The notes under the pieces were generated by a model, which saw only the letters and a list, made by a program, of their open reading frames with translations, had not been told where the DNA came from and made no database searches. Positions 1 through 64,000 of a stretch of 64,000 nt of DNA are shown here, piece after piece. The translations under genes and the position numbers were made by a program. Positions within the stretch are counted from its first letter, which is position 1. Every line of letters starts with the position of its first letter. Source of the DNA: Pseudoalteromonas spongiae UST010723-006 (GTDB taxonomy: Bacteria; Pseudomonadota; Gammaproteobacteria; Enterobacterales; Alteromonadaceae); the NCBI RefSeq assembly GCF_000238255.3, contig NZ_CP011039.1, positions 1,661,001-1,725,000 of the forward strand. Reading direction: 5' to 3'.

Positions 1-141
1 AATGCGGGCGTAATTAGCGGTTACGATATGACGTTAGAAGCCTGTCTTACAAAACTACATTACTTACTTAGTCAAAACTTAGAAGTTGAAACGGTACGCC
101 ATTTAATGCAAGACAACCTAAAAGGTGAACTCACTCGCTAG
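1..141 (+). CDS. ansA: L-asparaginase type I, C-terminal fragment (5' end outside window)
   Basis: The open frame enters from the left edge and stops at TAG 139-141, giving 46 residues. They read NAGVISGYDMTLEACL, then TKLHYLLSQ, and end in LKGELTR. This matches my memory of the C-terminus of cytoplasmic L-asparaginase I (AnsA), which has the same alternation of GxDMTxEAxLTKLHYLLSQ and NLRGELT. AnsA hydrolyses asparagine to aspartate and ammonia. Only the tail is visible, so catalytic threonines cannot be checked. It is followed by a bidirectional terminator and converges on msrB. Confidence 0.85.
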   Translation, partial: NAGVISGYDMTLEACLTKLHYLLSQNLEVETVRHLMQDNLKGELTR

Positions 142-162
142 AGTAGATGTGATATGCCAGTA

Positions 163-187
163 AAAAAGCGCCCTACGGCGCTTTTTT
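163..187. terminator. Bidirectional intrinsic terminator between ansA and msrB
   Basis: The hairpin AAGCGCC-CTAC-GGCGCTT has an A-run on the left and a T-run on the right. It can end both the rightward ansA transcript and the leftward gnd-msrB transcript. Confidence 0.85.
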
Positions 188-203
188 GTTAACTAACTTG
201 TAA

Positions 204-575
204 TTACTTTGCTTTAAAATCTAAACACACTGAGTTAATACAATAGCGCGTACCCGTAGGCGGCGGACTATCATTAAATACGTGACCAAGATGCGCATCA
301 CACTGCTTACAACGCACTTCAATGCGTTCCATGCCATGTGAGCTATCACGTAAGTAACGAATACTTTCTTTTTCACTGAAACTAAAAGCCGGCCAACCAC
401 AACCAGATTGAAATTTATCTTCCGATTTAAACAACAAAGCATTACAGCAAACACAGTAATAATCACCCGACTCAAAGAAGTCGTTATATTCTCCCGTAAA
501 TGGGTATTCAGTGCCCCCATCTACGCACACATGTTTTTGTGCATCGGTGAGGTGTGTTTGCCATTTTTTATCCAT
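204..575 (-). CDS. msrB: Peptide-methionine (R)-S-oxide reductase MsrB
   Basis: MsrB reduces methionine-R-sulfoxide in proteins using thioredoxin, repairing oxidative damage in the cytoplasm. The 123-residue protein has the family hallmarks: GGTEYPFTGEY near residues 20-30, the two zinc-binding CxxC pairs (C41/C44 and C89/C92), SGCGWPAF near 57-64, HLGHVF near 95-100, and the catalytic cysteine C112 in RYCINS. The ATG overlaps the stop of gnd by one base (TAATG), so the two genes are probably translationally coupled. It is the last gene before a terminator. Length is normal for a single-domain MsrB. Confidence 0.95.
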   Translation of the reverse strand: MDKKWQTHLTDAQKHVCVDGGTEYPFTGEYNDFFESGDYYCVCCNALLFKSEDKFQSGCGWPAFSFSEKESIRYLRDSSHGMERIEVRCKQCDAHLGHVFNDSPPPTGTRYCINSVCLDFKAK

Positions 576-1948
576 TATCGTACTTTTGCATCTATGTGAG
601 TTAAGTCAGTTAAATGACAAGTTTCGCCTTCATGCGTTTTAATACCATGCTCACCAAAGTAATCGCGTTGTGCTTGTACTAAATGACCATTGCTTGGTGT
701 TGTAAGCGTTGCATAGTAAGTTTGCGTAGCTGCGAGTACTGGGAACGCAAGGCCTGATCTTACTGCGTCAGCGGCAATGTTGCGAAGTGCGATCACTTCA
801 TCATTTAAACCATCAATAAAGCCGTTACCTTCTGCGATTTGATCTAAGTAATCTGCACGAATAATACAGCCTGCACGCCATGTTTGTAACGTTTTAGCTA
901 AATCCACCTTCCACTGATGTGAGCGTGATGCACCTTTAATCAAGGCTAAACCTTGGCGGTAACATAAAAGGCTCGCTAAATGGAATGCTTTACGTAAATC
1001 TTCTAGATCAATGTCTACTTTCGCAGGTTGCTTTGCTGCGTAAGTCATTTCTAACGCTGCGTGGGTATCTTGCGTATTGGTTAAGTGACGAGCTTGAACC
1101 GCTGCGACTAACGACGGTACCGCAATACCTAATTCAAGGGCATTTTGCGCAGTCCAAAGGCCTGTGCCTTTTGCACCAACTTTATTATCGATTAAATCAA
1201 CAATCGGTGTGTTATCGCTCGAATTAAGCTTTAATATATGGCTTGAAATTGACAGTAGGTAACTGTTTAGTTCACCTTCAGACCAAGTATCAAAAAGCGC
1301 TGCAATTTCATCATTTGATTTACCGCAGCCTAAACGCAGTAAATGATATACCTCAGCAATTAACTGCATTAACGCATATTCAATGCCGTTGTGAACCATT
1401 TTTACAAAATGACCTGATGCCGATTGACCAACACGAGCAAAGCACGATTCGCCATTATGGCTTGCCGCTACTTTTTCAAAGAAAGGAATAATGCGTTCCC
1501 AACCGCCTTCAGAGCCAGATGCCATCATAGCCGGACCATGACGCGCTCCTTCAGCACCACCCGAAATACCCATAGTGGCAAATTCAAACTTATTTTGATA
1601 TTTCAGTTTACGGGCAATACCGTCTTTATAATTACTGTTACCGCAATCGACAATAATATCGTTAATATCAACGCCCGCTTCGATTAATTCTGAACACACT
1701 TTGTCTACCAACTCGCCTGCTGGTACTAAAAGTAAAATTGAACGCGGTGTTTCAAGACGACGAACCATATCGGATAAGTCGCTTACAATATGCAGTCGTT
1801 CGGCAAACCCTTCTTTTTTCGCTAAGCTCAGTAAATCTTCGCCTGCATCTGGGTTTTTGTCATAAGCGACGAGATTTAAACCTTTCTCAATTAAATTTAA
1901 GGCAAGGTTCTTACCCATAACGCCTAAGCCAACTAATGCGACTTGCAT
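575..1948 (-). CDS. gnd: 6-phosphogluconate dehydrogenase, decarboxylating
   Basis: Gnd converts 6-phosphogluconate to ribulose-5-phosphate and CO2 while reducing NADP+, in the oxidative pentose phosphate pathway. Visible motifs are the N-terminal Rossmann fingerprint GLGVMGKNLALN, ISGGAEGARHGPAMM, the catalytic-lysine region GHFVKMVHNGIEYALMQ and GAKGTGLWT. The frame is open up to 1981, but I choose ATG at 1948 (MQVALVGLG). This ATG has an AGGAG ribosome site just upstream and places the Rossmann strand at the N-terminus, giving 457 residues. It stops inside the start codon of msrB. The divergent partner is pykA, so two central carbon genes share one 467-bp control region. Confidence 0.95.
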   Translation of the reverse strand: MQVALVGLGVMGKNLALNLIEKGLNLVAYDKNPDAGEDLLSLAKKEGFAERLHIVSDLSDMVRRLETPRSILLLVPAGELVDKVCSELIEAGVDINDIIVDCGNSNYKDGIARKLKYQNKFEFATMGISGGAEGARHGPAMMASGSEGGWERIIPFFEKVAASHNGESCFARVGQSASGHFVKMVHNGIEYALMQLIAEVYHLLRLGCGKSNDEIAALFDTWSEGELNSYLLSISSHILKLNSSDNTPIVDLIDNKVGAKGTGLWTAQNALELGIAVPSLVAAVQARHLTNTQDTHAALEMTYAAKQPAKVDIDLEDLRKAFHLASLLCYRQGLALIKGASRSHQWKVDLAKTLQTWRAGCIIRADYLDQIAEGNGFIDGLNDEVIALRNIAADAVRSGLAFPVLAATQTYYATLTTPSNGHLVQAQRDYFGEHGIKTHEGETCHLTDLTHIDAKVR

Positions 1949-2415
1949 ATAAAATCTCCTAACTGTTAGGTGTGAATTCATTGCTAATCTAAATTTTAGT
2001 CAGTGCGATGTTTACACTGTATTTTTAGATTAGTTAAGCGGTAATGGCGCGCATTATATGGCTTTTCGACCAGCATGCAATTTTATTATTAAAAAAATTA
2101 TAGAATATAATTTCTTTGCTAGGCCTTAATTTTACTCGATTTGTTCAATTCTCTACCGAATATCAATCGTCTAACGACCGATTTCAGCGGACTTATGTCC
2201 TTTTTGAGGGCTATTAAGATAATTTAAAAGGCGTATAATAAAATTTACATAAATATTATTCATACTAAATCTAGTGTGCAATCAGTTGACGCCAACATGA
2301 CACCGGTGTCATAATCTACTAACCACACAAAAAGCAAGTATATTAAGCTAGCCTCTTTAGCTTAGTTGTTGTGTAATACAAAGAATATATAGAAATAGCC
2401 AACGGGAGCTACTAA
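1949..2415. promoter_or_regulatory. Divergent gnd/pykA control region
   Basis: This 467-bp AT-rich stretch has no gene. It holds a 10-bp inverted repeat CTAATCTAAA (1984-1993) / TTTAGATTAG (2024-2033) close to the gnd start, and a perfect 16-bp palindrome at 2297-2312 (own entry). A GGAC-TTAT-GTCC stem followed by T's lies near 2190-2205. The pykA ribosome site is ACGGGAG, about 7 bases before its ATG. Exact promoters could not be assigned with confidence. Confidence 0.6.
2297..2312. promoter_or_regulatory. LacI-type palindromic operator candidate ATGACACCGGTGTCAT
   Basis: The sequence ATGACACCGGTGTCAT is a perfect 16-bp palindrome with a central CG, the general form of LacI/GalR-family operators. 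It lies 104 bp before the pykA start codon. Which regulator binds is not known from this window, since no LacI-family gene is present. Confidence 0.5.
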
Positions 2416-3852
2416 ATGCCAAGACGTACCAAAATCGTTGCCACACTCGGTCCTGCTACAGATAGAGACGATAATTTAGAAAAAGTAATAAAAGCAGGTG
2501 CCAATGTAGTACGCCTAAACTTCTCTCATGGCGTCGCACAAGATCATAAAGATCGTGCAGCAAAAGTACGTGAAATTGCTAAAAAATTAGATACACACAT
2601 CGCTATTCTTGCCGATTTACAAGGCCCTAAAATCCGCGTTTCAACGTTTAAAGAAGGTAAAGTTGACTTAGCAGTAGGCGCAAAGTTTATTCTTGATGCT
2701 GAAATGGAAAAAGGTCAAGGCGACATCGATGGTGTAGGTATTGATTATAAAGAGTTACCACAAGATGTGTCATCGGGTGACTTATTGCTATTAAATGATG
2801 GCTTAATTCAATTAACTGTTGATGAAGTTGTTGGTAAAAAAGTGCACACCACAGTAACTGTTGGTGGCGTGTTATCAAACAACAAAGGTATCAACCGTTT
2901 AGGTGGTGGTTTAACCGCACCAGCATTTACAGATAAAGACAAAGAAGATTTAATCACTGCAACTGAAATCGACGTTGACTACATTGCGGTTTCTTTCCCT
3001 CGTTCTGGCGATGATATGCGCTATGTACGTTCACTGGCAGAAGCTGCTGGTTCAAAAGCGCAACTACTTGCAAAAATCGAACGTGCAGAAGCCGTTGAAA
3101 CGGAAGAAGCGATTGACGATATCGTATTAGCATCTGACGCCGTTATGGTTGCCCGTGGTGACTTAGGTGTTGAAATTGGCGATGCGGCACTTGTTGGTAA
3201 GCAAAAAGCAATTATCAGCCGTGCACGTACGCTAAACCGCACAGTTATCACTGCGACGCAGATGATGGAATCAATGATTGATAACCCAATGCCAACTCGT
3301 GCAGAAGTAATGGACGTTGCAAACGCCGTACTTGATGGCACTGATGCGGTAATGTTATCAGCAGAAACAGCAGCAGGTGACTACCCTGCTATCACAGTTG
3401 AGACTATGGCGCGTGTTTGTTTAGGTGCAGAGTCTCAGCCACAAACTGCTATTTCTAAGCACCGCTTAGATTCAATGTTTGAAAATACATCTGAAACAAT
3501 CGCACTATCAGCAATGTACGCAGCAAACCACTTAGATTCTGTAAAAGCACTTGTTGCATTAACTGAATCGGGTAGCACGGCAAAATTAATGTCGCGTATT
3601 AGCTCTGGTTTACCAATTTACTCGCTATCTCGCCATAACCGCACTCTTGGTCAAACAGCACTTTATCGTGGTGTTTATCCGGTGTATTTCGATTCAACAG
3701 AATACGATTCAGGTTCATTGGTAAAACAAGCATTAGCGACATTAGTAAACAAAGGCTATTTACAATCTGGTGATAAAGTAATTTTGACCCATGGTGATGC
3801 GATGGAAACTGTTGGTGCAACAAATACACTTAAGTTAGTTACGGTAGATTAA
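2416..3852 (+). CDS. pykA: Pyruvate kinase, PykA type
   Basis: Pyruvate kinase makes pyruvate and ATP from phosphoenolpyruvate and ADP, the last step of glycolysis. The 478-residue protein begins [23 protein letters not shown], followed by [12 protein letters not shown], as in the PykA (type II) isozyme. It continues with [10 protein letters not shown], the catalytic-lysine region [30 protein letters not shown] and [16 protein letters not shown] clear ribosome site (GGGAG) precedes the ATG. It is transcribed alone, divergently from gnd, and ends at a strong terminator. The LacI-like palindrome upstream suggests sugar-responsive control. Confidence 0.96.
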
Positions 3853-3866
3853 GCCGAAGTTAATAT

Positions 3867-3898
3867 AAAAAAACCAGTTCAAATGAACTGGTTTTTTT
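3867..3898 (+). terminator. Intrinsic terminator of pykA
   Basis: The stem ACCAGTTC (3873-3880) / GAACTGGT (3885-3892) has a 4-base loop, followed by seven T's and preceded by an A-run. It may work in both directions. Confidence 0.9.
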
Positions 3899-3923
3899 GT
3901 TTTTAACAATGAATAAATCGCTT

Positions 3924-4085
3924 ATACCAATTCTGTTAAGTATGTGATCAAGAATAGCGCTGGATATATGAAATGGTAACAAGGCGGAATTTTTCTTATG
4001 TAGTTGTTCTACATTGATAAATTCTAACGCAGTTAACATGATATTTAGTCCGCTAGGATGATCAGCTACTCAAGTGAATTGGTAT
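3924..4085. repeat. 162-bp interspersed repeat with ATACCAATTC / GAATTGGTAT ends, copy 1
   Basis: A second copy of equal length is at 55819-55980, with about 14 differences by eye (roughly 91% identity). Both ends form a 10-bp perfect terminal inverted repeat. Inside are the hairpin ATGTAG-TTGTT-CTACAT and longer-range complementary pieces (GGCGGA with TCCGC, TGATCA near both ends). There is no coding capacity. It sits between convergent genes and overlaps the first base of the stop codon of the DUF2987 gene. It is probably a non-autonomous, MITE- or REP-like element of Pseudoalteromonas-type genomes. Confidence 0.8.
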
Positions 4086-4738
4086 TATTTTGCGATATGT
4101 GGGATCACTTGTTTAATTGGCTGTGAAAACGTTAAACGCTTGTCTTCCCCTTCCACATCAAGCGATTCAATTGTACAGCGATTGTCCTTACACTTAATTT
4201 CATCGCCCGCGCCCATTGGTGCAGCTACTGTGTTATCAAACACTAAGGTGACACCTTTCACTTCTGGCATCATAAACGAGAACAACGTACGCATAAAAAA
4301 ACCAGACAAACGGCCAATTAAATCATCAAACTCAGTTTGCAGCTTTGCCATTTGTTTTAACGACACGCTGTCACCGTAATCTTGGCTTGATTCCATCTGC
4401 AATTTTAACTGACATTGCTCACCCGCTTTTGGCTGTACCACGATAAGTGCTTTGTCTTTATCGAGCGTTTCGTCAAACGGTAACAGCAATTTGCTGGTTT
4501 TCGTATAATTAAGTGGATATTCATTGGTTTTAGTAATAATACTGCCGCTGTCAATCGTACAGGGATTGGCGTTTTGGTTAATTAAATAAAAACCAACATC
4601 TGCGCTTGCGTAATCCCCTTTCGACATCACTTTTAAACGGTCATAAAAGCCATCATACGAGACAACAAATTCAGACGCATTTGCCGTTAACGAAAGTGTT
4701 GATGCAAAAATGCCTGCCGCTACTAAAATCTTATTCAC
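4085..4738 (-). CDS. DUF2987-family secreted protein
   Basis: This is a 217-residue protein with an N-terminal signal peptide (hydrophobic stretch to about residue 21, ending LTANASE), so it is probably periplasmic. The body matches my recollection of the DUF2987 family of Alteromonadales and related bacteria. Its function is unknown. The start is GTG at 4738, overlapping the end of the upstream bax-like gene by 8 bases (GTGAATAA), so translational coupling is likely. It contains cysteines near residues 60, 108, 181 and 187 that could form disulfides. No catalytic motif is recognised. The family call rests on general resemblance. Confidence 0.7.
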   Translation of the reverse strand: MNKILVAAGIFASTLSLTANASEFVVSYDGFYDRLKVMSKGDYASADVGFYLINQNANPCTIDSGSIITKTNEYPLNYTKTSKLLLPFDETLDKDKALIVVQPKAGEQCQLKLQMESSQDYGDSVSLKQMAKLQTEFDDLIGRLSGFFMRTLFSFMMPEVKGVTLVFDNTVAAPMGAGDEIKCKDNRCTIESLDVEGEDKRLTFSQPIKQVIPHIAK

Positions 4739-5534
4739 CGAAATACCTTTGATTCGTCATTAACATGTGATTTAGTTCATCAATATAGGCCTGACCGCGT
4801 TCTGAGTAGCTGCCAAGACCATTCAATAACTTCTCGGCTAGTATAATCTGCTCGTCGTAGCGATTGCTTTGCCTTAGATCACGAAGTTGTTGATATGCAG
4901 GGTGCGTATTAATGTTTCTGAAATAGGCGCGCACACTTTGCTCAAGTGTTTTAAATGCCGCAACTTCATGGCTACGCCCTTCATTACGCTTATTAGGTAC
5001 CATGCCGCAGCCTTCTTTAAAACACCATAAGCCAAAGAAGTTTAAGCCAATACGTGCAAAACGCGAGGTTCCCCAGCCTGATTCGTTAGCTGCCTGTGTC
5101 AACACCATGGCACGTGGAATCATATCAACACGGCGTAATGCACGGGTTAAGTTTTCTTCGTTAACTGTGTCGTCGAGTTTATATTCAACAAGAATTTTCT
5201 TTAACGGTTTGATTTGTGCATCGGGAATGGCAAAGCCGAGTTCTAGCTCGGTTAAGGCTAAATCAATTTTTTCCCGTTGCTTTAGTATGCGTTTGTTTTC
5301 CGCGATTACATGTGGCTTCAACAAATCAAAAAATGCTTTTTTGCGCGCTTTCACATCACGAATTTTCGCAAAATCAGGCAATTTCACATTATGCAGCGGC
5401 TTTTCAACAACCACTTTTTTTACTTGTGTTGTTTTATCTTTAGATTCGGCTTGTTTGTCAGAGTCAGTGAGCCAAGGAGCGACCAACATGTAACCAAACA
5501 AACACACTATAATTAGTTTTAATAATAACTTCAT
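4731..5534 (-). CDS. bax: Bax-like glucosaminidase-domain protein
   Basis: This is a homologue of E. coli Bax, a membrane-anchored protein with a lysozyme-like N-acetylglucosaminidase domain (mannosyl-glycoprotein endo-beta-N-acetylglucosaminidase family), predicted to cleave peptidoglycan. One N-terminal membrane segment (LIIVCLFGYMLVAPWL) is followed by a charged linker. The catalytic domain contains QAANESGWGTSRFA, GLNFFGLWCF and RNINTHPAYQQLR, typical of the family. The frame is open upstream to a TTG at 5576. I prefer ATG 5534 (MKLLLKLII), which gives a normal anchor and 267 residues. It lies in tandem with the DUF2987 gene, 8-bp overlap. Confidence 0.85.
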   Translation of the reverse strand: MKLLLKLIIVCLFGYMLVAPWLTDSDKQAESKDKTTQVKKVVVEKPLHNVKLPDFAKIRDVKARKKAFFDLLKPHVIAENKRILKQREKIDLALTELELGFAIPDAQIKPLKKILVEYKLDDTVNEENLTRALRRVDMIPRAMVLTQAANESGWGTSRFARIGLNFFGLWCFKEGCGMVPNKRNEGRSHEVAAFKTLEQSVRAYFRNINTHPAYQQLRDLRQSNRYDEQIILAEKLLNGLGSYSERGQAYIDELNHMLMTNQRYFGE

Positions 5535-5593
5535 ATAAAATTTAAGTAGTTTAGAAATGTCTAAAAAAAGGAACAATTCTACACTAATGCATA

Positions 5594-6169
5594 CTAGGAC
5601 GTAAGCTTTTTAATCTTTGCCCTATCCCAATAAATACTGTGACCCACTAATGAACTAAGTGCTTTATTAAATAATTCGAAACTCGCAAACGGCGTCATTT
5701 TACCCGTTAAGCAGTACCAAGAATGTGAATAACAATTGCGTTTACTCACATGATAATCGTGATAAGCAAACACCTGACGAGCGACGTGTTCTTGGTCAAA
5801 ATCAAATATGATTGGGTTAGCGAGCGTGTCTGTTGCAACAAAAATATGCTGACCACTACGGTCTTGTAAAAAGCGCTTGAAACTAATGGCACGCGATAAC
5901 CCAGAACCATGTAGCTCTAACACAAGATCATCGTCAATTACTAAGCCTGTGTGGATAAACCCGTTGTATACTCCACAGCACACTATACTGCCAATTTCCG
6001 GTGTTATTTGAAATTCACTCGGTAGATGATCGCACGGATAGCGACCGACCGCACTACGTGCCTTTAAACCTAACTTACGTTGTTTATCTTGCTTTTCTAT
6101 CTCACTTCGATAAAACGAATTTGCTAACACTGCAGCTGCTGAAACGCCAAGCAAAATTGGTAATGGCAT
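5594..6169 (-). CDS. LRAT-like permuted papain-fold (NlpC/P60-related) protein
   Basis: This 191-residue protein starts with a hydrophobic stretch (LPILLGVSAAAVLANSFY) that may anchor it in the membrane. The core shows GSIVCCGVYNGFIHTGLVIDD (His near 72) followed by VLELHGSG and, later, KRNCYSHSWYCLTG (Cys near 147). The order His, then the NC-x-x-H cysteine, is that of the circularly permuted LRAT branch of the NlpC/P60 superfamily. Members are thiol acyltransferases or hydrolases, and the bacterial substrates are mostly unknown. It lies just upstream of bax on the same strand, so an envelope or lipid-related role is possible. Assignment is from motif layout only. Confidence 0.65.
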   Translation of the reverse strand: MPLPILLGVSAAAVLANSFYRSEIEKQDKQRKLGLKARSAVGRYPCDHLPSEFQITPEIGSIVCCGVYNGFIHTGLVIDDDLVLELHGSGLSRAISFKRFLQDRSGQHIFVATDTLANPIIFDFDQEHVARQVFAYHDYHVSKRNCYSHSWYCLTGKMTPFASFELFNKALSSLVGHSIYWDRAKIKKLTS

Positions 6170-6291
6170 AATCTCACTCCAAATATCACCCTAGCTTTAA
6201 CTATGGCACAGCTTATACCTTAATAGTGTTTTAAGTTGTTGCAATTTATGTCTAAAATAACACTATGATAGAAGTAGATTAAACTGGATTT

Positions 6292-7590
6292 ATGACTGAA
6301 GAATGGCTGGCTAGACGTTATCAAGAAAACAAACATCGTCCCGACGATAAACGTTCCCCGTATCAAAAAGACCGCTCTCGCATTATTCACGCAGCCGCTT
6401 TTAGGCGTTTACAAGCAAAAACCCAAATTATGGGCATTGGCGTAAATGACTTTTATCGCACCCGATTAACCCATTCACTCGAAGTAGCACAAATTGCCAG
6501 TGGTATTTTAGGTCAACTAAGAGCAAATCCGAGCAATGCATCATTTTCAGCATGCTTACCTTGTCGCAGTCTTATCGAAACGTTATCACTAGCACATGAC
6601 ATTGGTCACCCGCCTTTTGGTCACGGCGGTGAAACGGCTCTCAATTACATGATGCGTGCGCACGGTGGTTTTGAGGGCAACGCCCAAACACTTAGAATTG
6701 TGGCTAAACTAGAGCCTTACAGTAAAGGCTACGGTATGAACCTAACACGCCGCACTTTATTAGGTTTTATAAAATACCCACAGCTGATCAAATCGTTGTG
6801 GAAAATTCCACATGATGATGGCACAGATAAATTTATCAACTCTACTCGTTGGCTTCCCGCAAAAGGGCTTTATTGCGAAGAAAGCGCGGTGTTTGATTGG
6901 GTATTAGCACCGCTTTCAGATACAGACAAAACCATATTTACATCATTTGCTGAAAACGCCAATGGCATTGCTCGTACCCAATATAAATCACTCGATTGTG
7001 CAATTATGGAATTAGCTGATGATATTGCGTACGGAGTGCATGATTTAGAAGATGCGATTGCCACGGGCATGGTAAGTCAGCATCAATGGCATGAGTTTGT
7101 AGCTAATCATTTGAGTGAGTTAGAAGACGGTTGGCTTAAAACCAATTTACCACGAATTTCTGCCCAACTGTTCTCACGCGATGAAGCCGATTTAAAAGAA
7201 GTCATTGGTGAACTAGTTAATTTATTTATTACGCAGGCAAAAGTGAAAAAGCTTGGCGTATTTGACAGCCCGTTACTCGATCATTCGGTATATTTAGAAA
7301 AAGAGTTATTTATTTTACTTGAAGGGTTAAAACAATTTGTGTTTCGTAACGTAATTCGCCATCCAGAAATGCAGCAAATTGAATTTAAAGGACAAAAAAT
7401 TATTTCCGATTTATTTGCCGCGTTTGCCAGCGATCCGCTAAGGTTGTTACCTCATACTCGTCAAACAATTTACCAAGCGGCACTCGAAAACGGCGAAACT
7501 GGCTACCGTCAACTTTGCGATTATATCTCATCAATGACCGATGAATACGCCATAAAGGTACATGGTCGCTTATTTACTACTGAGTATTAA
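6292..7590 (+). CDS. dgt: Deoxyguanosinetriphosphate triphosphohydrolase-like HD protein (dGTPase)
   Basis: This 432-residue member of the HD-domain dGTPase family cleaves dGTP (and related dNTPs) to deoxynucleoside and triphosphate. The metal-binding signature is complete: H61 in RLTHSLEVAQIA, H102-D103 in LAHDIGHPPFGHGGE, and the later aspartate in MELADDIAYGVHDLEDA. The N-terminal DRSRIIHAAAFRRLQAKTQ segment is typical. Members control dNTP pools, and some act in phage defence by draining dNTPs. It is a single gene transcribed rightward. Its stop codon overlaps tail-to-tail with the next gene on the opposite strand. Confidence 0.92.
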   Translation: MTEEWLARRYQENKHRPDDKRSPYQKDRSRIIHAAAFRRLQAKTQIMGIGVNDFYRTRLTHSLEVAQIASGILGQLRANPSNASFSACLPCRSLIETLSLAHDIGHPPFGHGGETALNYMMRAHGGFEGNAQTLRIVAKLEPYSKGYGMNLTRRTLLGFIKYPQLIKSLWKIPHDDGTDKFINSTRWLPAKGLYCEESAVFDWVLAPLSDTDKTIFTSFAENANGIARTQYKSLDCAIMELADDIAYGVHDLEDAIATGMVSQHQWHEFVANHLSELEDGWLKTNLPRISAQLFSRDEADLKEVIGELVNLFITQAKVKKLGVFDSPLLDHSVYLEKELFILLEGLKQFVFRNVIRHPEMQQIEFKGQKIISDLFAAFASDPLRLLPHTRQTIYQAALENGETGYRQLCDYISSMTDEYAIKVHGRLFTTEY

Positions 7591-7853
7591 GCTATTTTTG
7601 AGTCGTCGTAAAATACTGTACCATCGTCTTTTGATACATTACGGCTACAGTGACTTTCTTGTGTTTCAAGTAATTCACTAGGTCGTAAACTACGTTCTTT
7701 TAATGCTTCGCCACAATGGGGACATACATCAATTAAACATTCGCTACTAAGATGAAAACAGTTGGTGCACTCAAAGCAACTCACTTCCGTTTCACTTTGT
7801 GCTTGTTCACTTTTTTGACAATGGAACAATGCGTGTTCTGCCATATTTGACAT
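7587..7853 (-). CDS. Small cysteine-rich zinc-ribbon-like protein
   Basis: This is an 88-residue soluble protein of unknown function. The centre has CFECTNCFHLSSEC then CPHCGE, a set of cysteines arranged like a zinc ribbon or rubredoxin-type knuckle. The rest is charged. A strong ribosome site (GGAGGATCGTA before ATG) supports that it is real. Its stop codon overlaps the dgt stop by 3 bases on the other strand, so the two transcripts are convergent with no terminator between them. I do not recognise the family. Confidence 0.7.
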   Translation of the reverse strand: MSNMAEHALFHCQKSEQAQSETEVSCFECTNCFHLSSECLIDVCPHCGEALKERSLRPSELLETQESHCSRNVSKDDGTVFYDDSKIA

Positions 7854-8059
7854 TACGATCCTCCTTTTTGTTTGAACATAAAGAAAGCAACCCTGTTTGA
7901 CAAGCTTATTTAATGAACAATTACTAAAACCAGTAAAAAGTGCTAATTAGTGCATTTTAATTGTCACACTAGCGCCATATTTATTAATCCATAAATGTGA
8001 CGAAGCGCACTAACCTTTCCTCGTACTCAGGTGCGCTAGCATAAATGCATTATAGCCTG

Positions 8060-9982
8060 TCATTTGTTATCTAAATATGACTCACCACCCCATGATGCTG
8101 GGAGTGCTTGGCGTTTATATTCTTCGATGCGCTCAAGAAACAATCTACATAAAACCATTAACTCTGGTTCAGAATAAAGAGATTGATAGTAGGTGTGCGC
8201 TTTTTGCCAATCCCTATCACAATACGCAGAAAATGCTTGTTTTAATGCCTGTTGGTGCTTTGTGCTTTCAAAATAACAATAAATATTGATGGCCTGCGAT
8301 TTACCTTTTAATACCACTTTGTCAATTAAGGTAAAATGGGATTTGTCGTTGAGTTGCTCATAAACAGCTTGTCCAATCAATAAATCACTGCCGTACAATC
8401 GATTGGCGCTTTCTAGGCGCGCCGCTTGGTTTACCGCATCGCCAATGCAGGTGTAATCGAATAAAATATCTGAGCCAAGATGACCAACGATGACTTCGCC
8501 ATAATTTACACCTATACGCAGCTTAAGTTCAGGCAAACCCTGGCGTTGTAATTCTTCACTGAGTTTTACGCAAGTTGCATTCATTTCAATTGCCGCAGCA
8601 ACCGCTTTTTCTACCGAGTTTTCACAGGCTACTGGAGCCCCCCAAAACGCCATTACCGCATCGCCTAAATATTTATCAAGCGTGCCCCCGTGTTTTACGA
8701 TAATACGACTATGCGCTGTCAGCACCTGATGCAAAATATCCGCAACTTGTTCAGCCTGAGTTTGCTCTGCAAGCTTGGTAAACCCAGCTAAATCAGCGAA
8801 TAAAATCGCTAAAAATTTACGCTCACCGCCAAGCTCTAACTTTGTAGGGTTGTCTTTAAGCTCATGCAATACCTGATCGGATACATAACGTGAAAACGCA
8901 TTAGTAATAAACTGCTGCTGTCTGTGCTGTTTTTTAAAGCCAAGAACAAAGTAAAAGAAATAACTACTGATTGCTATCGCACACAAACTTACTACCGGCA
9001 GTGAAACACCATGATAAAACGCAAAAAGTGAAATAATCACAATGAAACCAAGTAACTTCGCCAAACCTAGCAGTGATTTTTTCAACGACGCTGCAGTAAA
9101 TAGATAACTTGCAAACAATGCAACCAACAAAGCTAAAAATGCGGTTTGCAATACAGTTAACGTTGAAATGCTTAACCCGCTTTGTACATTAGCAATCGCG
9201 TTAGCATGCACCTCTACACCCGACATTGTATTGCCAGATAACCAAGTAAAAGGCGTACGATAGCGGTCAATGGCCGTGTCACCAAAACGCGTATTGGCAA
9301 GAATATCGATGCCTACTAATACAATTTTGTCTTTGAAAATATGATCGGGTAACAGATTTGCACTTGTAGCCTTGACGAAAGGTATCGTTACAAAGCTGTT
9401 TGTATCGCCAATAAAGTGAATTCGGGTATTATTCGTGGGGTTTTGTGCGCTAAACGCGTAACTTATACTGCTACTATGCGGTAAATGTCTTATCACACCA
9501 TCAAGATTAGATGACAATTCAAAAGACTTAATTTTTGCACCCGCATCTCGATAATAATTTAATAAAGAATCGTCCTGCCCGCTTTGACTCTTCGCAAGAT
9601 AAACAGGCAAGTTGCTAGCTGTTATACTGCTTGCCAAATTAGAAGCTTCTTCCTCATTTGCATTAGGTAAAGCATCTATAGGTAGATTTAATACAACCGC
9701 TTGTGCGCCTGCCTGATTTAACCGTTTTAGTAAATTAGTGTAATAACCTGCAGGCCAAGGCCAACTAGATTGGTAGTGCGCAAAACTTTGCTCGTCAATA
9801 GCAACAATAACAATATCGGTTTTATTGACGTTGGCGGGAATAATACTGGATTGTGCATCAAATGCCGTGTTTTCAAGTTGCTGCCAAGCATCACTTTGTG
9901 ACAAAACGTACACACAACACACACTTATTAACGACGATAACAGGCTATACAACAACCACTTTTTGCTAACCTGATTAAACAT
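8060..9982 (-). CDS. CHASE2-domain class III adenylate/guanylate cyclase
   Basis: This 640-residue membrane sensor makes a cyclic nucleotide, most likely cAMP. Order: N-terminal membrane helix (about 10-28); extracytoplasmic CHASE2 sensor (about 45-265); three membrane helices (about 275-348); cytoplasmic class III cyclase domain (about 385-580). The catalytic domain keeps both metal aspartates, D397 in LFADLAGFT and D441 in DKYLGDAVMAFWG. It also keeps the base-recognition and transition-state residues in DYTCIGDAVNQAARLE (T511, N518, R522). It lies 76 bp downstream of a stand-alone cyclic-nucleotide-binding protein on the same strand, so enzyme and effector may be co-transcribed. The signal sensed by CHASE2 is unknown. 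Confidence 0.93.
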   Translation of the reverse strand: MFNQVSKKWLLYSLLSSLISVCCVYVLSQSDAWQQLENTAFDAQSSIIPANVNKTDIVIVAIDEQSFAHYQSSWPWPAGYYTNLLKRLNQAGAQAVVLNLPIDALPNANEEEASNLASSITASNLPVYLAKSQSGQDDSLLNYYRDAGAKIKSFELSSNLDGVIRHLPHSSSISYAFSAQNPTNNTRIHFIGDTNSFVTIPFVKATSANLLPDHIFKDKIVLVGIDILANTRFGDTAIDRYRTPFTWLSGNTMSGVEVHANAIANVQSGLSISTLTVLQTAFLALLVALFASYLFTAASLKKSLLGLAKLLGFIVIISLFAFYHGVSLPVVSLCAIAISSYFFYFVLGFKKQHRQQQFITNAFSRYVSDQVLHELKDNPTKLELGGERKFLAILFADLAGFTKLAEQTQAEQVADILHQVLTAHSRIIVKHGGTLDKYLGDAVMAFWGAPVACENSVEKAVAAAIEMNATCVKLSEELQRQGLPELKLRIGVNYGEVIVGHLGSDILFDYTCIGDAVNQAARLESANRLYGSDLLIGQAVYEQLNDKSHFTLIDKVVLKGKSQAINIYCYFESTKHQQALKQAFSAYCDRDWQKAHTYYQSLYSEPELMVLCRLFLERIEEYKRQALPASWGGESYLDNK

Positions 9983-10058
9983 ACAAGTAATTAACCTTGA
10001 AATATGGCTTCACGCGTTGTGCTAGTCTATTTTACGCAAAGTTTGATTTACTGAACGT

Positions 10059-10436
10059 TTATTCGCCTTCCGCTTCTAACAACGTGACAGGTTCCATTAA
10101 ACGTTCTGTGGTTTTTTCTAAACGTACCGCCAAGCCTTCTATTATACGTGCGGCAATACCCGCGTTATTCGCTAACATTTCTTCAAAGCGTTCGCGCTCG
10201 TATACTTGCAATACGGTATCTTCCGTTGCAATGGCACAACAACTACGCAATGAGTTTGTGATAATCGCCATCTCACCTAAAAACTCACCCTCGCCTAAGT
10301 AACTTAATACCACGGATTGTCCCATTTTTGACTTAACCAGCTTAATTTTACCTGAGCGGATCACATACATACGCTCTGCTTTGTCGCCTTGTTGAAACAA
10401 GGTTTGACCTTCTAATAGGGTTAATTCGCGGGTCAT
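10059..10436 (-). CDS. Stand-alone cyclic nucleotide-binding domain protein
   Basis: This 125-residue protein consists of little more than one cNMP-binding (CRP-like) domain: FQQGDKAERMYVIRSGKIKLV (beta roll) and then the phosphate-binding cassette GEGEFLGEMAIITNSLRSCCAIATED, with the conserved Gly-Glu and the arginine that grips the cyclic phosphate. It has no helix-turn-helix, so it is not a CRP-type transcription factor. The C-terminal helix could be a dimer or partner surface. It is directly upstream of the CHASE2 cyclase and probably receives its product. The output partner is not visible here. Confidence 0.88.
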   Translation of the reverse strand: MTRELTLLEGQTLFQQGDKAERMYVIRSGKIKLVKSKMGQSVVLSYLGEGEFLGEMAIITNSLRSCCAIATEDTVLQVYERERFEEMLANNAGIAARIIEGLAVRLEKTTERLMEPVTLLEAEGE

Positions 10437-10687
10437 AGTATTCCTTACTTATAAATTGACTTTAGGCTAAATTATCGCGATTAATCAAGGTGATGTCTAC
10501 GACTTAATGACTAATTAACCTGAGCTAGGGATAACAAACTGCTTTCCAGAAGGAATAAAACAAGATGGTTATTATATTTCAGATGCTTAGCTAGTTTCTC
10601 AACCCACATTCAGGTTAACTAAAATCTTTTAACATTAAAAAAGGAAGCGAATGCTTCCATTTCACAAGATTACAATCAACGGTTCTT
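10437..10687. other. Intergenic region with a short inverted-repeat relic
   Basis: This 251-bp region has no gene. TTAACCTGA (10515-10523) and TCAGGTTAA (10610-10618) face each other and bound a 104-bp non-coding stretch that could be the remains of a small MITE. The terminator of the porin-like gene is at its right end (10640-10660). Confidence 0.4.
10640..10660 (-). terminator. Intrinsic terminator of the porin-like gene
   Basis: On the minus strand GGAAGC-ATTC-GCTTCC (10643-10658) is followed by TTTTTTAA, downstream of the stop at 10688. Confidence 0.85.
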
Positions 10688-11479
10688 TTAGAACTGTGCT
10701 GTTAAATTAATTTGATACATATCGTAATCAAAATCGCTATCTAAATTTGTACCATAGCTACCCGATAAAGCCCAGTTGGTATTAAAGTAATAACGTCCAC
10801 CAACTTGAATATCATCTGATTTATTAACTGATGCAAATACTGATAAACCTTCATTGAAATAGTAATTTGAACCTAATAACCAATGATCGAAGTCACCTGC
10901 ATCAATATCAAGGTTTACAGTTACGTAACGACCTTGGCCAAGCTCTGCATAATATTTGGTATCTAGGCTTAAGTAATCAAACTCATCGTCAACAGAGGCC
11001 GTAAAGCCAACATAATCCGTCGTGTTTAGGCTTAAATTATATTGTGCCGTTGCATAAAAGCTGCCGTCAGAACCTGAAACATCCGTATCACGATAATGAA
11101 TACGTGCGATTAGATCGGGCGTAAATAAATAACCAAATGACGCTTCATAAGAATCAACATCGCTCCAATCTGAATCTGTGCGGCTGTAATTAGCACCCGC
11201 TACAAAATTGTTGAAGAAATATTCACCGCGTACGCCAATACTATCCACATACTCATTATCTCTATAAAACGCGCCAATGTTTGACTTGGTATTAATGTAA
11301 GAAAATTCATTGTATGGGCCAAGTGCTTTACGCGCATCAAAATAATATACAGAACCAATGCTTACAATTTCATCGTAGTCCGTATCTGCATATGACGCGT
11401 TTGAAATTGACTGGTATTCATTTGCACAAGCTGCAAACGACGTTAATGTAACTAAACTCGCTAATAATGTTTTTTTCAT
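10688..11479 (-). CDS. Putative outer-membrane beta-barrel porin
   Basis: This 263-residue protein has a signal peptide (MKKTLLASLVTLTSFAACA, cleavage near 19). After it comes a body of alternating polar/aromatic short strands and Asp/Ser-rich turns (SYADTDYDEIVSIGSVYYF, YNLSLNTTDYVGF and so on). It ends in a phenylalanine preceded by alternating residues (INLTAQF), the usual signal for outer-membrane barrel assembly. It resembles the putative-porin proteins of Alteromonadales. Substrate and pore properties cannot be inferred. It is monocistronic with its own terminator. Confidence 0.75.
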   Translation of the reverse strand: MKKTLLASLVTLTSFAACANEYQSISNASYADTDYDEIVSIGSVYYFDARKALGPYNEFSYINTKSNIGAFYRDNEYVDSIGVRGEYFFNNFVAGANYSRTDSDWSDVDSYEASFGYLFTPDLIARIHYRDTDVSGSDGSFYATAQYNLSLNTTDYVGFTASVDDEFDYLSLDTKYYAELGQGRYVTVNLDIDAGDFDHWLLGSNYYFNEGLSVFASVNKSDDIQVGGRYYFNTNWALSGSYGTNLDSDFDYDMYQINLTAQF

Positions 11480-11755
11480 GCTACTTTCCTTGTGTAGTGA
11501 TCTTCTCGACGATATGCATTATATAGAGTCTCAAATCAGGTACAACAACGACGCCATTTACATTAAGTCAATAATATCCATTTCTATTCATAGACTTAAT
11601 GCTTTTTAATCAGATTTAACACCGGATTTACAATGGTGTTTATTTATTATCTTGCACTGTAGAGATCTCTTACACGACTTTAAGACAAAATACCCGCTTT
11701 TAGAACGAAAAAAGGAAGCCACAGCTCCCTTAAAAATTAATGATTTACAGCGTAT
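11480..11755. other. Intergenic region between porin-like gene and prpF
   Basis: This 276-bp region holds the porin-like gene promoter on its left (ribosome site AAGGAAAG just before 11479) and the prpF terminator on its right. I see no gene or repeat in it. Confidence 0.5.
11710..11732 (-). terminator. Intrinsic terminator of the prp operon
   Basis: On the minus strand GGGAGC-TGTG-GCTTCC (one G-U pair, 11714-11729) is followed by TTTTTT, just beyond the prpF stop. Confidence 0.75.
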
Positions 11756-12919
11756 TTACAAAGGTACGTGTAACACGCCTTCCATAATCACGCGTGCACT
11801 TCGGCTCATACTAGCAAACTCTGCTTGCCAGCCAGCGTCAGTTTCAGCTGTTTTTGCGCCGACTTTCATAGTGCCTGATGGATGACCAAAATTCACATCT
11901 GAAATATCACCGCCACCAGCAGCTAAATTAACTAATGTGCCTTTTGTCACCGCAGCACACGCAATCGCTACTGCTGCAGTGCCCATCATCGCATGGTGCA
12001 GTTTACCCATTGAAAGCGCACGCACATTTAAATCAATGTTTGCACTTTTAACCATATCACCGCTTGAACTTATGTAATCTTGTGAAGGCGATACAAACGC
12101 AATTTTTGGTGTGTGCTGGCGCGTTTTCGCTTCACTTGGATCACTAATTAGACCCATTTTAAGCGCTCCCGCGATTCTAAGCTTTTCAAAAAAAGCCAGC
12201 TTGTCACTATCACCATTGATGTCTTCTTGCAGCTCCACACCACTGTAGTTAATGTCATGACTATTAACAAAAATGGTGGGAATACCCGCGTTAATCATGG
12301 TTGCTGGAATATCCCCTAAGCCGTCAACCGTTAACGTATCAACCAAATTCCCGGTTGGGAACATGTTCTCGCCCACAGGGGATGGTGCAAGGAATTGCAC
12401 TTTAATTTCGCTGCTTGTAAATGCGACGCCATCAAGTTTAAAGTCGCCAACCTCATTAACTTCCCCGTCTTTGATGGGTACTTGCACCACCAGCGTTTTT
12501 TCGATGTTTTTTTGCCAAATACGCACTTCAAGATCGCCGTTTTGCGGAATACGCGATGCATCTACAAAACCATTGTTAATGGCAAATGCGCCCACAGCAG
12601 CCGTTAAATTACCGCAGTTACCGCTCCAATCAACACTTGGTTTATCGATTGCAACTTGGCCAAATAAGTAATCAACGTCGTGGTCCGCTTTATCGCTTTT
12701 GGCGACAATTACCGTTTTACTGGTGCTGGACGTTGCACCGCCCATACCATCGATTTGCTTCTCGTAAGGATCAGGGCTGCCAATCACACGCATTAGTAAC
12801 TTATCACGAAATTCGCCAGGCGCTTGTGCTTCAAGCGGTAAATCGCTTAGCTTAAAAAACACCCCTTTACTGGTACCGCCACGCATATAAGTTGCTGGAA
12901 CTTTATATTTTGTTGTCAT
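11756..12919 (-). CDS. prpF: 2-methylaconitate cis-trans isomerase PrpF
   Basis: PrpF isomerises the 2-methylaconitate made by AcnD so that aconitase can hydrate it in the methylcitrate cycle. The 387-residue protein starts with ATYMRGGTSKGVFF and has DGMGGATSSTSKTVIV, the PrpF/diaminopimelate-epimerase-like fold signature. NCGNLTAAVGAFAI and a late HPSGTMKVGA are also present. It follows acnD by 18 bp, and the pair AcnD-PrpF replaces PrpD. It is the last gene of the prp operon. Confidence 0.95.
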   Translation of the reverse strand: MTTKYKVPATYMRGGTSKGVFFKLSDLPLEAQAPGEFRDKLLMRVIGSPDPYEKQIDGMGGATSSTSKTVIVAKSDKADHDVDYLFGQVAIDKPSVDWSGNCGNLTAAVGAFAINNGFVDASRIPQNGDLEVRIWQKNIEKTLVVQVPIKDGEVNEVGDFKLDGVAFTSSEIKVQFLAPSPVGENMFPTGNLVDTLTVDGLGDIPATMINAGIPTIFVNSHDINYSGVELQEDINGDSDKLAFFEKLRIAGALKMGLISDPSEAKTRQHTPKIAFVSPSQDYISSSGDMVKSANIDLNVRALSMGKLHHAMMGTAAVAIACAAVTKGTLVNLAAGGGDISDVNFGHPSGTMKVGAKTAETDAGWQAEFASMSRSARVIMEGVLHVPL

Positions 12920-12937
12920 AGTGAGGTATAGCAGCGA

Positions 12938-15532
12938 TTAACTCGCTGCTGTCTCCGCTAAAAAGTCTTGTGCAAAGCGTTGCAATACACCACCCGCACT
13001 GTAAATAGAGACTTCTTCCGCTGTATCTAAACGACAGGTAACCGGCACCTCTACCACTTCGCCATTTGCGCGATTGATAATCAGCGTTAAATCACATCCT
13101 GGCGCAGGCTCGCCTTTAACATCATAGGTTTCTGTGCCGTCAATTGACAGTGTTTTACGCGTTGTGCCAGCTTTAAATTCAAGCGGCATAACACCCATAC
13201 CAATTAAGTTAGTACGGTGAATACGCTCAAAACCCTCTGCCACAATGGCTTCAACCCCTGCCAAGCGCACACCTTTTGCCGCCCAGTCACGAGATGAACC
13301 TTGGCCGTAATCAGCACCGGCAATAATAATTAGCGGTTGTTTACGCTCCATATAAGTTTCAATGGCTTCCCACATACGGGTCACTTTGCCTTCAGGCTCA
13401 ATACGCGCAAGTGACCCTTGTTTTACTTCGCCATTCTCTAACACCATTTCATTAAACAGTTTAGGGTTGGCAAAAGTAGCTCGCTGCGCTGTTAAGTGAT
13501 CGCCTCGGTGCGTTGCATACGAGTTAAAGTCTTCTTCTGGTAACCCCATTTTGGCAAGGTATTCCCCTGCGGCACTGCTTGCTTGGATGGCATTAGACGG
13601 TGATAAATGGTCAGTCGTAATGTTATCGCCAAGTACAGCAAGCGGACGCATGCCTGTCATAGTACGAGGTTTGGCAAGTGCACCTTCCCAATAGGGTGGA
13701 CGGCGAATGTAGGTACTCATTTCACGCCAATCGTATAGTGGGTTATTGTCTTCGCCATAATCTACGGTTAAATCGAACATTGGCGTATAAACCGCATTAA
13801 ATTGCTCTGGCTTAACGCTTTTGGCAATTACTGCATCAATTTCTTCATCGCTTGGCCAAATATCATTTAAGCGAATTTCTTTACCTTCAGCTGATACACC
13901 CAGTACATCGTTTTCAATATCAAAACGAATACTCCCTGCAATTGCGTAGGCAATAACCAGTGGTGGCGACGCTAAGAACGCTTGGTTTGCATGTGGGTGA
14001 ATGCGGCCATCAAAGTTACGGTTACCTGAAAGTACCGCAGTAGTATATAAATCGCGCTCAATGATTTCTTGTTGAATAACAGGGTCTAGTGCGCCACTCA
14101 TACCATTACACGAGGTACAGGCAAAACCCACAACACCAAAACCTAAGCTTTCAAGCTCTGGTAGTAAGTTTGCTTCTTCCAAGTAGCTTTTAACCACTTT
14201 AGAACCCGGCGCAAGCGAAGATTTAACCCAAGGCTTACGGGTTAAGCCGAGTTTATTTGCATTTCGCGCAATTAAACCTGCGGCAATCATATTGCGTGGG
14301 TTTGATGTATTGGTACAGCTAGTGATAGCTGCCACAATTACCGCACCATCTGGCATTTGTGTATCTGTATGCGAATAATCACCCAGTAAGTCAGTGTTTT
14401 TAAGTTCACTCGTTGCTACACGGCGATGCGGGTTAGAAGGCCCTGCGATATTACGGCCAACCGCACTTAAATCAAAGGTTAATACACGCTCGTATTTCGC
14501 CTCAGTCATTTCAGATGCCCAAAGGCCTGTGGTTTTTGCGTATTCTTCTACGAGTTTAATTTGACTGTCTTCACGGCCTGTTAGCTTTAAGTAATCAATG
14601 GTCTTTTCATCAATGTAGAACATGGCCGCAGTTGCGCCGTATTCTGGCGTCATATTTGAAATGGTTGCACGATCACCTAAATTTAAGTGCTGCGTACCTT
14701 CCCCGAAGAATTCAAGGTAAGTAGACACCACTTTTTCGTTACGTAAAAACTCAGTAATTGCTAACACAATATCAGTTGCTGTGATACCAGGCTTACGCTC
14801 ACCGACAATTTCAACACCTACAATGTCAGGTAAACGCATATACGATGCGCGGCCTAACATTACACTTTCAGCTTCAAGGCCGCCGACACCAATGGCGATA
14901 ACACCTAATGCATCTACATGCGGTGTATGGCTGTCTGTGCCCACTAAAGTATCTGGGAAGGCAACGCCATCGCGGGCTTGTACTACCGGCGACATCTTCT
15001 CAAGGTTGATTTGGTGCAAAATACCGTTACCCGGAGGGATAACATCAATATTTTTAAATGCCGTTTTAGTCCAATTAATAAAATGGAAGCGGTCTTCATT
15101 ACGGCGATCTTCAATCGCACGGTTTTTTTCAAATGCGTCTTTATCGTAACCACCGTGCTCTACCGCAAGGGAGTGATCAACAATCAGCTGTGTTGGTACA
15201 ACAGGGTTAACTAATGATGGGTCGCCGCCTTGCTCTGCGATGGCATCACGAAGGCCAGCTAAATCAACCAGTGCAGTTTGGCCTAAAATATCGTGACACA
15301 CCACACGTGCTGGAAACCACGGAAAATCAAGGTCGCGCTTGCGCTCAATCAGTTGTTTTAACGAATCAGTTAGCATTGAAGGTTCGCAGCGGCGAACAAG
15401 GTTCTCAGCAAGCACTTTTGAAGTGTAAGGTAATTGTTGATAGCTCCCCGGTGAAATGGCATTCACCGCGGCTTCAACATTAAAATAATCTAGAACGGTA
15501 TTGCCTAGCTTTTGACGGTATTGGGTATTCAT
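12938..15532 (-). CDS. acnD: Fe/S-dependent 2-methylisocitrate dehydratase AcnD
   Basis: AcnD is an aconitase-family 4Fe-4S enzyme that dehydrates 2-methylcitrate to 2-methylaconitate. The cluster cysteines appear in ITSCTNTSNP and FACTSCNGMSG, with SRDWAAKG in the swivel domain. The frame continues to 15676, but ATG 15532 (MNTQYRQKLGNTVLDYF) has a GGAG site a few bases upstream and matches the family N-terminus. This gives 864 residues, the usual AcnD length. It lies 61 bp after prpC in the prp operon. Confidence 0.95.
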   Translation of the reverse strand: MNTQYRQKLGNTVLDYFNVEAAVNAISPGSYQQLPYTSKVLAENLVRRCEPSMLTDSLKQLIERKRDLDFPWFPARVVCHDILGQTALVDLAGLRDAIAEQGGDPSLVNPVVPTQLIVDHSLAVEHGGYDKDAFEKNRAIEDRRNEDRFHFINWTKTAFKNIDVIPPGNGILHQINLEKMSPVVQARDGVAFPDTLVGTDSHTPHVDALGVIAIGVGGLEAESVMLGRASYMRLPDIVGVEIVGERKPGITATDIVLAITEFLRNEKVVSTYLEFFGEGTQHLNLGDRATISNMTPEYGATAAMFYIDEKTIDYLKLTGREDSQIKLVEEYAKTTGLWASEMTEAKYERVLTFDLSAVGRNIAGPSNPHRRVATSELKNTDLLGDYSHTDTQMPDGAVIVAAITSCTNTSNPRNMIAAGLIARNANKLGLTRKPWVKSSLAPGSKVVKSYLEEANLLPELESLGFGVVGFACTSCNGMSGALDPVIQQEIIERDLYTTAVLSGNRNFDGRIHPHANQAFLASPPLVIAYAIAGSIRFDIENDVLGVSAEGKEIRLNDIWPSDEEIDAVIAKSVKPEQFNAVYTPMFDLTVDYGEDNNPLYDWREMSTYIRRPPYWEGALAKPRTMTGMRPLAVLGDNITTDHLSPSNAIQASSAAGEYLAKMGLPEEDFNSYATHRGDHLTAQRATFANPKLFNEMVLENGEVKQGSLARIEPEGKVTRMWEAIETYMERKQPLIIIAGADYGQGSSRDWAAKGVRLAGVEAIVAEGFERIHRTNLIGMGVMPLEFKAGTTRKTLSIDGTETYDVKGEPAPGCDLTLIINRANGEVVEVPVTCRLDTAEEVSIYSAGGVLQRFAQDFLAETAAS

Positions 15533-15593
15533 ATGGGCTCCACAACAAACTCGGAGTAAAGGCATGCTAGGCATGCCTTGATATAATGCGACA

Positions 15594-16718
15594 TTAACGC
15601 GCTGAAATAGGTGGTACTTCGCGTGCTTCTGGGCCTGTGTAATCAGCACTTGGACGAATAATACGGTTATTAGCACGTTGTTCTTTCACGTGTGCTGTCC
15701 AGCCTGTTACACGGCTCATTACAAAGATTGGCGTGAATAACGCTGTTGGAATACCCATAAAGTGATATGCCGATGCATGGAAGAAATCAGCATTACAAAA
15801 TAGCTTTTTCTCACGCCACATTACTTCTTCACAGCGCACAGACACTGGGTAAAGCACGTCATCGCCTACTTCTTTCGCAAGTAATTCAGACCACTTTTTG
15901 ATGATCACATTGCGCGGGTCAGACTCGCGGTAAATTGCGTGGCCAAAGCCCATGATTTTTTCTTTACGCTCAAGCATGCCCATCAGTGCTTCTTCCGCTT
16001 GATCAGCACTTGTGAAGTTCTCAATCATTTCCATTGCGGCTTCGTTTGCACCACCGTGCAGTGGGCCACGTAATGAGCCAATTGCACCGGTTACACATGA
16101 ATGCACATCAGACAGTGTTGATGCACATACGCGCGCTGTGAACGTAGATGCGTTAAATTCATGCTCTGCGTATAAAATTAGCGATACATTCATTACCTTA
16201 GCGAATAGCTCGCTTGGTGCTTTGTCGTGTAATAAATGTAAGAAGTGCGCGCCAATTGAATCGTCATTAGTTTCAACATCAACACGTACACCGTCGTGCG
16301 AGAAACGATACCAATAACAAATAATACTTGGGAATACCGCAACCATACGGTCGATATGGTCGTTCACATCGTTAAAGTCGGTTTCCATTTCAAGGTTGCC
16401 GAGCATTGAACAACCCGTACGCATTACATCCATTGGGTGCGCTGATTTCGGAATAGACTCTAGAACACTTTTAAGTGCCGCTGGTAAACCTCGAAGTGTT
16501 TTTAGTTTCGCTTTGTACTCATCAAGTTGTGATTGATTTGGTAATTCGCCACGGCTTAAAAGGTAAGATACTTCTTCAAATTCAACTTTATCTGCAAGTT
16601 CTGAAATATCATAACCACAATACGTTAAACCACTGCCTGATTTACCTACTGTACATAACGCTGTTTCACCAGCAACTTGACCACGTAATCCTGCTCCGCC
16701 TAATGCTTTATCTACCAT
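15594..16718 (-). CDS. prpC: 2-methylcitrate synthase PrpC
   Basis: PrpC condenses propionyl-CoA with oxaloacetate, the entry step of the methylcitrate cycle. The 374-residue protein belongs to the citrate synthase family and shows LAEHEFNASTFTAR (catalytic His region), GPLHGGANEAAMEM, GFGHAIYRESDPR and the C-terminal aspartate region. Short type-II-like length fits methylcitrate synthase. It follows prpB by 11 bp. Context in the operon decides between citrate and methylcitrate synthase. Confidence 0.95.
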   Translation of the reverse strand: MVDKALGGAGLRGQVAGETALCTVGKSGSGLTYCGYDISELADKVEFEEVSYLLSRGELPNQSQLDEYKAKLKTLRGLPAALKSVLESIPKSAHPMDVMRTGCSMLGNLEMETDFNDVNDHIDRMVAVFPSIICYWYRFSHDGVRVDVETNDDSIGAHFLHLLHDKAPSELFAKVMNVSLILYAEHEFNASTFTARVCASTLSDVHSCVTGAIGSLRGPLHGGANEAAMEMIENFTSADQAEEALMGMLERKEKIMGFGHAIYRESDPRNVIIKKWSELLAKEVGDDVLYPVSVRCEEVMWREKKLFCNADFFHASAYHFMGIPTALFTPIFVMSRVTGWTAHVKEQRANNRIIRPSADYTGPEAREVPPISAR

Positions 16719-16729
16719 TTTCCTGCCCC

Positions 16730-17602
16730 TTATTTATTATTCTGAAAAAGTTTATCAAGTGTGTTTTCAAACGAGTGGTAATCTAAAAAGTCATACAACT
16801 CAGCGCGGGTTTGCATTGAATCAATGGCGTTTGCTTGCGAGCCTTCACTTAAAATTGTGTTATATACATTAAGCGCCGCTTTATTCATTGCTCTAAACGC
16901 ACTTAGCGGGTAAAGCACCATGCCAACACCCACTTCTTCTAATTGGGTTTTTGAATAAATTGGTGTTTGGCCAAATTCAGTAATATTGGCGAGAATTGGT
17001 ACATTAAGCGCATCGCTAAATGCTTTATAGTCAGCAAGGTCGTGCACTGCTTCTGCAAAGATTGCATCGGCACCTGCTTCAATACACGCAGCAGCGCGGT
17101 CGATTGCGGCATTTAACCCTTCTTTTTGAAACGCATCGGTACGCGCCATAATGTAAAAATGCTCATCAGTTTTTGCATCAACCGCCGCTTTAATACGGTC
17201 AACCATTTCTTGCTGGCTTACGATTTCTTTATTTGGACGATGGCCACAACGCTTTTGCGCGACTTGATCTTCAATATGAAAACCCGCGGCACCTGCTTTT
17301 GTCATTTCTTTTACGGTACGCGCAATATTAAATGCACCGCCCCAGCCTGTATCGGCATCGACGAGTAGTGGTAAATCAGATGCGCTGGTAATACGGCGAA
17401 TATCTTCAAGCACATTATCTAAGCTTGTCATGCCTAAATCGGGTAAACCGTAACTGGCGTTGGCAACCCCAGCGCCTGATAAGTAAATGGCTTTATGCCC
17501 TACCTTCTCTGCCATCATTGCAGTATAAGCATTGATAGTGCCGACCACTTGAAGCGGTTGGTTCTCTGCTAATGCTTGGCGAAACTTCAAACCTGCTGAC
17601 AT
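16730..17602 (-). CDS. prpB: 2-methylisocitrate lyase PrpB
   Basis: PrpB cleaves 2-methylisocitrate to pyruvate and succinate, the last step of propionate breakdown through the methylcitrate cycle. The 290-residue protein has the isocitrate-lyase superfamily core: [18 protein letters not shown] at the start, VDADTGWGG (metal binding), FHIEDQ and the catalytic loop KRCGHRPNK. It begins with ATG 17602, with a GGAG site upstream. First enzyme gene after the regulator, 86 bp downstream of it. Confidence 0.96.
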
Positions 17603-17688
17603 GTATGTCTCCTTTGAACGGTATTTTTATATTTGTACGCTAGCGTTACGCTAACTAAATTTGTTTACACTTTTATTGGCATCACGCA

Positions 17689-18342
17689 TTACTGAAACTT
17701 ACGTTCAATATTGTTACCTGATGCCGCGATATGTCTTTTCATTAATAATTCGGCTAGTTCGCCATCACGCGCTGCAATGGCATTAATAATAGCCAAATGC
17801 TCATCAAATGCTTTACTAACACGTGGGCCATTCATGCCCATTTGCACTCGGTACATTCGCACTAATTGGTATAATTCGTTGCACAATAGATTAATTAAGT
17901 GGCTGTTTTTACTGCCTTTAATAATGCGGTAGTGAAAATCTAAGTCACCTTCTTCTTGGTAGTAAGACTCCCCTTGGCGCACCCGTTGTGTCGACAAATG
18001 ATCATCAAGTAAGGCTTTTACCTGATTGATTTCATCGTCTGTCATATTGGTTGCTGCTAAACGGCACGCTAGCCCCTCAAGGGCGCTACGTACTTGATAA
18101 ATTTCATCTAACTTTTCTGGGGTAAGCGAAATTACACGGCAGCCCACATTGGCTTTGCGCTCGATTAAATGACAGCTTTCTAAACGATTAAGCGCCTCAC
18201 GCAAGGTTGCGCGGCTAACTTGATGCTTTTTGGAGAGTTCTGGCTCAGAGATTTTTGAGCCTTGCGCTATTTCACCTTCCACAATGGCTTGACGAATGTC
18301 GACAAAAACTTTATCTGACGCTGTTTTTACTTCATTTTCCAA
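17689..18342 (-). CDS. GntR/FadR-family transcriptional regulator of the prp operon
   Basis: This 217-residue protein has an N-terminal winged helix-turn-helix (SEPELSKKHQVSRATLREALNRLE, residues about 28-52) and a C-terminal FCD ligand domain (DLDFHYRIIKGSKN, HLAIINAI). The FCD histidines and Asp are typical metal/ligand residues of the FadR subfamily. It heads the prpBC-acnD-prpF operon and probably controls it in response to a methylcitrate-cycle intermediate. Three identical palindromes ATTGTCGACAAT lie just upstream of its start, so autoregulation is likely. The name prpR is used for an unrelated sigma-54 activator elsewhere, so no symbol is given. Confidence 0.9.
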   Translation of the reverse strand: MENEVKTASDKVFVDIRQAIVEGEIAQGSKISEPELSKKHQVSRATLREALNRLESCHLIERKANVGCRVISLTPEKLDEIYQVRSALEGLACRLAATNMTDDEINQVKALLDDHLSTQRVRQGESYYQEEGDLDFHYRIIKGSKNSHLINLLCNELYQLVRMYRVQMGMNGPRVSKAFDEHLAIINAIAARDGELAELLMKRHIAASGNNIERKFQ

Positions 18343-18356
18343 TTTAAAACCTAACT

Positions 18357-18475
18357 ATTGTCGACAATAACTAGGGGTAATATAGGAGTGATTGACGAAG
18401 AGATCAACAGATTGTCGACAATTTTAGCAATTAATTTTATTAAATTGGACTACAGAGGTGTTAATTGTCGACAAT
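18357..18475. promoter_or_regulatory. Three copies of operator ATTGTCGACAAT in front of the prp regulon
   Basis: The perfect 12-bp palindrome ATTGTCGACAAT occurs at 18357-18368, 18411-18422 and 18464-18475, with centre-to-centre spacings of 54 and 53 bp (about five helical turns each). All lie upstream of the GntR regulator start (18342). The form fits FadR-subfamily GntR operators. It is the probable control region for the whole gntR-prpB-prpC-acnD-prpF unit. Confidence 0.85.
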
Positions 18476-18698
18476 AGAGACCATGAAACACTCCGGTGAG
18501 CGTTTCGCTACTAACGTATAACGATCATTCACTAACCGTTATGCATTTAACGCTTAAGGTAAATCACTTCATTAAGCCGCTTGATTCAAAGATCCCTAGT
18601 AATTCATGTTCAACGCCGAAAAAAATGTAGGCCATCACTAAACACGCCACCTACACCTAAGTTCGTTCACATAACGCCTGTTAAGTATTAAAGGCCTT
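18476..18698. other. Intergenic region between prp operators and serine hydrolase gene
   Basis: I see no gene, repeat or clear terminator in this 223-bp stretch. Part of it will be the 3' region of the leftward serine hydrolase transcript. Confidence 0.4.
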
Positions 18699-20087
18699 TT
18701 AAATTGTTGCACCGCAAATAGCGTTTCGTTCTTCTAAGTTCTTAACCAATCTGTGATTACACGCCTTTGCAAAATGATGTTTCGCATCTTCAGATTGCTT
18801 AAATTGGTTACCGATCACAGCAAATAACTGTAACGATTTACTTGCTAGGTTTGCCCAAAGTAACTCATAGGCAAACGATGTCATCATGCCTTCATCTAAT
18901 GTGTATTTGTTGGCTTTAATATCGGTTAATAGCTTTTCAAAGGTGCCAGTGGTAATCGCTTGTGTTAATGCAAGCGCAACATCATTTTCACGGTTAGGTG
19001 CCTGCTCGCCATAAAGCACCTTGGCAATATCCCCTACTAGTTGGCGTTTCAATTGGTAACTCATACCATTATTGCTAAGTAGAATAACGCTGTGTTTATC
19101 ATCTATAAGACGCAGCACCATGCTGCTGTAGCCTTTTATTTTGCCATCATACATATGGGCATTCACATTACGTGACTCTGTAATTGGCAATTTGCCTACT
19201 CGCCAACTGTAAGGTAGATCAGGGTTAAACAATTGGCGCTTGCTTTGTGCATTAACTAGTTCTGTGCCATAAAGCGCTAAATCAAATCGATATAAATCAT
19301 CGGCGCTACTATAAATGGCGGCACCTGCACCAAATAATTTGTAGTTGTTGTCTGGTTCACGTTTATAGCCACCAGCATCTTGCCATTGGTGCGCTTTAAT
19401 CACGCGATCACTTTGTGTATTGCCAGGGGCAACACCAGAATGCGTCATATTAAGTGGTGCTAAAATATTGTTTTTTAGACTCTGTGCAAATGATTGCCCT
19501 GTGACTTTTTCAATGATTTTACCTAACAGAAAGTATGCAGGGTTTGAATAATTGTGCTCTTCACCAGGCTCAGCGCTTAACGGCATATTTGCAATGACAT
19601 CAACAAATGCCTGCTCAGTGGTTACTTTGTGAAAGTCACGATTAAACCAGTTATTGAAGGTAAAGTGATTAGGTATACCCGATGTATGATTCAATAAATG
19701 ATGTAATGTGATTTGTCGGCCAATATCATTATCAAATTCAGTAAAGTAGTCGGCTAATGTACTTTCAAGCTTAAGTTTGCCTTGCTCTTTAAGTTTAAGC
19801 ACTAACGTGGCTGTAATGGGTTTACAAAGCGATGCAATTTGAAACGAACTATTTACGCTAATTGGTGTGCGATTGTCATAATTAGCAAAGCCGTATGCCT
19901 GCTCAAATATTTTTTCACCTGATTGAGAAACCAGTAACACACCTTCAAATGCACCATGTGAAACGTAACTGTTAATTACGCTTTCGATAGCGCTTTTTGT
20001 TGTTTGTGTTGTGGGCTGTTCTTTAGCATAAAGGCTAAAAGATAAGACAAGCCCTATGGTCACAGACGCGATTTTTGCGGTTAACAC
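18699..20087 (-). CDS. Serine hydrolase of the class C beta-lactamase / DD-peptidase-like family
   Basis: This 462-residue exported protein has a signal peptide (about residues 1-21, ending SLYAKE). The beta-lactamase-like domain carries the SxxK motif S86-L-C-K89 and the second motif Y180-S-N182, and covers roughly residues 35-350. A C-terminal extension of about 100 residues follows. Family members include esterases, DD-peptidases and true AmpC enzymes, so the substrate is uncertain. There is no ampR neighbour, which argues against a classical inducible AmpC. The start is GTG 20087 with an AGGGAA site upstream. Confidence 0.85.
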   Translation of the reverse strand: MLTAKIASVTIGLVLSFSLYAKEQPTTQTTKSAIESVINSYVSHGAFEGVLLVSQSGEKIFEQAYGFANYDNRTPISVNSSFQIASLCKPITATLVLKLKEQGKLKLESTLADYFTEFDNDIGRQITLHHLLNHTSGIPNHFTFNNWFNRDFHKVTTEQAFVDVIANMPLSAEPGEEHNYSNPAYFLLGKIIEKVTGQSFAQSLKNNILAPLNMTHSGVAPGNTQSDRVIKAHQWQDAGGYKREPDNNYKLFGAGAAIYSSADDLYRFDLALYGTELVNAQSKRQLFNPDLPYSWRVGKLPITESRNVNAHMYDGKIKGYSSMVLRLIDDKHSVILLSNNGMSYQLKRQLVGDIAKVLYGEQAPNRENDVALALTQAITTGTFEKLLTDIKANKYTLDEGMMTSFAYELLWANLASKSLQLFAVIGNQFKQSEDAKHHFAKACNHRLVKNLEERNAICGATI

Positions 20088-20312
20088 AATTAAATTCCCT
20101 GTTTTTGCATAGCGTTAGATGGCATTTAGTATCTATTGCTTAATTACACTCAGCAAATAATAATTGTATAAAAATATTAATGAGTTATTAGTGCGTGTTG
20201 CCCTTTTCGCCCAAAATTTAAAGGCCAAAGTCGCTGGCTTTCTATCGCTAAGTAATAAGCTTATTGCAAAAAAATAGCCCAACTATTTAAGTGTTTGGGC
20301 TATCACAAATTG
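20088..20312. terminator. Intergenic region with terminator of the small membrane-protein gene
   Basis: On the minus strand AGCCCAA...TTGGGCT (20276-20282 and 20295-20301) is followed by ATTTTTTT, ending the transcript of the gene that stops at 20313. The rest is the promoter region of the serine hydrolase, and nothing else is seen. Confidence 0.8.
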
Positions 20313-20777
20313 CTACGTTTTGTTATTTGTTGTATCCCGCGTTAAATATAAAAACACACCTAAAGATGCTAGTAAAAACGCGGTGCTAATAATAATGGCT
20401 ACGGGGTAATACAAATTACCTGCAAGTTCAAGTTGACTGTACTTAATAACCATAATCAGCCCCTCTAATGAAAGCGCGATACTCACAGTACCAATAAAAC
20501 GCGGAATTGTGCCACGCAAACTCTCAATGGCATTGTTACTTTCTTCGGCCACCGAGTATTCTTTATGGATCACTAAGGCTAGCTCAAACACTGCCAATGC
20601 AATAATGCCTGTATTAATGCCGTTTAAGAAGATTTGGGTAACGTCTTCACCTGCCAAAATGCCGCTTAATGTCGATTTTCCAAGTGAGTACAACAAAGCT
20701 AACGCCATGCCTAAAAATATAAACACAAAGATTTTAGCAATTACAAAACGGACTTTTTGAAACAGGTCATTACTCAT
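20313..20777 (-). CDS. Small four-helix membrane protein, unknown function
   Basis: This 154-residue protein has four predicted membrane segments (about residues 10-30, 48-68, 88-112, 122-145) separated by short charged loops. I do not recognise the family. The frame runs up to 20822, but ATG 20777 (MSNDLFQKVRF) has a good ribosome site (GGAGAG, 3 bases before ATG), so I use it. It lies just beyond the distal end of the cassette array on the same strand. No attC follows it and it has its own terminator, so it is probably a chromosomal gene rather than a cassette. Confidence 0.65.
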   Translation of the reverse strand: MSNDLFQKVRFVIAKIFVFIFLGMALALLYSLGKSTLSGILAGEDVTQIFLNGINTGIIALAVFELALVIHKEYSVAEESNNAIESLRGTIPRFIGTVSIALSLEGLIMVIKYSQLELAGNLYYPVAIIISTAFLLASLGVFLYLTRDTTNNKT

Positions 20778-20949
20778 AAACTCTCCAGCAACATTGATAT
20801 AAATACCAATACATCTCAACATATCGCGTATTATTAAACAACAGGTTAGCTATGGCGCTTTGTTATTAAAAGTAATTTACAGCCCGTAATAAATGTGAGA
20901 ATTGAAGTTAAAAAAAGATGTGAAAATATTGTGGTTAATGAATTCAAGC

Positions 20950-20986
20950 GTGCGACAAGAATATCAATCTAATTAGCTTGTTAGGT
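20950..20986 (-). other. Truncated distal attC remnant (cassette 6)
   Basis: Read leftward it begins GCAACCTAACAAGC, which matches the start GTTAGGTTGC of its own cassette. The second half with a GGCGTT core is not found, so the array seems to end in half an attC. This would prevent excision of cassette 6 by normal attC x attC recombination. Confidence 0.6.
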
Positions 20987-20988
20987 TG

Positions 20989-21342
20989 CTATTTGTGATG
21001 AAACTCAACAACTTTATCTTTTTGTGCGCTGTAATACAGAACACCATTTTTATATGACTCATCAACTACCATAGTGTTTTTACGATAAGTGGAAGTGTGC
21101 ATAATATAAAAGTGGTATAAGCCAGTTTTAACATCCAGCCCATTTTCGGCGAGGTAATATTTGTTTAAGTTTTCTTTTTTATCTTTCAAATATTTTTTAG
21201 CCGCTTCAAATGCCTTACTTTCCAACTCTGTTTCTGGCTCAAATGACCAAAAAGCAATCATACCATCAGGAATTGGAACGATTACTGTTTCAGCCTTAAC
21301 AGTAACTGACAATAAAATCAGAAGTATGATGACATGTCTCAT
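20989..21342 (-). CDS. Cassette 6: small secreted protein, unknown function
   Basis: This 117-residue protein has a signal peptide (RHVIILLILLSVTVKAE). Its mature part is rich in Lys, Tyr and Glu (FEAAKKYLKDKKENLNKYY), with a C-terminal HHK. No family is recognised. The start used is ATG 21342. The frame extends to a TTG at 21348, but the ATG lies only about 10 bases after the cassette crossover, without a visible ribosome site. Last cassette of the array. Confidence 0.6.
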   Translation of the reverse strand: MRHVIILLILLSVTVKAETVIVPIPDGMIAFWSFEPETELESKAFEAAKKYLKDKKENLNKYYLAENGLDVKTGLYHFYIMHTSTYRKNTMVVDESYKNGVLYYSAQKDKVVEFHHK

Positions 21343-21347
21343 TGGCA

Positions 21348-21449
21348 ACCTAACGCCCCACTAAGGCTGAAAACAGTTTGCTAAATTTGTGAAGCGGAGC
21401 GAAACCGAGCAAACTGTTGGCAGTTCAGCACTTCAGTGGCTTGTTAGGC
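21348..21449 (-). other. attC site of cassette 5
   Basis: This is about 102 bp between GTTAGGC (21443-21449, plus strand) and ACCTAAC (21348-21354). The interior has complementary arms AACAGTTTGCT and AGCAAACTGTT, which would form the folded attC hairpin. Confidence 0.9.
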
Positions 21450-21451
21450 AT

Positions 21452-21937
21452 CTACCAATACAAAGCCATTAGCTTGGGAAATCTTTTTATATTTTCTTCT
21501 TCATCATCAAAATCCCACTCTTCCCCCATAGAATCTTCGTTGTCAGGGACAGCACTTATCGAAATCTCTTTACCTGTTTTTTCTTCATACACTTCATCTG
21601 CGACATACCCATAAAGCTCATTTTCAATTTCGAGATCTTCACCAAGTTCGGCTAATGATTCAGGATTTTCAATTGCATTAGAATATACAACTCGTCCTTG
21701 TGAAATTAGCCCATACCTAAAATCGATAAAGCCATCATCAGAACATCCTCCACCTATGATATAAGCAGCACCCCATAGATTCCACGTGTAAGCTCTATCA
21801 AAAAAATAATCAAAATGAGTTTTAAACGAAACGATTTCTTCAGGAGTTAATTTTTCTAAATTAATTCTTAAGTTATCTTCCGGTTCTTCGGAGTCTTTTC
21901 CAAGCTCGATTATTTCCCAAAATTCATTTATATCCAT
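21452..21937 (-). CDS. Cassette 5: DUF4240-domain protein
   Basis: This 161-residue acidic cytoplasmic protein has the DUF4240 hallmark: MDINEFWEIIE at the start, then a region with RAYTWNLWGAAYIIGGGCSDDGF and FRYGLISQGR. Function is unknown. The family is widespread and often lies in accessory or polymorphic-toxin-type neighbourhoods. An AAAGGAAAAT ribosome site precedes ATG 21937, 30 or so bases after the crossover. Confidence 0.85.
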   Translation of the reverse strand: MDINEFWEIIELGKDSEEPEDNLRINLEKLTPEEIVSFKTHFDYFFDRAYTWNLWGAAYIIGGGCSDDGFIDFRYGLISQGRVVYSNAIENPESLAELGEDLEIENELYGYVADEVYEEKTGKEISISAVPDNEDSMGEEWDFDDEEENIKRFPKLMALYW

Positions 21938-21962
21938 ATATTTTCCTTTGAATCGATTGAAT

Positions 21963-22067
21963 GCCTAACAACGCCTCGGTAAGCGGCGCATAAATAGTAG
22001 GCTAAAATTAGCGAGGCACGAGCGCAAGCCTACTGTTTTGCGTCCACCCTTGACCGGTTTGTTAGGC
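21963..22067 (-). other. attC site of cassette 4
   Basis: This is about 105 bp from GTTAGGC (22061-22067) to GCCTAAC (21963-21969). The arms AACAGTAGGCTTGCGCTC and ATTTTAGCCTACTATTT pair imperfectly. Its inner 60 bases are nearly the same as the attC of the lone cassette at 47107-47208, which ties the two loci to one integrase. Confidence 0.93.
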
Positions 22068-22556
22068 ATTTGTAATGACAAACTCGTGAAAGCCTTCTGT
22101 TTCAGGGGGCTCTACTTTATCAACAAGCGCCACATTTAATTTAGTAAACAAGTCACTCCAAAACTTTAATGCCAAGCTATCGTTAAAGTAGACAGCTACA
22201 TGCCATTGATTAGTTTCAGCTTGCATCAAATGTTGAACGACAAATTTGGCGATGCCCTGCTTTCGATATTTAGGAAGAACAAATATATCGGCTAATTCAG
22301 GCATTTCCTTACCCATAATCTCGGTTGGTTCAACCGTAGCAAAGCCTGCAACCTGACCAGCAACAAAAAAAAGGTAAGCGACGCATTCTTCTTCACCGCG
22401 AATTATAGAAGCAAGATATTCTTCATCAATGTCAAAGCGACCGTCTGACCCCACATCTTCTAGGTCAAACGCACTCTGGTGATATTGGTAAAACTGCCAC
22501 AACATACTTAGTGCAGCACTATCGGCAATTTCAGCTTTCCGTATTGTAATTTTCAT
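22062..22556 (-). CDS. Cassette 4: GNAT-family N-acetyltransferase
   Basis: This 164-residue GNAT enzyme transfers an acetyl group from acetyl-CoA to an unknown amine. The acetyl-CoA-binding motif is LADIFVLPKYRKQGIAKFVVQHLM (RKQGIA at about residues 98-103). The start MKITIRKAEIADSAALSMLW is typical of the fold. Such genes are frequent in integron cassettes and may act on antibiotics, toxins or metabolites. Here there is no substrate clue. ATG 22556 lies about 10 bases after the crossover with no ribosome site. Confidence 0.9.
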   Translation of the reverse strand: MKITIRKAEIADSAALSMLWQFYQYHQSAFDLEDVGSDGRFDIDEEYLASIIRGEEECVAYLFFVAGQVAGFATVEPTEIMGKEMPELADIFVLPKYRKQGIAKFVVQHLMQAETNQWHVAVYFNDSLALKFWSDLFTKLNVALVDKVEPPETEGFHEFVITNA

Positions 22557-22561
22557 TTGAT

Positions 22562-22665
22562 GCCTAACGCCGCAAATAAACGGCTAAAAATAGTTGGCTA
22601 AAATTTGTGAGGTACGAACAAAGCCAACTGTTATTTGTCCGCACTTTTAATTTGCTTTGTTAGGT
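22562..22665 (-). other. attC site of cassette 3
   Basis: This is about 104 bp from GTTAGGT (22659-22665) to GCCTAAC (22562-22568). The arms AACAGTTGGCTT and TTTTAGCCAACTATTT belong to the same family as attC4 and attC5. Confidence 0.92.
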
Positions 22666-22670
22666 GTATA

Positions 22671-22937
22671 TTACACTCTGTTTTTTAATACTAAGGGTGT
22701 AAACAGCATAGCTATTAAAACTATAAAAGCACCTACAAATCCAATGCTTTGAAGATAAGTAACACCAGAAAAGCATAAAATTATTGCTATAGCGCAAATG
22801 GCTATTTGAGAGAAACCTATAATGCGCCTTTTTCTAGCATTACCTTGACCACGAAAGACCCAAATCAAGGTGGTTGGTAAAGATACTAATAACAGAATAA
22901 GTAGTGGAAAAATTGCCCCTGCCCCTGCGTGTGTCAC
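22671..22937 (-). CDS. Cassette 3: small three-helix membrane protein
   Basis: This 88-residue protein has three hydrophobic helices (residues about 8-28, 40-58, 64-84), a basic loop (GQGNARKRR) after the first, and a C-terminal NRV. No family is recognised. The start is GTG 22937 preceded by AGGAGG, a strong ribosome site carried inside the cassette. Confidence 0.65.
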   Translation of the reverse strand: MTHAGAGAIFPLLILLLVSLPTTLIWVFRGQGNARKRRIIGFSQIAICAIAIILCFSGVTYLQSIGFVGAFIVLIAMLFTPLVLKNRV

Positions 22938-22952
22938 CTCAACCTCCTATAC

Positions 22953-23025
22953 ACCTAACGCCCGTGTAATGGGCTGGTTTGGAGCGCCAGCGGAAAACCA
23001 GTCCCGATTGACGCGTTTGTTAGCT
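22953..23025 (-). other. attC site of cassette 2
   Basis: This is a short attC (73 bp) from GTTAGCT (23019-23025) to ACCTAAC (22953-22959). The arms GGTTTTCCGCTGG / CCAGCGGAAAACC and GACTGG / CCAGTC form a compact hairpin of a different type from attC3-5. Confidence 0.9.
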
Positions 23026-23946
23026 GTATGTTTCTTCGCACTTTGCAAGAAACAACAAATTCGTCGCAGTTAAATGCAAAGTGTAACTTGCAAGGTGCTC
23101 TGGAACATTTGATATCTCAGAACCTTGACCGTGCCCACCTTCCTTATTCCTTACAGTAGGGATTCCGCTTTCCAGTAATATTCTTACTGACGAAAATTGA
23201 TTCTGGAGATATTCAGGCACTAGATTATTAGATAAACAGCTATTTATTAGCTTTTTAGCTGTGTCATTTTGACCATAAGCCCATGAATGCTTTTCGTGTA
23301 TGGCTTTCATTAGACTTTCAAAAGATTTGAGGCAGTCGTTAAGGCATTCTTTATATCGCTTATGCCTGTAATGCTCATGTGCGGAAAGGAATTCATCGTT
23401 TGAACCACGATACTCGTTAACAGAGCCTAAAAGCTGTAATACGGGCTTAACTGTCTCGGAGTGAATAAATTGCGAATCTACTCGAATCAGCTCTCCAGAT
23501 TCAAATTGGTATCCAACTCCAGACTCTTTAAATCTTGAATTTAACTCATTAATAGCATCTTCCGGTTCTTGGCTTGAAGTTGTGTATTGTTTGTAGTTGT
23601 AATAGTTATCAGCAACATAGTTATTGATGATTCGGAAACAGATTTCAATGATATCCAAACATTTCCCGTAGTCATCACAACTCAAAAAGTAATCAAGAAT
23701 AGCCTCATCATTACTTCTCGCGTGTTTTTTGAGAGAGAAAACGCCGTATTCTTTACATAAAGCTTTGTGTATAAATTCGTAAGCACCATGAGCTCTGTTT
23801 TCGTATTTATCTTGCCCGATGGTGTCTTGAATAATGTGCACTATTTGAACGCGCAAAGATTGCGGTATTTCCTCATAAACATATACGTCTGGGACTTCCC
23901 CCCGTATCTTTTTCTGTCTCTTTGAAAACAACTCAAAAATTGCCAT
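23020..23946 (-). CDS. Cassette 2: AbiJ-like abortive-infection protein with HEPN motif
   Basis: This 308-residue protein probably acts in phage defence. The N-terminal 120 residues (FSKRQKKIRGEVPDVYVYEE, IPQSLRVQIVHII) resemble the AbiJ N-terminal domain 4. The C-terminal half (residues about 195-300) resembles the Abi-C domain, with RYKECLNDCLKSFESLMKAI and PEHLASYTLHLTATNLLFL. It contains R266-N267-x4-H272, the R-N-x4-H active-site pattern of HEPN ribonucleases. The whole looks like the STM4504/CBY_0614 family. Likely mechanism by family: RNA cleavage after infection sensing, causing growth arrest. No antitoxin gene shares the cassette. Confidence 0.75.
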   Translation of the reverse strand: MAIFELFSKRQKKIRGEVPDVYVYEEIPQSLRVQIVHIIQDTIGQDKYENRAHGAYEFIHKALCKEYGVFSLKKHARSNDEAILDYFLSCDDYGKCLDIIEICFRIINNYVADNYYNYKQYTTSSQEPEDAINELNSRFKESGVGYQFESGELIRVDSQFIHSETVKPVLQLLGSVNEYRGSNDEFLSAHEHYRHKRYKECLNDCLKSFESLMKAIHEKHSWAYGQNDTAKKLINSCLSNNLVPEYLQNQFSSVRILLESGIPTVRNKEGGHGQGSEISNVPEHLASYTLHLTATNLLFLAKCEETYS

Positions 23947-23961
23947 ATTCCTTCCTTATAC

Positions 23962-24060
23962 AGCTAACGCCGGCCACAGCGGCCGGAGGTGATTGGCGAC
24001 TTTTTTGCCCCGCACAAAAGGCGACAATTGCCGGAGGTCCGTTGCTGGCCCTTGTTAAAT
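23962..24060 (-). other. attC site of cassette 1
   Basis: This is about 99 bp from GTTAAAT (24054-24060) to AGCTAAC (23962-23968). Outer arms GGCCAGCAACGG and CCGCTGTGGCC pair. It is GC-richer than the other attC sites, so this cassette probably came from a different source. The gene's stop codon lies inside the site. Confidence 0.88.
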
Positions 24061-24471
24061 CTCGCCACACTGAAACTCCAAATACCTTTTTGCTTCGCCT
24101 TTAGCAACTTCATCAGCATATTCACTTTTAGAAGCTGATTCTAGGCTTATCAGCCATTCATGCTTTTCTTCATCGGGCAGACCATTGAGTATGCGGTTTA
24201 CCATCCAAACAGTTAACCCTGTAGGTTTCCGACATAAAGACGACTTCAAATAATCGTGATAATCGTCTTCTTCTTCGATGAAATGAACCAATGGTCCCGG
24301 TGATCCAAGATCTTTATCATTAAACTTTTCGATGAAGCTGAATATCGCTGGAATTGCTTCCCTTTTATTAGGAAGCTCCTCAAGGCGATCAATGAAATCA
24401 TAAAGCGCTTCCATATCAGCTTCATCATATTCGTCGAACCGGATGTTTTGTAATTCGATCTCGAAATCCAT
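24055..24471 (-). CDS. Cassette 1: cytoplasmic protein, possibly immunity-like
   Basis: This 138-residue acidic protein has a helical character. The middle part LGSPGPLVHFIEEEDDYHDYL, followed by LCRKPTGLTVWMVNRILNG, recalls small families annotated as immunity or hypothetical proteins next to polymorphic toxins. I cannot name the family firmly. As first cassette it lies closest to attI and to any attI-borne promoter, so it should be the best expressed. ATG 24471 is about 25 bases from the crossover. No clear ribosome site is seen apart from AAAG. Confidence 0.6.
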   Translation of the reverse strand: MDFEIELQNIRFDEYDEADMEALYDFIDRLEELPNKREAIPAIFSFIEKFNDKDLGSPGPLVHFIEEEDDYHDYLKSSLCRKPTGLTVWMVNRILNGLPDEEKHEWLISLESASKSEYADEVAKGEAKRYLEFQCGEI

Positions 24472-24489
24472 GAGTGACTACCTAAAGAG

Positions 24490-24660
24490 ATTTAACAGTT
24501 TATTAAGAGGCGAGTTGCCTCTTTTTCTACCGCAACATCGCCTGTTTATCTTCAAGCCAGTTTATAACATTTGTTATAAACATTTACTAGTCATCAACTT
24601 AGCTGAATAACTCTTCATAGTTAACTGGTAAAAAGAGGCAAATTGCCTGTTAATTTGATT
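24490..24660 (-). other. attI region of the integron
   Basis: The crossover G|TTAAAT of the first cassette is at 24490-24496. To its right lies a block (24493-24548) that recurs with one mismatch at 46615-46670. The region holds two palindromes, AGGCGAGTTGCCT (24508-24520) and AGGCAAATTGCCT (24636-24648), 128 bp apart. It also holds a near-perfect 22-bp inverted repeat at 24560-24581 (GTTTATAAC with GTTATAAAC). The TATAAA within it could be the -10 box of the cassette promoter. The direction is leftward into the array. Confidence 0.85.
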
Positions 24661-24678
24661 AAGGAGGAAAAACTGCAA

Positions 24679-24698
24679 TACTGTATATAATTACAGTA
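24679..24698 (+). promoter_or_regulatory. LexA (SOS) box of the integrase gene
   Basis: TACTGTATATAATTACAGTA is a complete LexA box (CTGT-N8-ACAG with matching flanks), 18 bases before the intI start codon. LexA would repress the integrase until DNA damage, as shown for vibrio and mobile integrons. Confidence 0.93.
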
Positions 24699-24716
24699 AA
24701 ATAAAAGTCAGTTCTT

Positions 24717-25685
24717 ATGAAAACACGTTCTCCATTTTTAAATTTAGTCATTGAGGAAATGCATTCTAAAAGATATGCAAAACAAACAATCGAATCATAT
24801 ATTCATTGGATAGCTGCCTATATTAATTTTCACAATAAACGTCATCCAGCTTCAATGGGAGATACCGAAGTTGAAACGTTTTTAAACTACTTAACAGTAC
24901 AACGAAATCTTGCAGCAAATACACAAGCACTTGCTCTAAATGCTATTGTCTTTATGTATCGGCACATTATTAAACAGTCGCTTTCGATAAAATTAAATTT
25001 TATTAAGAGTAATCGCCAACAAAAGCTTCCATCCATTTTAAGTCGTGAAGAAGTTCGCTTGTTACTTTCAAATTTAACTAAGCGGAATTATTTAGTTGCG
25101 AGTTTAATGTATGGCAGTGGCTTAAGAAGTAGAGAAGTGGTTAACTTGAGAATTCAGGACATTGATTTTGATTATCTCTGTGTGCGTATTTGGAACGGTA
25201 AAGGAAACAAGCACCGCATAGTCACACTTGCTAGAGAGCTTATTCCTTTATTAAGGAATCAGATAATTCAAGTCAATGAGTATTTAAAACGCGATTTAAA
25301 CAACAAACTATTTGCAGGGGTATGGATGCCAACTGCCCTTGCTAAAAAATACCCTACAGCCAATAAGTCACTCGCGTGGCAGTTTTTGTTTCCCTCTTAT
25401 AAGTTAAGTGCTAACCCAGAAACAGGCGAAATAAGACGTCATCATTTTGATGTAAGTTGTATTCGTAAAACAATAAAACAAGCTGCTAAACAATCTGGCT
25501 TTATAAAGCTTGTAACACCACACACATTACGGCACTCCTTCGCGACTCACCTACTGCAAAGTGGTGCAGATATTCGTACTGTTCAAGCACAATTGGGGCA
25601 CAGTGATGTGCGCACCACACAAATTTATACGCATGTTTTACAACAAGGAGCGAACGGTGTGATTAGTCCCTTGTCGCATTTGTAA
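24717..25685 (+). CDS. intI: Integron integrase IntI
   Basis: This 322-residue tyrosine recombinase captures and shuffles gene cassettes by attI x attC and attC x attC recombination. An N-terminal SAM-like core-binding domain covers residues about 1-95. The catalytic residues are R137 (SGLRSREV), K165 region (GKGNKHR), H269 and R272 (HTLRHSFATHLL), H295 (LGHSDV) and Y304 (TTQIYTHV). The integron-specific extra patch is present at about 205-243 (ALAKKYPTANKSLAWQFLFPS then RRHH), which separates IntI from XerC/D and phage integrases. It appears intact. Expression is probably SOS-induced through the LexA box. It converges on the next gene. Confidence 0.97.
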   Translation: MKTRSPFLNLVIEEMHSKRYAKQTIESYIHWIAAYINFHNKRHPASMGDTEVETFLNYLTVQRNLAANTQALALNAIVFMYRHIIKQSLSIKLNFIKSNRQQKLPSILSREEVRLLLSNLTKRNYLVASLMYGSGLRSREVVNLRIQDIDFDYLCVRIWNGKGNKHRIVTLARELIPLLRNQIIQVNEYLKRDLNNKLFAGVWMPTALAKKYPTANKSLAWQFLFPSYKLSANPETGEIRRHHFDVSCIRKTIKQAAKQSGFIKLVTPHTLRHSFATHLLQSGADIRTVQAQLGHSDVRTTQIYTHVLQQGANGVISPLSHL

Positions 25686-25704
25686 AAATTTAGCTTTGTA
25701 GCAA

Positions 25705-26931
25705 CTAACCAAAAAACCAATAGCACACACCAATGGCTGTTAAAATTCCAGCGAAATCTGCAGCTAAACCACAACCCACCGCATGGCGAGTATGCTTAAT
25801 GCCAACTGCACCAAAATACACAGCTAAAACATAAAAAGTGGTTTCGGTTGAACCTTGAATGGTGGATGCTAAACGCCCTGCGAATGAATCTGCACCATGG
25901 GTATTCATGGTTTCTAACATCATTGCCCGCGCGCCAGAGCCTGAAAGTGGCTTCATAAAAGCGGTTGGCATGGCATCTACAAATTGTGTATCACCGCCAA
26001 GCGTAATCACTACAGTACGCAGCCAATCCAATACATAATCAAGCGCCCCGCTCGCTCTAAATACGCCAATGGCACACAACATAGCTAATAAATATGGGAT
26101 GAGAGAAATAGATAGCTCGAACCCTTGTTTGGCACCTGTAATAAAGCTGTCGTACACATCTATTTTTTTAATACTTGCCCAACATAAACACACAATAATA
26201 AACGCGAATATTAAAAAGTTACTGAAAATCGCGGAGTGCGTTTGCATTAGCTCTGTGGTGAGGTTCATAAAATACAAAATAAGTGCCATCACAATGGCTA
26301 CTAACCCACCAAGGTATAGCAGCACAACAGTATTAAACAGTTTAATTCGTTGAATGGCGCACGTAACGAGCAAACCAACAAAGGTTGAAGCAAAGGTTGC
26401 TAATAAAATGGGAATAAACACATCGGTTGGGCTGGCCGCGCCTTGCTGTGCACGATACACAAATACCGCTATCGGAAATAGCGTTACTGAGCTGGTGTTT
26501 AATACTAAAAACAGTATTTGCGCATTGGTTGCGGTATCAGGCGTTTTGTTAAGTGATTGCAGATCATGCATGGCTTTAATGCCCATTGGCGTTGCTGCAT
26601 TATCAAGGCCCAGTAAATTAGCGCTTAAATTCATGGTAATTGAGCCAAACGCTGGGTGTCCTTTTGGCACGCCGGGCATTAAGCGGGTAAATAGTGGCGA
26701 TAAGCCTTTGGCAAGCACATCTACCATGCCGCCGCGCTCGGCAATTTTCATTACCCCTAACCAAAAACACAGCGCGCCAATTAAGCCTATAGCAATTTCA
26801 ACGGATACTTTGGCCATGCTAAATAGAGCTTGCACCAACCTTTCAAATACTAAGCCGTCACCGCCTATCCACGTAGCTAATGCAGACACAAACGCGATAA
26901 TGAAAAATGAAAGCCAAATTTTGTTAAGCAT
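25705..26931 (-). CDS. Nucleoside-recognition membrane protein (SpmA-SpmB fusion type)
   Basis: This 408-residue inner-membrane protein has about ten hydrophobic helices and two Gate/nucleoside-recognition domains. The N-terminal half resembles spore maturation protein SpmA (GHPAFGSITMNLSANLLGLDNAATPMGIKAM). The C-terminal half resembles SpmB (MKPLSGSGARAMMLE, GSTETTFYVLAVYFGAVGIK). Such fused proteins occur in non-sporulating Gammaproteobacteria; the substrate is unknown. It converges with intI (19 bp between stops) and is divergent from rsmF. Confidence 0.88.
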   Translation of the reverse strand: MLNKIWLSFFIIAFVSALATWIGGDGLVFERLVQALFSMAKVSVEIAIGLIGALCFWLGVMKIAERGGMVDVLAKGLSPLFTRLMPGVPKGHPAFGSITMNLSANLLGLDNAATPMGIKAMHDLQSLNKTPDTATNAQILFLVLNTSSVTLFPIAVFVYRAQQGAASPTDVFIPILLATFASTFVGLLVTCAIQRIKLFNTVVLLYLGGLVAIVMALILYFMNLTTELMQTHSAIFSNFLIFAFIIVCLCWASIKKIDVYDSFITGAKQGFELSISLIPYLLAMLCAIGVFRASGALDYVLDWLRTVVITLGGDTQFVDAMPTAFMKPLSGSGARAMMLETMNTHGADSFAGRLASTIQGSTETTFYVLAVYFGAVGIKHTRHAVGCGLAADFAGILTAIGVCYWFFG

Positions 26932-27018
26932 AATCAGATTATTATTATTTTGAATGCTGCTTAGTGTGCCACATTTCCTGTATTATTGTCGCAATTCCCC
27001 TTACATGGCAGATAAAAA

Positions 27019-28458
27019 GTGCATTCTAATATTTATATTCCACAAACGTTTATTGATGATGTTGAAAGCTATATTCCAAATCACCTCTCAATAGATGATT
27101 ACCTCGCCTCATGTAAGAAGCCACTTAGAACGGCCGTTCGCGTAAATACCAAAAAAATGTCAGTTGACAGTTTTAAACAGTACGCGCAACAAAACGACTG
27201 GCAAATAACGCAAGTGCCATGGTGTGAAAATGGCTTTTGGCTAGAACGCCCTGAAAACCAACAATCACTTTCACTGGGTAATACCGATATTCACTTATCT
27301 GGTTGTATTTACGTGCAAGAAGCCAGCTCAATGATGCCTGTTACCGCCCTGTTAGATGGTAACGACTTAAGTGATAGCTGTGTGCTTGATATGGCAGCAG
27401 CTCCCGGCAGTAAATCAACTCAAATTGCCGAAGCCCTTTCAAGCGACGGTGTATTAGTTGCCAATGAGTATTCGAGTTCGCGTATTAAGTCATTAAGTGC
27501 CAATATGCAGCGTTTAGGTATTAGCAACTGTGCCCTTTCGCATTTTGACGCCAGTATTTTTGGTCAGTATATGGAACAGAGCTTTGACCATATTCTGCTT
27601 GATGCACCATGCTCAGGCGAAGGCACTATTCGTAAAGACGAGAATGCATTAAAAAATTGGTCTATTGAATCTAATATTGAAATTGCCGATGTACAAAAAT
27701 GCCTAATAGAAAGTGCGTTTTATGCGTTAAAAACCGGTGGCACGCTAGTTTATTCAACCTGCACCTTAACGCCACTTGAAAACCAAGCGGTATGCCAATA
27801 TTTACTCACCACATTTGCCGACCATATTGAGGTAGTGCCGCTAACTCACCTATTTGAAAATGTGAAAGACTCGGCAACCGATGAGGGTTACTTACATATT
27901 TGGCCGCAAATTTACGATACCGAAGGTTTTTTTGTTGCCAAGTTTGTTAAAAAATCCCATGTGCCACAGCCTGAGCCTAAAGTTAAAAAAGGCGCTTTTC
28001 CATTTACTGCTGCCGATAAAAAAACAACCGAGCAATTTAACCAAATAATCAAAAAGCAATTTGGTATGAAACCGCTTGCAGGCGAGCTTTGGCAACGCGA
28101 GCAAGAGCTTTGGTTGTTCCCTAGCAATATAGACTCGGTAATAGACAAAATTAAATACAGTCGCATTGGAATTTTGCTTGGTAAGGTGCATAAAAATGGC
28201 ATTCGATTACAGCATGAATTTGCAACTTGCTTTGGCGCTGAAGGCCTTAAAAACACCCATAAACTGTCAGTTTCAGAGGCTTGTGACTACTTTCAAGGAA
28301 AAGATATTAAATTAGCACAAGTTACTAGCGCGAAAGACGAGGTATTACTTTTGTTAAACGATACTTGCGTTGGCTTAGGTAAATGGCAAAAGAACAAAAT
28401 CAAAAATGGCTTACCACGTGAGTTAGTTCGGGATAGTCGGTTGATAACTTGGGAATAA
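27019..28458 (+). CDS. rsmF: 16S rRNA m5C1407 methyltransferase RsmF
   Basis: RsmF methylates C1407 of 16S rRNA using S-adenosylmethionine. The 479-residue protein starts HSNIYIPQTFIDDV and carries RVNTKK, YVQEASSMMPV, the SAM loop DMAAAPGSKSTQ, the cysteine motif DAPCSGEGT and the second cysteine in STCTLTPLENQ. It ends with the PUA-like and RNA-binding C-terminal part of the long RsmF type. The start is GTG 27019 and the ribosome site is weak (AGATAA). Monocistronic. Confidence 0.95.
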   Translation: MHSNIYIPQTFIDDVESYIPNHLSIDDYLASCKKPLRTAVRVNTKKMSVDSFKQYAQQNDWQITQVPWCENGFWLERPENQQSLSLGNTDIHLSGCIYVQEASSMMPVTALLDGNDLSDSCVLDMAAAPGSKSTQIAEALSSDGVLVANEYSSSRIKSLSANMQRLGISNCALSHFDASIFGQYMEQSFDHILLDAPCSGEGTIRKDENALKNWSIESNIEIADVQKCLIESAFYALKTGGTLVYSTCTLTPLENQAVCQYLLTTFADHIEVVPLTHLFENVKDSATDEGYLHIWPQIYDTEGFFVAKFVKKSHVPQPEPKVKKGAFPFTAADKKTTEQFNQIIKKQFGMKPLAGELWQREQELWLFPSNIDSVIDKIKYSRIGILLGKVHKNGIRLQHEFATCFGAEGLKNTHKLSVSEACDYFQGKDIKLAQVTSAKDEVLLLLNDTCVGLGKWQKNKIKNGLPRELVRDSRLITWE

Positions 28459-28776
28459 CTCAATGAAAACTTGTTAACAATTTTTTAAACAATTTATAAC
28501 CAATTGTTTTTTGTGAGTTTATTTTTTGAGCAAAAATTTCCTTTTTTTGATTAATTTAACTACAATTATTAATACTTTTTCACTTCTCCCTATGAAATGA
28601 TCAAGTTTGTAAGTTAGCGCACGGCTCATTAAATGAGCCATTCCCCTAAGCCCAGGACAATGTGGATTGGTCCTGGGCGATTTTTATTGGGCGTTTGTAA
28701 AAGCGCAACAAACTTGGCTTAAGCCCCGTATTTTGCAACTTTTCAGCGGTATTGAAGGTTAAAATCGGGGCTTAAT
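28459..28776. ncRNA. Intergenic region with two tandem hairpins (terminator or possible small RNA)
   Basis: This 318-bp region has no gene. GGCTCATT-AA-ATGAGCC (28623-28639) is followed 11 bases later by CCCAGGAC (28651-28658) / GTCCTGGG (28670-28677) and then CGATTTTTATT. The second hairpin is a good rightward terminator. The first is an extra perfect stem, not needed for termination of rsmF, so a small RNA of about 80-120 nt ending here is possible. The AT-rich part at 28490-28590 could carry a promoter. Not confirmed. Confidence 0.4.
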
Positions 28777-30624
28777 TTAACTTTTCTCTTTTAGATCAAA
28801 TTCTGTAATGTTTCCATCACCGTGTAATAGCTGGTAGTGGGTCAGTCGTTCGTTGTCTAAACACACCAAACTAATTGCCGAATCACTCACTAAATGCTTT
28901 GTTGATTGTTTATGGCGGTGTTTATGCACCTTCATTTGCCAACGTTTGGTAAAGAAATTAAGCGGGCTACTTGGATGGTACAAAATGCTATCTAAGGTGT
29001 TTAATTTGCTGAGCAAAGATTTAGGAAATTCATTTTTAATGCCGCTGGCAGTCAATTGCCAAATACGGTTATCACGATTTGAAAAACGGCTTTGCACCGA
29101 AAAACAAAACGAATAATGCACATCACCTGACAAAATAAGCGTTTCAATTGGCGTATCTGCGCGTTTGAATATTTGCATTAATTTTCGCGCCGCCCCTTCG
29201 TGGGCCATCCAGTTTTCCACATCAACTAATAATGGTTGACCACAAAAGTTAAAAATCGCTTGAATCGCTTCAATTGATTTAACACCAAACACCGGCGCTG
29301 GTGAGATTAAAATAACCTCCTCAAGTCCTGTCATATTATCGTCAAGCTCGACCAATTGTTCCCAATCTAATAAACCTGACGGTTCGTTAAAATCGGTTTC
29401 ATTACGCCAGCGGTGTGTTCGGGTGTCGAGCGCAATAATTTTAGGTTGAGTATCAAGGGTGTAATGCCATCTATCAAATGCCAATATTTGATTATCAAAT
29501 TGCTTTAAATGACGATACTGGGTGGTTATTTGCTCATCTAGTGCATTTAACAGCGCCTTGGTATATTCGCCGCCATCGTTACCCACGCCTTGGAATACTA
29601 AATAACTTATCAGGCCGTTAGCAATAATGCGTTTACTTATCGGATTTGAATAAACTGCCTGCTCCCATCCTGCCGTTAAATTCCAATCATCGGTGACATC
29701 GTGATCGTCAAACATGGTGATATGAGAAATATTAGCAAATAGCCTTTCAACTTCGGGCAAACCATCAACAAAGTCGATTAAGTTTTGTTTTTCTTGTAAA
29801 AATGTATTGCTGTGTTTTTGATTATTCGATTCGAATGTTAAATCATCTAACCCAACTAACTGCCAACACGCTGCACTCGTTGTTAATAAATAAAGCGCAA
29901 AAAATTCTTCAAGATGCACCAAGTGGTTATGCGATTTTAAACTGGTAAAGTGTTCTAAATCTTGGCGCAACCAATAGCCAAACTCTAGTTTAGAGCGCTC
30001 ATGCCATTTGGTTATCGGTAAAATGGTATCGCGTGTATAAAGCGTATGTTTAGCATCAGCCTGAAGTTCGTCAATCAGGTTAGGCTCTTTAAACAGCTTT
30101 AGCTGGTGGATTAACTGTTCAATCGCTAATAACATAGGGCCCGCAACATCATCGGCGTATATCTGATCGCCCGACATCACCAGTAAACTTGGTTCTGGCT
30201 CACTATTTTTGCGTTTACTTACCAAAAAATGGCTTGCGGTTATAAGCGCGTCTTTTGATTCATGATGAGGGTTACGACACGAGCCATGCAAAATGCTACT
30301 AAGCTGTTTAGCAATAACAAAGCTGCACGATGATTGGCCATCAAGATAAAACGCCGACAAGTCAACGGGCGCATTGTTGTATTCTAATTGATACGAAATT
30401 AGCGTATCAACCACAAACCCTTTAGTCGATGTGCTATTTAAAAAGTAAAAGTGGCAAAAACAGTGTTCGCCAAGTGCTAAAATTTGTTGGGTTTGTTCAA
30501 ATTCGCCAAGCGCCTGTGCATTCACTTTAAACGGCGCTTGCTGGGAACTTACAATAAATAACGTGACCTGTCTCGGTTCTGCTCGCCGGATCATAGGTCC
30601 TGTTAACAGAATAGGCAGTGTCAC
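28777..30624 (-). CDS. PhoD-like metallophosphatase
   Basis: This 615-residue protein belongs to the PhoD-like phosphatase branch of the metallophosphoesterases. Metal-binding motifs appear in order: HGSCRNPHH (about residue 104), MSGDQIYADD (about 151), MFDDHDVTDDWNLT (about 308) and LSGDVHYSF (about 511). No signal peptide or Tat motif is visible, so it seems cytoplasmic, unlike secreted PhoD alkaline phosphatase. The substrate is unknown. The start is GTG 30624. It lies 13 bp downstream of tatD and may share its transcript. Confidence 0.87.
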   Translation of the reverse strand: MTLPILLTGPMIRRAEPRQVTLFIVSSQQAPFKVNAQALGEFEQTQQILALGEHCFCHFYFLNSTSTKGFVVDTLISYQLEYNNAPVDLSAFYLDGQSSCSFVIAKQLSSILHGSCRNPHHESKDALITASHFLVSKRKNSEPEPSLLVMSGDQIYADDVAGPMLLAIEQLIHQLKLFKEPNLIDELQADAKHTLYTRDTILPITKWHERSKLEFGYWLRQDLEHFTSLKSHNHLVHLEEFFALYLLTTSAACWQLVGLDDLTFESNNQKHSNTFLQEKQNLIDFVDGLPEVERLFANISHITMFDDHDVTDDWNLTAGWEQAVYSNPISKRIIANGLISYLVFQGVGNDGGEYTKALLNALDEQITTQYRHLKQFDNQILAFDRWHYTLDTQPKIIALDTRTHRWRNETDFNEPSGLLDWEQLVELDDNMTGLEEVILISPAPVFGVKSIEAIQAIFNFCGQPLLVDVENWMAHEGAARKLMQIFKRADTPIETLILSGDVHYSFCFSVQSRFSNRDNRIWQLTASGIKNEFPKSLLSKLNTLDSILYHPSSPLNFFTKRWQMKVHKHRHKQSTKHLVSDSAISLVCLDNERLTHYQLLHGDGNITEFDLKEKS

Positions 30625-30637
30625 GCAGTTATCCTGT

Positions 30638-31411
30638 TTACTTGGCTAGTTTAAAGAGGTCGTAAAAGTTATCTGTCGTTGCCTTTGCAAGCTCTTTAAA
30701 CGATAACTTTTTAAGATCCGCAATAAAGTACGCAACATCTTCAACATATGCAGGTTGATTAGTTTTACCACGATGCGGTACTGGCGCTAAATAAGGCGAG
30801 TCCGTTTCAATTAACAAACGGTCAAGCGGAATTTTTTCTACCACTTCGCGCAGCGCTGCGGCGTTTCTAAAGGTTACAATGCCCGAAATAGAAATATAAA
30901 AACCTAGATCTAGCGCTTGCTTTGCCATTTCCCAATCTTCAGTAAAGCAATGCAATACGCCACCGCAGTTTTGTGCGTTGTGGGCGCGCATAATATCAAG
31001 GGTATCTTGCTTTGCATCGCGGGTATGAATGATTAACGGCTTGTTTAATTCATTGGCAACATCAATATGCCCTGCAAATGAATCTTGTTGTACTTGGTGC
31101 GTGTCTTTACTGTAGTAGTAATCAAGACCTGTTTCACCAATCGCCACTACTTTGTCGTGCGTTGCAAGCTCAACTAAACGTGCTTTATCAAGTACGTCTT
31201 TTTGGTCTAGCGGGTGTACACCACAACTAACTGACACATCGGGATACGCTTTAACCTTTTCCAACATACTTGGAAATTGATCTAAGGTTACCGACACACA
31301 TAAAAAGTGCTCTACACTTTTAGCGCGGGCGTTTTCTAATACTTGGTCAAGAGAAAGACCAAGCTCATCAAAATTAAGTCTGTCTAAATGACAGTGAGAA
31401 TCTACAATCAC
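30638..31411 (-). CDS. ycfH: TatD-family metal-dependent hydrolase (YcfH type)
   Basis: This 257-residue TIM-barrel metallohydrolase of the TatD DNase family shows DSHCHLD at the N-terminus, IGETGLDYYY, IHTRDA, LHCFTED and ETDSPYLAPVPHRGKTN. These are the metal ligands and active-site residues. Its position after pilZ, holB and tmk is the same as ycfH in E. coli, where the gene follows holB. Likely activity is 3'-5' DNase or D-aminoacyl-related hydrolase. The start is GTG 31411 and it follows pilZ by 14 bp. Confidence 0.93.
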   Translation of the reverse strand: MIVDSHCHLDRLNFDELGLSLDQVLENARAKSVEHFLCVSVTLDQFPSMLEKVKAYPDVSVSCGVHPLDQKDVLDKARLVELATHDKVVAIGETGLDYYYSKDTHQVQQDSFAGHIDVANELNKPLIIHTRDAKQDTLDIMRAHNAQNCGGVLHCFTEDWEMAKQALDLGFYISISGIVTFRNAAALREVVEKIPLDRLLIETDSPYLAPVPHRGKTNQPAYVEDVAYFIADLKKLSFKELAKATTDNFYDLFKLAK

Positions 31412-31425
31412 AAAAAATCCATAAA

Positions 31426-31752
31426 CTACATGGTATAAGTGGGATCGCTAGAGTTTAACATACCGCCTAGCATTTTTTCGATTTTATCGCGCACTTGGCT
31501 CTTATCATCGATAAAGCTCACACCAACACCCGGAGGGTTTGAGTTTTGGCTACCTTGTGGTGTGATCCACACGACTTCACCGGTAATAACATCTTCTTCA
31601 AGTGCATCTGGCAAGCTAATGCGCAATGCTAATGGTTGAGACATTTCAAATTGCATATTGGTGCGTACAAATAAGCCACCTGTTTTTAAATAAGGCATGT
31701 AGCTCTTGTACAATTCACGTGTATCTTCAAAATCGACTAGTAATTCTTGCAA
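31426..31752 (-). CDS. pilZ: PilZ-domain protein (type IV pilus PilZ type)
   Basis: This 108-residue protein is like PilZ of type IV pilus biogenesis: SYMPYLKTGGLFVRTNMQFEMSQPLALRISLPD, EVVWITPQG and GVGVSFID. It lacks the RxxxR c-di-GMP-binding motif of receptor PilZ domains, as does PilZ itself. The gene lies between holB and tatD, the usual place in Pseudomonas and Alteromonadales. The start codon appears to be TTG 31752, because a stop lies just upstream in frame and no ATG fits. An AGGAC site precedes it. Confidence 0.88.
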   Translation of the reverse strand: MQELLVDFEDTRELYKSYMPYLKTGGLFVRTNMQFEMSQPLALRISLPDALEEDVITGEVVWITPQGSQNSNPPGVGVSFIDDKSQVRDKIEKMLGGMLNSSDPTYTM

Positions 31753-31765
31753 AATAATGTCCTAT

Positions 31766-32656
31766 TTATAAATAACTTAATTGTTTTAACAGCTGGTTTA
31801 ACTGCAACGATAAATTAAGTCCTTTAACTTCTTTAAACTTATGCGCAAAACTGAGCAATGCTTGATTTTTTTCTTGATAGCGTTTTACATCAAGCGTATT
31901 ACTGAGTAGCTCAGTTTGCAATTTTTGTGCGCAAAATTGCGCAAATATATCTATATAATCAGTGTTTTGGTTAAAAAGTTCAAGCAATTGCTTATGACAT
32001 GATTGTAACGTTTGCTGCTGAGATAACTGATACAAAGATTCAACGGCACTTAGTTGCCCGTCTTCTTGCCATTGCTTTAAACATAACGGCCTATGTAAAA
32101 ACGCATTAACCCAAGGTTGTGTGGCATCAATGCCTAAATCACCAATAAACTGTTTTGCTTGATTGGCGTCTACCGTTAACGTAATTTTGAAACAACGGCT
32201 TAAAATTGTTGCTGGTAGTGGCGTATTGGGATCACTTAGCAGTACCAAATAGCGATTAGCGTTGGGCTCTTCTAAGGTTTTTAACAGTGCATTACTTGCT
32301 GATAAGGTTAAAGCATGGGCATCTTTCACAATAACCACTTTATTGCCTTGGAAGCTTGCTGTACTAACAAAAAAATCGCTGATCGCACGCACTTGTTCAA
32401 CGCTAATGCTATCTTTTTCAGCACTGACCAACATAAAATCTGGGTTTGTTTGGCTTTTATTTAAGGTACATGCTTTACAAACCCCACATGCTTGCGTGCC
32501 GTTAGACATACACAATAAATCTAACGCCAGCTGATATGCTAAATCGAAACTACCAACGCCCTCTTTTCCAAGTAGCAATAGGCCATGATGCAACTGCCCC
32601 GTAGCGCCTAATTGCTGAAGCTGTTGGTAATTATGTTGAAGCCAGCTTGGGATCAC
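31766..32656 (-). CDS. holB: DNA polymerase III subunit delta prime HolB
   Basis: HolB is a part of the clamp-loader complex. The 296-residue protein keeps [15 protein letters not shown] in place of a functional Walker A, the zinc-binding cysteines (CGVCKACTL region) and [24 protein letters not shown]. It overlaps tmk by 4 bases (ATGA type). Confidence 0.93.
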
Positions 32657-33282
32657 GCATTCGCTCCGTCAATAAACTGCTTAAGTGCTTTTTCAATGTG
32701 CTTGTGAACAGTTTCCATTGGTAAGCTGGCATCAATAGTAACAATTGAACTATCGTTTTTTGCGGCGTTTAAATACACTTCGCGAGTACGTTCAAAAAAG
32801 CTTAATTGTTCAAGTTCAATACGGTCTAGCTCACCACGATTGGCAGCGCGCGCTAATCCAATCTTTGGATCGATATCAAGGTATAAGGTTAAATCAGGCT
32901 TAAGCTCGCCCAACACAATATCCGCGAACGCTTCAAGTTTGTGTTTATCGATTTCACGGCCACCACCTTGGTATGCTTGCGATGATAAATCGTGTCTATC
33001 GCCTAATACCCAGTCGCCGCGATTAAGCGCAGGATTGATAACATTTTCAACCAATTGCGAACGTGCTGCGTACATTAACAGTAATTCAGTTGCATCACTT
33101 ACTTTCTCTTCGTGCGTTGCTTTCACTAAACTGCGCAGCGATTCAGCAAGCGGTGTACCACCGGGTTCCCGGGTATTAACAAATTTAACCTGCGCGTCAT
33201 GTAATACGCGCTGACACACTGCAATTGCAGACGATTTACCAGCCCCTTCTAGGCCTTCAATAACAACAAATTTACCGTTCAT
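32653..33282 (-). CDS. tmk: Thymidylate kinase
   Basis: Tmk phosphorylates dTMP to dTDP. The 209-residue protein starts [17 protein letters not shown] (P-loop) and has [12 protein letters not shown], the DRH motif in [16 protein letters not shown], and a LID region with [23 protein letters not shown]. It overlaps mltG and holB by 4 bases each, so the three genes are translationally coupled. Confidence 0.96.
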
Positions 33283-34265
33283 TTTTTTAAAATATATTTC
33301 CTAACTGCTGCATTATGCTCAGCTAATGTTTTAGAGAAATGGTGTTTACCATCTCCTGATGCAACAAAATAATAAAAATCAGAGTATCGTGGATTTAAAG
33401 TCGCGTAAATAGCCTGCTCTGATGGCATGGCAATGGGTGTTGGCGGCAATCCATTAATACGATACGTATTATAATCGGTGTAACGTTTTAAATGCTCTTT
33501 TTTAATATCACCTTGATATTCATCCCCTAAACCGTAAATCACGGTCGGATCGGTTTGTAAGCGCATGCCCTTATGAAGACGATTTACAAATACCGAGGCA
33601 ATTAAATCACGCTCTGCATTGTGGCCTGATTCTTTCTCAATGATCGATGCCAGAATAAGTGCATCGTATTTTGATTTAAGTGGTACTGAGGTATCACGGG
33701 TTTGCCATGCGATATCTAAGGTATTAGCCATTTTTTCATAGGCGCGATTTAAAATATCTAACTGGCTATCGCCAGCAGAATAATGATACGTATCTGGGTA
33801 AAACCACCCTTCAGGATTAGTTTGATTAATGCCCCACATGCTGAGTGTAGTTCGCAACGATTGCTCTGACACCAATTCTAAATACGGTGCGTCTTTAAAA
33901 CTGGCTAATACCTGTTTAAAGGTTGAACCTTCGACAATAGTAAACGCAAATTGATGATCGCGCCCTTTATTCATCTTTGAAATTAACGATAGAAAAGACT
34001 GCGACTCAATTAAGTACATGCCTTGTTTTAATTCCACTAACTGAGGGTTTATTTTGGCGTATACCTTGAGCCAAAAGCAGTCGTTTATCCAACCATTTGC
34101 TTTAAATGTGCGGCACATTGCGTTAACGCCCGTACCTGCCTTTACTTGATAAAGTGTTGGTTCAGAAATGCTAATTTGTGTCGCTTGTAACTGCTTAAGC
34201 TGAATACCCACAAAGGCAACCGCTGCAATTAAGGTCGTAAATAAAAACGCAAACGCTCGTATCAT
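33279..34265 (-). CDS. mltG: Endolytic murein transglycosylase MltG
   Basis: MltG cuts nascent peptidoglycan strands and terminates their growth. The 328-residue inner-membrane protein has one N-terminal helix (about 3-22), a LysM-like subdomain and the catalytic YceG domain with [26 protein letters not shown] (catalytic Glu in IIEKES), [12 protein letters not shown] and the C-terminal [16 protein letters not shown]. Neighbouring overlaps with pabC and tmk are the standard gammaproteobacterial order. Confidence 0.95.
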
Positions 34266-35053
34266 AATGCTTGCTCGTTTAAAAATTGAAGTGCGTTTTC
34301 AAGGCTGTAGTAATGTGTATCAAGGCGTGTAATTGGTACGATTCCCATTAAGCTATTACAACAAAATAAGTTATCTGCGTTGTAGCAGTCGCTTAGAGAC
34401 ACAGTATCAAATTTAATATCGATATGCTTCGCTAAATGCGCTAAATAAACACCAAACACACCCGATTTGTCGAGTTTTGGGGTAATTAACTGGCCATTTT
34501 TTACGAGCAAAATATTTGCAACCGTGGTTTCAATGACTTCATGGTTACAGTTAAGCAAAAGCCCCTCGCTAACACCTTTTTGTTGTAATTCTTGCTTTGC
34601 TAACACCTGCTCCAAACGGTTAAGGGTTTTTAACCCTGCAAGTAAAGGATTAACTGCCAATTGCGTTGATAAGGTATCGAGGGTGATACCCTGTTGTTTG
34701 AGCGTTAAATAATTCTCGGGAAAATCAGCAGTGTAAATATAAACCTGCGGCGCTTGCACGGTAGGCAGTTGATAACCACGACCACCCTGACCACGACTGA
34801 CAATGACTTTGATAACGGCCAGAGAATGGCCGCTTGCAAGCGCATTTATTTGGTTTTCAATGGCTGATAAATCAACATTATCAAAATACAAACGCGTCAC
34901 ACAGCGCGCTAGCCGTGCTAAATGCAGTTCTAACAAACACGGTTTGCCATTTTCTACTTTAATGGTAGTGAAAAAGCCATCGCCATATTGCAATGCTCGG
35001 TCGTTAGAGGCGACAGTTTGAGTTTGGCTATTATTTATTATTGTTATATCCAT
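34262..35053 (-). CDS. pabC: Aminodeoxychorismate lyase PabC
   Basis: PabC is a PLP-dependent fold-IV enzyme that releases pyruvate from 4-amino-4-deoxychorismate, giving p-aminobenzoate for folate. The protein has DRALQYGDGFFTTIKV, the lysine in LAVIKVIVSRG, GRGYQ and SEGLLLNCNHEVIETTVANIL. I use ATG 35053 (MDITIINNS). The frame also opens at a GTG 6 bases upstream. It starts directly after the T-run of the fabF terminator, so read-through or a new promoter is needed. Confidence 0.9.
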   Translation of the reverse strand: MDITIINNSQTQTVASNDRALQYGDGFFTTIKVENGKPCLLELHLARLARCVTRLYFDNVDLSAIENQINALASGHSLAVIKVIVSRGQGGRGYQLPTVQAPQVYIYTADFPENYLTLKQQGITLDTLSTQLAVNPLLAGLKTLNRLEQVLAKQELQQKGVSEGLLLNCNHEVIETTVANILLVKNGQLITPKLDKSGVFGVYLAHLAKHIDIKFDTVSLSDCYNADNLFCCNSLMGIVPITRLDTHYYSLENALQFLNEQAL

Positions 35054-35060
35054 ACACACA

Positions 35061-35090
35061 AAAAAGCCTAGGAAATCCTAGGCTTTTATT
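35061..35090 (-). terminator. Intrinsic terminator between fabF and pabC
   Basis: AAAGCCTAGG-AAAT-CCTAGGCTTT forms a 9- to 10-bp stem with A- and T-runs. It lies only 8 bases before the pabC start codon and so may attenuate the downstream part of the operon. Confidence 0.88.
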
Positions 35091-35113
35091 CGCAATTCGA
35101 TTTCTGCTAACGA

Positions 35114-36352
35114 TTATATCTTCTTAAATAATAAAGAGCCATTAGTTCCACCGAAGCCAAATGAATTACACAGCGCGTAATCCAATTTCGCATCGCGTGC
35201 AGTGTGCGCAACGTAATCTAAATCACAACCTTCACTTGGATTATCAAGGTTGATTGTTGGTGTTACTTTTTGGTCACGCAGCGATAAAATCGTTACGATT
35301 GACTCAACAGAACCTGCGGCACCAAGTAAGTGACCCATCATTGATTTAGTCGAGCTTACTAGTACATCACTTGCTGCGGCGCCGTAAATAGACTTAACCG
35401 CGTTGGTTTCAGCAATATCACCTGCCGGCGTTGATGTACCGTGTGCGTTGATGTAACCTACTTGCTCGGCATTTATGCCTGCGTCATTTAGTGCGTTTTT
35501 CATCGCTAACGCGGCGCCTGCACCGTCTTCTGGTGGAGACGTCATGTGATACGCATCGCCACTCATACCAAAGCCTACAAGCTCAGCATAAATTTTTGCG
35601 CCACGCGCTTTTGCGTGTTCGTATTCTTCTAGTACGATTACACCTGCACCGTCTGCAAGTACGAAACCGTCACGGTCTTTATCCCACGGACGTGATGCCG
35701 CTTGTGGATCATCGTTGCGTGTTGAAAGCGCGCGTGCTGAGCTAAAACCGCCCATACCGATTGGTGTTGATGCTTTTTCTGCACCACCTGCAACCATTGC
35801 ATCTGCATCACCGTAGGCGATCATACGTGCTGCATGACCAATATTGTGAAGACCTGTCGTACATGCCGTAACAATCGAAATATTTGGACCTTTTAGGCCG
35901 TGCATAATCGATAAATGACCTGAAATCATATTGATAATGGTTGAAGGCACGTAAAACGGTGATAATTTGCGAGGGCCACTGTTAAGTAATTTAACATGGT
36001 TTTCTTCGATAAGTGTTAGACCACCAATACCTGAACCCACAGCGACACCAATGCGCTCAGCATTTTCTTCAGTTACTTCTAAACCTGAATCTTTAAATGC
36101 TTGTACACCAGCAGCAATACCGTATTGAATGAATAAATCCATTTTTTTGGTATCTTTTTTCGCCATATAAAGTGTTGGGTCAAAATCTTTTACAAGACCC
36201 GCGAATTTAGTACCAAAATCAGACGTATCAAAATGGTCGATTAAACCAATGCCACTTTGACCCGCTAATAAACCTTGCCATGTTGAATCAACATCATTAC
36301 CTAGTGGGGTTAACATACCTAGGCCAGTAACCACTACTCGACGTTTAGCCAC
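35114..36352 (-). CDS. fabF: 3-oxoacyl-ACP synthase II FabF
   Basis: FabF elongates acyl-ACP with malonyl-ACP. The catalytic Cys-His-His triad lies in [21 protein letters not shown] and [13 protein letters not shown]. Start: the frame is open to 36364, but GTG 36352 ([18 protein letters not shown]) has GGAG 6 bases upstream. It gives 412 residues, as in E. coli, while the ATG at 36358 would sit directly on the GGAG. It lies downstream of acpP behind two hairpins. Confidence 0.95.
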
Positions 36353-36386
36353 AGTCATCTCCAAAATATATTAGGTGCAGATAATA

Positions 36387-36440
36387 CAAAAGCCCTAATG
36401 AGGGCTTTTGAAAAACTAAAGGCAGCTGGAATGCTGCCTT
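36387..36440 (-). terminator. Two hairpins between acpP and fabF
   Basis: GGCAGC...GCTGCC (36421-36438) and CAAAAGCCCT-AATG-AGGGCTTTTG (36387-36410) follow each other on the minus strand. Each is followed by T's, so acpP mRNA is likely partly terminated before fabF, fitting its very high expression need. Confidence 0.8.
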
Positions 36441-36457
36441 TAATGTCTATGCTTTAA

Positions 36458-36694
36458 TTACTCAGCGTGAGCAGTAACGTAATCGATAGCTGCTTGAACT
36501 GTAGTGATCTTCTCAGCTTCTTCGTCTGGGATCTCAGTGTCAAACTCTTCTTCTAGAGCCATTACTAGTTCTACAGTGTCTAGTGAATCAGCGCCTAAAT
36601 CATCAACAAATGATGCTTCTGCTTTTACTTCTTCTTCTTGAACACCTAGTTGCTCTACGATGATTTTTTGAACACGTTCTTGGATGTTGCTCAT
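36458..36694 (-). CDS. acpP: Acyl carrier protein
   Basis: AcpP carries growing fatty acyl chains on a phosphopantetheine arm. The 78-residue very acidic protein has the modification site Ser in [19 protein letters not shown] and the family N-terminus [15 protein letters not shown]. It has its own upstream gap of 209 bp and two hairpins after it, so it may be transcribed separately. Confidence 0.98.
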
Positions 36695-36903
36695 TCTTGT
36701 TTCCTTAATTAAAAAACGCTTTTGCGTTATTTTTCAGATTGCGGCGTAGTTTACGCTGCAAAATTTTATGATTCAAGATTCATTTCGATTTTTATTATCT
36801 GGTCGAACCTCATAAATCTAAAACTAACCTTTTATCGCCTACTTTCACCGCAATTTCAACCCTAAACTTCACTATTTCGCCGAAATTACGATTACGTGAC
36901 GAC

Positions 36904-37650
36904 TTAGATCATGTACATACCGCCGTTTACATGTAATGTTTCGCCGGTTACGTACGCAGCCGCGTCAGATGCTAAATAAGCCACTGCTGCTGCAATTTCG
37001 TTCGGTTGACCTAAACGGTTCGCAGGCACGTTAGCAAGCGTTGCTGCTTTTTGGTCATCTGTTAGCTCGTCAGTCATATCTGTTTGGATAAAACCAGGCG
37101 CTACTACGTTAACTGTAATGCCACGAGAAGCCACTTCACGCGCCATAGATTTAGAAAAACCGATTACGCCCGCTTTTGCTGCTGCATAGTTAGCTTGACC
37201 TGCATTACCCATAGTGCCAACCACTGAACCAATATTGATAATACGGCCATTTTTCTTTTTCATCATTGGACGCAATACCGCTTTTGATAAACGGAAGATT
37301 GACGATAAGTTAGTGTCGATAATGTCATCCCACTCGCTGTCTTTCATACGCATAAGTAGGTTGTCACGAGTAATACCCGCATTATTTACTAATACATCAA
37401 TATCGCCTAAGTCAGCTTTTACAGCCGCTAATGTCGCTTCAATTGACTCAGCGTCTGTTACGTTAAGTGCATAACCTTTGCCGTTTTCACCTAAGTAATC
37501 ACTGATTTTACCCGCACCACTTTCGCTTGTTGCAGTGCCTGCAACTTTAGCACCTAGCGATACCAGTGTTTCAGCAATTGATTTACCAATACCACGGCTT
37601 GCACCGGTTACTAGTACTACTTTGCCTTCTAAAGAGAATAAGTTACTCAT
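36904..37650 (-). CDS. fabG: 3-oxoacyl-ACP reductase FabG
   Basis: FabG is an NADPH-dependent reductase of the short-chain dehydrogenase family. The 248-residue protein has TGASRGIGKSIA (cofactor), NNAGITRDNLLMRM, and the Ser-Tyr-Lys triad in NIGSVVG...NYAAAKAG. It follows fabD by 15 bp. Confidence 0.97.
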   Translation of the reverse strand: MSNLFSLEGKVVLVTGASRGIGKSIAETLVSLGAKVAGTATSESGAGKISDYLGENGKGYALNVTDAESIEATLAAVKADLGDIDVLVNNAGITRDNLLMRMKDSEWDDIIDTNLSSIFRLSKAVLRPMMKKKNGRIINIGSVVGTMGNAGQANYAAAKAGVIGFSKSMAREVASRGITVNVVAPGFIQTDMTDELTDDQKAATLANVPANRLGQPNEIAAAVAYLASDAAAYVTGETLHVNGGMYMI

Positions 37651-37665
37651 AAAATTTTCCGTAAA

Positions 37666-38598
37666 TTATGCGTCTAAAACGCTAGAAAGAGTGTTTAAAT
37701 CGTTAACTGCAGCGCAACTTACCGATTTATCAATACGTTTTGCAAGACCCGTTAATACTTTACCTGGACCAAACTCATAAGTCGTTGTTAAGCCATCTTG
37801 CGCTAATTTTTGTACTGTTTCAGTCCAACGAACTGGGCTGTAAAGTTGACGTACTAATGCATCTTTAATTGCTTCGCTTGCAGTTTCAGTAGCCACGTCA
37901 ACATTATTAATCACCGAGATTTCAGGAGTATTAAATGTAATCGCTTCTAAATCAGCCGCTAATTTATCAGCTGCTGGCTTCATTAATGCACAGTGTGACG
38001 GCACGCTTACAGCTAGCGGCAATGCACGCTTTGCACCTGCTTCTTTACACAGTTCCCCTGCACGCTCTACTGCTGCTTTTTGGCCTGCAATAACAACTTG
38101 ACCAGGTGAGTTAAAGTTTACTGGCGATACTACTTCGCCTTGCGCTGCATCTTCACAAGCTTTTGCAATTGCATCATCAGCTAGACCAATAATTGCGTAC
38201 ATTGCGCCAGTACCCGCTGGTACTGCTTCTTGCATATAAAGGCCACGTTTTTCAACAAGCTTTACTGCTTCTGAAAGTGAAATAACGCCAGCACAAACTA
38301 ATGCTGAGTATTCACCTAAGCTGTGACCAGCCATTGCACTTGGCTTTTCGCCACCTGCTTCAATAAAGTGACGATAAATAGCCACACTTGAGGTTAATAA
38401 CGCAGGTTGAGTACGGTGCGTTTCATTTAATGATTCTGCTGGACCATTTAGCACAAGTGCTGCTAAATCGTAACCAAGTGCGTCACTTGCCTCGGCAAAG
38501 GTTGCTTTAACAACATCTGATTCTGCAAGTAGTTCAGCCAGCATGCCCACAGTTTGTGAACCTTGGCCTGGAAATAAAATCGCTGTGTTATTTGACAT
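37666..38598 (-). CDS. fabD: Malonyl-CoA:ACP transacylase FabD
   Basis: FabD moves malonyl from CoA to ACP. The 310-residue protein has LFPGQGSQTVGM, the nucleophile in GHSLGEYSALVCAG, and SVPSHCALM with the second catalytic His. It is directly next to plsX, with only a 72-bp gap in which fabH would normally lie. Confidence 0.97.
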   Translation of the reverse strand: MSNNTAILFPGQGSQTVGMLAELLAESDVVKATFAEASDALGYDLAALVLNGPAESLNETHRTQPALLTSSVAIYRHFIEAGGEKPSAMAGHSLGEYSALVCAGVISLSEAVKLVEKRGLYMQEAVPAGTGAMYAIIGLADDAIAKACEDAAQGEVVSPVNFNSPGQVVIAGQKAAVERAGELCKEAGAKRALPLAVSVPSHCALMKPAADKLAADLEAITFNTPEISVINNVDVATETASEAIKDALVRQLYSPVRWTETVQKLAQDGLTTTYEFGPGKVLTGLAKRIDKSVSCAAVNDLNTLSSVLDA

Positions 38599-38618
38599 AG
38601 TTTCTTCTTCTATAACAA

Positions 38619-38645
38619 AACAAAACCAGCATTTGCTGGTTATAA
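38619..38645 (-). terminator. Intrinsic terminator between plsX and fabD
   Basis: On the minus strand ACCAGC-AAAT-GCTGGT (38625-38640) is followed by TTTGTTTTG. This splits the block at the position of the missing fabH. Confidence 0.75.
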
Positions 38646-38670
38646 AATTCTTTTGGTGGTGAAAGTGCCG

Positions 38671-39744
38671 CTATTTATTGCACGGTGAACAAAGTGGATC
38701 ATTTTCCTCATTGTCCAACGCGAGTTGTTGCCCTTTCAGCGCAGCAAATCGTGCTGCTATTTTCTCAGGAAGTTGCTTTTCAACCTCCCGCACGGCTTCA
38801 TTTATCGCCGCCAAAAATGCCGGCGATTTTGCATTACCGTGACTTTTAACCACAATACCGCGTAATCCTACCAAACTTGCACCGTTATACTGGTCGGGGT
38901 TCATCTTTTTATAGAGTTTTTTTAGCACTGGAAACATTAAAAGTGCTGCGGCGCGGTAAAAAATGCTTTTTTTGAGGGTTTTATTCAGTTTATGAATGAT
39001 CATTTTGGCAATTCCCTCACAGGTTTTCAATGCAATATTGCCAACAAAACCATCACATACAATAACATCGGCCTTGCCTTTAAAAATGTCGGTGCCTTCA
39101 CAATAACCGATGTAGTTAAGTGCATTTGATTGTTCAAACAGTTCTGACGCGCGTTTGATATCTTCATGCCCTTTAATATCTTCTGCGCCGATATTAAGTA
39201 ACCCTACAGTCGGGTTTTCAATGCCTTGCGATTGTTCGGCAACCACACTGCCCATTACGGCAAAGTCAAACAATGTTTCTGGATCCGCAGTAACATTAGC
39301 CCCTAAATCCAATAAATAAACTGGTTTAGGTTTTTCAGTTGGAACCGAACTGATTAATGCTGGTCGACTAATACCCGGCAGCATTTTCAAGATGCAATAA
39401 GCCATTGCAAACAGTGCACCAGTATTACCGGCAGACACACATGCTTGTGCTTCTCCTGATTTAACTAAATCAAGGGCTTTTCGCATGGAGGAATCTTTTT
39501 TACAGCGTAACGCTGTGGATGGTTTATCGTCGTTATTAACGACTTCGCTACAATGTTTAATCTGTAATCGAGGGTGTTGCAAAGCGTCGAGCTTTTCAAG
39601 CTCTGTGCGAATGAGGGTTTCGTTACCGCATAATATCAGGGTGATATTATCGTGCGAATTTACAGCTTCAATTGCTGCAGGCAACGAAGAACGGGGGCCG
39701 TAATCGCCCCCCATTATATCTAACGCTATGGTTAGATTAGACAT
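38671..39744 (-). CDS. plsX: Phosphate acyltransferase PlsX
   Basis: PlsX makes acyl-phosphate from acyl-ACP for phospholipid synthesis. The 357-residue protein starts at ATG 39744 ([26 protein letters not shown]). It has [24 protein letters not shown] and [11 protein letters not shown]. It follows rpmF by 13 bp in the usual rpmF-plsX order. A cysteine-rich C-terminal tail (CSPC) is unusual but may be trivial. Confidence 0.95.
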
Positions 39745-39757
39745 CAAAATAGCTCTA

Positions 39758-39925
39758 TTAAGAAACTACTTTTTCGCCTTTGTAGTAACCGTCTGCAGTT
39801 ACGTGGTGACGACGGTGCGTTTCACCTGATACTGGATCAACTGTTAGAGTTGGACCATTGATCGCATCGTGTGAACGACGCATACCACGCTTAGAGCGAG
39901 ACTTCTTGCTTTTTTGTACAGCCAT
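39758..39925 (-). CDS. rpmF: 50S ribosomal protein L32
   Basis: This is a short gene of 55 codons that I translated directly: [20 protein letters not shown], then the central part, ending in [10 protein letters not shown]. It is the L32 protein of the large ribosomal subunit, with the basic N-terminus of the family. It has a good ribosome site (AGGAGATAAGGCA before ATG) and lies between yceD and plsX as in E. coli. It lacks zinc-binding cysteines, as is usual for this L32 type. Confidence 0.97.
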
Positions 39926-39936
39926 TGCCTTATCTC

Positions 39937-40461
39937 CTAAGAATCTTTCTTAAGTTGTTTCAAAATTTCAAATGGATTTGGTTTGTCATCTTCTGCTTCT
40001 ATTTCACCAAAGCTCAAAGGCTTTTCTGAAAATCTGCAATGAGACTCTTCATGCATCGGTACTATTGGGATGGCTAACATTAATTCATCTTCAACAAGTT
40101 GATGTAAATTAATTTCACCTTCCTCATCCATCTCTACCACATCATAACATGACGGTAGATGCTCAGATGACTTACCTATACCTATTGGCGAATAAGCAAA
40201 GTCTAGTTCCAAATCCAACCCTAACTCTTCATTACAGCGCTGACAAATAGTTGTAATGTTGGCGTTGGCATGGCCTTCAACAACACTAATTCCCTGTTCG
40301 TCTTTTCTGAAATGAATTTTAACTTCGACCTCACCCTCGTTCCGTACAACTACATCGAGTAATCGAGGAAGTTGCTCGAACAACACAATACCGTCATAAG
40401 TGACCTGTTTTTGTGCGGTTCGTATAGGATCAAGCGTGATCGGAATCTTCACCTTTTGCAT
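39937..40461 (-). CDS. yceD: YceD (DUF177) 23S rRNA accumulation protein
   Basis: YceD/Duf177 is needed for 23S rRNA accumulation by family knowledge. The start [24 protein letters not shown] matches E. coli YceD, so I choose ATG 40461 (174 residues). An in-frame ATG at 40524 would add 21 residues. The CQRCNEELG cysteine pair and MVEDE-like [13 protein letters not shown] are present. It is upstream of rpmF by 11 bp. Confidence 0.88.
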
Positions 40462-40579
40462 AGGGGCTGCATCATATAGATTGTTAGACTTAGAGTCAAA
40501 ATAAAATTCAACTTTCCTTTGCATTTAGCGCAATTGAATCCTATTCTGCGCAAAAAGTAAGTATTCGATGAAAATTATC

Positions 40580-41185
40580 ATGAAAACTCCGTTTATTTTA
40601 GCGTCAAGTTCGCCGTTTCGAAAATCAATTTTAGAAAAAATTTTACCGGTATTTGAGAGCTTTTCACCTAATATTGATGAATCGCCAAAAGCCAATGAAA
40701 GTGTGATCGAATTGGTTGAGCGATTAGCGCTTGAAAAAGCCAAAACAGCGCTTCAATTTTATCAACAAGGTGTGGTGATTGGTTCTGATCAAGTTGCCGT
40801 ATTTGAAACGCCAAATAACAAAGTGCAAATACTCGGAAAACCACATACGCGCGATAACGCAATTAAGCAACTTTCTTTATTTTCAGGTAATAAAGTGCGT
40901 TTTATCACGTCACTTGCCGTGTTTGATATTGCAACTAATAACACCTTAGTAACTCACGACACCACCGATGTGTACTTTAAAACATTGCGCCAAGCTCAAA
41001 TTGAACAATACATAGATAAAGAACAGCCACTGAATTGCGCGGGCAGCTTTAAATCGGAGGGGTTAGGTATTGTGTTGTTTGATAAGATCTCAGGTGAGGA
41101 TCCCAATTCCCTTGTGGGTCTGCCGTTAATCAAGCTAACCAACCTGCTTGCACAAATTGGTATTGACCCACTGGATTTAAAATAA
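40580..41185 (+). CDS. yceF: Maf-family nucleotide pyrophosphatase (YceF type)
   Basis: Maf/YceF hydrolyses modified nucleotides such as 7-methyl-GTP. The protein has ILASSSPFRKSILEK, SFSPNIDESP, the active-site VIGSDQVAVFE and the C-terminal CAGSFKSEGLGIVLF, LVGLPLIKL. It is divergent from yceD, as in many Gammaproteobacteria. The frame opens at 40568 (ATG, MKIIMK); the second ATG 40580 fits the family N-terminus better. It overlaps the HAD gene tail-to-tail by 9 bases. Confidence 0.92.
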   Translation: MKTPFILASSSPFRKSILEKILPVFESFSPNIDESPKANESVIELVERLALEKAKTALQFYQQGVVIGSDQVAVFETPNNKVQILGKPHTRDNAIKQLSLFSGNKVRFITSLAVFDIATNNTLVTHDTTDVYFKTLRQAQIEQYIDKEQPLNCAGSFKSEGLGIVLFDKISGEDPNSLVGLPLIKLTNLLAQIGIDPLDLK

Positions 41186-41815
41186 GTCGACTAGCTGCTC
41201 GAACTGATCGATGATCGCGACTGGCGCATAAGGCTCTAATTGAGAAACCGGATGTGCGCCAAAGCTAACACCAATAGAGGCTACCTTGGCATTTTGAGCC
41301 ATTGCCAAGTCCATGCTGGTATCGCCTATCATCACGGCCTTATTAGCAGCTATATTAAGTTCGCTACAAATTTCTAAAATCATTTCTGGTGATGGTTTAG
41401 AGGCGCACTCACACGCGGTACGTGTCGCTTTAAAAAATGAACTTAGCTGAGTTTCGTGCATTAAACGATCAAGCCCCTTGCGACTTTTGCCCGTCGCTAC
41501 AGCCAATGTATAACCTTTGTTTTTTAATGCTGTTAAACATTCAAAAACATGGGGAAACAACGTCGATGGCGTATCGTCTTCTGACACATACACCTCTTTA
41601 TATGATTGCGCTAACTCAAACGTTGCACTTGGTTCATTAAAAAGCTTCTCAATTGCCACCTCTAAACTAAGACCAATAATTTGACGAATAGCATCATCAC
41701 TTGGCCTTGTTAACTGGTGACGATCTGCAACAAGCTTTACCGTATTCACAATTTTTGGCACGGTATCCATAATGGTACCGTCCCAATCAAAAATGATAAG
41801 TTCTTTCGCTGTCAT
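41177..41815 (-). CDS. HAD-superfamily phosphatase (Gph-like)
   Basis: This 212-residue HAD hydrolase shows FDWDGTIMDT (nucleophile Asp), LAVATGKSRKG and MIGDTSMDLAMA. It resembles phosphoglycolate phosphatase-like enzymes encoded next to rluC. The substrate is unknown. Its ATG comes directly after the TAG stop of rluC, with no gap, so it is likely coupled. Confidence 0.9.
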   Translation of the reverse strand: MTAKELIIFDWDGTIMDTVPKIVNTVKLVADRHQLTRPSDDAIRQIIGLSLEVAIEKLFNEPSATFELAQSYKEVYVSEDDTPSTLFPHVFECLTALKNKGYTLAVATGKSRKGLDRLMHETQLSSFFKATRTACECASKPSPEMILEICSELNIAANKAVMIGDTSMDLAMAQNAKVASIGVSFGAHPVSQLEPYAPVAIIDQFEQLVDLF

Positions 41816-42775
41816 CTATGCTTCTTCACGTAGTGTTTTGATGCAGTTCTTTAACTGATTATCCAATGGCGCTTCAACACGCATCGACTCTTCTGTTTTA
41901 GGGTGAATAAAGGTAAGGTCATGTGCGTGTAAAAATAGGCGATTTAAGCCTTTTTTCTTCATTTCGCTATCAAACTCAGCAACACCATATTTATCATCGC
42001 AGGCAATTGGGTGACCTTTACATTGCGTATGTACACGAATTTGATGGGTTCTACCCGTTACTGGTGATGCTTGCACTAACGTCGCAAATTGACCAAAACG
42101 CTCTAAAACACGAAAACGTGTTTGGCTCGGCTTACCTTCTGCCTCGTCTACGCGCACTACTCGCTCACCCGACTGCAAGGTATTTTTACGAAGTGGCTCA
42201 GTAACATTCTTGATTTTGCTTGCCCAGCTACCTGTAACCAGCGCCCAGTAATTCTTTTCCATGGTTTTTTCACGCAGTTGTTCATGCAACCCACGTAATA
42301 CCGAACGTTTTTTAGAAACGAGTAAACAGCCTGACGTATCGCGGTCTAGTCGATGAACCAGTTCAAGATTACGTTCATCTGGACGAATGCTACGCAGCGC
42401 TTCGATTAAGCCATAACTTAAGCCACTGCCACCATGAACAGCCATACCTGATGGCTTATTTAGAACCATAAGGTATTTATCTTCAAATAAAATTGCGTCT
42501 TCAAGCTTTGCAATTTTATCTAAGTTTTTAGGTACAAACTCTTGCTTCTCAGCCACTTTAACTGGCGGAATACGTACCACATCACCCGCTTGAAGCTTAT
42601 AAACTGGCTTAATGCGTTTTTTATTTACGCGCACTTCGCCTTTACGCAAAATTCGGTAAATTGCACTTTTTGGCACCCCTTTTAAAGCGGTAATTAAAAA
42701 GTTATCAATTCGTTGCCCATGGTTGCCTTCATCGATGTCAACAAATTGGACCTGATTTTTTTGCTGTTCTGACAT
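41816..42775 (-). CDS. rluC: 23S rRNA pseudouridine(955/2504/2580) synthase RluC
   Basis: RluC isomerises three uridines in 23S rRNA. An S4 RNA-binding domain lies at about residues 18-80 (GQRIDNFLITALKGVPKSAIYRILRKGEVRVN). The catalytic domain carries ELVHRLDRDTSGCLL (catalytic Asp) and GRTHQIRVH. It is divergent from rne, the classical arrangement. Confidence 0.95.
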   Translation of the reverse strand: MSEQQKNQVQFVDIDEGNHGQRIDNFLITALKGVPKSAIYRILRKGEVRVNKKRIKPVYKLQAGDVVRIPPVKVAEKQEFVPKNLDKIAKLEDAILFEDKYLMVLNKPSGMAVHGGSGLSYGLIEALRSIRPDERNLELVHRLDRDTSGCLLVSKKRSVLRGLHEQLREKTMEKNYWALVTGSWASKIKNVTEPLRKNTLQSGERVVRVDEAEGKPSQTRFRVLERFGQFATLVQASPVTGRTHQIRVHTQCKGHPIACDDKYGVAEFDSEMKKKGLNRLFLHAHDLTFIHPKTEESMRVEAPLDNQLKNCIKTLREEA

Positions 42776-43297
42776 TGCCTAATCACTGATTTGAGTAATA
42801 ATTTAGTTGCGAAGCGTCCATATTTAATGGGATAATCGCGCTTGAAATTGACCTTTTGTGAGCAAAATTCACGCTCCACGTGTCAATTTGGTGTTTTATT
42901 AGCCAAAGCTAACGATGAAACACGCTTTAAGACGCAGATCATACAGGTCTATGACAGCTTTCTAAAGCTTTTAACGATCTTAAAGCGCATGTAGCGGCCC
43001 CCTGAACCAATGAGTGTACTAGATTGTAATTCAGAAAAGCCCCATCTAACTCAGCTAATAAACGTATTTTAAAAGATAAAATACGAGATTTACGACCAAA
43101 CGTCGTTCAGAATAAAATTAAATGAATTTTTGTGCTGGGTAAGAAACAAATACCGAGCACCTGCCTAGAATGGCAATTTAACAGAAAATCGGAGTTATAC
43201 TCCCCCCAGACAGCCCAGTCGTGAGACTGCACAAACTTGTGGGTGTCTGAACAACACTGGTTGTTAATCTCTTACTACTATTACAGAGTTTAACAAT
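42776..43297. promoter_or_regulatory. Long divergent control region and rne leader
   Basis: This 522-bp region between rluC and rne has no gene. It contains the rne 5' leader with the structured element at 43207-43249. A possible promoter is TGGCAA (43171-43176) with TATACT (43196-43201), spacing 19. The long leader fits the known RNase E autoregulation through its 5' untranslated region. Confidence 0.7.
43207..43249 (+). promoter_or_regulatory. Structured rne 5'-UTR element (autoregulatory type)
   Basis: An outer stem CAGACA (43207-43212) / TGTCTG (43244-43249) encloses two hairpins, CAGTC-GTGA-GACTG and CACAA-AC-TTGTG. It lies about 50 bases before the start codon. It is comparable in position and form with the rne leader hairpins that bind RNase E in E. 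coli. Confidence 0.75.
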
Positions 43298-46282
43298 ATG
43301 AAACGTATGCTGATCAATGCAACGCAACAAGAAGAAATGCGCGTTGCACTGGTTGATGGACAGCGCTTATATGATCTAGATATCGAAAGCCCTGGCCATG
43401 AACAAAAAAAAGCAAATATCTATAAGGGTAAAATTACCCGCGTAGAACCATCTCTAGAAGCTGCTTTTGTCGACTACGGCGCTGAGCGTCACGGTTTCCT
43501 CCCTCTTAAAGAAATTGCCCGCAGTTACTTCCCAGAAGGTTACACTTTCAACGGTCGCCCAAACATCAAAGATGTTGTAAAAGAAGGCCAAGAAGTAATT
43601 GTACAAGTTGATAAAGAAGAGCGCGGCCAAAAAGGTGCAGCACTGACTACCTTTATTAGCGTTGCAGGTAGCTACCTAGTATTAATGCCAAACAACCCAC
43701 GTGCTGGCGGTATTTCTCGTCGTATCGAAGGTGATGAGCGTACAGAGCTAAAAGAAGCACTGTCTCGTTTAGAATTACCAAAAGGCATGGGCTTAATTGT
43801 ACGTACTGCCGGCGTTGGTAAATCTTTCGAAGAACTTGAATACGATTTACGTGCCCTGCTTGTTCATTGGGATGCTATCAAAAAAGCGTCAGAAAGCGGC
43901 CCGGCACCATTTTTAATCCACCAAGAAAGCAATGTAATTTTCCGCGCTATTCGTGATTATTTGCGTCGTGATATTGGCGAGATTTTAATTGATAAGCAGC
44001 GCGTATTCGATGAAGCAAAAGCACATATCGAACGTTTTCGCCCAGACTTCATTAACCGTGTAAAACTTTACACAGGTGATGCGCCACTGTTTACCCATTA
44101 TCAGATTGAAAGCCAAATTGAATCTGCATTCCAACGTGAAGTACGTTTACCGTCAGGTGGCTCAATCGTTATTGACCCAACTGAAGCGTTAACATCAATT
44201 GATATCAACTCGTCTAAAGCAACAAAAGGCGGCGATATTGAAGAAACGGCACTAAACACTAACTTAGAAGCAGCAGATGAAATTGCGCGCCAACTTCGCT
44301 TACGTGATTTAGGTGGCCTAGTTGTTATCGACTTTATTGATATGACACCGCCGCGCCACCAACGCGCTGTTGAAAACAAATTAAAAGAAGCAGTTAAACC
44401 AGACCGCGCACGTGTACAAATTGGCAAAATTTCACGTTTCGGTTTACTTGAAATGTCGCGTCAGCGTCTTCGTCCATCACTGGGTGAAGCAAGCCAAGGC
44501 ACCTGCCCTCGTTGTAACGGCCAAGGTACTGTACGCTCAAACGAGTCACTTGCATTATCGATTCTTCGTCTACTAGAAGAAGAAGCGATTAAAGACAATA
44601 CGTCACAAGTAAATGCACAAGTACCTGTACCAGTAGCAACTTACTTACTAAACGAAAAACGCAAGAGCGTGCGCCGTATTGAAAAACGCCACGGCTGTCA
44701 TGTAGTGATTATTCCAAATCCACATTTGGAAACACCACACTACGAAGTATTGCGTTTAAAGAAAGATGAAACGATTGAAACGGTAAGCTTTGACCAAGTT
44801 CAAGCACCTGAAGTAAAAACGGATGCCATTGTTCACGCTGAAAAAGCGGTTAAAGAGCAACCAGTACTCCAAGGTGTTGTTGTACCAAGCGAACCTGCGC
44901 CAGTTAAAAAAGAAGTAAAAGAAGGCTTATTCACTAAGATCGCTAAGTGGTTTGGTAGCCTGTTTGCTTCTGAAGAACCAGAAAAGCCGGTACAAAAACG
45001 CGGTGGTCGTCGTAATAACCAACGTGGTAACGACAATCGACGTCGCAATCAGCGCAAACCGAACAACCGTAATAAGCAAGCTGCTGGTGAGCAAAAAGAG
45101 CAACGCGAACAGCGCGATGAAAAACGTAACTCAAAAGAGAACAACAATCGTCGCCGCCGTAACAACCGCTCAAACGCTAACAAGGTTGAGAAAGAACAAA
45201 AGCCTGTTGAGGTGGAAGCAAATCAACAACAGCCGGTTAAAGTAAAAGAGCGTCGTCAACGTCGCAATATGCGTAAAAAAGTGCGTATTGAGAAAACCAA
45301 TGAAGCGTTAGAGACAAATACAGAAACGCAAGCGCCTGTAGTTGAAAATACAGCTCCGGTTGAAAAGCAAAAGCCACAGCGTTCTAAGCCTGTAAAAGCG
45401 AAAAAGCCAGCAAAAGTGACTGAAGAAGTAGAAAACGCTGATCTTGTAGCGGCTTCAGAATCAAACGCTGACGCGCCGGTTGCAGAGCAAAAAACACAAG
45501 AAGTTGCCGAGCAACAGGTTGTTGCTAACGACGTAGCCAATGAACCTGTAGAACAAGTTAGTGAGCCAAAAGCCGCGACTGAAAGCGCTGAATCACAAAA
45601 CGACGACGAAAAAGAGACACGTACTCGCTCTCGCCGTTCGCCGCGCCATTTACGTGCAGCCGGTCAGCGTCGTAAAAAGCCAAGCGAAACTAAGTCTGAT
45701 ATTGAACTTGAGACAACGGAGTCACCAGGCTTTGTACCAGTTGCTGATCAAGCAATGGCAGAAGTGGAAGTTGACTCAGTCGCAACTCCTGAAGTGCAAG
45801 AGACTAAAACCGAAGCTGTTGAAGCACCGATTGTTAAAACAAAGGTCGCAGAAAATGCTGCAGCTGAGGTTGTCGTTGAACCAACTAAAGTTGAAGAAGC
45901 ACCAAAAGTTGAAAAAACGCAGCCTGAAGTTAAAGCTGAAGTAGTTGAAGACGCTAACGGTGAAAACCTTGACGCTGCCGTTCCAGCTGCTGAAGACGTT
46001 GTTGAAACGCAACAAGCAGAAACGACAACAGTTGAAACACCAAGTGTTGCAGCGGTTGCTGCTCAAACTGAAACAAACACAGCACCTGCGACAAACGGCG
46101 TAGCTTATCGCCATGCAAGTGCGCCAATGACAAAAGCGTCTGGTGGCGCAATGACTGAAGGTTTTGAAATGCCATCAGCAATGCCACACAGTGAACGCCA
46201 AGTACCAAGTGCAAGCAGTATGCAACCGGGTAGCATTAACCCAGTTGGTAAAGCAAGCGCACCAATGGCAAAAACAGTTTAA
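43298..46282 (+). CDS. rne: Ribonuclease E
   Basis: RNase E is the main endoribonuclease of the RNA degradosome. The 994-residue protein has a conserved catalytic half: S1 domain (about 37-120), 5' sensor and DNase-I-like domains, and Zn-link CPRCNGQGT (about residue 405). The C-terminal half is a long disordered scaffold. It has a membrane-targeting amphipathic helix ([15 protein letters not shown], about 543-557), an Arg/Asn-rich RNA-binding segment (about 565-600), many Pro/Val/Glu repeats and a C-terminal HASAPMTK / [10 protein letters not shown] that resembles PNPase-binding ends. Leader hairpins suggest autoregulation. Confidence 0.97.
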
Positions 46283-46297
46283 TCTTAAGTTGTAACT

Positions 46298-46328
46298 AAA
46301 AGAGCCGCATTATGCGGCTCTTTTTTTG
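46298..46328 (+). terminator. Intrinsic terminator of rne
   Basis: AGAGCCGC (46301-46308) / GCGGCTCT (46314-46321) with loop ATTAT is followed by seven more T's. Confidence 0.92.
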
Positions 46329-46495
46329 TCTGAAATTTAGAGCGAATTGAAATAGTAACTCTTCAGCTAGCATTAATTGTTGCAGCTAATATTTGTTCTT
46401 GTAGTTTCTATGAATAGGTTTGGACTTCTCCTGACAGGCCGCCATGAGCGAATAGCAGCCGTTGAATAATCTATCCATTTATTAATGATTATATC
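46329..46495. other. Intergenic region before the integrase-less attI
   Basis: I see no gene here and no translated similarity to IntI, so an integrase relic is not visible. The LexA box of the main locus is also missing. The far right end (CCCCCTTAAT before AACAGGC) still resembles the corresponding place beside the true attI. Confidence 0.5.
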
Positions 46496-46675
46496 CCCCT
46501 TAATATTATTAACAGGCAATTTGCCTGTTTTTTACAACTGATAAAATGTCAATTTTCAAATAACTATCTGACTAGTAACAACTAATTATTAGTGTTATAA
46601 ATTGCTTCAGTATGTAAACAGGCGATGTTGCGGTAGAAAAAGAGGCAACTTGCCTCTTAATAAACTGTTATATGC
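46496..46675 (+). other. Second attI-like region without integrase
   Basis: The block 46615-46670 has 55 of 56 bases equal to the attI next to intI and ends in the crossover GTTATATGC (46667-46675). It carries the same two palindromes, AGGCAATTTGCCT (46514-46526) and AGGCAACTTGCCT (46643-46655), 129 bp apart (128 bp in the main attI). It has the shared words TGACTAGTAA and GTTATAAA at the same distances. It is oriented rightward, opposite to the main attI, and no integrase gene is next to it. Confidence 0.88.
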
Positions 46676-46687
46676 TCAGGAGGAGCA

Positions 46688-47104
46688 ATGAGATTACTTC
46701 TAATTTTATCGTTCTTTTCATCTCTTGCATTTGCACAAGACAAATCAAAAGTTGAACAGTTAATTGAAGCTACAAACGAAAATTGCAAAGCTTCAGTAAA
46801 AGAAATAGATAATGCACGTATAACTGATTTTAGAGCACATGTTTTAAGACTTACTGTAGATGATATTTTTTACAAACTATCCCTTCGGGAAAGGTTAATT
46901 CGAGAGGGTGCAATTGAGTCTCAAAAATATTTAGACGATGATTTATTTTCACGTATTTATTACAACGTAGAAAAAATGGCTAATAATCCCGAATATTCTC
47001 AAAACTTAAAATTTATCAGAGAGCAACTAGATACTCAGCCTTTAGAATTAGAAAAAGGTTTAAGTGAAAAGTTAAATAGTAAATTTATTAGCGTAGGTTT
47101 ATGA
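46688..47104 (+). CDS. Lone cassette: small secreted protein, unknown function
   Basis: This 138-residue protein has a signal peptide (RLLLILSFFSSLAFAQD, cleavage after about residue 16) and a helical, charged mature part (VEQLIEATNENCKASVKEID, LSLRERLIREGAIESQKYL). There is one cysteine and no known domain. A strong ribosome site (CAGGAGGAGCA) lies between the crossover and the ATG. It is a complete cassette: the start GTTATATGC is matched by GCATATAAC at the left end of its attC. It is the only cassette at this locus. Confidence 0.75.
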   Translation: MRLLLILSFFSSLAFAQDKSKVEQLIEATNENCKASVKEIDNARITDFRAHVLRLTVDDIFYKLSLRERLIREGAIESQKYLDDDLFSRIYYNVEKMANNPEYSQNLKFIREQLDTQPLELEKGLSEKLNSKFISVGL

Positions 47105-47106
47105 GC

Positions 47107-47208
47107 ATATAACAAGCCAATTAAACCGTGGACGCAAAACAGTAGGCTTGCGCTCCTCCGTCGCTTATTTTAGCCTACTATTTTTCGCCGTTTATTTAGG
47201 CGTTACGA
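47107..47208 (+). other. attC site of the lone cassette
   Basis: This is 102 bp from ATATAAC (47107-47113) to GTTACGA (47202-47208), with arms AACAGTAGGCTTGCGC and TTTTAGCCTACTATTTTT. The interior closely matches attC4 of the main array (the shared run includes TGGACGCAAAACAGTAGGC). Confidence 0.93.
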
Positions 47209-47239
47209 ATGGCAGTTGTTGGCACAAATCGGCTATTCA

Positions 47240-47279
47240 CTGCCAGATTTGATTCAGCTCTGTAAATCAAATCTGGCAG
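47240..47279. repeat. Perfect 15-bp inverted repeat after the lone attC
   Basis: CTGCCAGATTTGATT (47240-47254) and AATCAAATCTGGCAG (47265-47279) flank a 10-base loop. There is no T-run on either side, so it is not a typical intrinsic terminator, although it lies after the yejK stop. Confidence 0.7.
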
Positions 47280-47301
47280 ATCGAGTTAAAACTTATTCAC
47301 G

Positions 47302-48312
47302 TTAGTTTTCTTCAAAGAAACGCTCTAATTGGTCTTTCAAGTTAGGTGGAGTTCCTTTAATGGTTAAGGTGTCGCTGTACTTATCATATAAAACACGTTC
47401 ACCTAAATGCTTGCGCTCAAAACTCACACTTACACCACTGCCTTGACCAGAAAATTTCACCATAGACGTTACCGTCTTTTTATCAACTGGGAATGACTCT
47501 TCTAAATCGTAGGCTTGCTCTTTATAAAAGCTATCAAAGCTTACTTCATCATCTTTACTTATGGTGCTTGATAACTGTGATACGTCAGCATCGCTGCCAG
47601 TAGCAACACAGTCTGAGCAATAATCAAAAACTTGCTTGCGTAAGTCATCTTTTTCGGTTTTATCAAATTGTCTATCCGATAAATAGTCTTCAACCGCCGA
47701 TAACATAGCTTGCGATTGTTGGCGCGCATCAATCCCCTCTTCACAGCCTAGAAAGTCTAAGAAGAAATCGGCAACTTTACGCCCTGCACGCCCTTTAATA
47801 AATGAAATATAACGGTTGTCTTCAAGCGCTGTTGCCATACCGTTAAGATCGATACGTGCCGCTAACTGCATTTTCGCGATATCTAAATGACGCGACGAAG
47901 TAAGGTCGAGCTCTTGGTTAATCGAGTAATGCTCTTTTACATTTACCAATGCAATCATCACATAGTCGTCGGCAACAAAACGGTAGTGACAAAAAATAAG
48001 GTAACCCGTTTCATTAAACGCGTATTTGTTTAATTCTTCTTTTAAAACCTCGGCAGCCTGTTCAGTTAAATGATAAAAATGCATTTCACCTTGACGATAA
48101 CTTTGAATACTCGAACTTACCACGCCGTTTTTCTCTGGACTAAAACCGCAAAAGCCTTTTCCTGGCTTACCGTTGTAGGCATGGTGTAACTGATCGATAA
48201 ACACATTAACCTTATCGTTGACTGGCATTTCATCATTACGAAGATGAATTTCAACTGTTTCGTCTTTTTTGTCGACATAGTGAACGACGAGTCTTTCTAC
48301 TTGCACTGTCAT
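47302..48312 (-). CDS. yejK: Nucleoid-associated protein YejK (NdpA)
   Basis: YejK is a nucleoid-associated protein that interacts with topoisomerases by family knowledge. The 336-residue protein starts TVQVERLVVHYVDKK and has KGFCGFSPEKNGV, YLIFCHYRFVADDY and FIKGRAGRKVADFFLDFLGCEEG. It is divergent from yejL, as in other Gammaproteobacteria. Confidence 0.93.
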   Translation of the reverse strand: MTVQVERLVVHYVDKKDETVEIHLRNDEMPVNDKVNVFIDQLHHAYNGKPGKGFCGFSPEKNGVVSSSIQSYRQGEMHFYHLTEQAAEVLKEELNKYAFNETGYLIFCHYRFVADDYVMIALVNVKEHYSINQELDLTSSRHLDIAKMQLAARIDLNGMATALEDNRYISFIKGRAGRKVADFFLDFLGCEEGIDARQQSQAMLSAVEDYLSDRQFDKTEKDDLRKQVFDYCSDCVATGSDADVSQLSSTISKDDEVSFDSFYKEQAYDLEESFPVDKKTVTSMVKFSGQGSGVSVSFERKHLGERVLYDKYSDTLTIKGTPPNLKDQLERFFEEN

Positions 48313-48374
48313 CTTTGTTTTTCGCGCCTCAAATGTTAAAATATGAGTAATTTTATAAAATTAGAACTTAATTG

Positions 48375-48587
48375 ATGCCTATCTTATCAAAATATTCAGA
48401 CCAGCAAGTAGAAAATCTTGTTGATGACCTTTTAAAAACCCTTGTAGCCCACAAAGCGCCATTAGATTTAAGCCTAATGAGTCTTGGCAATACACTTTCA
48501 CATATCATTAATGAAAAAGTGCCAGCAGCACAACGACAAGCCCTAATAGATAATTTTACACAAGCATTAAAAGACTCTGTAAAGTAA
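48375..48587 (+). CDS. yejL: YejL (UPF0352) small protein
   Basis: This 70-residue protein is equal in plan to E. coli YejL: PILSKYSDQQVENLVDDLL, HKAPLDLSLMSLGN, AAQRQALIDNFTQAL. The function is unknown. ATG 48375 is used; a TTG precedes it in frame. It is followed 4 bp later by the yejM-like gene, the conserved pair. Confidence 0.92.
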   Translation: MPILSKYSDQQVENLVDDLLKTLVAHKAPLDLSLMSLGNTLSHIINEKVPAAQRQALIDNFTQALKDSVK

Positions 48588-48591
48588 CGCT

Positions 48592-50058
48592 ATGAATTTG
48601 TCATCACAACAAGCGTTTTCGTCTAAAGCGGCAAAACTGTTGAGCTGGGGCCACTGGTTCACCTTTGCAAATATTTTATTTGCATTGATTGTGAGTAGCC
48701 TCTATTTAATTTCAGATCCAATGCCGATGACGTTTAGCGGCAAAGTATTCTTGTTGTTAAACTGGCTAGGTCACATTAGCTTTTTGACATTTTTATGCTT
48801 TGTGCTGACAATTTTTCCGCTCAGTCTTATTTTTCCATACCCGCGGCATATTCGGGGCATGGCTGCAGTAATTGCAACCTTTACCATGTCGCTTCTGGCA
48901 TTAGACGCCTATGTTTATTTTCAACTTGGCTATCATTTGTCGCCGCAGGTATTTGAACAGATTGTGTCCTTGATCAGTGACACAATTTCTACTAATCCTA
49001 GCCTTTCGCTATTTATTGCGGGCGGCATTATTTTTGTCATTTTGTTTTTTGAACTCGTTGCCAGTAACTTTACGTGGCGACACCTCACAGAATTAAGACA
49101 AAAACCGTTTCGTCGTTATATCTCTCCGGTATTTATTGTTGCCTTTGTCGCCAGTCACCTGCTTCATATTTGGGCTGATGCGAATGTTAAGCTAGATATC
49201 ACCAAGCAAGATAACGTTTTACCGCTTTCTTACCCAACCACAGCGAAAAGTTTATTAGCACGTTACCAACTTGTCGATTTAGACGAATACAAAGAAGCGC
49301 AAAATGTTAGCTTTGCCAATGAAAAAGTAACTTATGTTGCGCCAAACCAGCCGCTAACCTGTAATACAAATTCAGCTTCTGCAGAAATATTAGTGTTTGA
49401 TAACCAGGCATTATTAAATCAGTATTTAAGCGACAAAGCGCTTGATACCACAGATAACTTTTATCAGCCAGCAAATAAGCGTGAATCACTTTTCAACCTG
49501 GTTTATGGCTTGCCAAGTTACTATCAAAAAGTGATTCGTGCACAGGGGATTTTACCAGCATGGAGCAATAGCGTTAATGCATCGTTTATTAATCTTCCGC
49601 GCTTAGCAGAAGATGAAAACGCCAGCTTAACGGTTCACTATGTGAAAACACAAGACGAGCTTGCAACCATTAAAAATAGCGTTGTAGATTTTGCATTTTC
49701 TCTGGCAAATAGCGAAGAAGATGCGTGGTCAAAATCAACTCTTTATACAGCTGAGCACATTACACCTGCAGGCATTATTACACCACAAGATGTGATTACA
49801 ACCGTGCTTGCCAACACGTTTGATTGCCAAAACGTGCAAAATACGACGTTAGGTAACAACCTGTATAATGGTAGCGACACAGGTGTGAATATTAGTGGCA
49901 ATACCTTACTTATCTATAAAAAAGATAAACTAACCTTACTTACGTCTGACGGTAAACATGAAACAGTATCAGCACAGCAAGGATTCGCGATTGATAGTCA
50001 CCTTGAAGTGCCATTTTTAGTGCAAAGCCTGAAGAAATTAAAGCAATTTGAGCAATAG
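48592..50058 (+). CDS. yejM: YejM/PbgA-like inner-membrane protein with a short periplasmic domain
   Basis: This 488-residue protein has five N-terminal membrane helices (residues about 15-195; start AAKLLSWGHWFTFANILFALIV). A linker and a periplasmic part of about 250 residues follow. In E. coli YejM (586 residues) the periplasmic part is a sulfatase-like domain of about 340 residues that, with LapB, controls LpxC and so lipopolysaccharide synthesis. Here that part is shorter and the alkaline-phosphatase-fold motifs are not recognisable, so only the membrane and linker role may be kept. yejL neighbour supports the call. Confidence 0.85.
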   Translation: MNLSSQQAFSSKAAKLLSWGHWFTFANILFALIVSSLYLISDPMPMTFSGKVFLLLNWLGHISFLTFLCFVLTIFPLSLIFPYPRHIRGMAAVIATFTMSLLALDAYVYFQLGYHLSPQVFEQIVSLISDTISTNPSLSLFIAGGIIFVILFFELVASNFTWRHLTELRQKPFRRYISPVFIVAFVASHLLHIWADANVKLDITKQDNVLPLSYPTTAKSLLARYQLVDLDEYKEAQNVSFANEKVTYVAPNQPLTCNTNSASAEILVFDNQALLNQYLSDKALDTTDNFYQPANKRESLFNLVYGLPSYYQKVIRAQGILPAWSNSVNASFINLPRLAEDENASLTVHYVKTQDELATIKNSVVDFAFSLANSEEDAWSKSTLYTAEHITPAGIITPQDVITTVLANTFDCQNVQNTTLGNNLYNGSDTGVNISGNTLLIYKKDKLTLLTSDGKHETVSAQQGFAIDSHLEVPFLVQSLKKLKQFEQ

Positions 50059-50119
50059 CTATTCTCTTTCTATAATCTAGTGACGAGACAGGATGTCACT
50101 AGATTATGAGGGAATCGCA

Positions 50120-50581
50120 ATGAAGCTACTCACCACCCTACTCTTTATTCCATTCACATGTTCAGCGCTGGATTACTATAAATGCACAACACAAAACGGC
50201 ATTACTTTTAGTCAATTTCCATGTGAATCGAAACATCAACAACAAACACTGACATTGAAAGCGGTTAACACCAGCTCTAAGCCATTCGCAAAAAAAGACA
50301 CTATCGATCGCTACACCCAAAAACAACATGTACTGAAAATTAAATCCGACATAAAAGGGGTTGAGCATAAAATAAGTGCTCTGAAACAGGCGCGATTAAA
50401 TGAGCTGGCACAATTAAAAACACAGCTCAATAAGCACATGTCAAAAGAAGACAAAACAGCCTTAAAAAGAGAGGTAAAAGCCAAACGCAAGCAAATCAAG
50501 GAAGAGTACAGGGATTTGATCGACTTGCAACAAGACGAATTAAAAAGGCTAAAGAAAAAGCTCAGCAACAGTCGAAAATAA
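50120..50581 (+). CDS. DUF4124-domain secreted protein with coiled coil
   Basis: This 153-residue protein has a signal peptide (KLLTTLLFIPFTCSA) directly followed by the DUF4124 core LDYYKCTTQNGITFSQFPCES (two cysteines). From about residue 75 on comes a highly charged coiled coil (KHVLKIK..., LKRLKKKLSNSRK). The start is ATG 50120 after GAGGGAATCGCA; the frame extends to 50093 without a good site. The function is unknown. Confidence 0.8.
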   Translation: MKLLTTLLFIPFTCSALDYYKCTTQNGITFSQFPCESKHQQQTLTLKAVNTSSKPFAKKDTIDRYTQKQHVLKIKSDIKGVEHKISALKQARLNELAQLKTQLNKHMSKEDKTALKREVKAKRKQIKEEYRDLIDLQQDELKRLKKKLSNSRK

Positions 50582-50704
50582 CGATCATTTTCTAACGTTT
50601 TTTAACTTGCGTACTATTTAACTAATATGTGAATAAACGAAGTCTAAATAGCTAAGTACTAACACCGCTCTGCTTCTGGTTAACTACAGTGGAATGGCAA
50701 TAAA

Positions 50705-50730
50705 AAAAGCCACTTATGTGGCTTTTTAAA
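50705..50730. terminator. Bidirectional terminator
   Basis: AAAAAGCCAC-TTAT-GTGGCTTTTT serves the rightward DUF4124 gene and the leftward DUF349 gene (stop at 50766). Confidence 0.88.
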
Positions 50731-50765
50731 ACGGGCTTTTCTCAATTTTTAGAGTTAAAAGTCCA

Positions 50766-53459
50766 TTATATAAACGCTGGTTTAATGCGTGCTAACAGCG
50801 CTAACGACTCACTGTCGATTTCACCTTTACTAAGCCACTGCTTTAACAGGGTTTCATTATCTAACGCTGCACCATTCACTTTTTCTTGAAGCAATGTTAC
50901 TTGTTCACTCAGTCGTACCGCATCATCAGATTCTGGAGAGCCCATTTCGTTTAACAATTCAATACGAATCGTAATTTGCTGGCGCGTTAACTCGCTAGGT
51001 ACTTTTTGTTGCCAAGACGGAGGAACAATACCTTGTTCAAGTTGTTCAAACAGTGAAATTAACTTTTCTTTATCTTTACTGTTTTTGAGTACTTCTTGCT
51101 TTGCAGCATACTCTGTCAACGTACTGCTTACCTCATTTGATAACTGAGATTTCAGTAAATAAGCCTGCTTCAGTTCATCACGTAAATTCGCTAGCGCTGA
51201 AATTGCATTTGTTAGCGACTCTACATTATCTAACTCAACGTCTTGTGTAATGCGCGTGAACTCGCTTTGCAGTGAAACGAGTTTCTCGTCTTGCTGCTCT
51301 CGCTTGGCTTGGCGCTCACTGTCGCGCAATGAAAACGCACGATCATTAACTGCTCTAAACTCATTCCACAGCTGGTTTTCAAGCTTTTTACCGGCAAAAC
51401 CGATATCTTTCCAACGTTGTTGCAATGACTTTAATTGCTCAATCACGTTTTCAATATTATCGTCTGTTAAACAGGCTTCAGCCTCTTTTACGAGTTTCGC
51501 TTTTGTATCTGCATTAACCGCATACGCCGCTTTAATAAACGCAAATATTTGGTTATCAATCGGTTTTAGCTCTGCAAGCAGCTGTTTATAATTTTTGTTA
51601 TCGACTTCGCCTGCATTGCGCCAATTTTGCTTAAGCTGCTTATACTGCTTTTCTACCTCTTTTAGTGTTAGCGTACTTACGCTATCTGCTAACGCTTGAT
51701 ATTGCACAATCAGGTTTTTACGTGTCACAACATTTTGTTCGCGAGCGGCTTCAAGTGCAGCATAGTGCTCTCGACACGGCGTAAACGCGATTTCTAACTG
51801 TTGATTAAAAGTTTCATCTAGCGTTTTTTCTTCATCCGTTGCAATGTAGCCAAGTTCGTTCCAACGTTTACGTGCTACCTTAATCCATTGGCTTAACTCG
51901 GCAATATCTACATCATTTTGTGCAATTTTCTGCTTAACTTCTTCAATTAACTCATGGCGTTTCGGCAAACTAATTTCACGTTGCCACTCGTTTACCTTCG
52001 TTAATTCTTGATCAACAAGTTGATATTCTGCTTCAAGCTTTTGTTGTGATGACTTAGGTAGCTTTTCAATATTTTCTTGTACACCTTTAAAAATACCAAA
52101 ACACACCTTGTAGCGACCAGCGTCAATTAAACGCTTGATATCTTTAAGCTGTTTCGTTACATCCTGTTGTAGCGATTTAACCTCTTTAAGCAGGTCTTGA
52201 TGCGAGGCTTTCCAGTGCTTATCCATTTCGCGCATTTGCTTTTGATAGTTTTGCAATAACGGTTTTGGTAACTGTTTTAGCATATCTGACGTGGTGCTAT
52301 ACCACTGAGACTTAGCTTCTTGCGCTTCATCAAGCCCTTGTAAGTCACTTGCAACAATTAATGCTTTACCTAAATTAACTTGCTCAGCAATCGCAGGCAA
52401 TGACTCAATAACATCTTTTATTTCAGCACATTGTGCTTTTAAACGCTGAGTGAACTTAGTAAAGTCACTGTCGCTTTGTGATAAGCTATCTAGCTCTGCT
52501 TGATGCGCATTCATTGCTGATAATGACGTTTCAAGTGCTGATACATTATCAGCTGTAGGTTCAAGCAATAGCGCATCTAGCGCATTTTCACCGCATTCTT
52601 TCAAGCTTACGCTTGTTTGCTTTACTGACTTAATTTTATCTTGTCTTAACTTAGCCGCTTGCTCTTCATCAAACTTGGCTTTTAAACCAACTAAATGCTT
52701 TTGTGCTTTTGCCGTAATATCTTGGTATTTAGCAACCACACTTTGCTTATCGTCTAAGTAATCTAATTCAAGCTGCTGCCACTGGGCTTCAAGTTGTTTG
52801 TATTCGGTATCGCACTTTACAAAATCAAACTTATCGCGCAATGCGTTTAGCTTAGCCAATACTAATGTACTCGCCTTATTCACCTCGATTGGTTTAAGCG
52901 CTTCGCGTTTACGCGTTTCTTCTTGTTGTTTTAGTTGTTCAGCAAGTGCTGGTTTTGCATGCTTTAACAATGCTTTATCTAATTGATATTGTTGCATAAC
53001 TGGAACTAACTCCAGTTGTTGCGAATCGCTGGCGTGAGCAAAGAAATCTGTGATTAACGGCTTTTTACCGATGCGCTTTAGTAACGAAACTTGCACATTA
53101 AAATCGTTTACTAGTGGCAGTAACGCTTCTAATTGTTGGGTTTTATCACAACGTTTTACCAGTAACTCAAGTTCATCGTTAGTTGGCTTTTTTTGTTCAA
53201 GCTGATTAAAAATTTCTTTTTCAGCTGCACTAACAACTGGCTGGCTGTTTTCTTGTTTATATGTTTGCCACCATAAACTAATGTCATTAATGCGTTTTAA
53301 TGCTGCAATCTTAACCTTGTCGTCGTCATCATTATTAGCTAACTGGTTTAAGATTGTATTATCTTTTACTTTATTGGCATCAAGTTGGCTAATTGCTAAT
53401 AAACGATCTGATGCTTTTTTACTTTTCCATTTCGGCGTGAATAAACTACTAAATATCAT
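50766..53459 (-). CDS. Large DUF349 coiled-coil protein
   Basis: This 897-residue, mostly helical, Lys/Gln/Glu-rich protein has several DUF349 repeats (for example IAELSQWIKVARKRWNELGYIATDEE, LKQNWRNAGEVDNKNYKQLL and LQQRWKDIGFAGKKLENQLW). The E. coli counterpart class is poorly known. I use ATG 53459 (MIFSSLFTPKWKSKK), which overlaps the end of the DUF1315 gene by about 11 bases; the frame extends to 53483. No catalytic motif is seen. Confidence 0.85.
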   Translation of the reverse strand: MIFSSLFTPKWKSKKASDRLLAISQLDANKVKDNTILNQLANNDDDDKVKIAALKRINDISLWWQTYKQENSQPVVSAAEKEIFNQLEQKKPTNDELELLVKRCDKTQQLEALLPLVNDFNVQVSLLKRIGKKPLITDFFAHASDSQQLELVPVMQQYQLDKALLKHAKPALAEQLKQQEETRKREALKPIEVNKASTLVLAKLNALRDKFDFVKCDTEYKQLEAQWQQLELDYLDDKQSVVAKYQDITAKAQKHLVGLKAKFDEEQAAKLRQDKIKSVKQTSVSLKECGENALDALLLEPTADNVSALETSLSAMNAHQAELDSLSQSDSDFTKFTQRLKAQCAEIKDVIESLPAIAEQVNLGKALIVASDLQGLDEAQEAKSQWYSTTSDMLKQLPKPLLQNYQKQMREMDKHWKASHQDLLKEVKSLQQDVTKQLKDIKRLIDAGRYKVCFGIFKGVQENIEKLPKSSQQKLEAEYQLVDQELTKVNEWQREISLPKRHELIEEVKQKIAQNDVDIAELSQWIKVARKRWNELGYIATDEEKTLDETFNQQLEIAFTPCREHYAALEAAREQNVVTRKNLIVQYQALADSVSTLTLKEVEKQYKQLKQNWRNAGEVDNKNYKQLLAELKPIDNQIFAFIKAAYAVNADTKAKLVKEAEACLTDDNIENVIEQLKSLQQRWKDIGFAGKKLENQLWNEFRAVNDRAFSLRDSERQAKREQQDEKLVSLQSEFTRITQDVELDNVESLTNAISALANLRDELKQAYLLKSQLSNEVSSTLTEYAAKQEVLKNSKDKEKLISLFEQLEQGIVPPSWQQKVPSELTRQQITIRIELLNEMGSPESDDAVRLSEQVTLLQEKVNGAALDNETLLKQWLSKGEIDSESLALLARIKPAFI

Positions 53460-53730
53460 CTTGCGCGAACCTTGCGATCTCATTTTTAGGACTGAATTCT
53501 TTCTTTAATTCTGCTTTTGACTTTTGCACCATCTGGCCATCTTCACCAATCGTGAATTGTTCATTGGTTTTAGCTACTTTTGCTTGGTACAACATCACTA
53601 GCTGAACAGTTTGCTCTCGTTGCTCATCAGACAGTGGCGTGCCATCTGGCCACTTTCCGGTTGCAGCGCCGTACTCAAGGCGTTCGAAAATTTCTGGTGT
53701 TAAGGTGTTAACTAAGTGTTCAATGTTCAT
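53449..53730 (-). CDS. yeaC: YeaC-like DUF1315 protein
   Basis: This 93-residue protein shows the DUF1315 pattern: MNIEHLVNTLTPEIFERL, ELGKWPDGTPLS-like ATGKWPDGTPLSDEQREQTVQLVMLYQAK. Function is unknown. It lies between the zinc-ribbon gene (1-bp gap) and the DUF349 gene (overlap), likely one transcript. Confidence 0.85.
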   Translation of the reverse strand: MNIEHLVNTLTPEIFERLEYGAATGKWPDGTPLSDEQREQTVQLVMLYQAKVAKTNEQFTIGEDGQMVQKSKAELKKEFSPKNEIARFAQDDI

Positions 53731-53731
53731 G

Positions 53732-54055
53732 CTAAGACTTTTTCAATAAAATGATGCGAATACGGTTAATAAGGTACCAGATAAAACCCACGGCAATGGC
53801 GCCATAGGTTGTCATTTGTTCAATGCTATCTGCAGCGGGCTCTCGTGAGTAAAGGTACAAAAAGCCGCCTAAGAAAATAATCAATGCAACAAATGACTGA
53901 TTGAGCAGCGCTTGCTTACGCTTAACGTAACGACGACTGGCGAGCCTGGCTCTTTCATGATCATCAAGCCCTGCTACAGCAGTATCACAATGTGGACATA
54001 CTTTATGTTTATCGGAAATCGGTTTGCTACACGCTGGACAACTTATCCTCGCCAT
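53732..54055 (-). CDS. Zinc-ribbon membrane protein
   Basis: This 107-residue protein has an N-terminal zinc ribbon (CPACSKPISDKHKVCPHC), a basic region, and two membrane helices (about 50-70 and 82-100). The function is unknown. First gene of the small operon zinc ribbon-yeaC-DUF349. Confidence 0.8.
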   Translation of the reverse strand: MARISCPACSKPISDKHKVCPHCDTAVAGLDDHERARLASRRYVKRKQALLNQSFVALIIFLGGFLYLYSREPAADSIEQMTTYGAIAVGFIWYLINRIRIILLKKS

Positions 54056-54074
54056 TTACTGCTCCATTAAACTA

Positions 54075-54105
54075 ATAAAAAAGGCGCCTTAAGGCGCCTT
54101 CTATT
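54075..54105 (-). terminator. Intrinsic terminator of the AGCS symporter gene
   Basis: AAGGCGCC-TTAA-GGCGCCTT followed on the minus strand by TTTTATTAG, between the symporter stop and the next gene. Confidence 0.88.
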
Positions 54106-55782
54106 TTACTCTTTTTCTTGGCTGTTGTCTTTTTTAAACTTCACCCAATAGTCATCTACTGACTGTTTCATTTCTTTACGCAGCAACATAATGCCGAATA
54201 AGTTAGGTAAGGTCATTACAACAATGGCAACTGCCGCCAATTTCCACACTAAAGTGGTGTCTGCAAATGATGCCCAGAAAAACGCTGCGACATAAAATAC
54301 GCGATAAGGCATTACTGAACGAGTTCCTAGTAAATAGGTCATTGCGCGGTCACCATAGTAAGACCATGCAATTGCCGTAGAGAACGCAAATAGTAATAAA
54401 CCGATCGATACAATGTATTGACCGTTTTCACCAAAGTAGCCACGCTGGAATGCAAGCGTTGTTAGCTCTGCTGAGTGTACAAGCGACTTACCCTTAACAA
54501 CGATGCTTTTATCAACAATTTTACCTTTTTTGATAACAATTGTACCAGTATGCAAGTGGTCGCCATCAAGTAAGAAACGAATTTTCTCACCCACTGAGCG
54601 ATTGTGTAACACTGTAAAGTTTTGATTTACAGCCTTACCTTCAACAACATTTAGCGTACCATTAAACGGCTTAACGCTTGACTCACCGCCATTTAAATAC
54701 GCGTAAAGTTCGTTGCGCTGCGCATCAACACGCTCATGATATGTACCATCGATGAATTCCATGCTGGTACGTTCAAAACGTGTATCAAATTTTTCTGTCC
54801 ACGCGCCTGATGATAAAATTACAAGACCCGTTAACGTACAAATAATAATTGTATCGATAAACGGTTCAAGAATTGACACCATACCTTCAGATACTGGCTC
54901 ATCCGCCTTCGCTGAAGCGTGGGCAATTGGCGCAGAACCTTGACCTGCTTCGTTTGAGAATAAACCACGGTTTACACCACGGTTAAACGCATAGGCAAAT
55001 GACGCACCAATAAAGCCGCCTGCTGCTGCAGAACCCGTAAAGGCATTAGTAAATACCGAGGCAAATGCAGGGCCGATATTTTCGATGTTATAAAAAATTA
55101 CGCCAAACGCACCAATGATATAAACGGCTGCCATAAATGGCACAACGCGTGAAGTAATTGCCGCAATACGTTTAATACCACCTAAAATAACCAGTGCTAA
55201 TAAAATTGCTAAAACGCCACCCGTTAGCATAGGTTCAAGACCAAAGCTTGCTTCCATACCTTGGGCGATATTATTGATTTGTGGCAGTGAACCTGTGCCA
55301 AATGAGCTAATTACGGTTGCGATTGCAAACAGTACCGCAAGCCATTTCATATTTAAGCGACGGTCCATGTAGTACATTGGGCCACCGGCCATAGTGCCGT
55401 CTTCTGTTTTAACACGGTATTTATGAGATAACGTTACCTCAACAAATTTGGTTGTCATACCGAAAAACGCAGTCATCCACATCCAGAAAAGCGCCGCTGG
55501 ACCACCAATTGATATTGCCAGTGCAACACCACCAATGTTACCCGTACCCACGGTACCTGAAAGTGCTGTTGCTAACGCTTGGAAGTGCGTTGTATCACCT
55601 TCGTGTTCTTTTTTATCGTATTTACCACTTACAATTTTCCAGGCGTGTTTAAAATACAACACCTGTGGAAATTTTAAGTAAATGGTAAAAAATAGACCAA
55701 CCCCTAGTAGCACGTAAGGAAACCAAAAGGCACTCCCTAACATACCATCTAGCATATCTAAAAAATTGCCAAATGCTTCCAC
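54106..55782 (-). CDS. Sodium:alanine/glycine symporter (AGCS family) with a soluble insertion
   Basis: This 558-residue inner-membrane transporter takes up alanine or glycine with Na+. Family motifs are [39 protein letters not shown] and [24 protein letters not shown] hydrophilic insertion of about 110-120 residues (from about 334 to 450; starts [19 protein letters not shown], ends near [15 protein letters not shown]) interrupts the core after a membrane helix. Loss or gain of this domain separates subgroups; its role is not known to me. It has its own terminator. Confidence 0.9.
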
Positions 55783-55818
55783 AACTTGTTCCTCTTGTTA
55801 TTATTTTTTTGGGCAGCA

Positions 55819-55980
55819 ATACCAATTCTGTTAAGTATGTGATCAGAAGTAGCGCTGGAGAAATGAAATGATAACAAGGCGGAATTTTTCTTATGTAGTT
55901 GTTCTACATTGATAAATTCAAACGCAGTTAACATAATATTTAACCCGCTAAAATGATCAGCTATTTAAGTGAATTGGTAT
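55819..55980. repeat. 162-bp interspersed repeat, copy 2
   Basis: It has the same length, the same direction and the same ATACCAATTC / GAATTGGTAT ends as 3924-4085, and about 14 differences by eye. It lies 17 bp beyond the M14 peptidase stop and 36 bp before the symporter start, so it may sit in the symporter promoter. Confidence 0.85.
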
Positions 55981-55997
55981 AAGCACCCCTATTTTTA

Positions 55998-57125
55998 TTA
56001 TCGTAGTTTATCTACCACACTTACGATTGCCGCAAGTGTGTCTTGTCCAAATGAATACGAACGGCGATCTGACCAACCGTAATCAACATCTGGTAAATTA
56101 TTATTATCTTTAAATGGCATTTCAATTGTGTAAGACAAACAATTGAATTCTTGGCCCACCCAGCTAGAACCTACAGTTAAATTTGCCTGACCTGGTTCAT
56201 CTTTTGGATAACCGTGTTCATCTTGAAATTCTGGTGTAGTAACAAACATCGCCGCTTTAAAGCAATCTTCTAGGTCTTTTAAGCGCGCATCGTAACGTGG
56301 AATGCCTTCACTGCCCGCAAAGAAGTTAAACGGAATCGCTTCATCGCCGTGTACATCAAGACACATATCAACACCGGTAGCGAACATTTTTTCGCGTACA
56401 AAATACACTTCTGGGCTCTTTTCGATTGATGGTGTTTGCCATTCACGGTTTAGGTTAACGCCCGCCGCATTAGTACGAAGGTGACCACGTACACTGCCGT
56501 CTGGGTTCATATTTGGCACAATATAGAAAACCGCTTTATTTAATAGTGCAGCGGCGTGTGCGTCTTCGTCATCCAATAATTTGTGAAGCACACCTTCAAT
56601 AAACCACTCTGCCATGGTTTCACCAGGGTGCTGACGGGCGATCATCCAAATTGTTTTCTTATCGTCAGCAGGTTCGCCGATTTGTAATACACTAATATCG
56701 CGGCCATCAAGTGTTTCACCTAATGTTTCGATAGTACAGCTTTCGTGTGATTGCGCCCAAGAAAGTAAGTCTTGGTGACGCTCATAACTGTATGGAGCAA
56801 AGTATGCGAAATATACTTGTTCGCACTCTGGTGTAAACTCGATAACTAATTGGTTATTTTCAAACTTAGTTGGTACTCGGAACCATGTTTGACGGTCATA
56901 CGATGCAACTGCTTGGTAATCAACCCACCCTTCTGGGTACGCTGATTTATCTAAATCAACAATCGTCAAACGATGTAATAAATCAATTTGTGATTCTAAT
57001 TTAAAGTGAAACCACTGGAAAAATTCAGACTGGTTGTCATTTTTAATTTTTAATTGAATATCTTCACGGTTTTCAAGGCTAAGTACCTCAATATTACCGC
57101 TATCGAATTGGCTTGTAATTCTCAT
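55998..57125 (-). CDS. M14-type cytosolic zinc carboxypeptidase
   Basis: This 375-residue metallocarboxypeptidase is like the cytosolic carboxypeptidase (AGBL/M14B) group. An N-terminal beta-rich domain covers residues about 1-125. Zinc ligands are H166 and E169 in ARQHPGETMAEWF, and H259 in CLDVHGDEAIPF. NPDGSVRGHLRTNAAGVNLNRE and the catalytic Glu in YTIEMPFKD are present. No signal peptide. The substrate is not known. Confidence 0.9.
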   Translation of the reverse strand: MRITSQFDSGNIEVLSLENREDIQLKIKNDNQSEFFQWFHFKLESQIDLLHRLTIVDLDKSAYPEGWVDYQAVASYDRQTWFRVPTKFENNQLVIEFTPECEQVYFAYFAPYSYERHQDLLSWAQSHESCTIETLGETLDGRDISVLQIGEPADDKKTIWMIARQHPGETMAEWFIEGVLHKLLDDEDAHAAALLNKAVFYIVPNMNPDGSVRGHLRTNAAGVNLNREWQTPSIEKSPEVYFVREKMFATGVDMCLDVHGDEAIPFNFFAGSEGIPRYDARLKDLEDCFKAAMFVTTPEFQDEHGYPKDEPGQANLTVGSSWVGQEFNCLSYTIEMPFKDNNNLPDVDYGWSDRRSYSFGQDTLAAIVSVVDKLR

Positions 57126-57208
57126 AAACTGTGTTCCCTAACGCACAATAGCTTTAAGCCTATCAAAATAACGAGTGGGCTGAAACAATATGCGAGTAAT
57201 TGAATAAA

Positions 57209-57236
57209 AAAGCCGGCACAATGGCCGGCTTTTAGA
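57209..57236 (-). terminator. Intrinsic terminator of the GAPDH gene
   Basis: AAAAAGCCGGC-ACAATG-GCCGGCTTTT, 13 bases after the GAPDH stop (on the minus strand, with A- and T-runs on both sides). Confidence 0.9.
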
Positions 57237-57248
57237 TAAAAAATTAGA

Positions 57249-58694
57249 TTAACGAGGTAAGCTTGGGTGTGTTACTTCAGCCATATCTTGCATACAGCGA
57301 ACAACCTGACAGCTATAACCAAACTCGTTATCGTACCAAACGTAAAGTACTACGCGATCACCATCAACAATCGTTGCTTGTGAATCAACAACACCTGCAT
57401 AACGGCTACCAACTAAGTCAGTTGATACGATTTCAGTAGATGCAGTGTAATCGATTTGATCACGTAAATCTGAGTAAAGAGCCGTTTCACGTAAGAATTC
57501 GTTTAACTCTTCAACTGATGTTGCAGTTTCAAGGTTAAGGTTAAGAATTGCCATTGACACATTTGGTGTCGGTACGCGAATAGCGTTACCTGTAAGCTTA
57601 CCTTCAAGCTCTGGTAATGCTTTAGATACTGCTTTTGCAGCACCCGTTGACGTGATAACCATGTTAAGTGCCGCAGCACGGCCACGGCGCTCAGCGCTGT
57701 GATAGTTATCAATTAAGTTCTGGTCATTCGTGTACGAGTGAACTGTTTCAACGTGACCGTTCTTAATACCGAACTTGTCATTTAATGCTTTTAGCGTTGG
57801 CGTAATCGCATTTGTTGTACAGCTTGCTGCTGAGATAATTGTATCTTCAGACAGGATATCTTTGTTATTTACGCCGTAAACAACGTTTTTGATATTGCCT
57901 TTAGCTGGTGCTGTAAGAAGTACTTTTGACGCACCTTTTGCCGCTAAATGCTGACCAAGGCCATCTTCGTCTTTCCAGATACCGGTGTTATCCACTACAA
58001 GTGCGTTTTCAATGCCGTATTGCGTGTAATCTACTTCGCTTGGCGAGTTAGCGTAGATAACTTGAATGTAGCTACCGTTTGCTTTAATTGCATTACGCTC
58101 ATTATCAACAGTGATTGAACCGTTGAAAGGACCATGAATTGAATCGCGGCGTAATAAGCTTGCACGCTTTTCAAGGTCGCCTTTTTTACCGCCACGTACA
58201 ACAATTGCACGTAAACGTAAATCTGTGTGAGGACCACTTTTCTCGATTAGAAGACGTGCTAATAAACGACCGATACGACCAAAACCGTAAAGGACTACGT
58301 CGCGCGGTTCAATTTTGTCTTCTTTATTGTGGATTTCAGCTAGTTCTGCTGCTAGGTACTCTTCGATTGAACGACCTTCACCCGCATTTTTATAGATATA
58401 AGCATAAGCTAGTTTACCTAAATCGATACGTGCTGAAGTCAGTTCCATTTTGTCGATAGCTTCTAAAAACGGGAAGCTTTCGCGAAGACGTAGTTTGCTG
58501 TCTTCAAATTGTGCAACAGTTTTGTGTGCTTTAATAACGTCAATTGTGCTTGCATTAATTAGTGGACGACCGTAGATGGCAATCTCGATGCCACGGTTAC
58601 GGTAAAGCTTACCAATAATTGGTTGCATGCTTTCAGCGAAGTCTTGGCGTTCCTGCCAGCTATTCAGATAATCTTGCTCGTGAGATGAGGTCAT
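57249..58694 (-). CDS. gap: Glyceraldehyde-3-phosphate dehydrogenase, long form
   Basis: GAPDH oxidises glyceraldehyde-3-phosphate with NAD(P)+ and phosphate. The core is complete: GFGRIGR (137-143), catalytic C292 in SAASCTTNAITPT, HSYTNDQNLIDNYHSAERRGRAAALN and the C-terminal WYDNEFGYSCQVV. An N-terminal extension of about 130 residues (GRPLINAST, EEYLAAELAEI) makes it 481 residues, as in the long GAPDH form of vibrios and Alteromonadales. A palindrome GAAAAACATTGTTTTTTC lies 83 bp upstream of the start. Confidence 0.93.
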   Translation of the reverse strand: MTSSHEQDYLNSWQERQDFAESMQPIIGKLYRNRGIEIAIYGRPLINASTIDVIKAHKTVAQFEDSKLRLRESFPFLEAIDKMELTSARIDLGKLAYAYIYKNAGEGRSIEEYLAAELAEIHNKEDKIEPRDVVLYGFGRIGRLLARLLIEKSGPHTDLRLRAIVVRGGKKGDLEKRASLLRRDSIHGPFNGSITVDNERNAIKANGSYIQVIYANSPSEVDYTQYGIENALVVDNTGIWKDEDGLGQHLAAKGASKVLLTAPAKGNIKNVVYGVNNKDILSEDTIISAASCTTNAITPTLKALNDKFGIKNGHVETVHSYTNDQNLIDNYHSAERRGRAAALNMVITSTGAAKAVSKALPELEGKLTGNAIRVPTPNVSMAILNLNLETATSVEELNEFLRETALYSDLRDQIDYTASTEIVSTDLVGSRYAGVVDSQATIVDGDRVVLYVWYDNEFGYSCQVVRCMQDMAEVTHPSLPR

Positions 58695-58942
58695 TTTGTC
58701 TACCTAAACGTAAAATTTTGAACGGATAGCCTAAAGCGTTAATTGTGAGAAGTGCTTTAGACGCGTGCATTCTAATTGAAAAACATTGTTTTTTCCACCA
58801 TTTCAATATCAGACTTTTGCCGTGTACCGATAATCCCCTTGAGCGAAAACAAATTTATGCGAATTATGACCAATGCACTATTACATTTAAGCAAAGGATT
58901 CGCTAAGCTTAGAACATCCTATTGTAGTTATGTCATTAAATT
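58695..58942. promoter_or_regulatory. Divergent region gap / DUF2989 lipoprotein gene
   Basis: This 248-bp region has no gene. The near-palindrome GAAAAACATTGTTTTTTC (58778-58795) is the only clear symmetric element and could be an operator for gap. Confidence 0.45.
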
Positions 58943-59734
58943 GTGTTAAAAAAACTATCTGCACTTTGTTTGCTTTCTCTTCTCGTTGGCTGCGACAATG
59001 CCAAAAGTATTCGTGAAATTTGTGACGAAAATAGCCAGTTTTGCGCCGATCTTAATACCGACAGCCATTGTAATACCGAGCGTGCCGACGTTATTTTAGG
59101 GCGTTATGCAGAATCCAAAACGCCTGATGATGCAACTAAATACAAACTACTCAGCGCATTTCACGATTATGCGAAATGTGTTGAGTTAGCAGCTAGCATT
59201 GAACACATTAAACTAAAAGAAAAAACAACGTCGCGCGTAAATGGTCACCTCACTGCACTAAAAGAGATAAACCGTTTATCGAAAGAGACACGAAATTCAC
59301 AATATCCACACCTGCTATTCTATCACTGGTCACGAAATGGTGATGAAGGCGCTATTCAATCACTGATTGCAATGGATGAAAAACGTGAGTTAGAAACATC
59401 TGAATTCCAATACAAATTAGCAACTTACTACACTAAGTTTGATAGCGATTTGGCAATAGATAAGCTTTACCATGCGCTTGAGTTAAACCCTGCTGGCAAC
59501 GAAGCCAAGCCAGAAATCTACACTGCACTGACAAATATGTTTTATCAAATGGAAGAGCATAAGCTTTCTTATATTTGGGCATTAGTAGCAAAAGAAGCCG
59601 GCGTGCAAAATATTGACTTAGCACCGCTTGAATATGAGCTTACCAATCAAGGTAAATCATTAAGTGAGCTCGCAAATCTTGCGGCAGATACCCTATCGCG
59701 TATTGAAGACGGTAATTTCACGTCGCCACGATAA
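58943..59734 (+). CDS. DUF2989-type lipoprotein
   Basis: This 263-residue lipoprotein has the signal sequence KKLSALCLLSLLVGC with lipobox LVGC (Cys 17). The following Asp is the inner-membrane retention type residue in E. coli, though other genera differ. The rest (CDENSQFCADLNTDSHCNTERADVILGRY; LLFYHWSRNGDEGA) agrees with DUF2989. There is a helical repeat character (TPR-like) in the second half. The start is GTG 58943; the nearby ATG at 58930 is out of frame. Confidence 0.82.
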   Translation: MLKKLSALCLLSLLVGCDNAKSIREICDENSQFCADLNTDSHCNTERADVILGRYAESKTPDDATKYKLLSAFHDYAKCVELAASIEHIKLKEKTTSRVNGHLTALKEINRLSKETRNSQYPHLLFYHWSRNGDEGAIQSLIAMDEKRELETSEFQYKLATYYTKFDSDLAIDKLYHALELNPAGNEAKPEIYTALTNMFYQMEEHKLSYIWALVAKEAGVQNIDLAPLEYELTNQGKSLSELANLAADTLSRIEDGNFTSPR

Positions 59735-59766
59735 GGTTTTTACATCAAGTAAAATTCGATTGCTTG

Positions 59767-60033
59767 TAGGGTCTGTTGACCTTTGCTGTTCTATTTTTGT
59801 TCTTTTTGAGCGTGCTTTTATCGTGGCGCTCGATGTGTGGCCTAGTAATCTAAGCAAATATCGAGCAACAATGAGAAAAGTGCGCTCAAAAGAACCATTT
59901 GGCAGCGCTTGATTGGCTTTTCTACTGTGTTATCGGCTGACTCACATAGAATAACTATGCCACGCAGCCTCTGCCTTGTATAAAACCCAATCAAACTGCT
60001 GCAAAAACGAACTTAAAAGGTCAACAGACCCTA
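59767..60033. mobile_element. 267-bp MITE with TAGGGTCTGTTGACCTTT ends
   Basis: The ends TAGGGTCTGTTGACCTTT (59767-59784) and AAAGGTCAACAGACCCTA (60016-60033) are perfect inverted repeats of 18 bases including a TA on each side. This would fit TA target duplication by a Tc1/mariner-IS630-type transposase acting in trans. The interior has no transposase gene. It carries pieces such as TTTTGAGCG / CGCTCAAAA that can fold back. Confidence 0.85.
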
Positions 60034-60046
60034 GTAAAGAGCAAAT

Positions 60047-60075
60047 AAAAAAGCCTGCATTAAGCAGGCTTTTTC
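60047..60075 (-). terminator. Intrinsic terminator of pheST-ihfA
   Basis: AAAAAGCCTGC-ATTAA-GCAGGCTTTTT, on the minus strand after the ihfA stop at 60101. Confidence 0.92.
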
Positions 60076-60100
60076 GAATTGGCTTCATACATACGCTTGG

Positions 60101-60397
60101 TTAGTCTTTACTGGTACCAACTTCTACGCGTGTCTTCAGTTTTTGACCTGGGCGGAATGTAACAACTCTGCGTGCAGAAATTGGAATATCTTCACCCGTT
60201 TTAGGGTTGCGCCCCGGACGCTCTTTCTTATCTCTAAGATCAAAATTACCAAAGCCAGAAAGCTTAATTTGCTCGCCTGCTTCTAGTGCAGTACGAATCT
60301 CTTCAAAAAAGCTTTCGACAAGGTCTTTAGCGTCTTTTTTGTTAATACCCAGTTTTACAAATAGGTGTTCAGCTATGTCGGCTTTTGTAAGCGCCAT
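60101..60397 (-). CDS. ihfA: Integration host factor subunit alpha
   Basis: IhfA with IhfB bends DNA at specific sites. The 98-residue protein has the HU/IHF fold: [54 protein letters not shown] and the Pro in the bending arm. It is 3 bp after pheT, the standard pheS-pheT-ihfA order. Confidence 0.98.
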
Positions 60398-60400
60398 AAT

Positions 60401-62788
60401 CTAGTCCCTCAACGATGCGTTAAATTGTTCAGCCAATTCGGCCACCACTAAGTCTACAATTGAGTTGATGTCTTTCTCTTCAAGGGTTCGCTCTGAATTT
60501 TGCAGTGTTAATGCAATCGCTAAACTCTTGTGATCAGCCTCAACTCCTTTGCCCTTATACACGTCGAATAAGTTTAGGTCAACTAGTTGATTTCCGCCAA
60601 CTTTTTTAATTGACTCTAAAATATCACCAGCATTTACCGAATCTTTAACAACAATCGCAATATCGCGTCGGTTAGATGGGAACTTAGAAACCTCAACCGC
60701 TTCAGGTAATACACGGTTTTCTAAACCTAACAACTCGATTTCAAAGGCAAAAACTTGATTGTTAATTCCTAGTTTAGACTGTATTTCTGGGTGAATACAG
60801 CCTAAGTAACCAATTTTTTTACCATTTCTTATAATCGAAGCTGATTGACCTGGGTGTAAACCTTCATTTTGCTCAGCAACAAACGAAATATTCGCCATAT
60901 CACCAGTTAGGTTTAATAGTGCCTCAACGTCGCCTTTTACATCAAAAAAGTCGACTGGTGTTGATGCGATACCCCAATGTTCGTTATGCGTGTTACCGTA
61001 AATCACACCACCAATAATTTGCGTTTGCTCAACACCATTTTCAGCGGCATCGTTTTTAACAAACTTTAAGCCTGATTCAAATAGGCGGATACGTGATTGC
61101 TGACGGTTTTGGTTATATACCACAGAGCCTAATAAGCCTGGTAATAAGCTTACGCGCATTGCCGACATTTCAATTGAAATTGGGTGCGGTAATACCAGCG
61201 CATCAGCACTTGGGTGTAGCAAGCTTTGTACTTTAGGGTCAACAAAACTGTAGGTGATTGCCTCTTGGTAACCACGGCTTACTAATTCATTGCGAAAACG
61301 CTTAAGCGGCAGCACGGCTTCTTGGTGATCTGTCATCGCCAATTTCGCTGTTGGTGCTACATTTGGAATATTGTTGTAACCAAATACACGTGCTACTTCT
61401 TCAATTAAGTCTTCTTCAATTGAAATATCAAAACGGTAACTTGGTACATCAGCTTGCCATGTGTCATTTTCAAAGCTAACTGTTAGACCTAAACGAGTAA
61501 GAATATTTGTTACCGTTGCATCATCAATATGATAACCAATTACACGGTCTAAACGTGCGCGACGCAATGTCACTGATTTAGCTTTTGGTAGGTGCGCTTG
61601 TGATACAGCTTCAACTACAGGGCCGGCTTCACCGCCAACAATATCAAGTAATAGTTGGGTTGCACGCTCCATTGCGTCATGCTGAAGTTTGTAATCAACA
61701 CCGCGTTCATAACGGTGCGATGCATCCGTATGTAAACCGTAGCTACGCGCTTGTCCTGCAATTGCCAACGGGCTGAAGAAAGCACTTTCTAATAAGATAT
61801 CGTGTGTTGTTTCGGTAACACCTGATTTCTCACCACCAAAGATACCAGCCATCGCAAGTGCTTTTTGGTCATCAGCAATTAACAGCGTGTTCTCTTTTAG
61901 CTTTGCCGTATTGCCGTCAAGTAATACAAGCTCTTCACCTGGATTTGCGTTACGTACTTTAATACCGCCTTCAATTGCGTTTAAGTCAAACGCGTGCATT
62001 GGGTGACCAAGTTCGAGTAATACGTAGTTTGTTACATCAACAACAGGATCAATTGAACGAATACCGCTACGACGTAATTTCTCAACCATCCAAAGTGGTG
62101 ATTCAGCATTTAGGTTAATGCCCTTAATTACACGACCTAAATAACGAGGACATGACTCAGGATTAACTAATTCAATGTCAATTTTGTCATCAATTGTCGG
62201 TGTAACCGGCGTAATTTCAACGTTAGTAACGTCAAGGCTGTTTAATACGCCAACTTCGCGTGCAAGACCTTTAATACCAAGACAGTCACTGCGGTTTGCC
62301 GTTAAATCAACGTCAATAGTCACATCATCTAAGCCGAAGTATTCGCGAATATCTGTGCCAATTACTGCGTCTTCAGGTAACTCTAAAATGCCGTCTGAAC
62401 TTTCAGCCATACCTAACTCTTCGAACGCACATAACATGCCGTGAGAAGGTTGACCGCGTAATTTTGCTTTCTTAATTTTAAAATCGCCCGGTAATACCGC
62501 GCCAACTTTAGCAACCGCTACTTTTAAACCTTGGCGACAGTTTGCAGCACCACAAACGATATCAAGTAGTTCGTCTTCGCCAACATCGACTTTAGTTACG
62601 CGTAATTTGTCTGCATCTGGGTGTTGGCCACATTCAACCACTTGACCAATAACAACGCCTGTAAAATCACCGGCAACGGCGTCTAAACCATCCACTTCAA
62701 GGCCTGCCATCGACAGCTGCTCAGAAAGTGCATCAGTATCAATTGCTGGGTTTACCCATTCTCTTAGCCACTTTTCACTAAATTTCAT
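60401..62788 (-). CDS. pheT: Phenylalanyl-tRNA synthetase beta subunit
   Basis: This 795-residue subunit has an N-terminal tRNA-binding OB domain (about 40-150, [27 protein letters not shown]), B3/B4 editing domain (about 210-390), B5 domain, catalytic-like core and C-terminal FDX-ACB anticodon-binding domain (about 700-795, [14 protein letters not shown]). It pairs with PheS to form the (alpha-beta)2 enzyme. It starts 13 bp after pheS. Confidence 0.98.
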
Positions 62789-62801
62789 TGTTACTTCACT
62801 C

Positions 62802-64000
<1,199 letters not shown>

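Follow-up and report, generated by a model that had tools for sequence, protein, structure and literature searches.

A putative transposon-borne attI site without an adjoining integrase gene in Pseudoalteromonas spongiae, and related orphan attI sites in the genus

Organization of the locus

The window, that is, the whole 64,000-nucleotide stretch of Pseudoalteromonas spongiae DNA that was analysed, corresponds to C1:1661001-1725000 of the two-contig genome G000. It contains a complete integron and, 22 kb away, an attI site with a single gene cassette and no neighbouring integrase gene, which is called orphan here. The orphan site is located between rne and yejK, both named from NCBIfam. The features of the two loci, in window coordinates, are as follows.

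Resident complete integron
21348..24060, minus strand: main cassette array, with five attC matches, three of which are seeds of the attC model
24490..24548, minus strand: attI of the resident complete integron
24681..24696, no strand: LexA-box-like CTGTATATAATTACAG in the intI promoter region, the single CTGT-N8-ACAG in the window
24717..25685, plus strand: intI, integron integrase of 322 residues (TIGR02249, 445 bits against a cut-off of 265)

Orphan platform
46371..46377, no strand: left copy of the target-site duplication, CATTAAT (the empty site in the relative G101 is CGTTAGT)
46378..47299, plus strand: inserted element with TG...CA termini, a putative mini-transposon of 922 bp, containing the orphan attI and the cassette
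46378..46466, plus strand: left end of the element, divided by eye into a terminal repeat (46378-46404) and two sub-terminal repeats
46494..46614, plus strand: attI leader, homologous to the intI-attI spacer, containing the palindrome AACAGGCAATTTGCCTGTT
46615..46670, plus strand: orphan attI core, crossover after G46667
46668..47202, plus strand: single gene cassette, whose start TTATATGC pairs with GCATATAA of its own attC
46688..47104, plus strand: cassette open reading frame, 138 residues
47107..47208, plus strand: attC of the cassette (cassette boundary at 47202), 104.9 bits with the attC covariance model
47203..47299, plus strand: right arm, with TTACGAATGGCAGTTGTTGGCAC, a stem-loop and the terminus ...ACTTATTCA
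47300..47306, no strand: right copy of the target-site duplication, CGTTAGT

The initial annotation of this DNA held that the orphan attI repeats the core of the attI beside intI and that a cassette was captured there with neither an integrase nor a LexA box next to it, and these claims are borne out. The alignment of the two attI regions, which the annotation had proposed as a check, gave agreement of the cores in 55 of 56 bases, and in 57 of 59 over a longer block, on opposite strands. In a search of the window's own genome (G000), positions 46494-46675 matched the minus strand of 24490-24668 with 77% identity and an E value of 2.5e-30; the similarity of the leaders, which are 64% identical, is weaker than that of the cores. 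The best match in a tblastn search with IntI over 42-52 kb had an E value of only 7.6, and the sole CTGT-N8-ACAG of the window, which is taken here to be a LexA-box-like motif, begins at 24681, beside intI. The boundaries of the cassette coincide with the crossovers after G46667 and G47202. Insertion into secondary attG-type sites is a known activity of integrases according to the available parts of two papers (PMC12901181, PMC12444791), and the cassette could in principle have entered such a site that resembles attI by chance. However, the 55/56 identity, the homologous leader and the dispersed family of arms described below leave this reading a negligible probability, and it is regarded as refuted because of the attI homology.

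Two further sequence features of the cassette are to be weighed with care. The 9-mer pair formed by GTTATATGC at the cassette start and GCATATAAC inside its attC is weak evidence on its own, because two copies of the 9-mer are also present in 16 of 100 shuffled windows. The score of 104.9 bits is not independent, because the attC of the window is one of the 16 seeds from which the covariance model was built. The model was adopted because one attC finder missed known sites and a second one gave many false matches in coding DNA; applied to 45 loci of the genus, it matched 33, and the 12 that it missed include L137, the G026 orphan with an altered crossover, and the type-4 carrier L337. The middle of the window attC resembles the attC of cassette 4 of the main array, with 93% identity over 56 nucleotides. 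The window orphan has one attC, and some other orphan loci have several. The protein of 138 residues has no family in Pfam or NCBIfam, and a crude sigma-70 scan of the attI leader returned zero promoters.

The palindromes beside the attI crossover (24502-24526) and near the intI promoter (24630-24654) have the same sequence within one integron. They vary between integrons, where GAGGCAA, TGCGC, ACGACCC and AGGAC types were distinguished by eye (also at loci L016, L018, L023, L029, L030 and L038), as if a single factor, perhaps IntI, bound the two sites and co-evolved with them. The main array includes, at 23020-23946 (minus strand), a cassette whose product has an AbiJ N-terminal domain 4; it is possibly a phage-defence gene. 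The window also includes the SdsR/RyeB small RNA at 28583-28686 (plus strand, 58.5 bits).

Insertion between rne and yejK and the carrier element

The nearest relatives were picked by YejK identity among 108 genomes of the genus: G101 (99%), G015 (97%) and G087 (95%), with the rest at 76% or less. The rne-yejK spacer is short and empty in all three, so that the search of relatives for orphan attI copies at this place, which the initial annotation had suggested, found none in them. Relative to G101, the homology on the left runs through CATTAAT and that on the right begins at CGTTAGT, which bounds the inserted DNA at 46378 and 47299. The interval 46496-47208 proposed initially covers the platform but misses these two ends. 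As judged from the comparison of genomes, the rne-yejK copy is an insertion that occurred after the split of the lineage from its closest sequenced relatives.

The left and right copies of the duplication flanking the window element agree in five of seven bases, and other elements with matching ends have perfect 7-bp duplications. Element ends were paired by simple mismatch counts, which yielded 16 candidates: six with a 7/7 duplication, three with 5/7, including that of the window, and seven with three or fewer matching bases. Among the low-scoring pairs, one mispairs the left end of the window element itself, and further ones may be spurious or degenerate. The chance of a 7/7 duplication between random 7-mers is 0.00034. 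The elements with perfect duplications are the following.

L130: 2589 bp, type-1 attI
L352: 2846 bp, type-2 attI
L102: 1555 bp, type-4 attI
L105, L347 and L358: no attI detected

The target-site duplication, at 5/7 in the window and 7/7 in the six sister elements, together with the empty site, is as expected of a miniature transposon. Its ends, TGTAGTAGCTC.../...ACTTATTCA, are each conserved between copies, whereas the likeness of left to right, judged by eye, is weak; they may resemble binding sites of the TnsB or Tni type. Copies of the left end occur at further sites in the genus. The core of the right arm, with up to three mismatches, is present in 17 of the 108 genomes, and by eye many of its copies sit after an attC and at least four do not. 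One element, L105 (G115 C1), is 648 bp long and combines carrier-type ends and a perfect 7-bp duplication with short antisense open reading frames, which by eye may be cargo of the toxin-antitoxin type.

A Mu-type transposase (PF09299) was considered as the mover of the elements; it has seven matches in four of ten genomes, none with carrier ends in the surrounding 16-18 kb. The notion that TTACGAATG is a generic repeat that cassettes enter was set aside as the main reading, because the orphans studied have attI arms on their left.

Orphan attI copies in the source genome and the genus

Types of attI were assigned by pattern in a set with one genome per species and many draft assemblies. The source genome G000 has about ten attI copies without intI, two of them decayed, which belong to three types and are distributed over both chromosomes, as against one gene above the IntI cut-off. 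The initial description of a two-platform integron with one nearby outpost is therefore not supported in that form; moreover, the window copy sits in a mobile element. The distance of 22 kb to the main integron looks incidental, because other copies are on the second contig.

Type-1 arms occur in G000, besides the main site, at the window orphan, at C2:1549066, where the orphan has several cassettes (three attC matches in L136), and as decayed copies at C1:1777300 and C2:161708. The two decayed copies (L010 5301-5389 and L011 4709-4790) each precede a single gene, keep part of the leader stretch at 79% identity and no longer match across the attI crossover; perhaps what has been kept is the promoter of a cassette gene that became fixed. 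Four places in G000 fit the pattern of type-2 attI (GGTAGAAAAACGCGCGATTNGCTCGCTATAAACATG|TTA, with variants), two further places are type-2-like, and type-4 attI has two pattern copies.

Beyond the shared end repeat, type-1 arms were found in six of the 108 genomes (G000, G026, G066, G087, G101 and G015, those of G015 being broken at contig ends). When ten of them, the main one and nine orphans, were aligned to the window copy, the cores were 93-100% and the leaders 64-90% identical. G000 alone has an intI linked to a type-1 site; among the matches listed, none was found in the other five genomes with type-1 orphans. The attI beside intI is of another type in G015 and G101, and G101 also has a second one, of type 4. 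No type-1 core is present in the sequence preceding the IntI of G087 (43% identity), no type-1 arm adjoins that of G066 (45%), and nothing in G026 passes the IntI family cut-off. At L139 (G101 C85), a type-4 attI adjoins a distant IntI of 38% identity, and therefore a second integrase lineage seems to own orphan attI copies. In the same genome, the type-2 orphan at C6:46872 has as a neighbour, at a distance of about 1 kb, a frame for a tyrosine recombinase of 400 residues (C6:47810-48304), well below the IntI cut-off.

The type-2 pattern has 34 matches in 22 of the 108 genomes, of which seven adjoin intI or a fragment of it and 27 do not, with IntI taken from the matches listed. A BLAST search with a type-2 arm, in which up to seven candidates per genome were scored, gave at least 32 matches with the orphan-type outer leader (query start at or before 30, end at or after 220), one of them the place of the query itself; among the matches listed, none of these has IntI within a few kilobases. 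Both tallies were read from result tables. Orphan leaders share an outer sequence that is missing from the intI-linked copies.

These comparisons bear on the possibility that the window copy is a decayed second integron, in which a complete integron at rne-yejK lost its intI. Such decay has occurred elsewhere: the site G103 C38, one of the at least 32 outer-leader matches, aligns on both sides with the integron of G119 without most of the intI region and stands where G119 has an intI fragment. Loss of intI is therefore a second origin of orphans. Moreover, at L154 and L156 a LexA-like box is still present upstream of attI, with no IntI there among the matches listed. At rne-yejK, by contrast, there is no IntI similarity or remnant, and the outer sequence of the orphan leaders is foreign to intI-linked copies. 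In view of the empty spacer in the three closest relatives, the window copy is not regarded as a decayed integron, and this explanation, which by the initial annotation would have refuted its reading, is very unlikely.

A general attI pattern, searched across the named genomes, has at least 122 matches in at least 120 loci, and 65 of the matches have a downstream attC on the same strand. Fifty-one of these 65 have at least 1500 nucleotides upstream or a visible intI; IntI similarity lies within 3 kb of 17 and is missing from that range at 34. The 34 include sites in Thalassotalea, Psychrosphaera, Alteromonas, Bowmanella, Catenovulum and Colwellia. The 57 matches without attC were left out; some are in unrelated phyla and probably due to chance, and some are clearly attI-like. 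Related orphan attI sites thus occur in many Pseudoalteromonas genomes and in some other Alteromonadales. At L259 3902-5446 (P. luteoviolacea MMG009), two attI-pattern sites stand in tandem on the same strand, 1.5 kb apart, in cassette-bearing DNA, and IntI similarity is absent within 3 kb of them.

Cassette turnover and sharing

The sequences following the crossover were compared among 59 attI copies, orphan and intI-linked, with a likeness threshold of a blastn E value of 1e-8 over at least 100 bp. Only the copies of G111 and G112 are alike in the first 450 bp past the crossover. In three orthologous pairs of orphans, the sequences diverge within about 10 nucleotides of the G|TT crossover. 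The orphan of G000 at C2:725 kb and that of G101 on C15 share 6.8 kb at 94.3% identity before the crossover and 4.5 kb at 94.1% on the far side, and between these flanks they contain different arrays of 336 and 2731 bp. Those on G071 C13 and G103 C36 are 96.0% identical over 780 bp up to the crossover, after which different cassettes of 1105 and 916 bp are followed by a common one. The copies of G010 and G111, compared on the left side, show 96.5% identity along the 482 bp that lead to the crossover and differ from there on.

It is conceivable that the element transposed with its cassette already aboard and that the orphan attI is inert cargo that takes no cassettes. Elements move any DNA between their ends, L105 lacks a detected attI, and G111 and G112 have the first cassette in common. 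However, no other pair among the 59 copies begins alike, and all three orthologous pairs differ from the crossover onward, which makes inert cargo unlikely, although it may apply to the single window copy.

Cassettes are also common to intI-linked and orphan arrays. A 398-bp cassette is 100% identical at non-orthologous orphans of G027, where it has the first place, and G011, where it has a later one, and a copy in G103 is 99.0% identical; the left-side match of the three sites is confined to the attI arms. At the DNA level, what stands second in the G011 integron stands first among the cassettes at G103 C38 (96.1% identity over 563 bp), and part of a cassette of the G011 integron is found in G005 (97.3% over 225 bp).

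The exchange could also have resulted from homologous recombination between dispersed repeats, which would swap arrays without an integrase. The units are flanked by repeats, and at a fourth locus the attI is of type 1 in G101 and of type 2 in G000, with downstream cassettes common to both. Integrases above the family cut-off were found in nine of the 16 genomes searched and not in the other seven, which include G071 and G103, both members of one exchanging pair. However, identity stops close to G|TT in all three pairs, and one cassette shared between sites starts exactly at the crossover. In the two pairs compared on the right (G000/G101 and G071/G103), identity returns at the next G|TT or shortly ahead of it, within attC ends that are similar; in the former, BLAST carries the right identity some 45 nucleotides into these ends. 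Homologous recombination is therefore quite unlikely as the source of the turnover, although repeat-to-repeat recombination may also reshape orphan loci. In the seven genomes without IntI above the cut-off, the enzyme would have been lost or have come from outside.

Proposed mechanism

The preferred reading, to which a probability of about 0.7 is assigned, is that the window feature is a transposon-borne attI outpost filled by an integrase acting in trans, and that the genus contains many such outposts. A small non-autonomous TG...CA element with an attI leader and core and no intI would have inserted between rne and yejK, presumably moved by a transposase. An integron integrase supplied in trans would then have placed the cassette at the crossover of the orphan attI, and the leader may supply a promoter. 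Outposts of several attI types would swap cassettes with each other and with complete integrons, and attI copies would spread by mini-elements and partly by the loss of intI from old integrons. The insertion, the ends and duplications of the sister elements, the missing intI, the turnover at orthologous orphans and the same cassette at non-orthologous sites are direct outcomes of sequence comparison. Service of the window orphan by the resident integrase is plausible, given the same attI core and the likeness of the cassette's attC to one of the main array. As a counterweight, a type-1-linked intI was not found, among the matches listed, in five of the six genomes with type-1 orphans, and many host genomes lack a cognate integrase. 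The evidence of turnover, moreover, comes from other sites, as an ortholog of the window copy was not present in the genomes compared.

Different captured genes at one scattered site in sister species make the capture system seem distributed rather than a single locus. In its broadest form, for which the odds are about even, the proposal is that Pseudoalteromonas, and probably other Alteromonadales, have a distributed integron, in which one SOS-controlled integrase, resident or visiting, would serve many independently transposing attI outposts on both chromosomes as a genome-wide network. If so, capture in the first position would be possible at many loci, with many promoter-near positions offered at once, and cassette exchange in integrase-free genomes could be explained. 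The orthologous orphan pairs make the outpost idea directly testable.

Comparison with known systems

No description of dispersed attI sites without intI was found in the literature searched, which covered few subscription journals. The closest known arrangements are CALINs and SALINs, in which, as at the window orphan, cassettes with attC have no intI near them. According to the available text of the respective papers, IntI can mobilise CALINs in trans (PMC12444791), and SALINs are reported in Shewanella (PMC9229058). Arrays of the window type differ from both in being headed by an attI with a leader. The window orphan, like a CALIN, has no integrase, but it has one attC where CALINs are defined by at least two. 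As far as the accessible description of IntegronFinder 2.0 goes, its detection of attI is confined to class 1 and its default for a CALIN is at least two attC (PMC9024848), so that orphan attI sites would either be recorded as ordinary CALINs or escape detection, and may be common yet unseen. If the proposed reading is true, mobile attI sites without intI would be an active origin for some CALINs. Compared with a complete integron, the window orphan has the attI with its G|TT and a cassette there and lacks an adjoining intI.

Like the carriers described here, IMUs and TIMEs are non-autonomous miniature elements. The cargo of an IMU is an integron fragment. In those systems, two Tn3-derived miniature copies bound the cargo, whereas here there is one element with 7-bp duplications and an attI with turnover; the window orphan is bounded by one left and one right end, and the two-copy arrangement is absent. 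According to the part of the report available, a transposase acting in trans mobilised an IMU composite whose cargo included a resistance gene (PMC13367494). An attI apart from its normal place is described, in the accessible text, for Delta-attI-type cassettes of class 1 and 2 integrons (PMC12901181). In those cassettes, which sit within a complete integron, part of an attI has taken the place of the attC, whereas here the attI has its leader and stands at the head of an array in another part of the genome. Mobile integrons of classes 1 and 2, which reside on Tn402- or Tn7-like transposons, are transposon-borne attI platforms as well; they carry intI, however, whereas the attI carriers described here travel without it.
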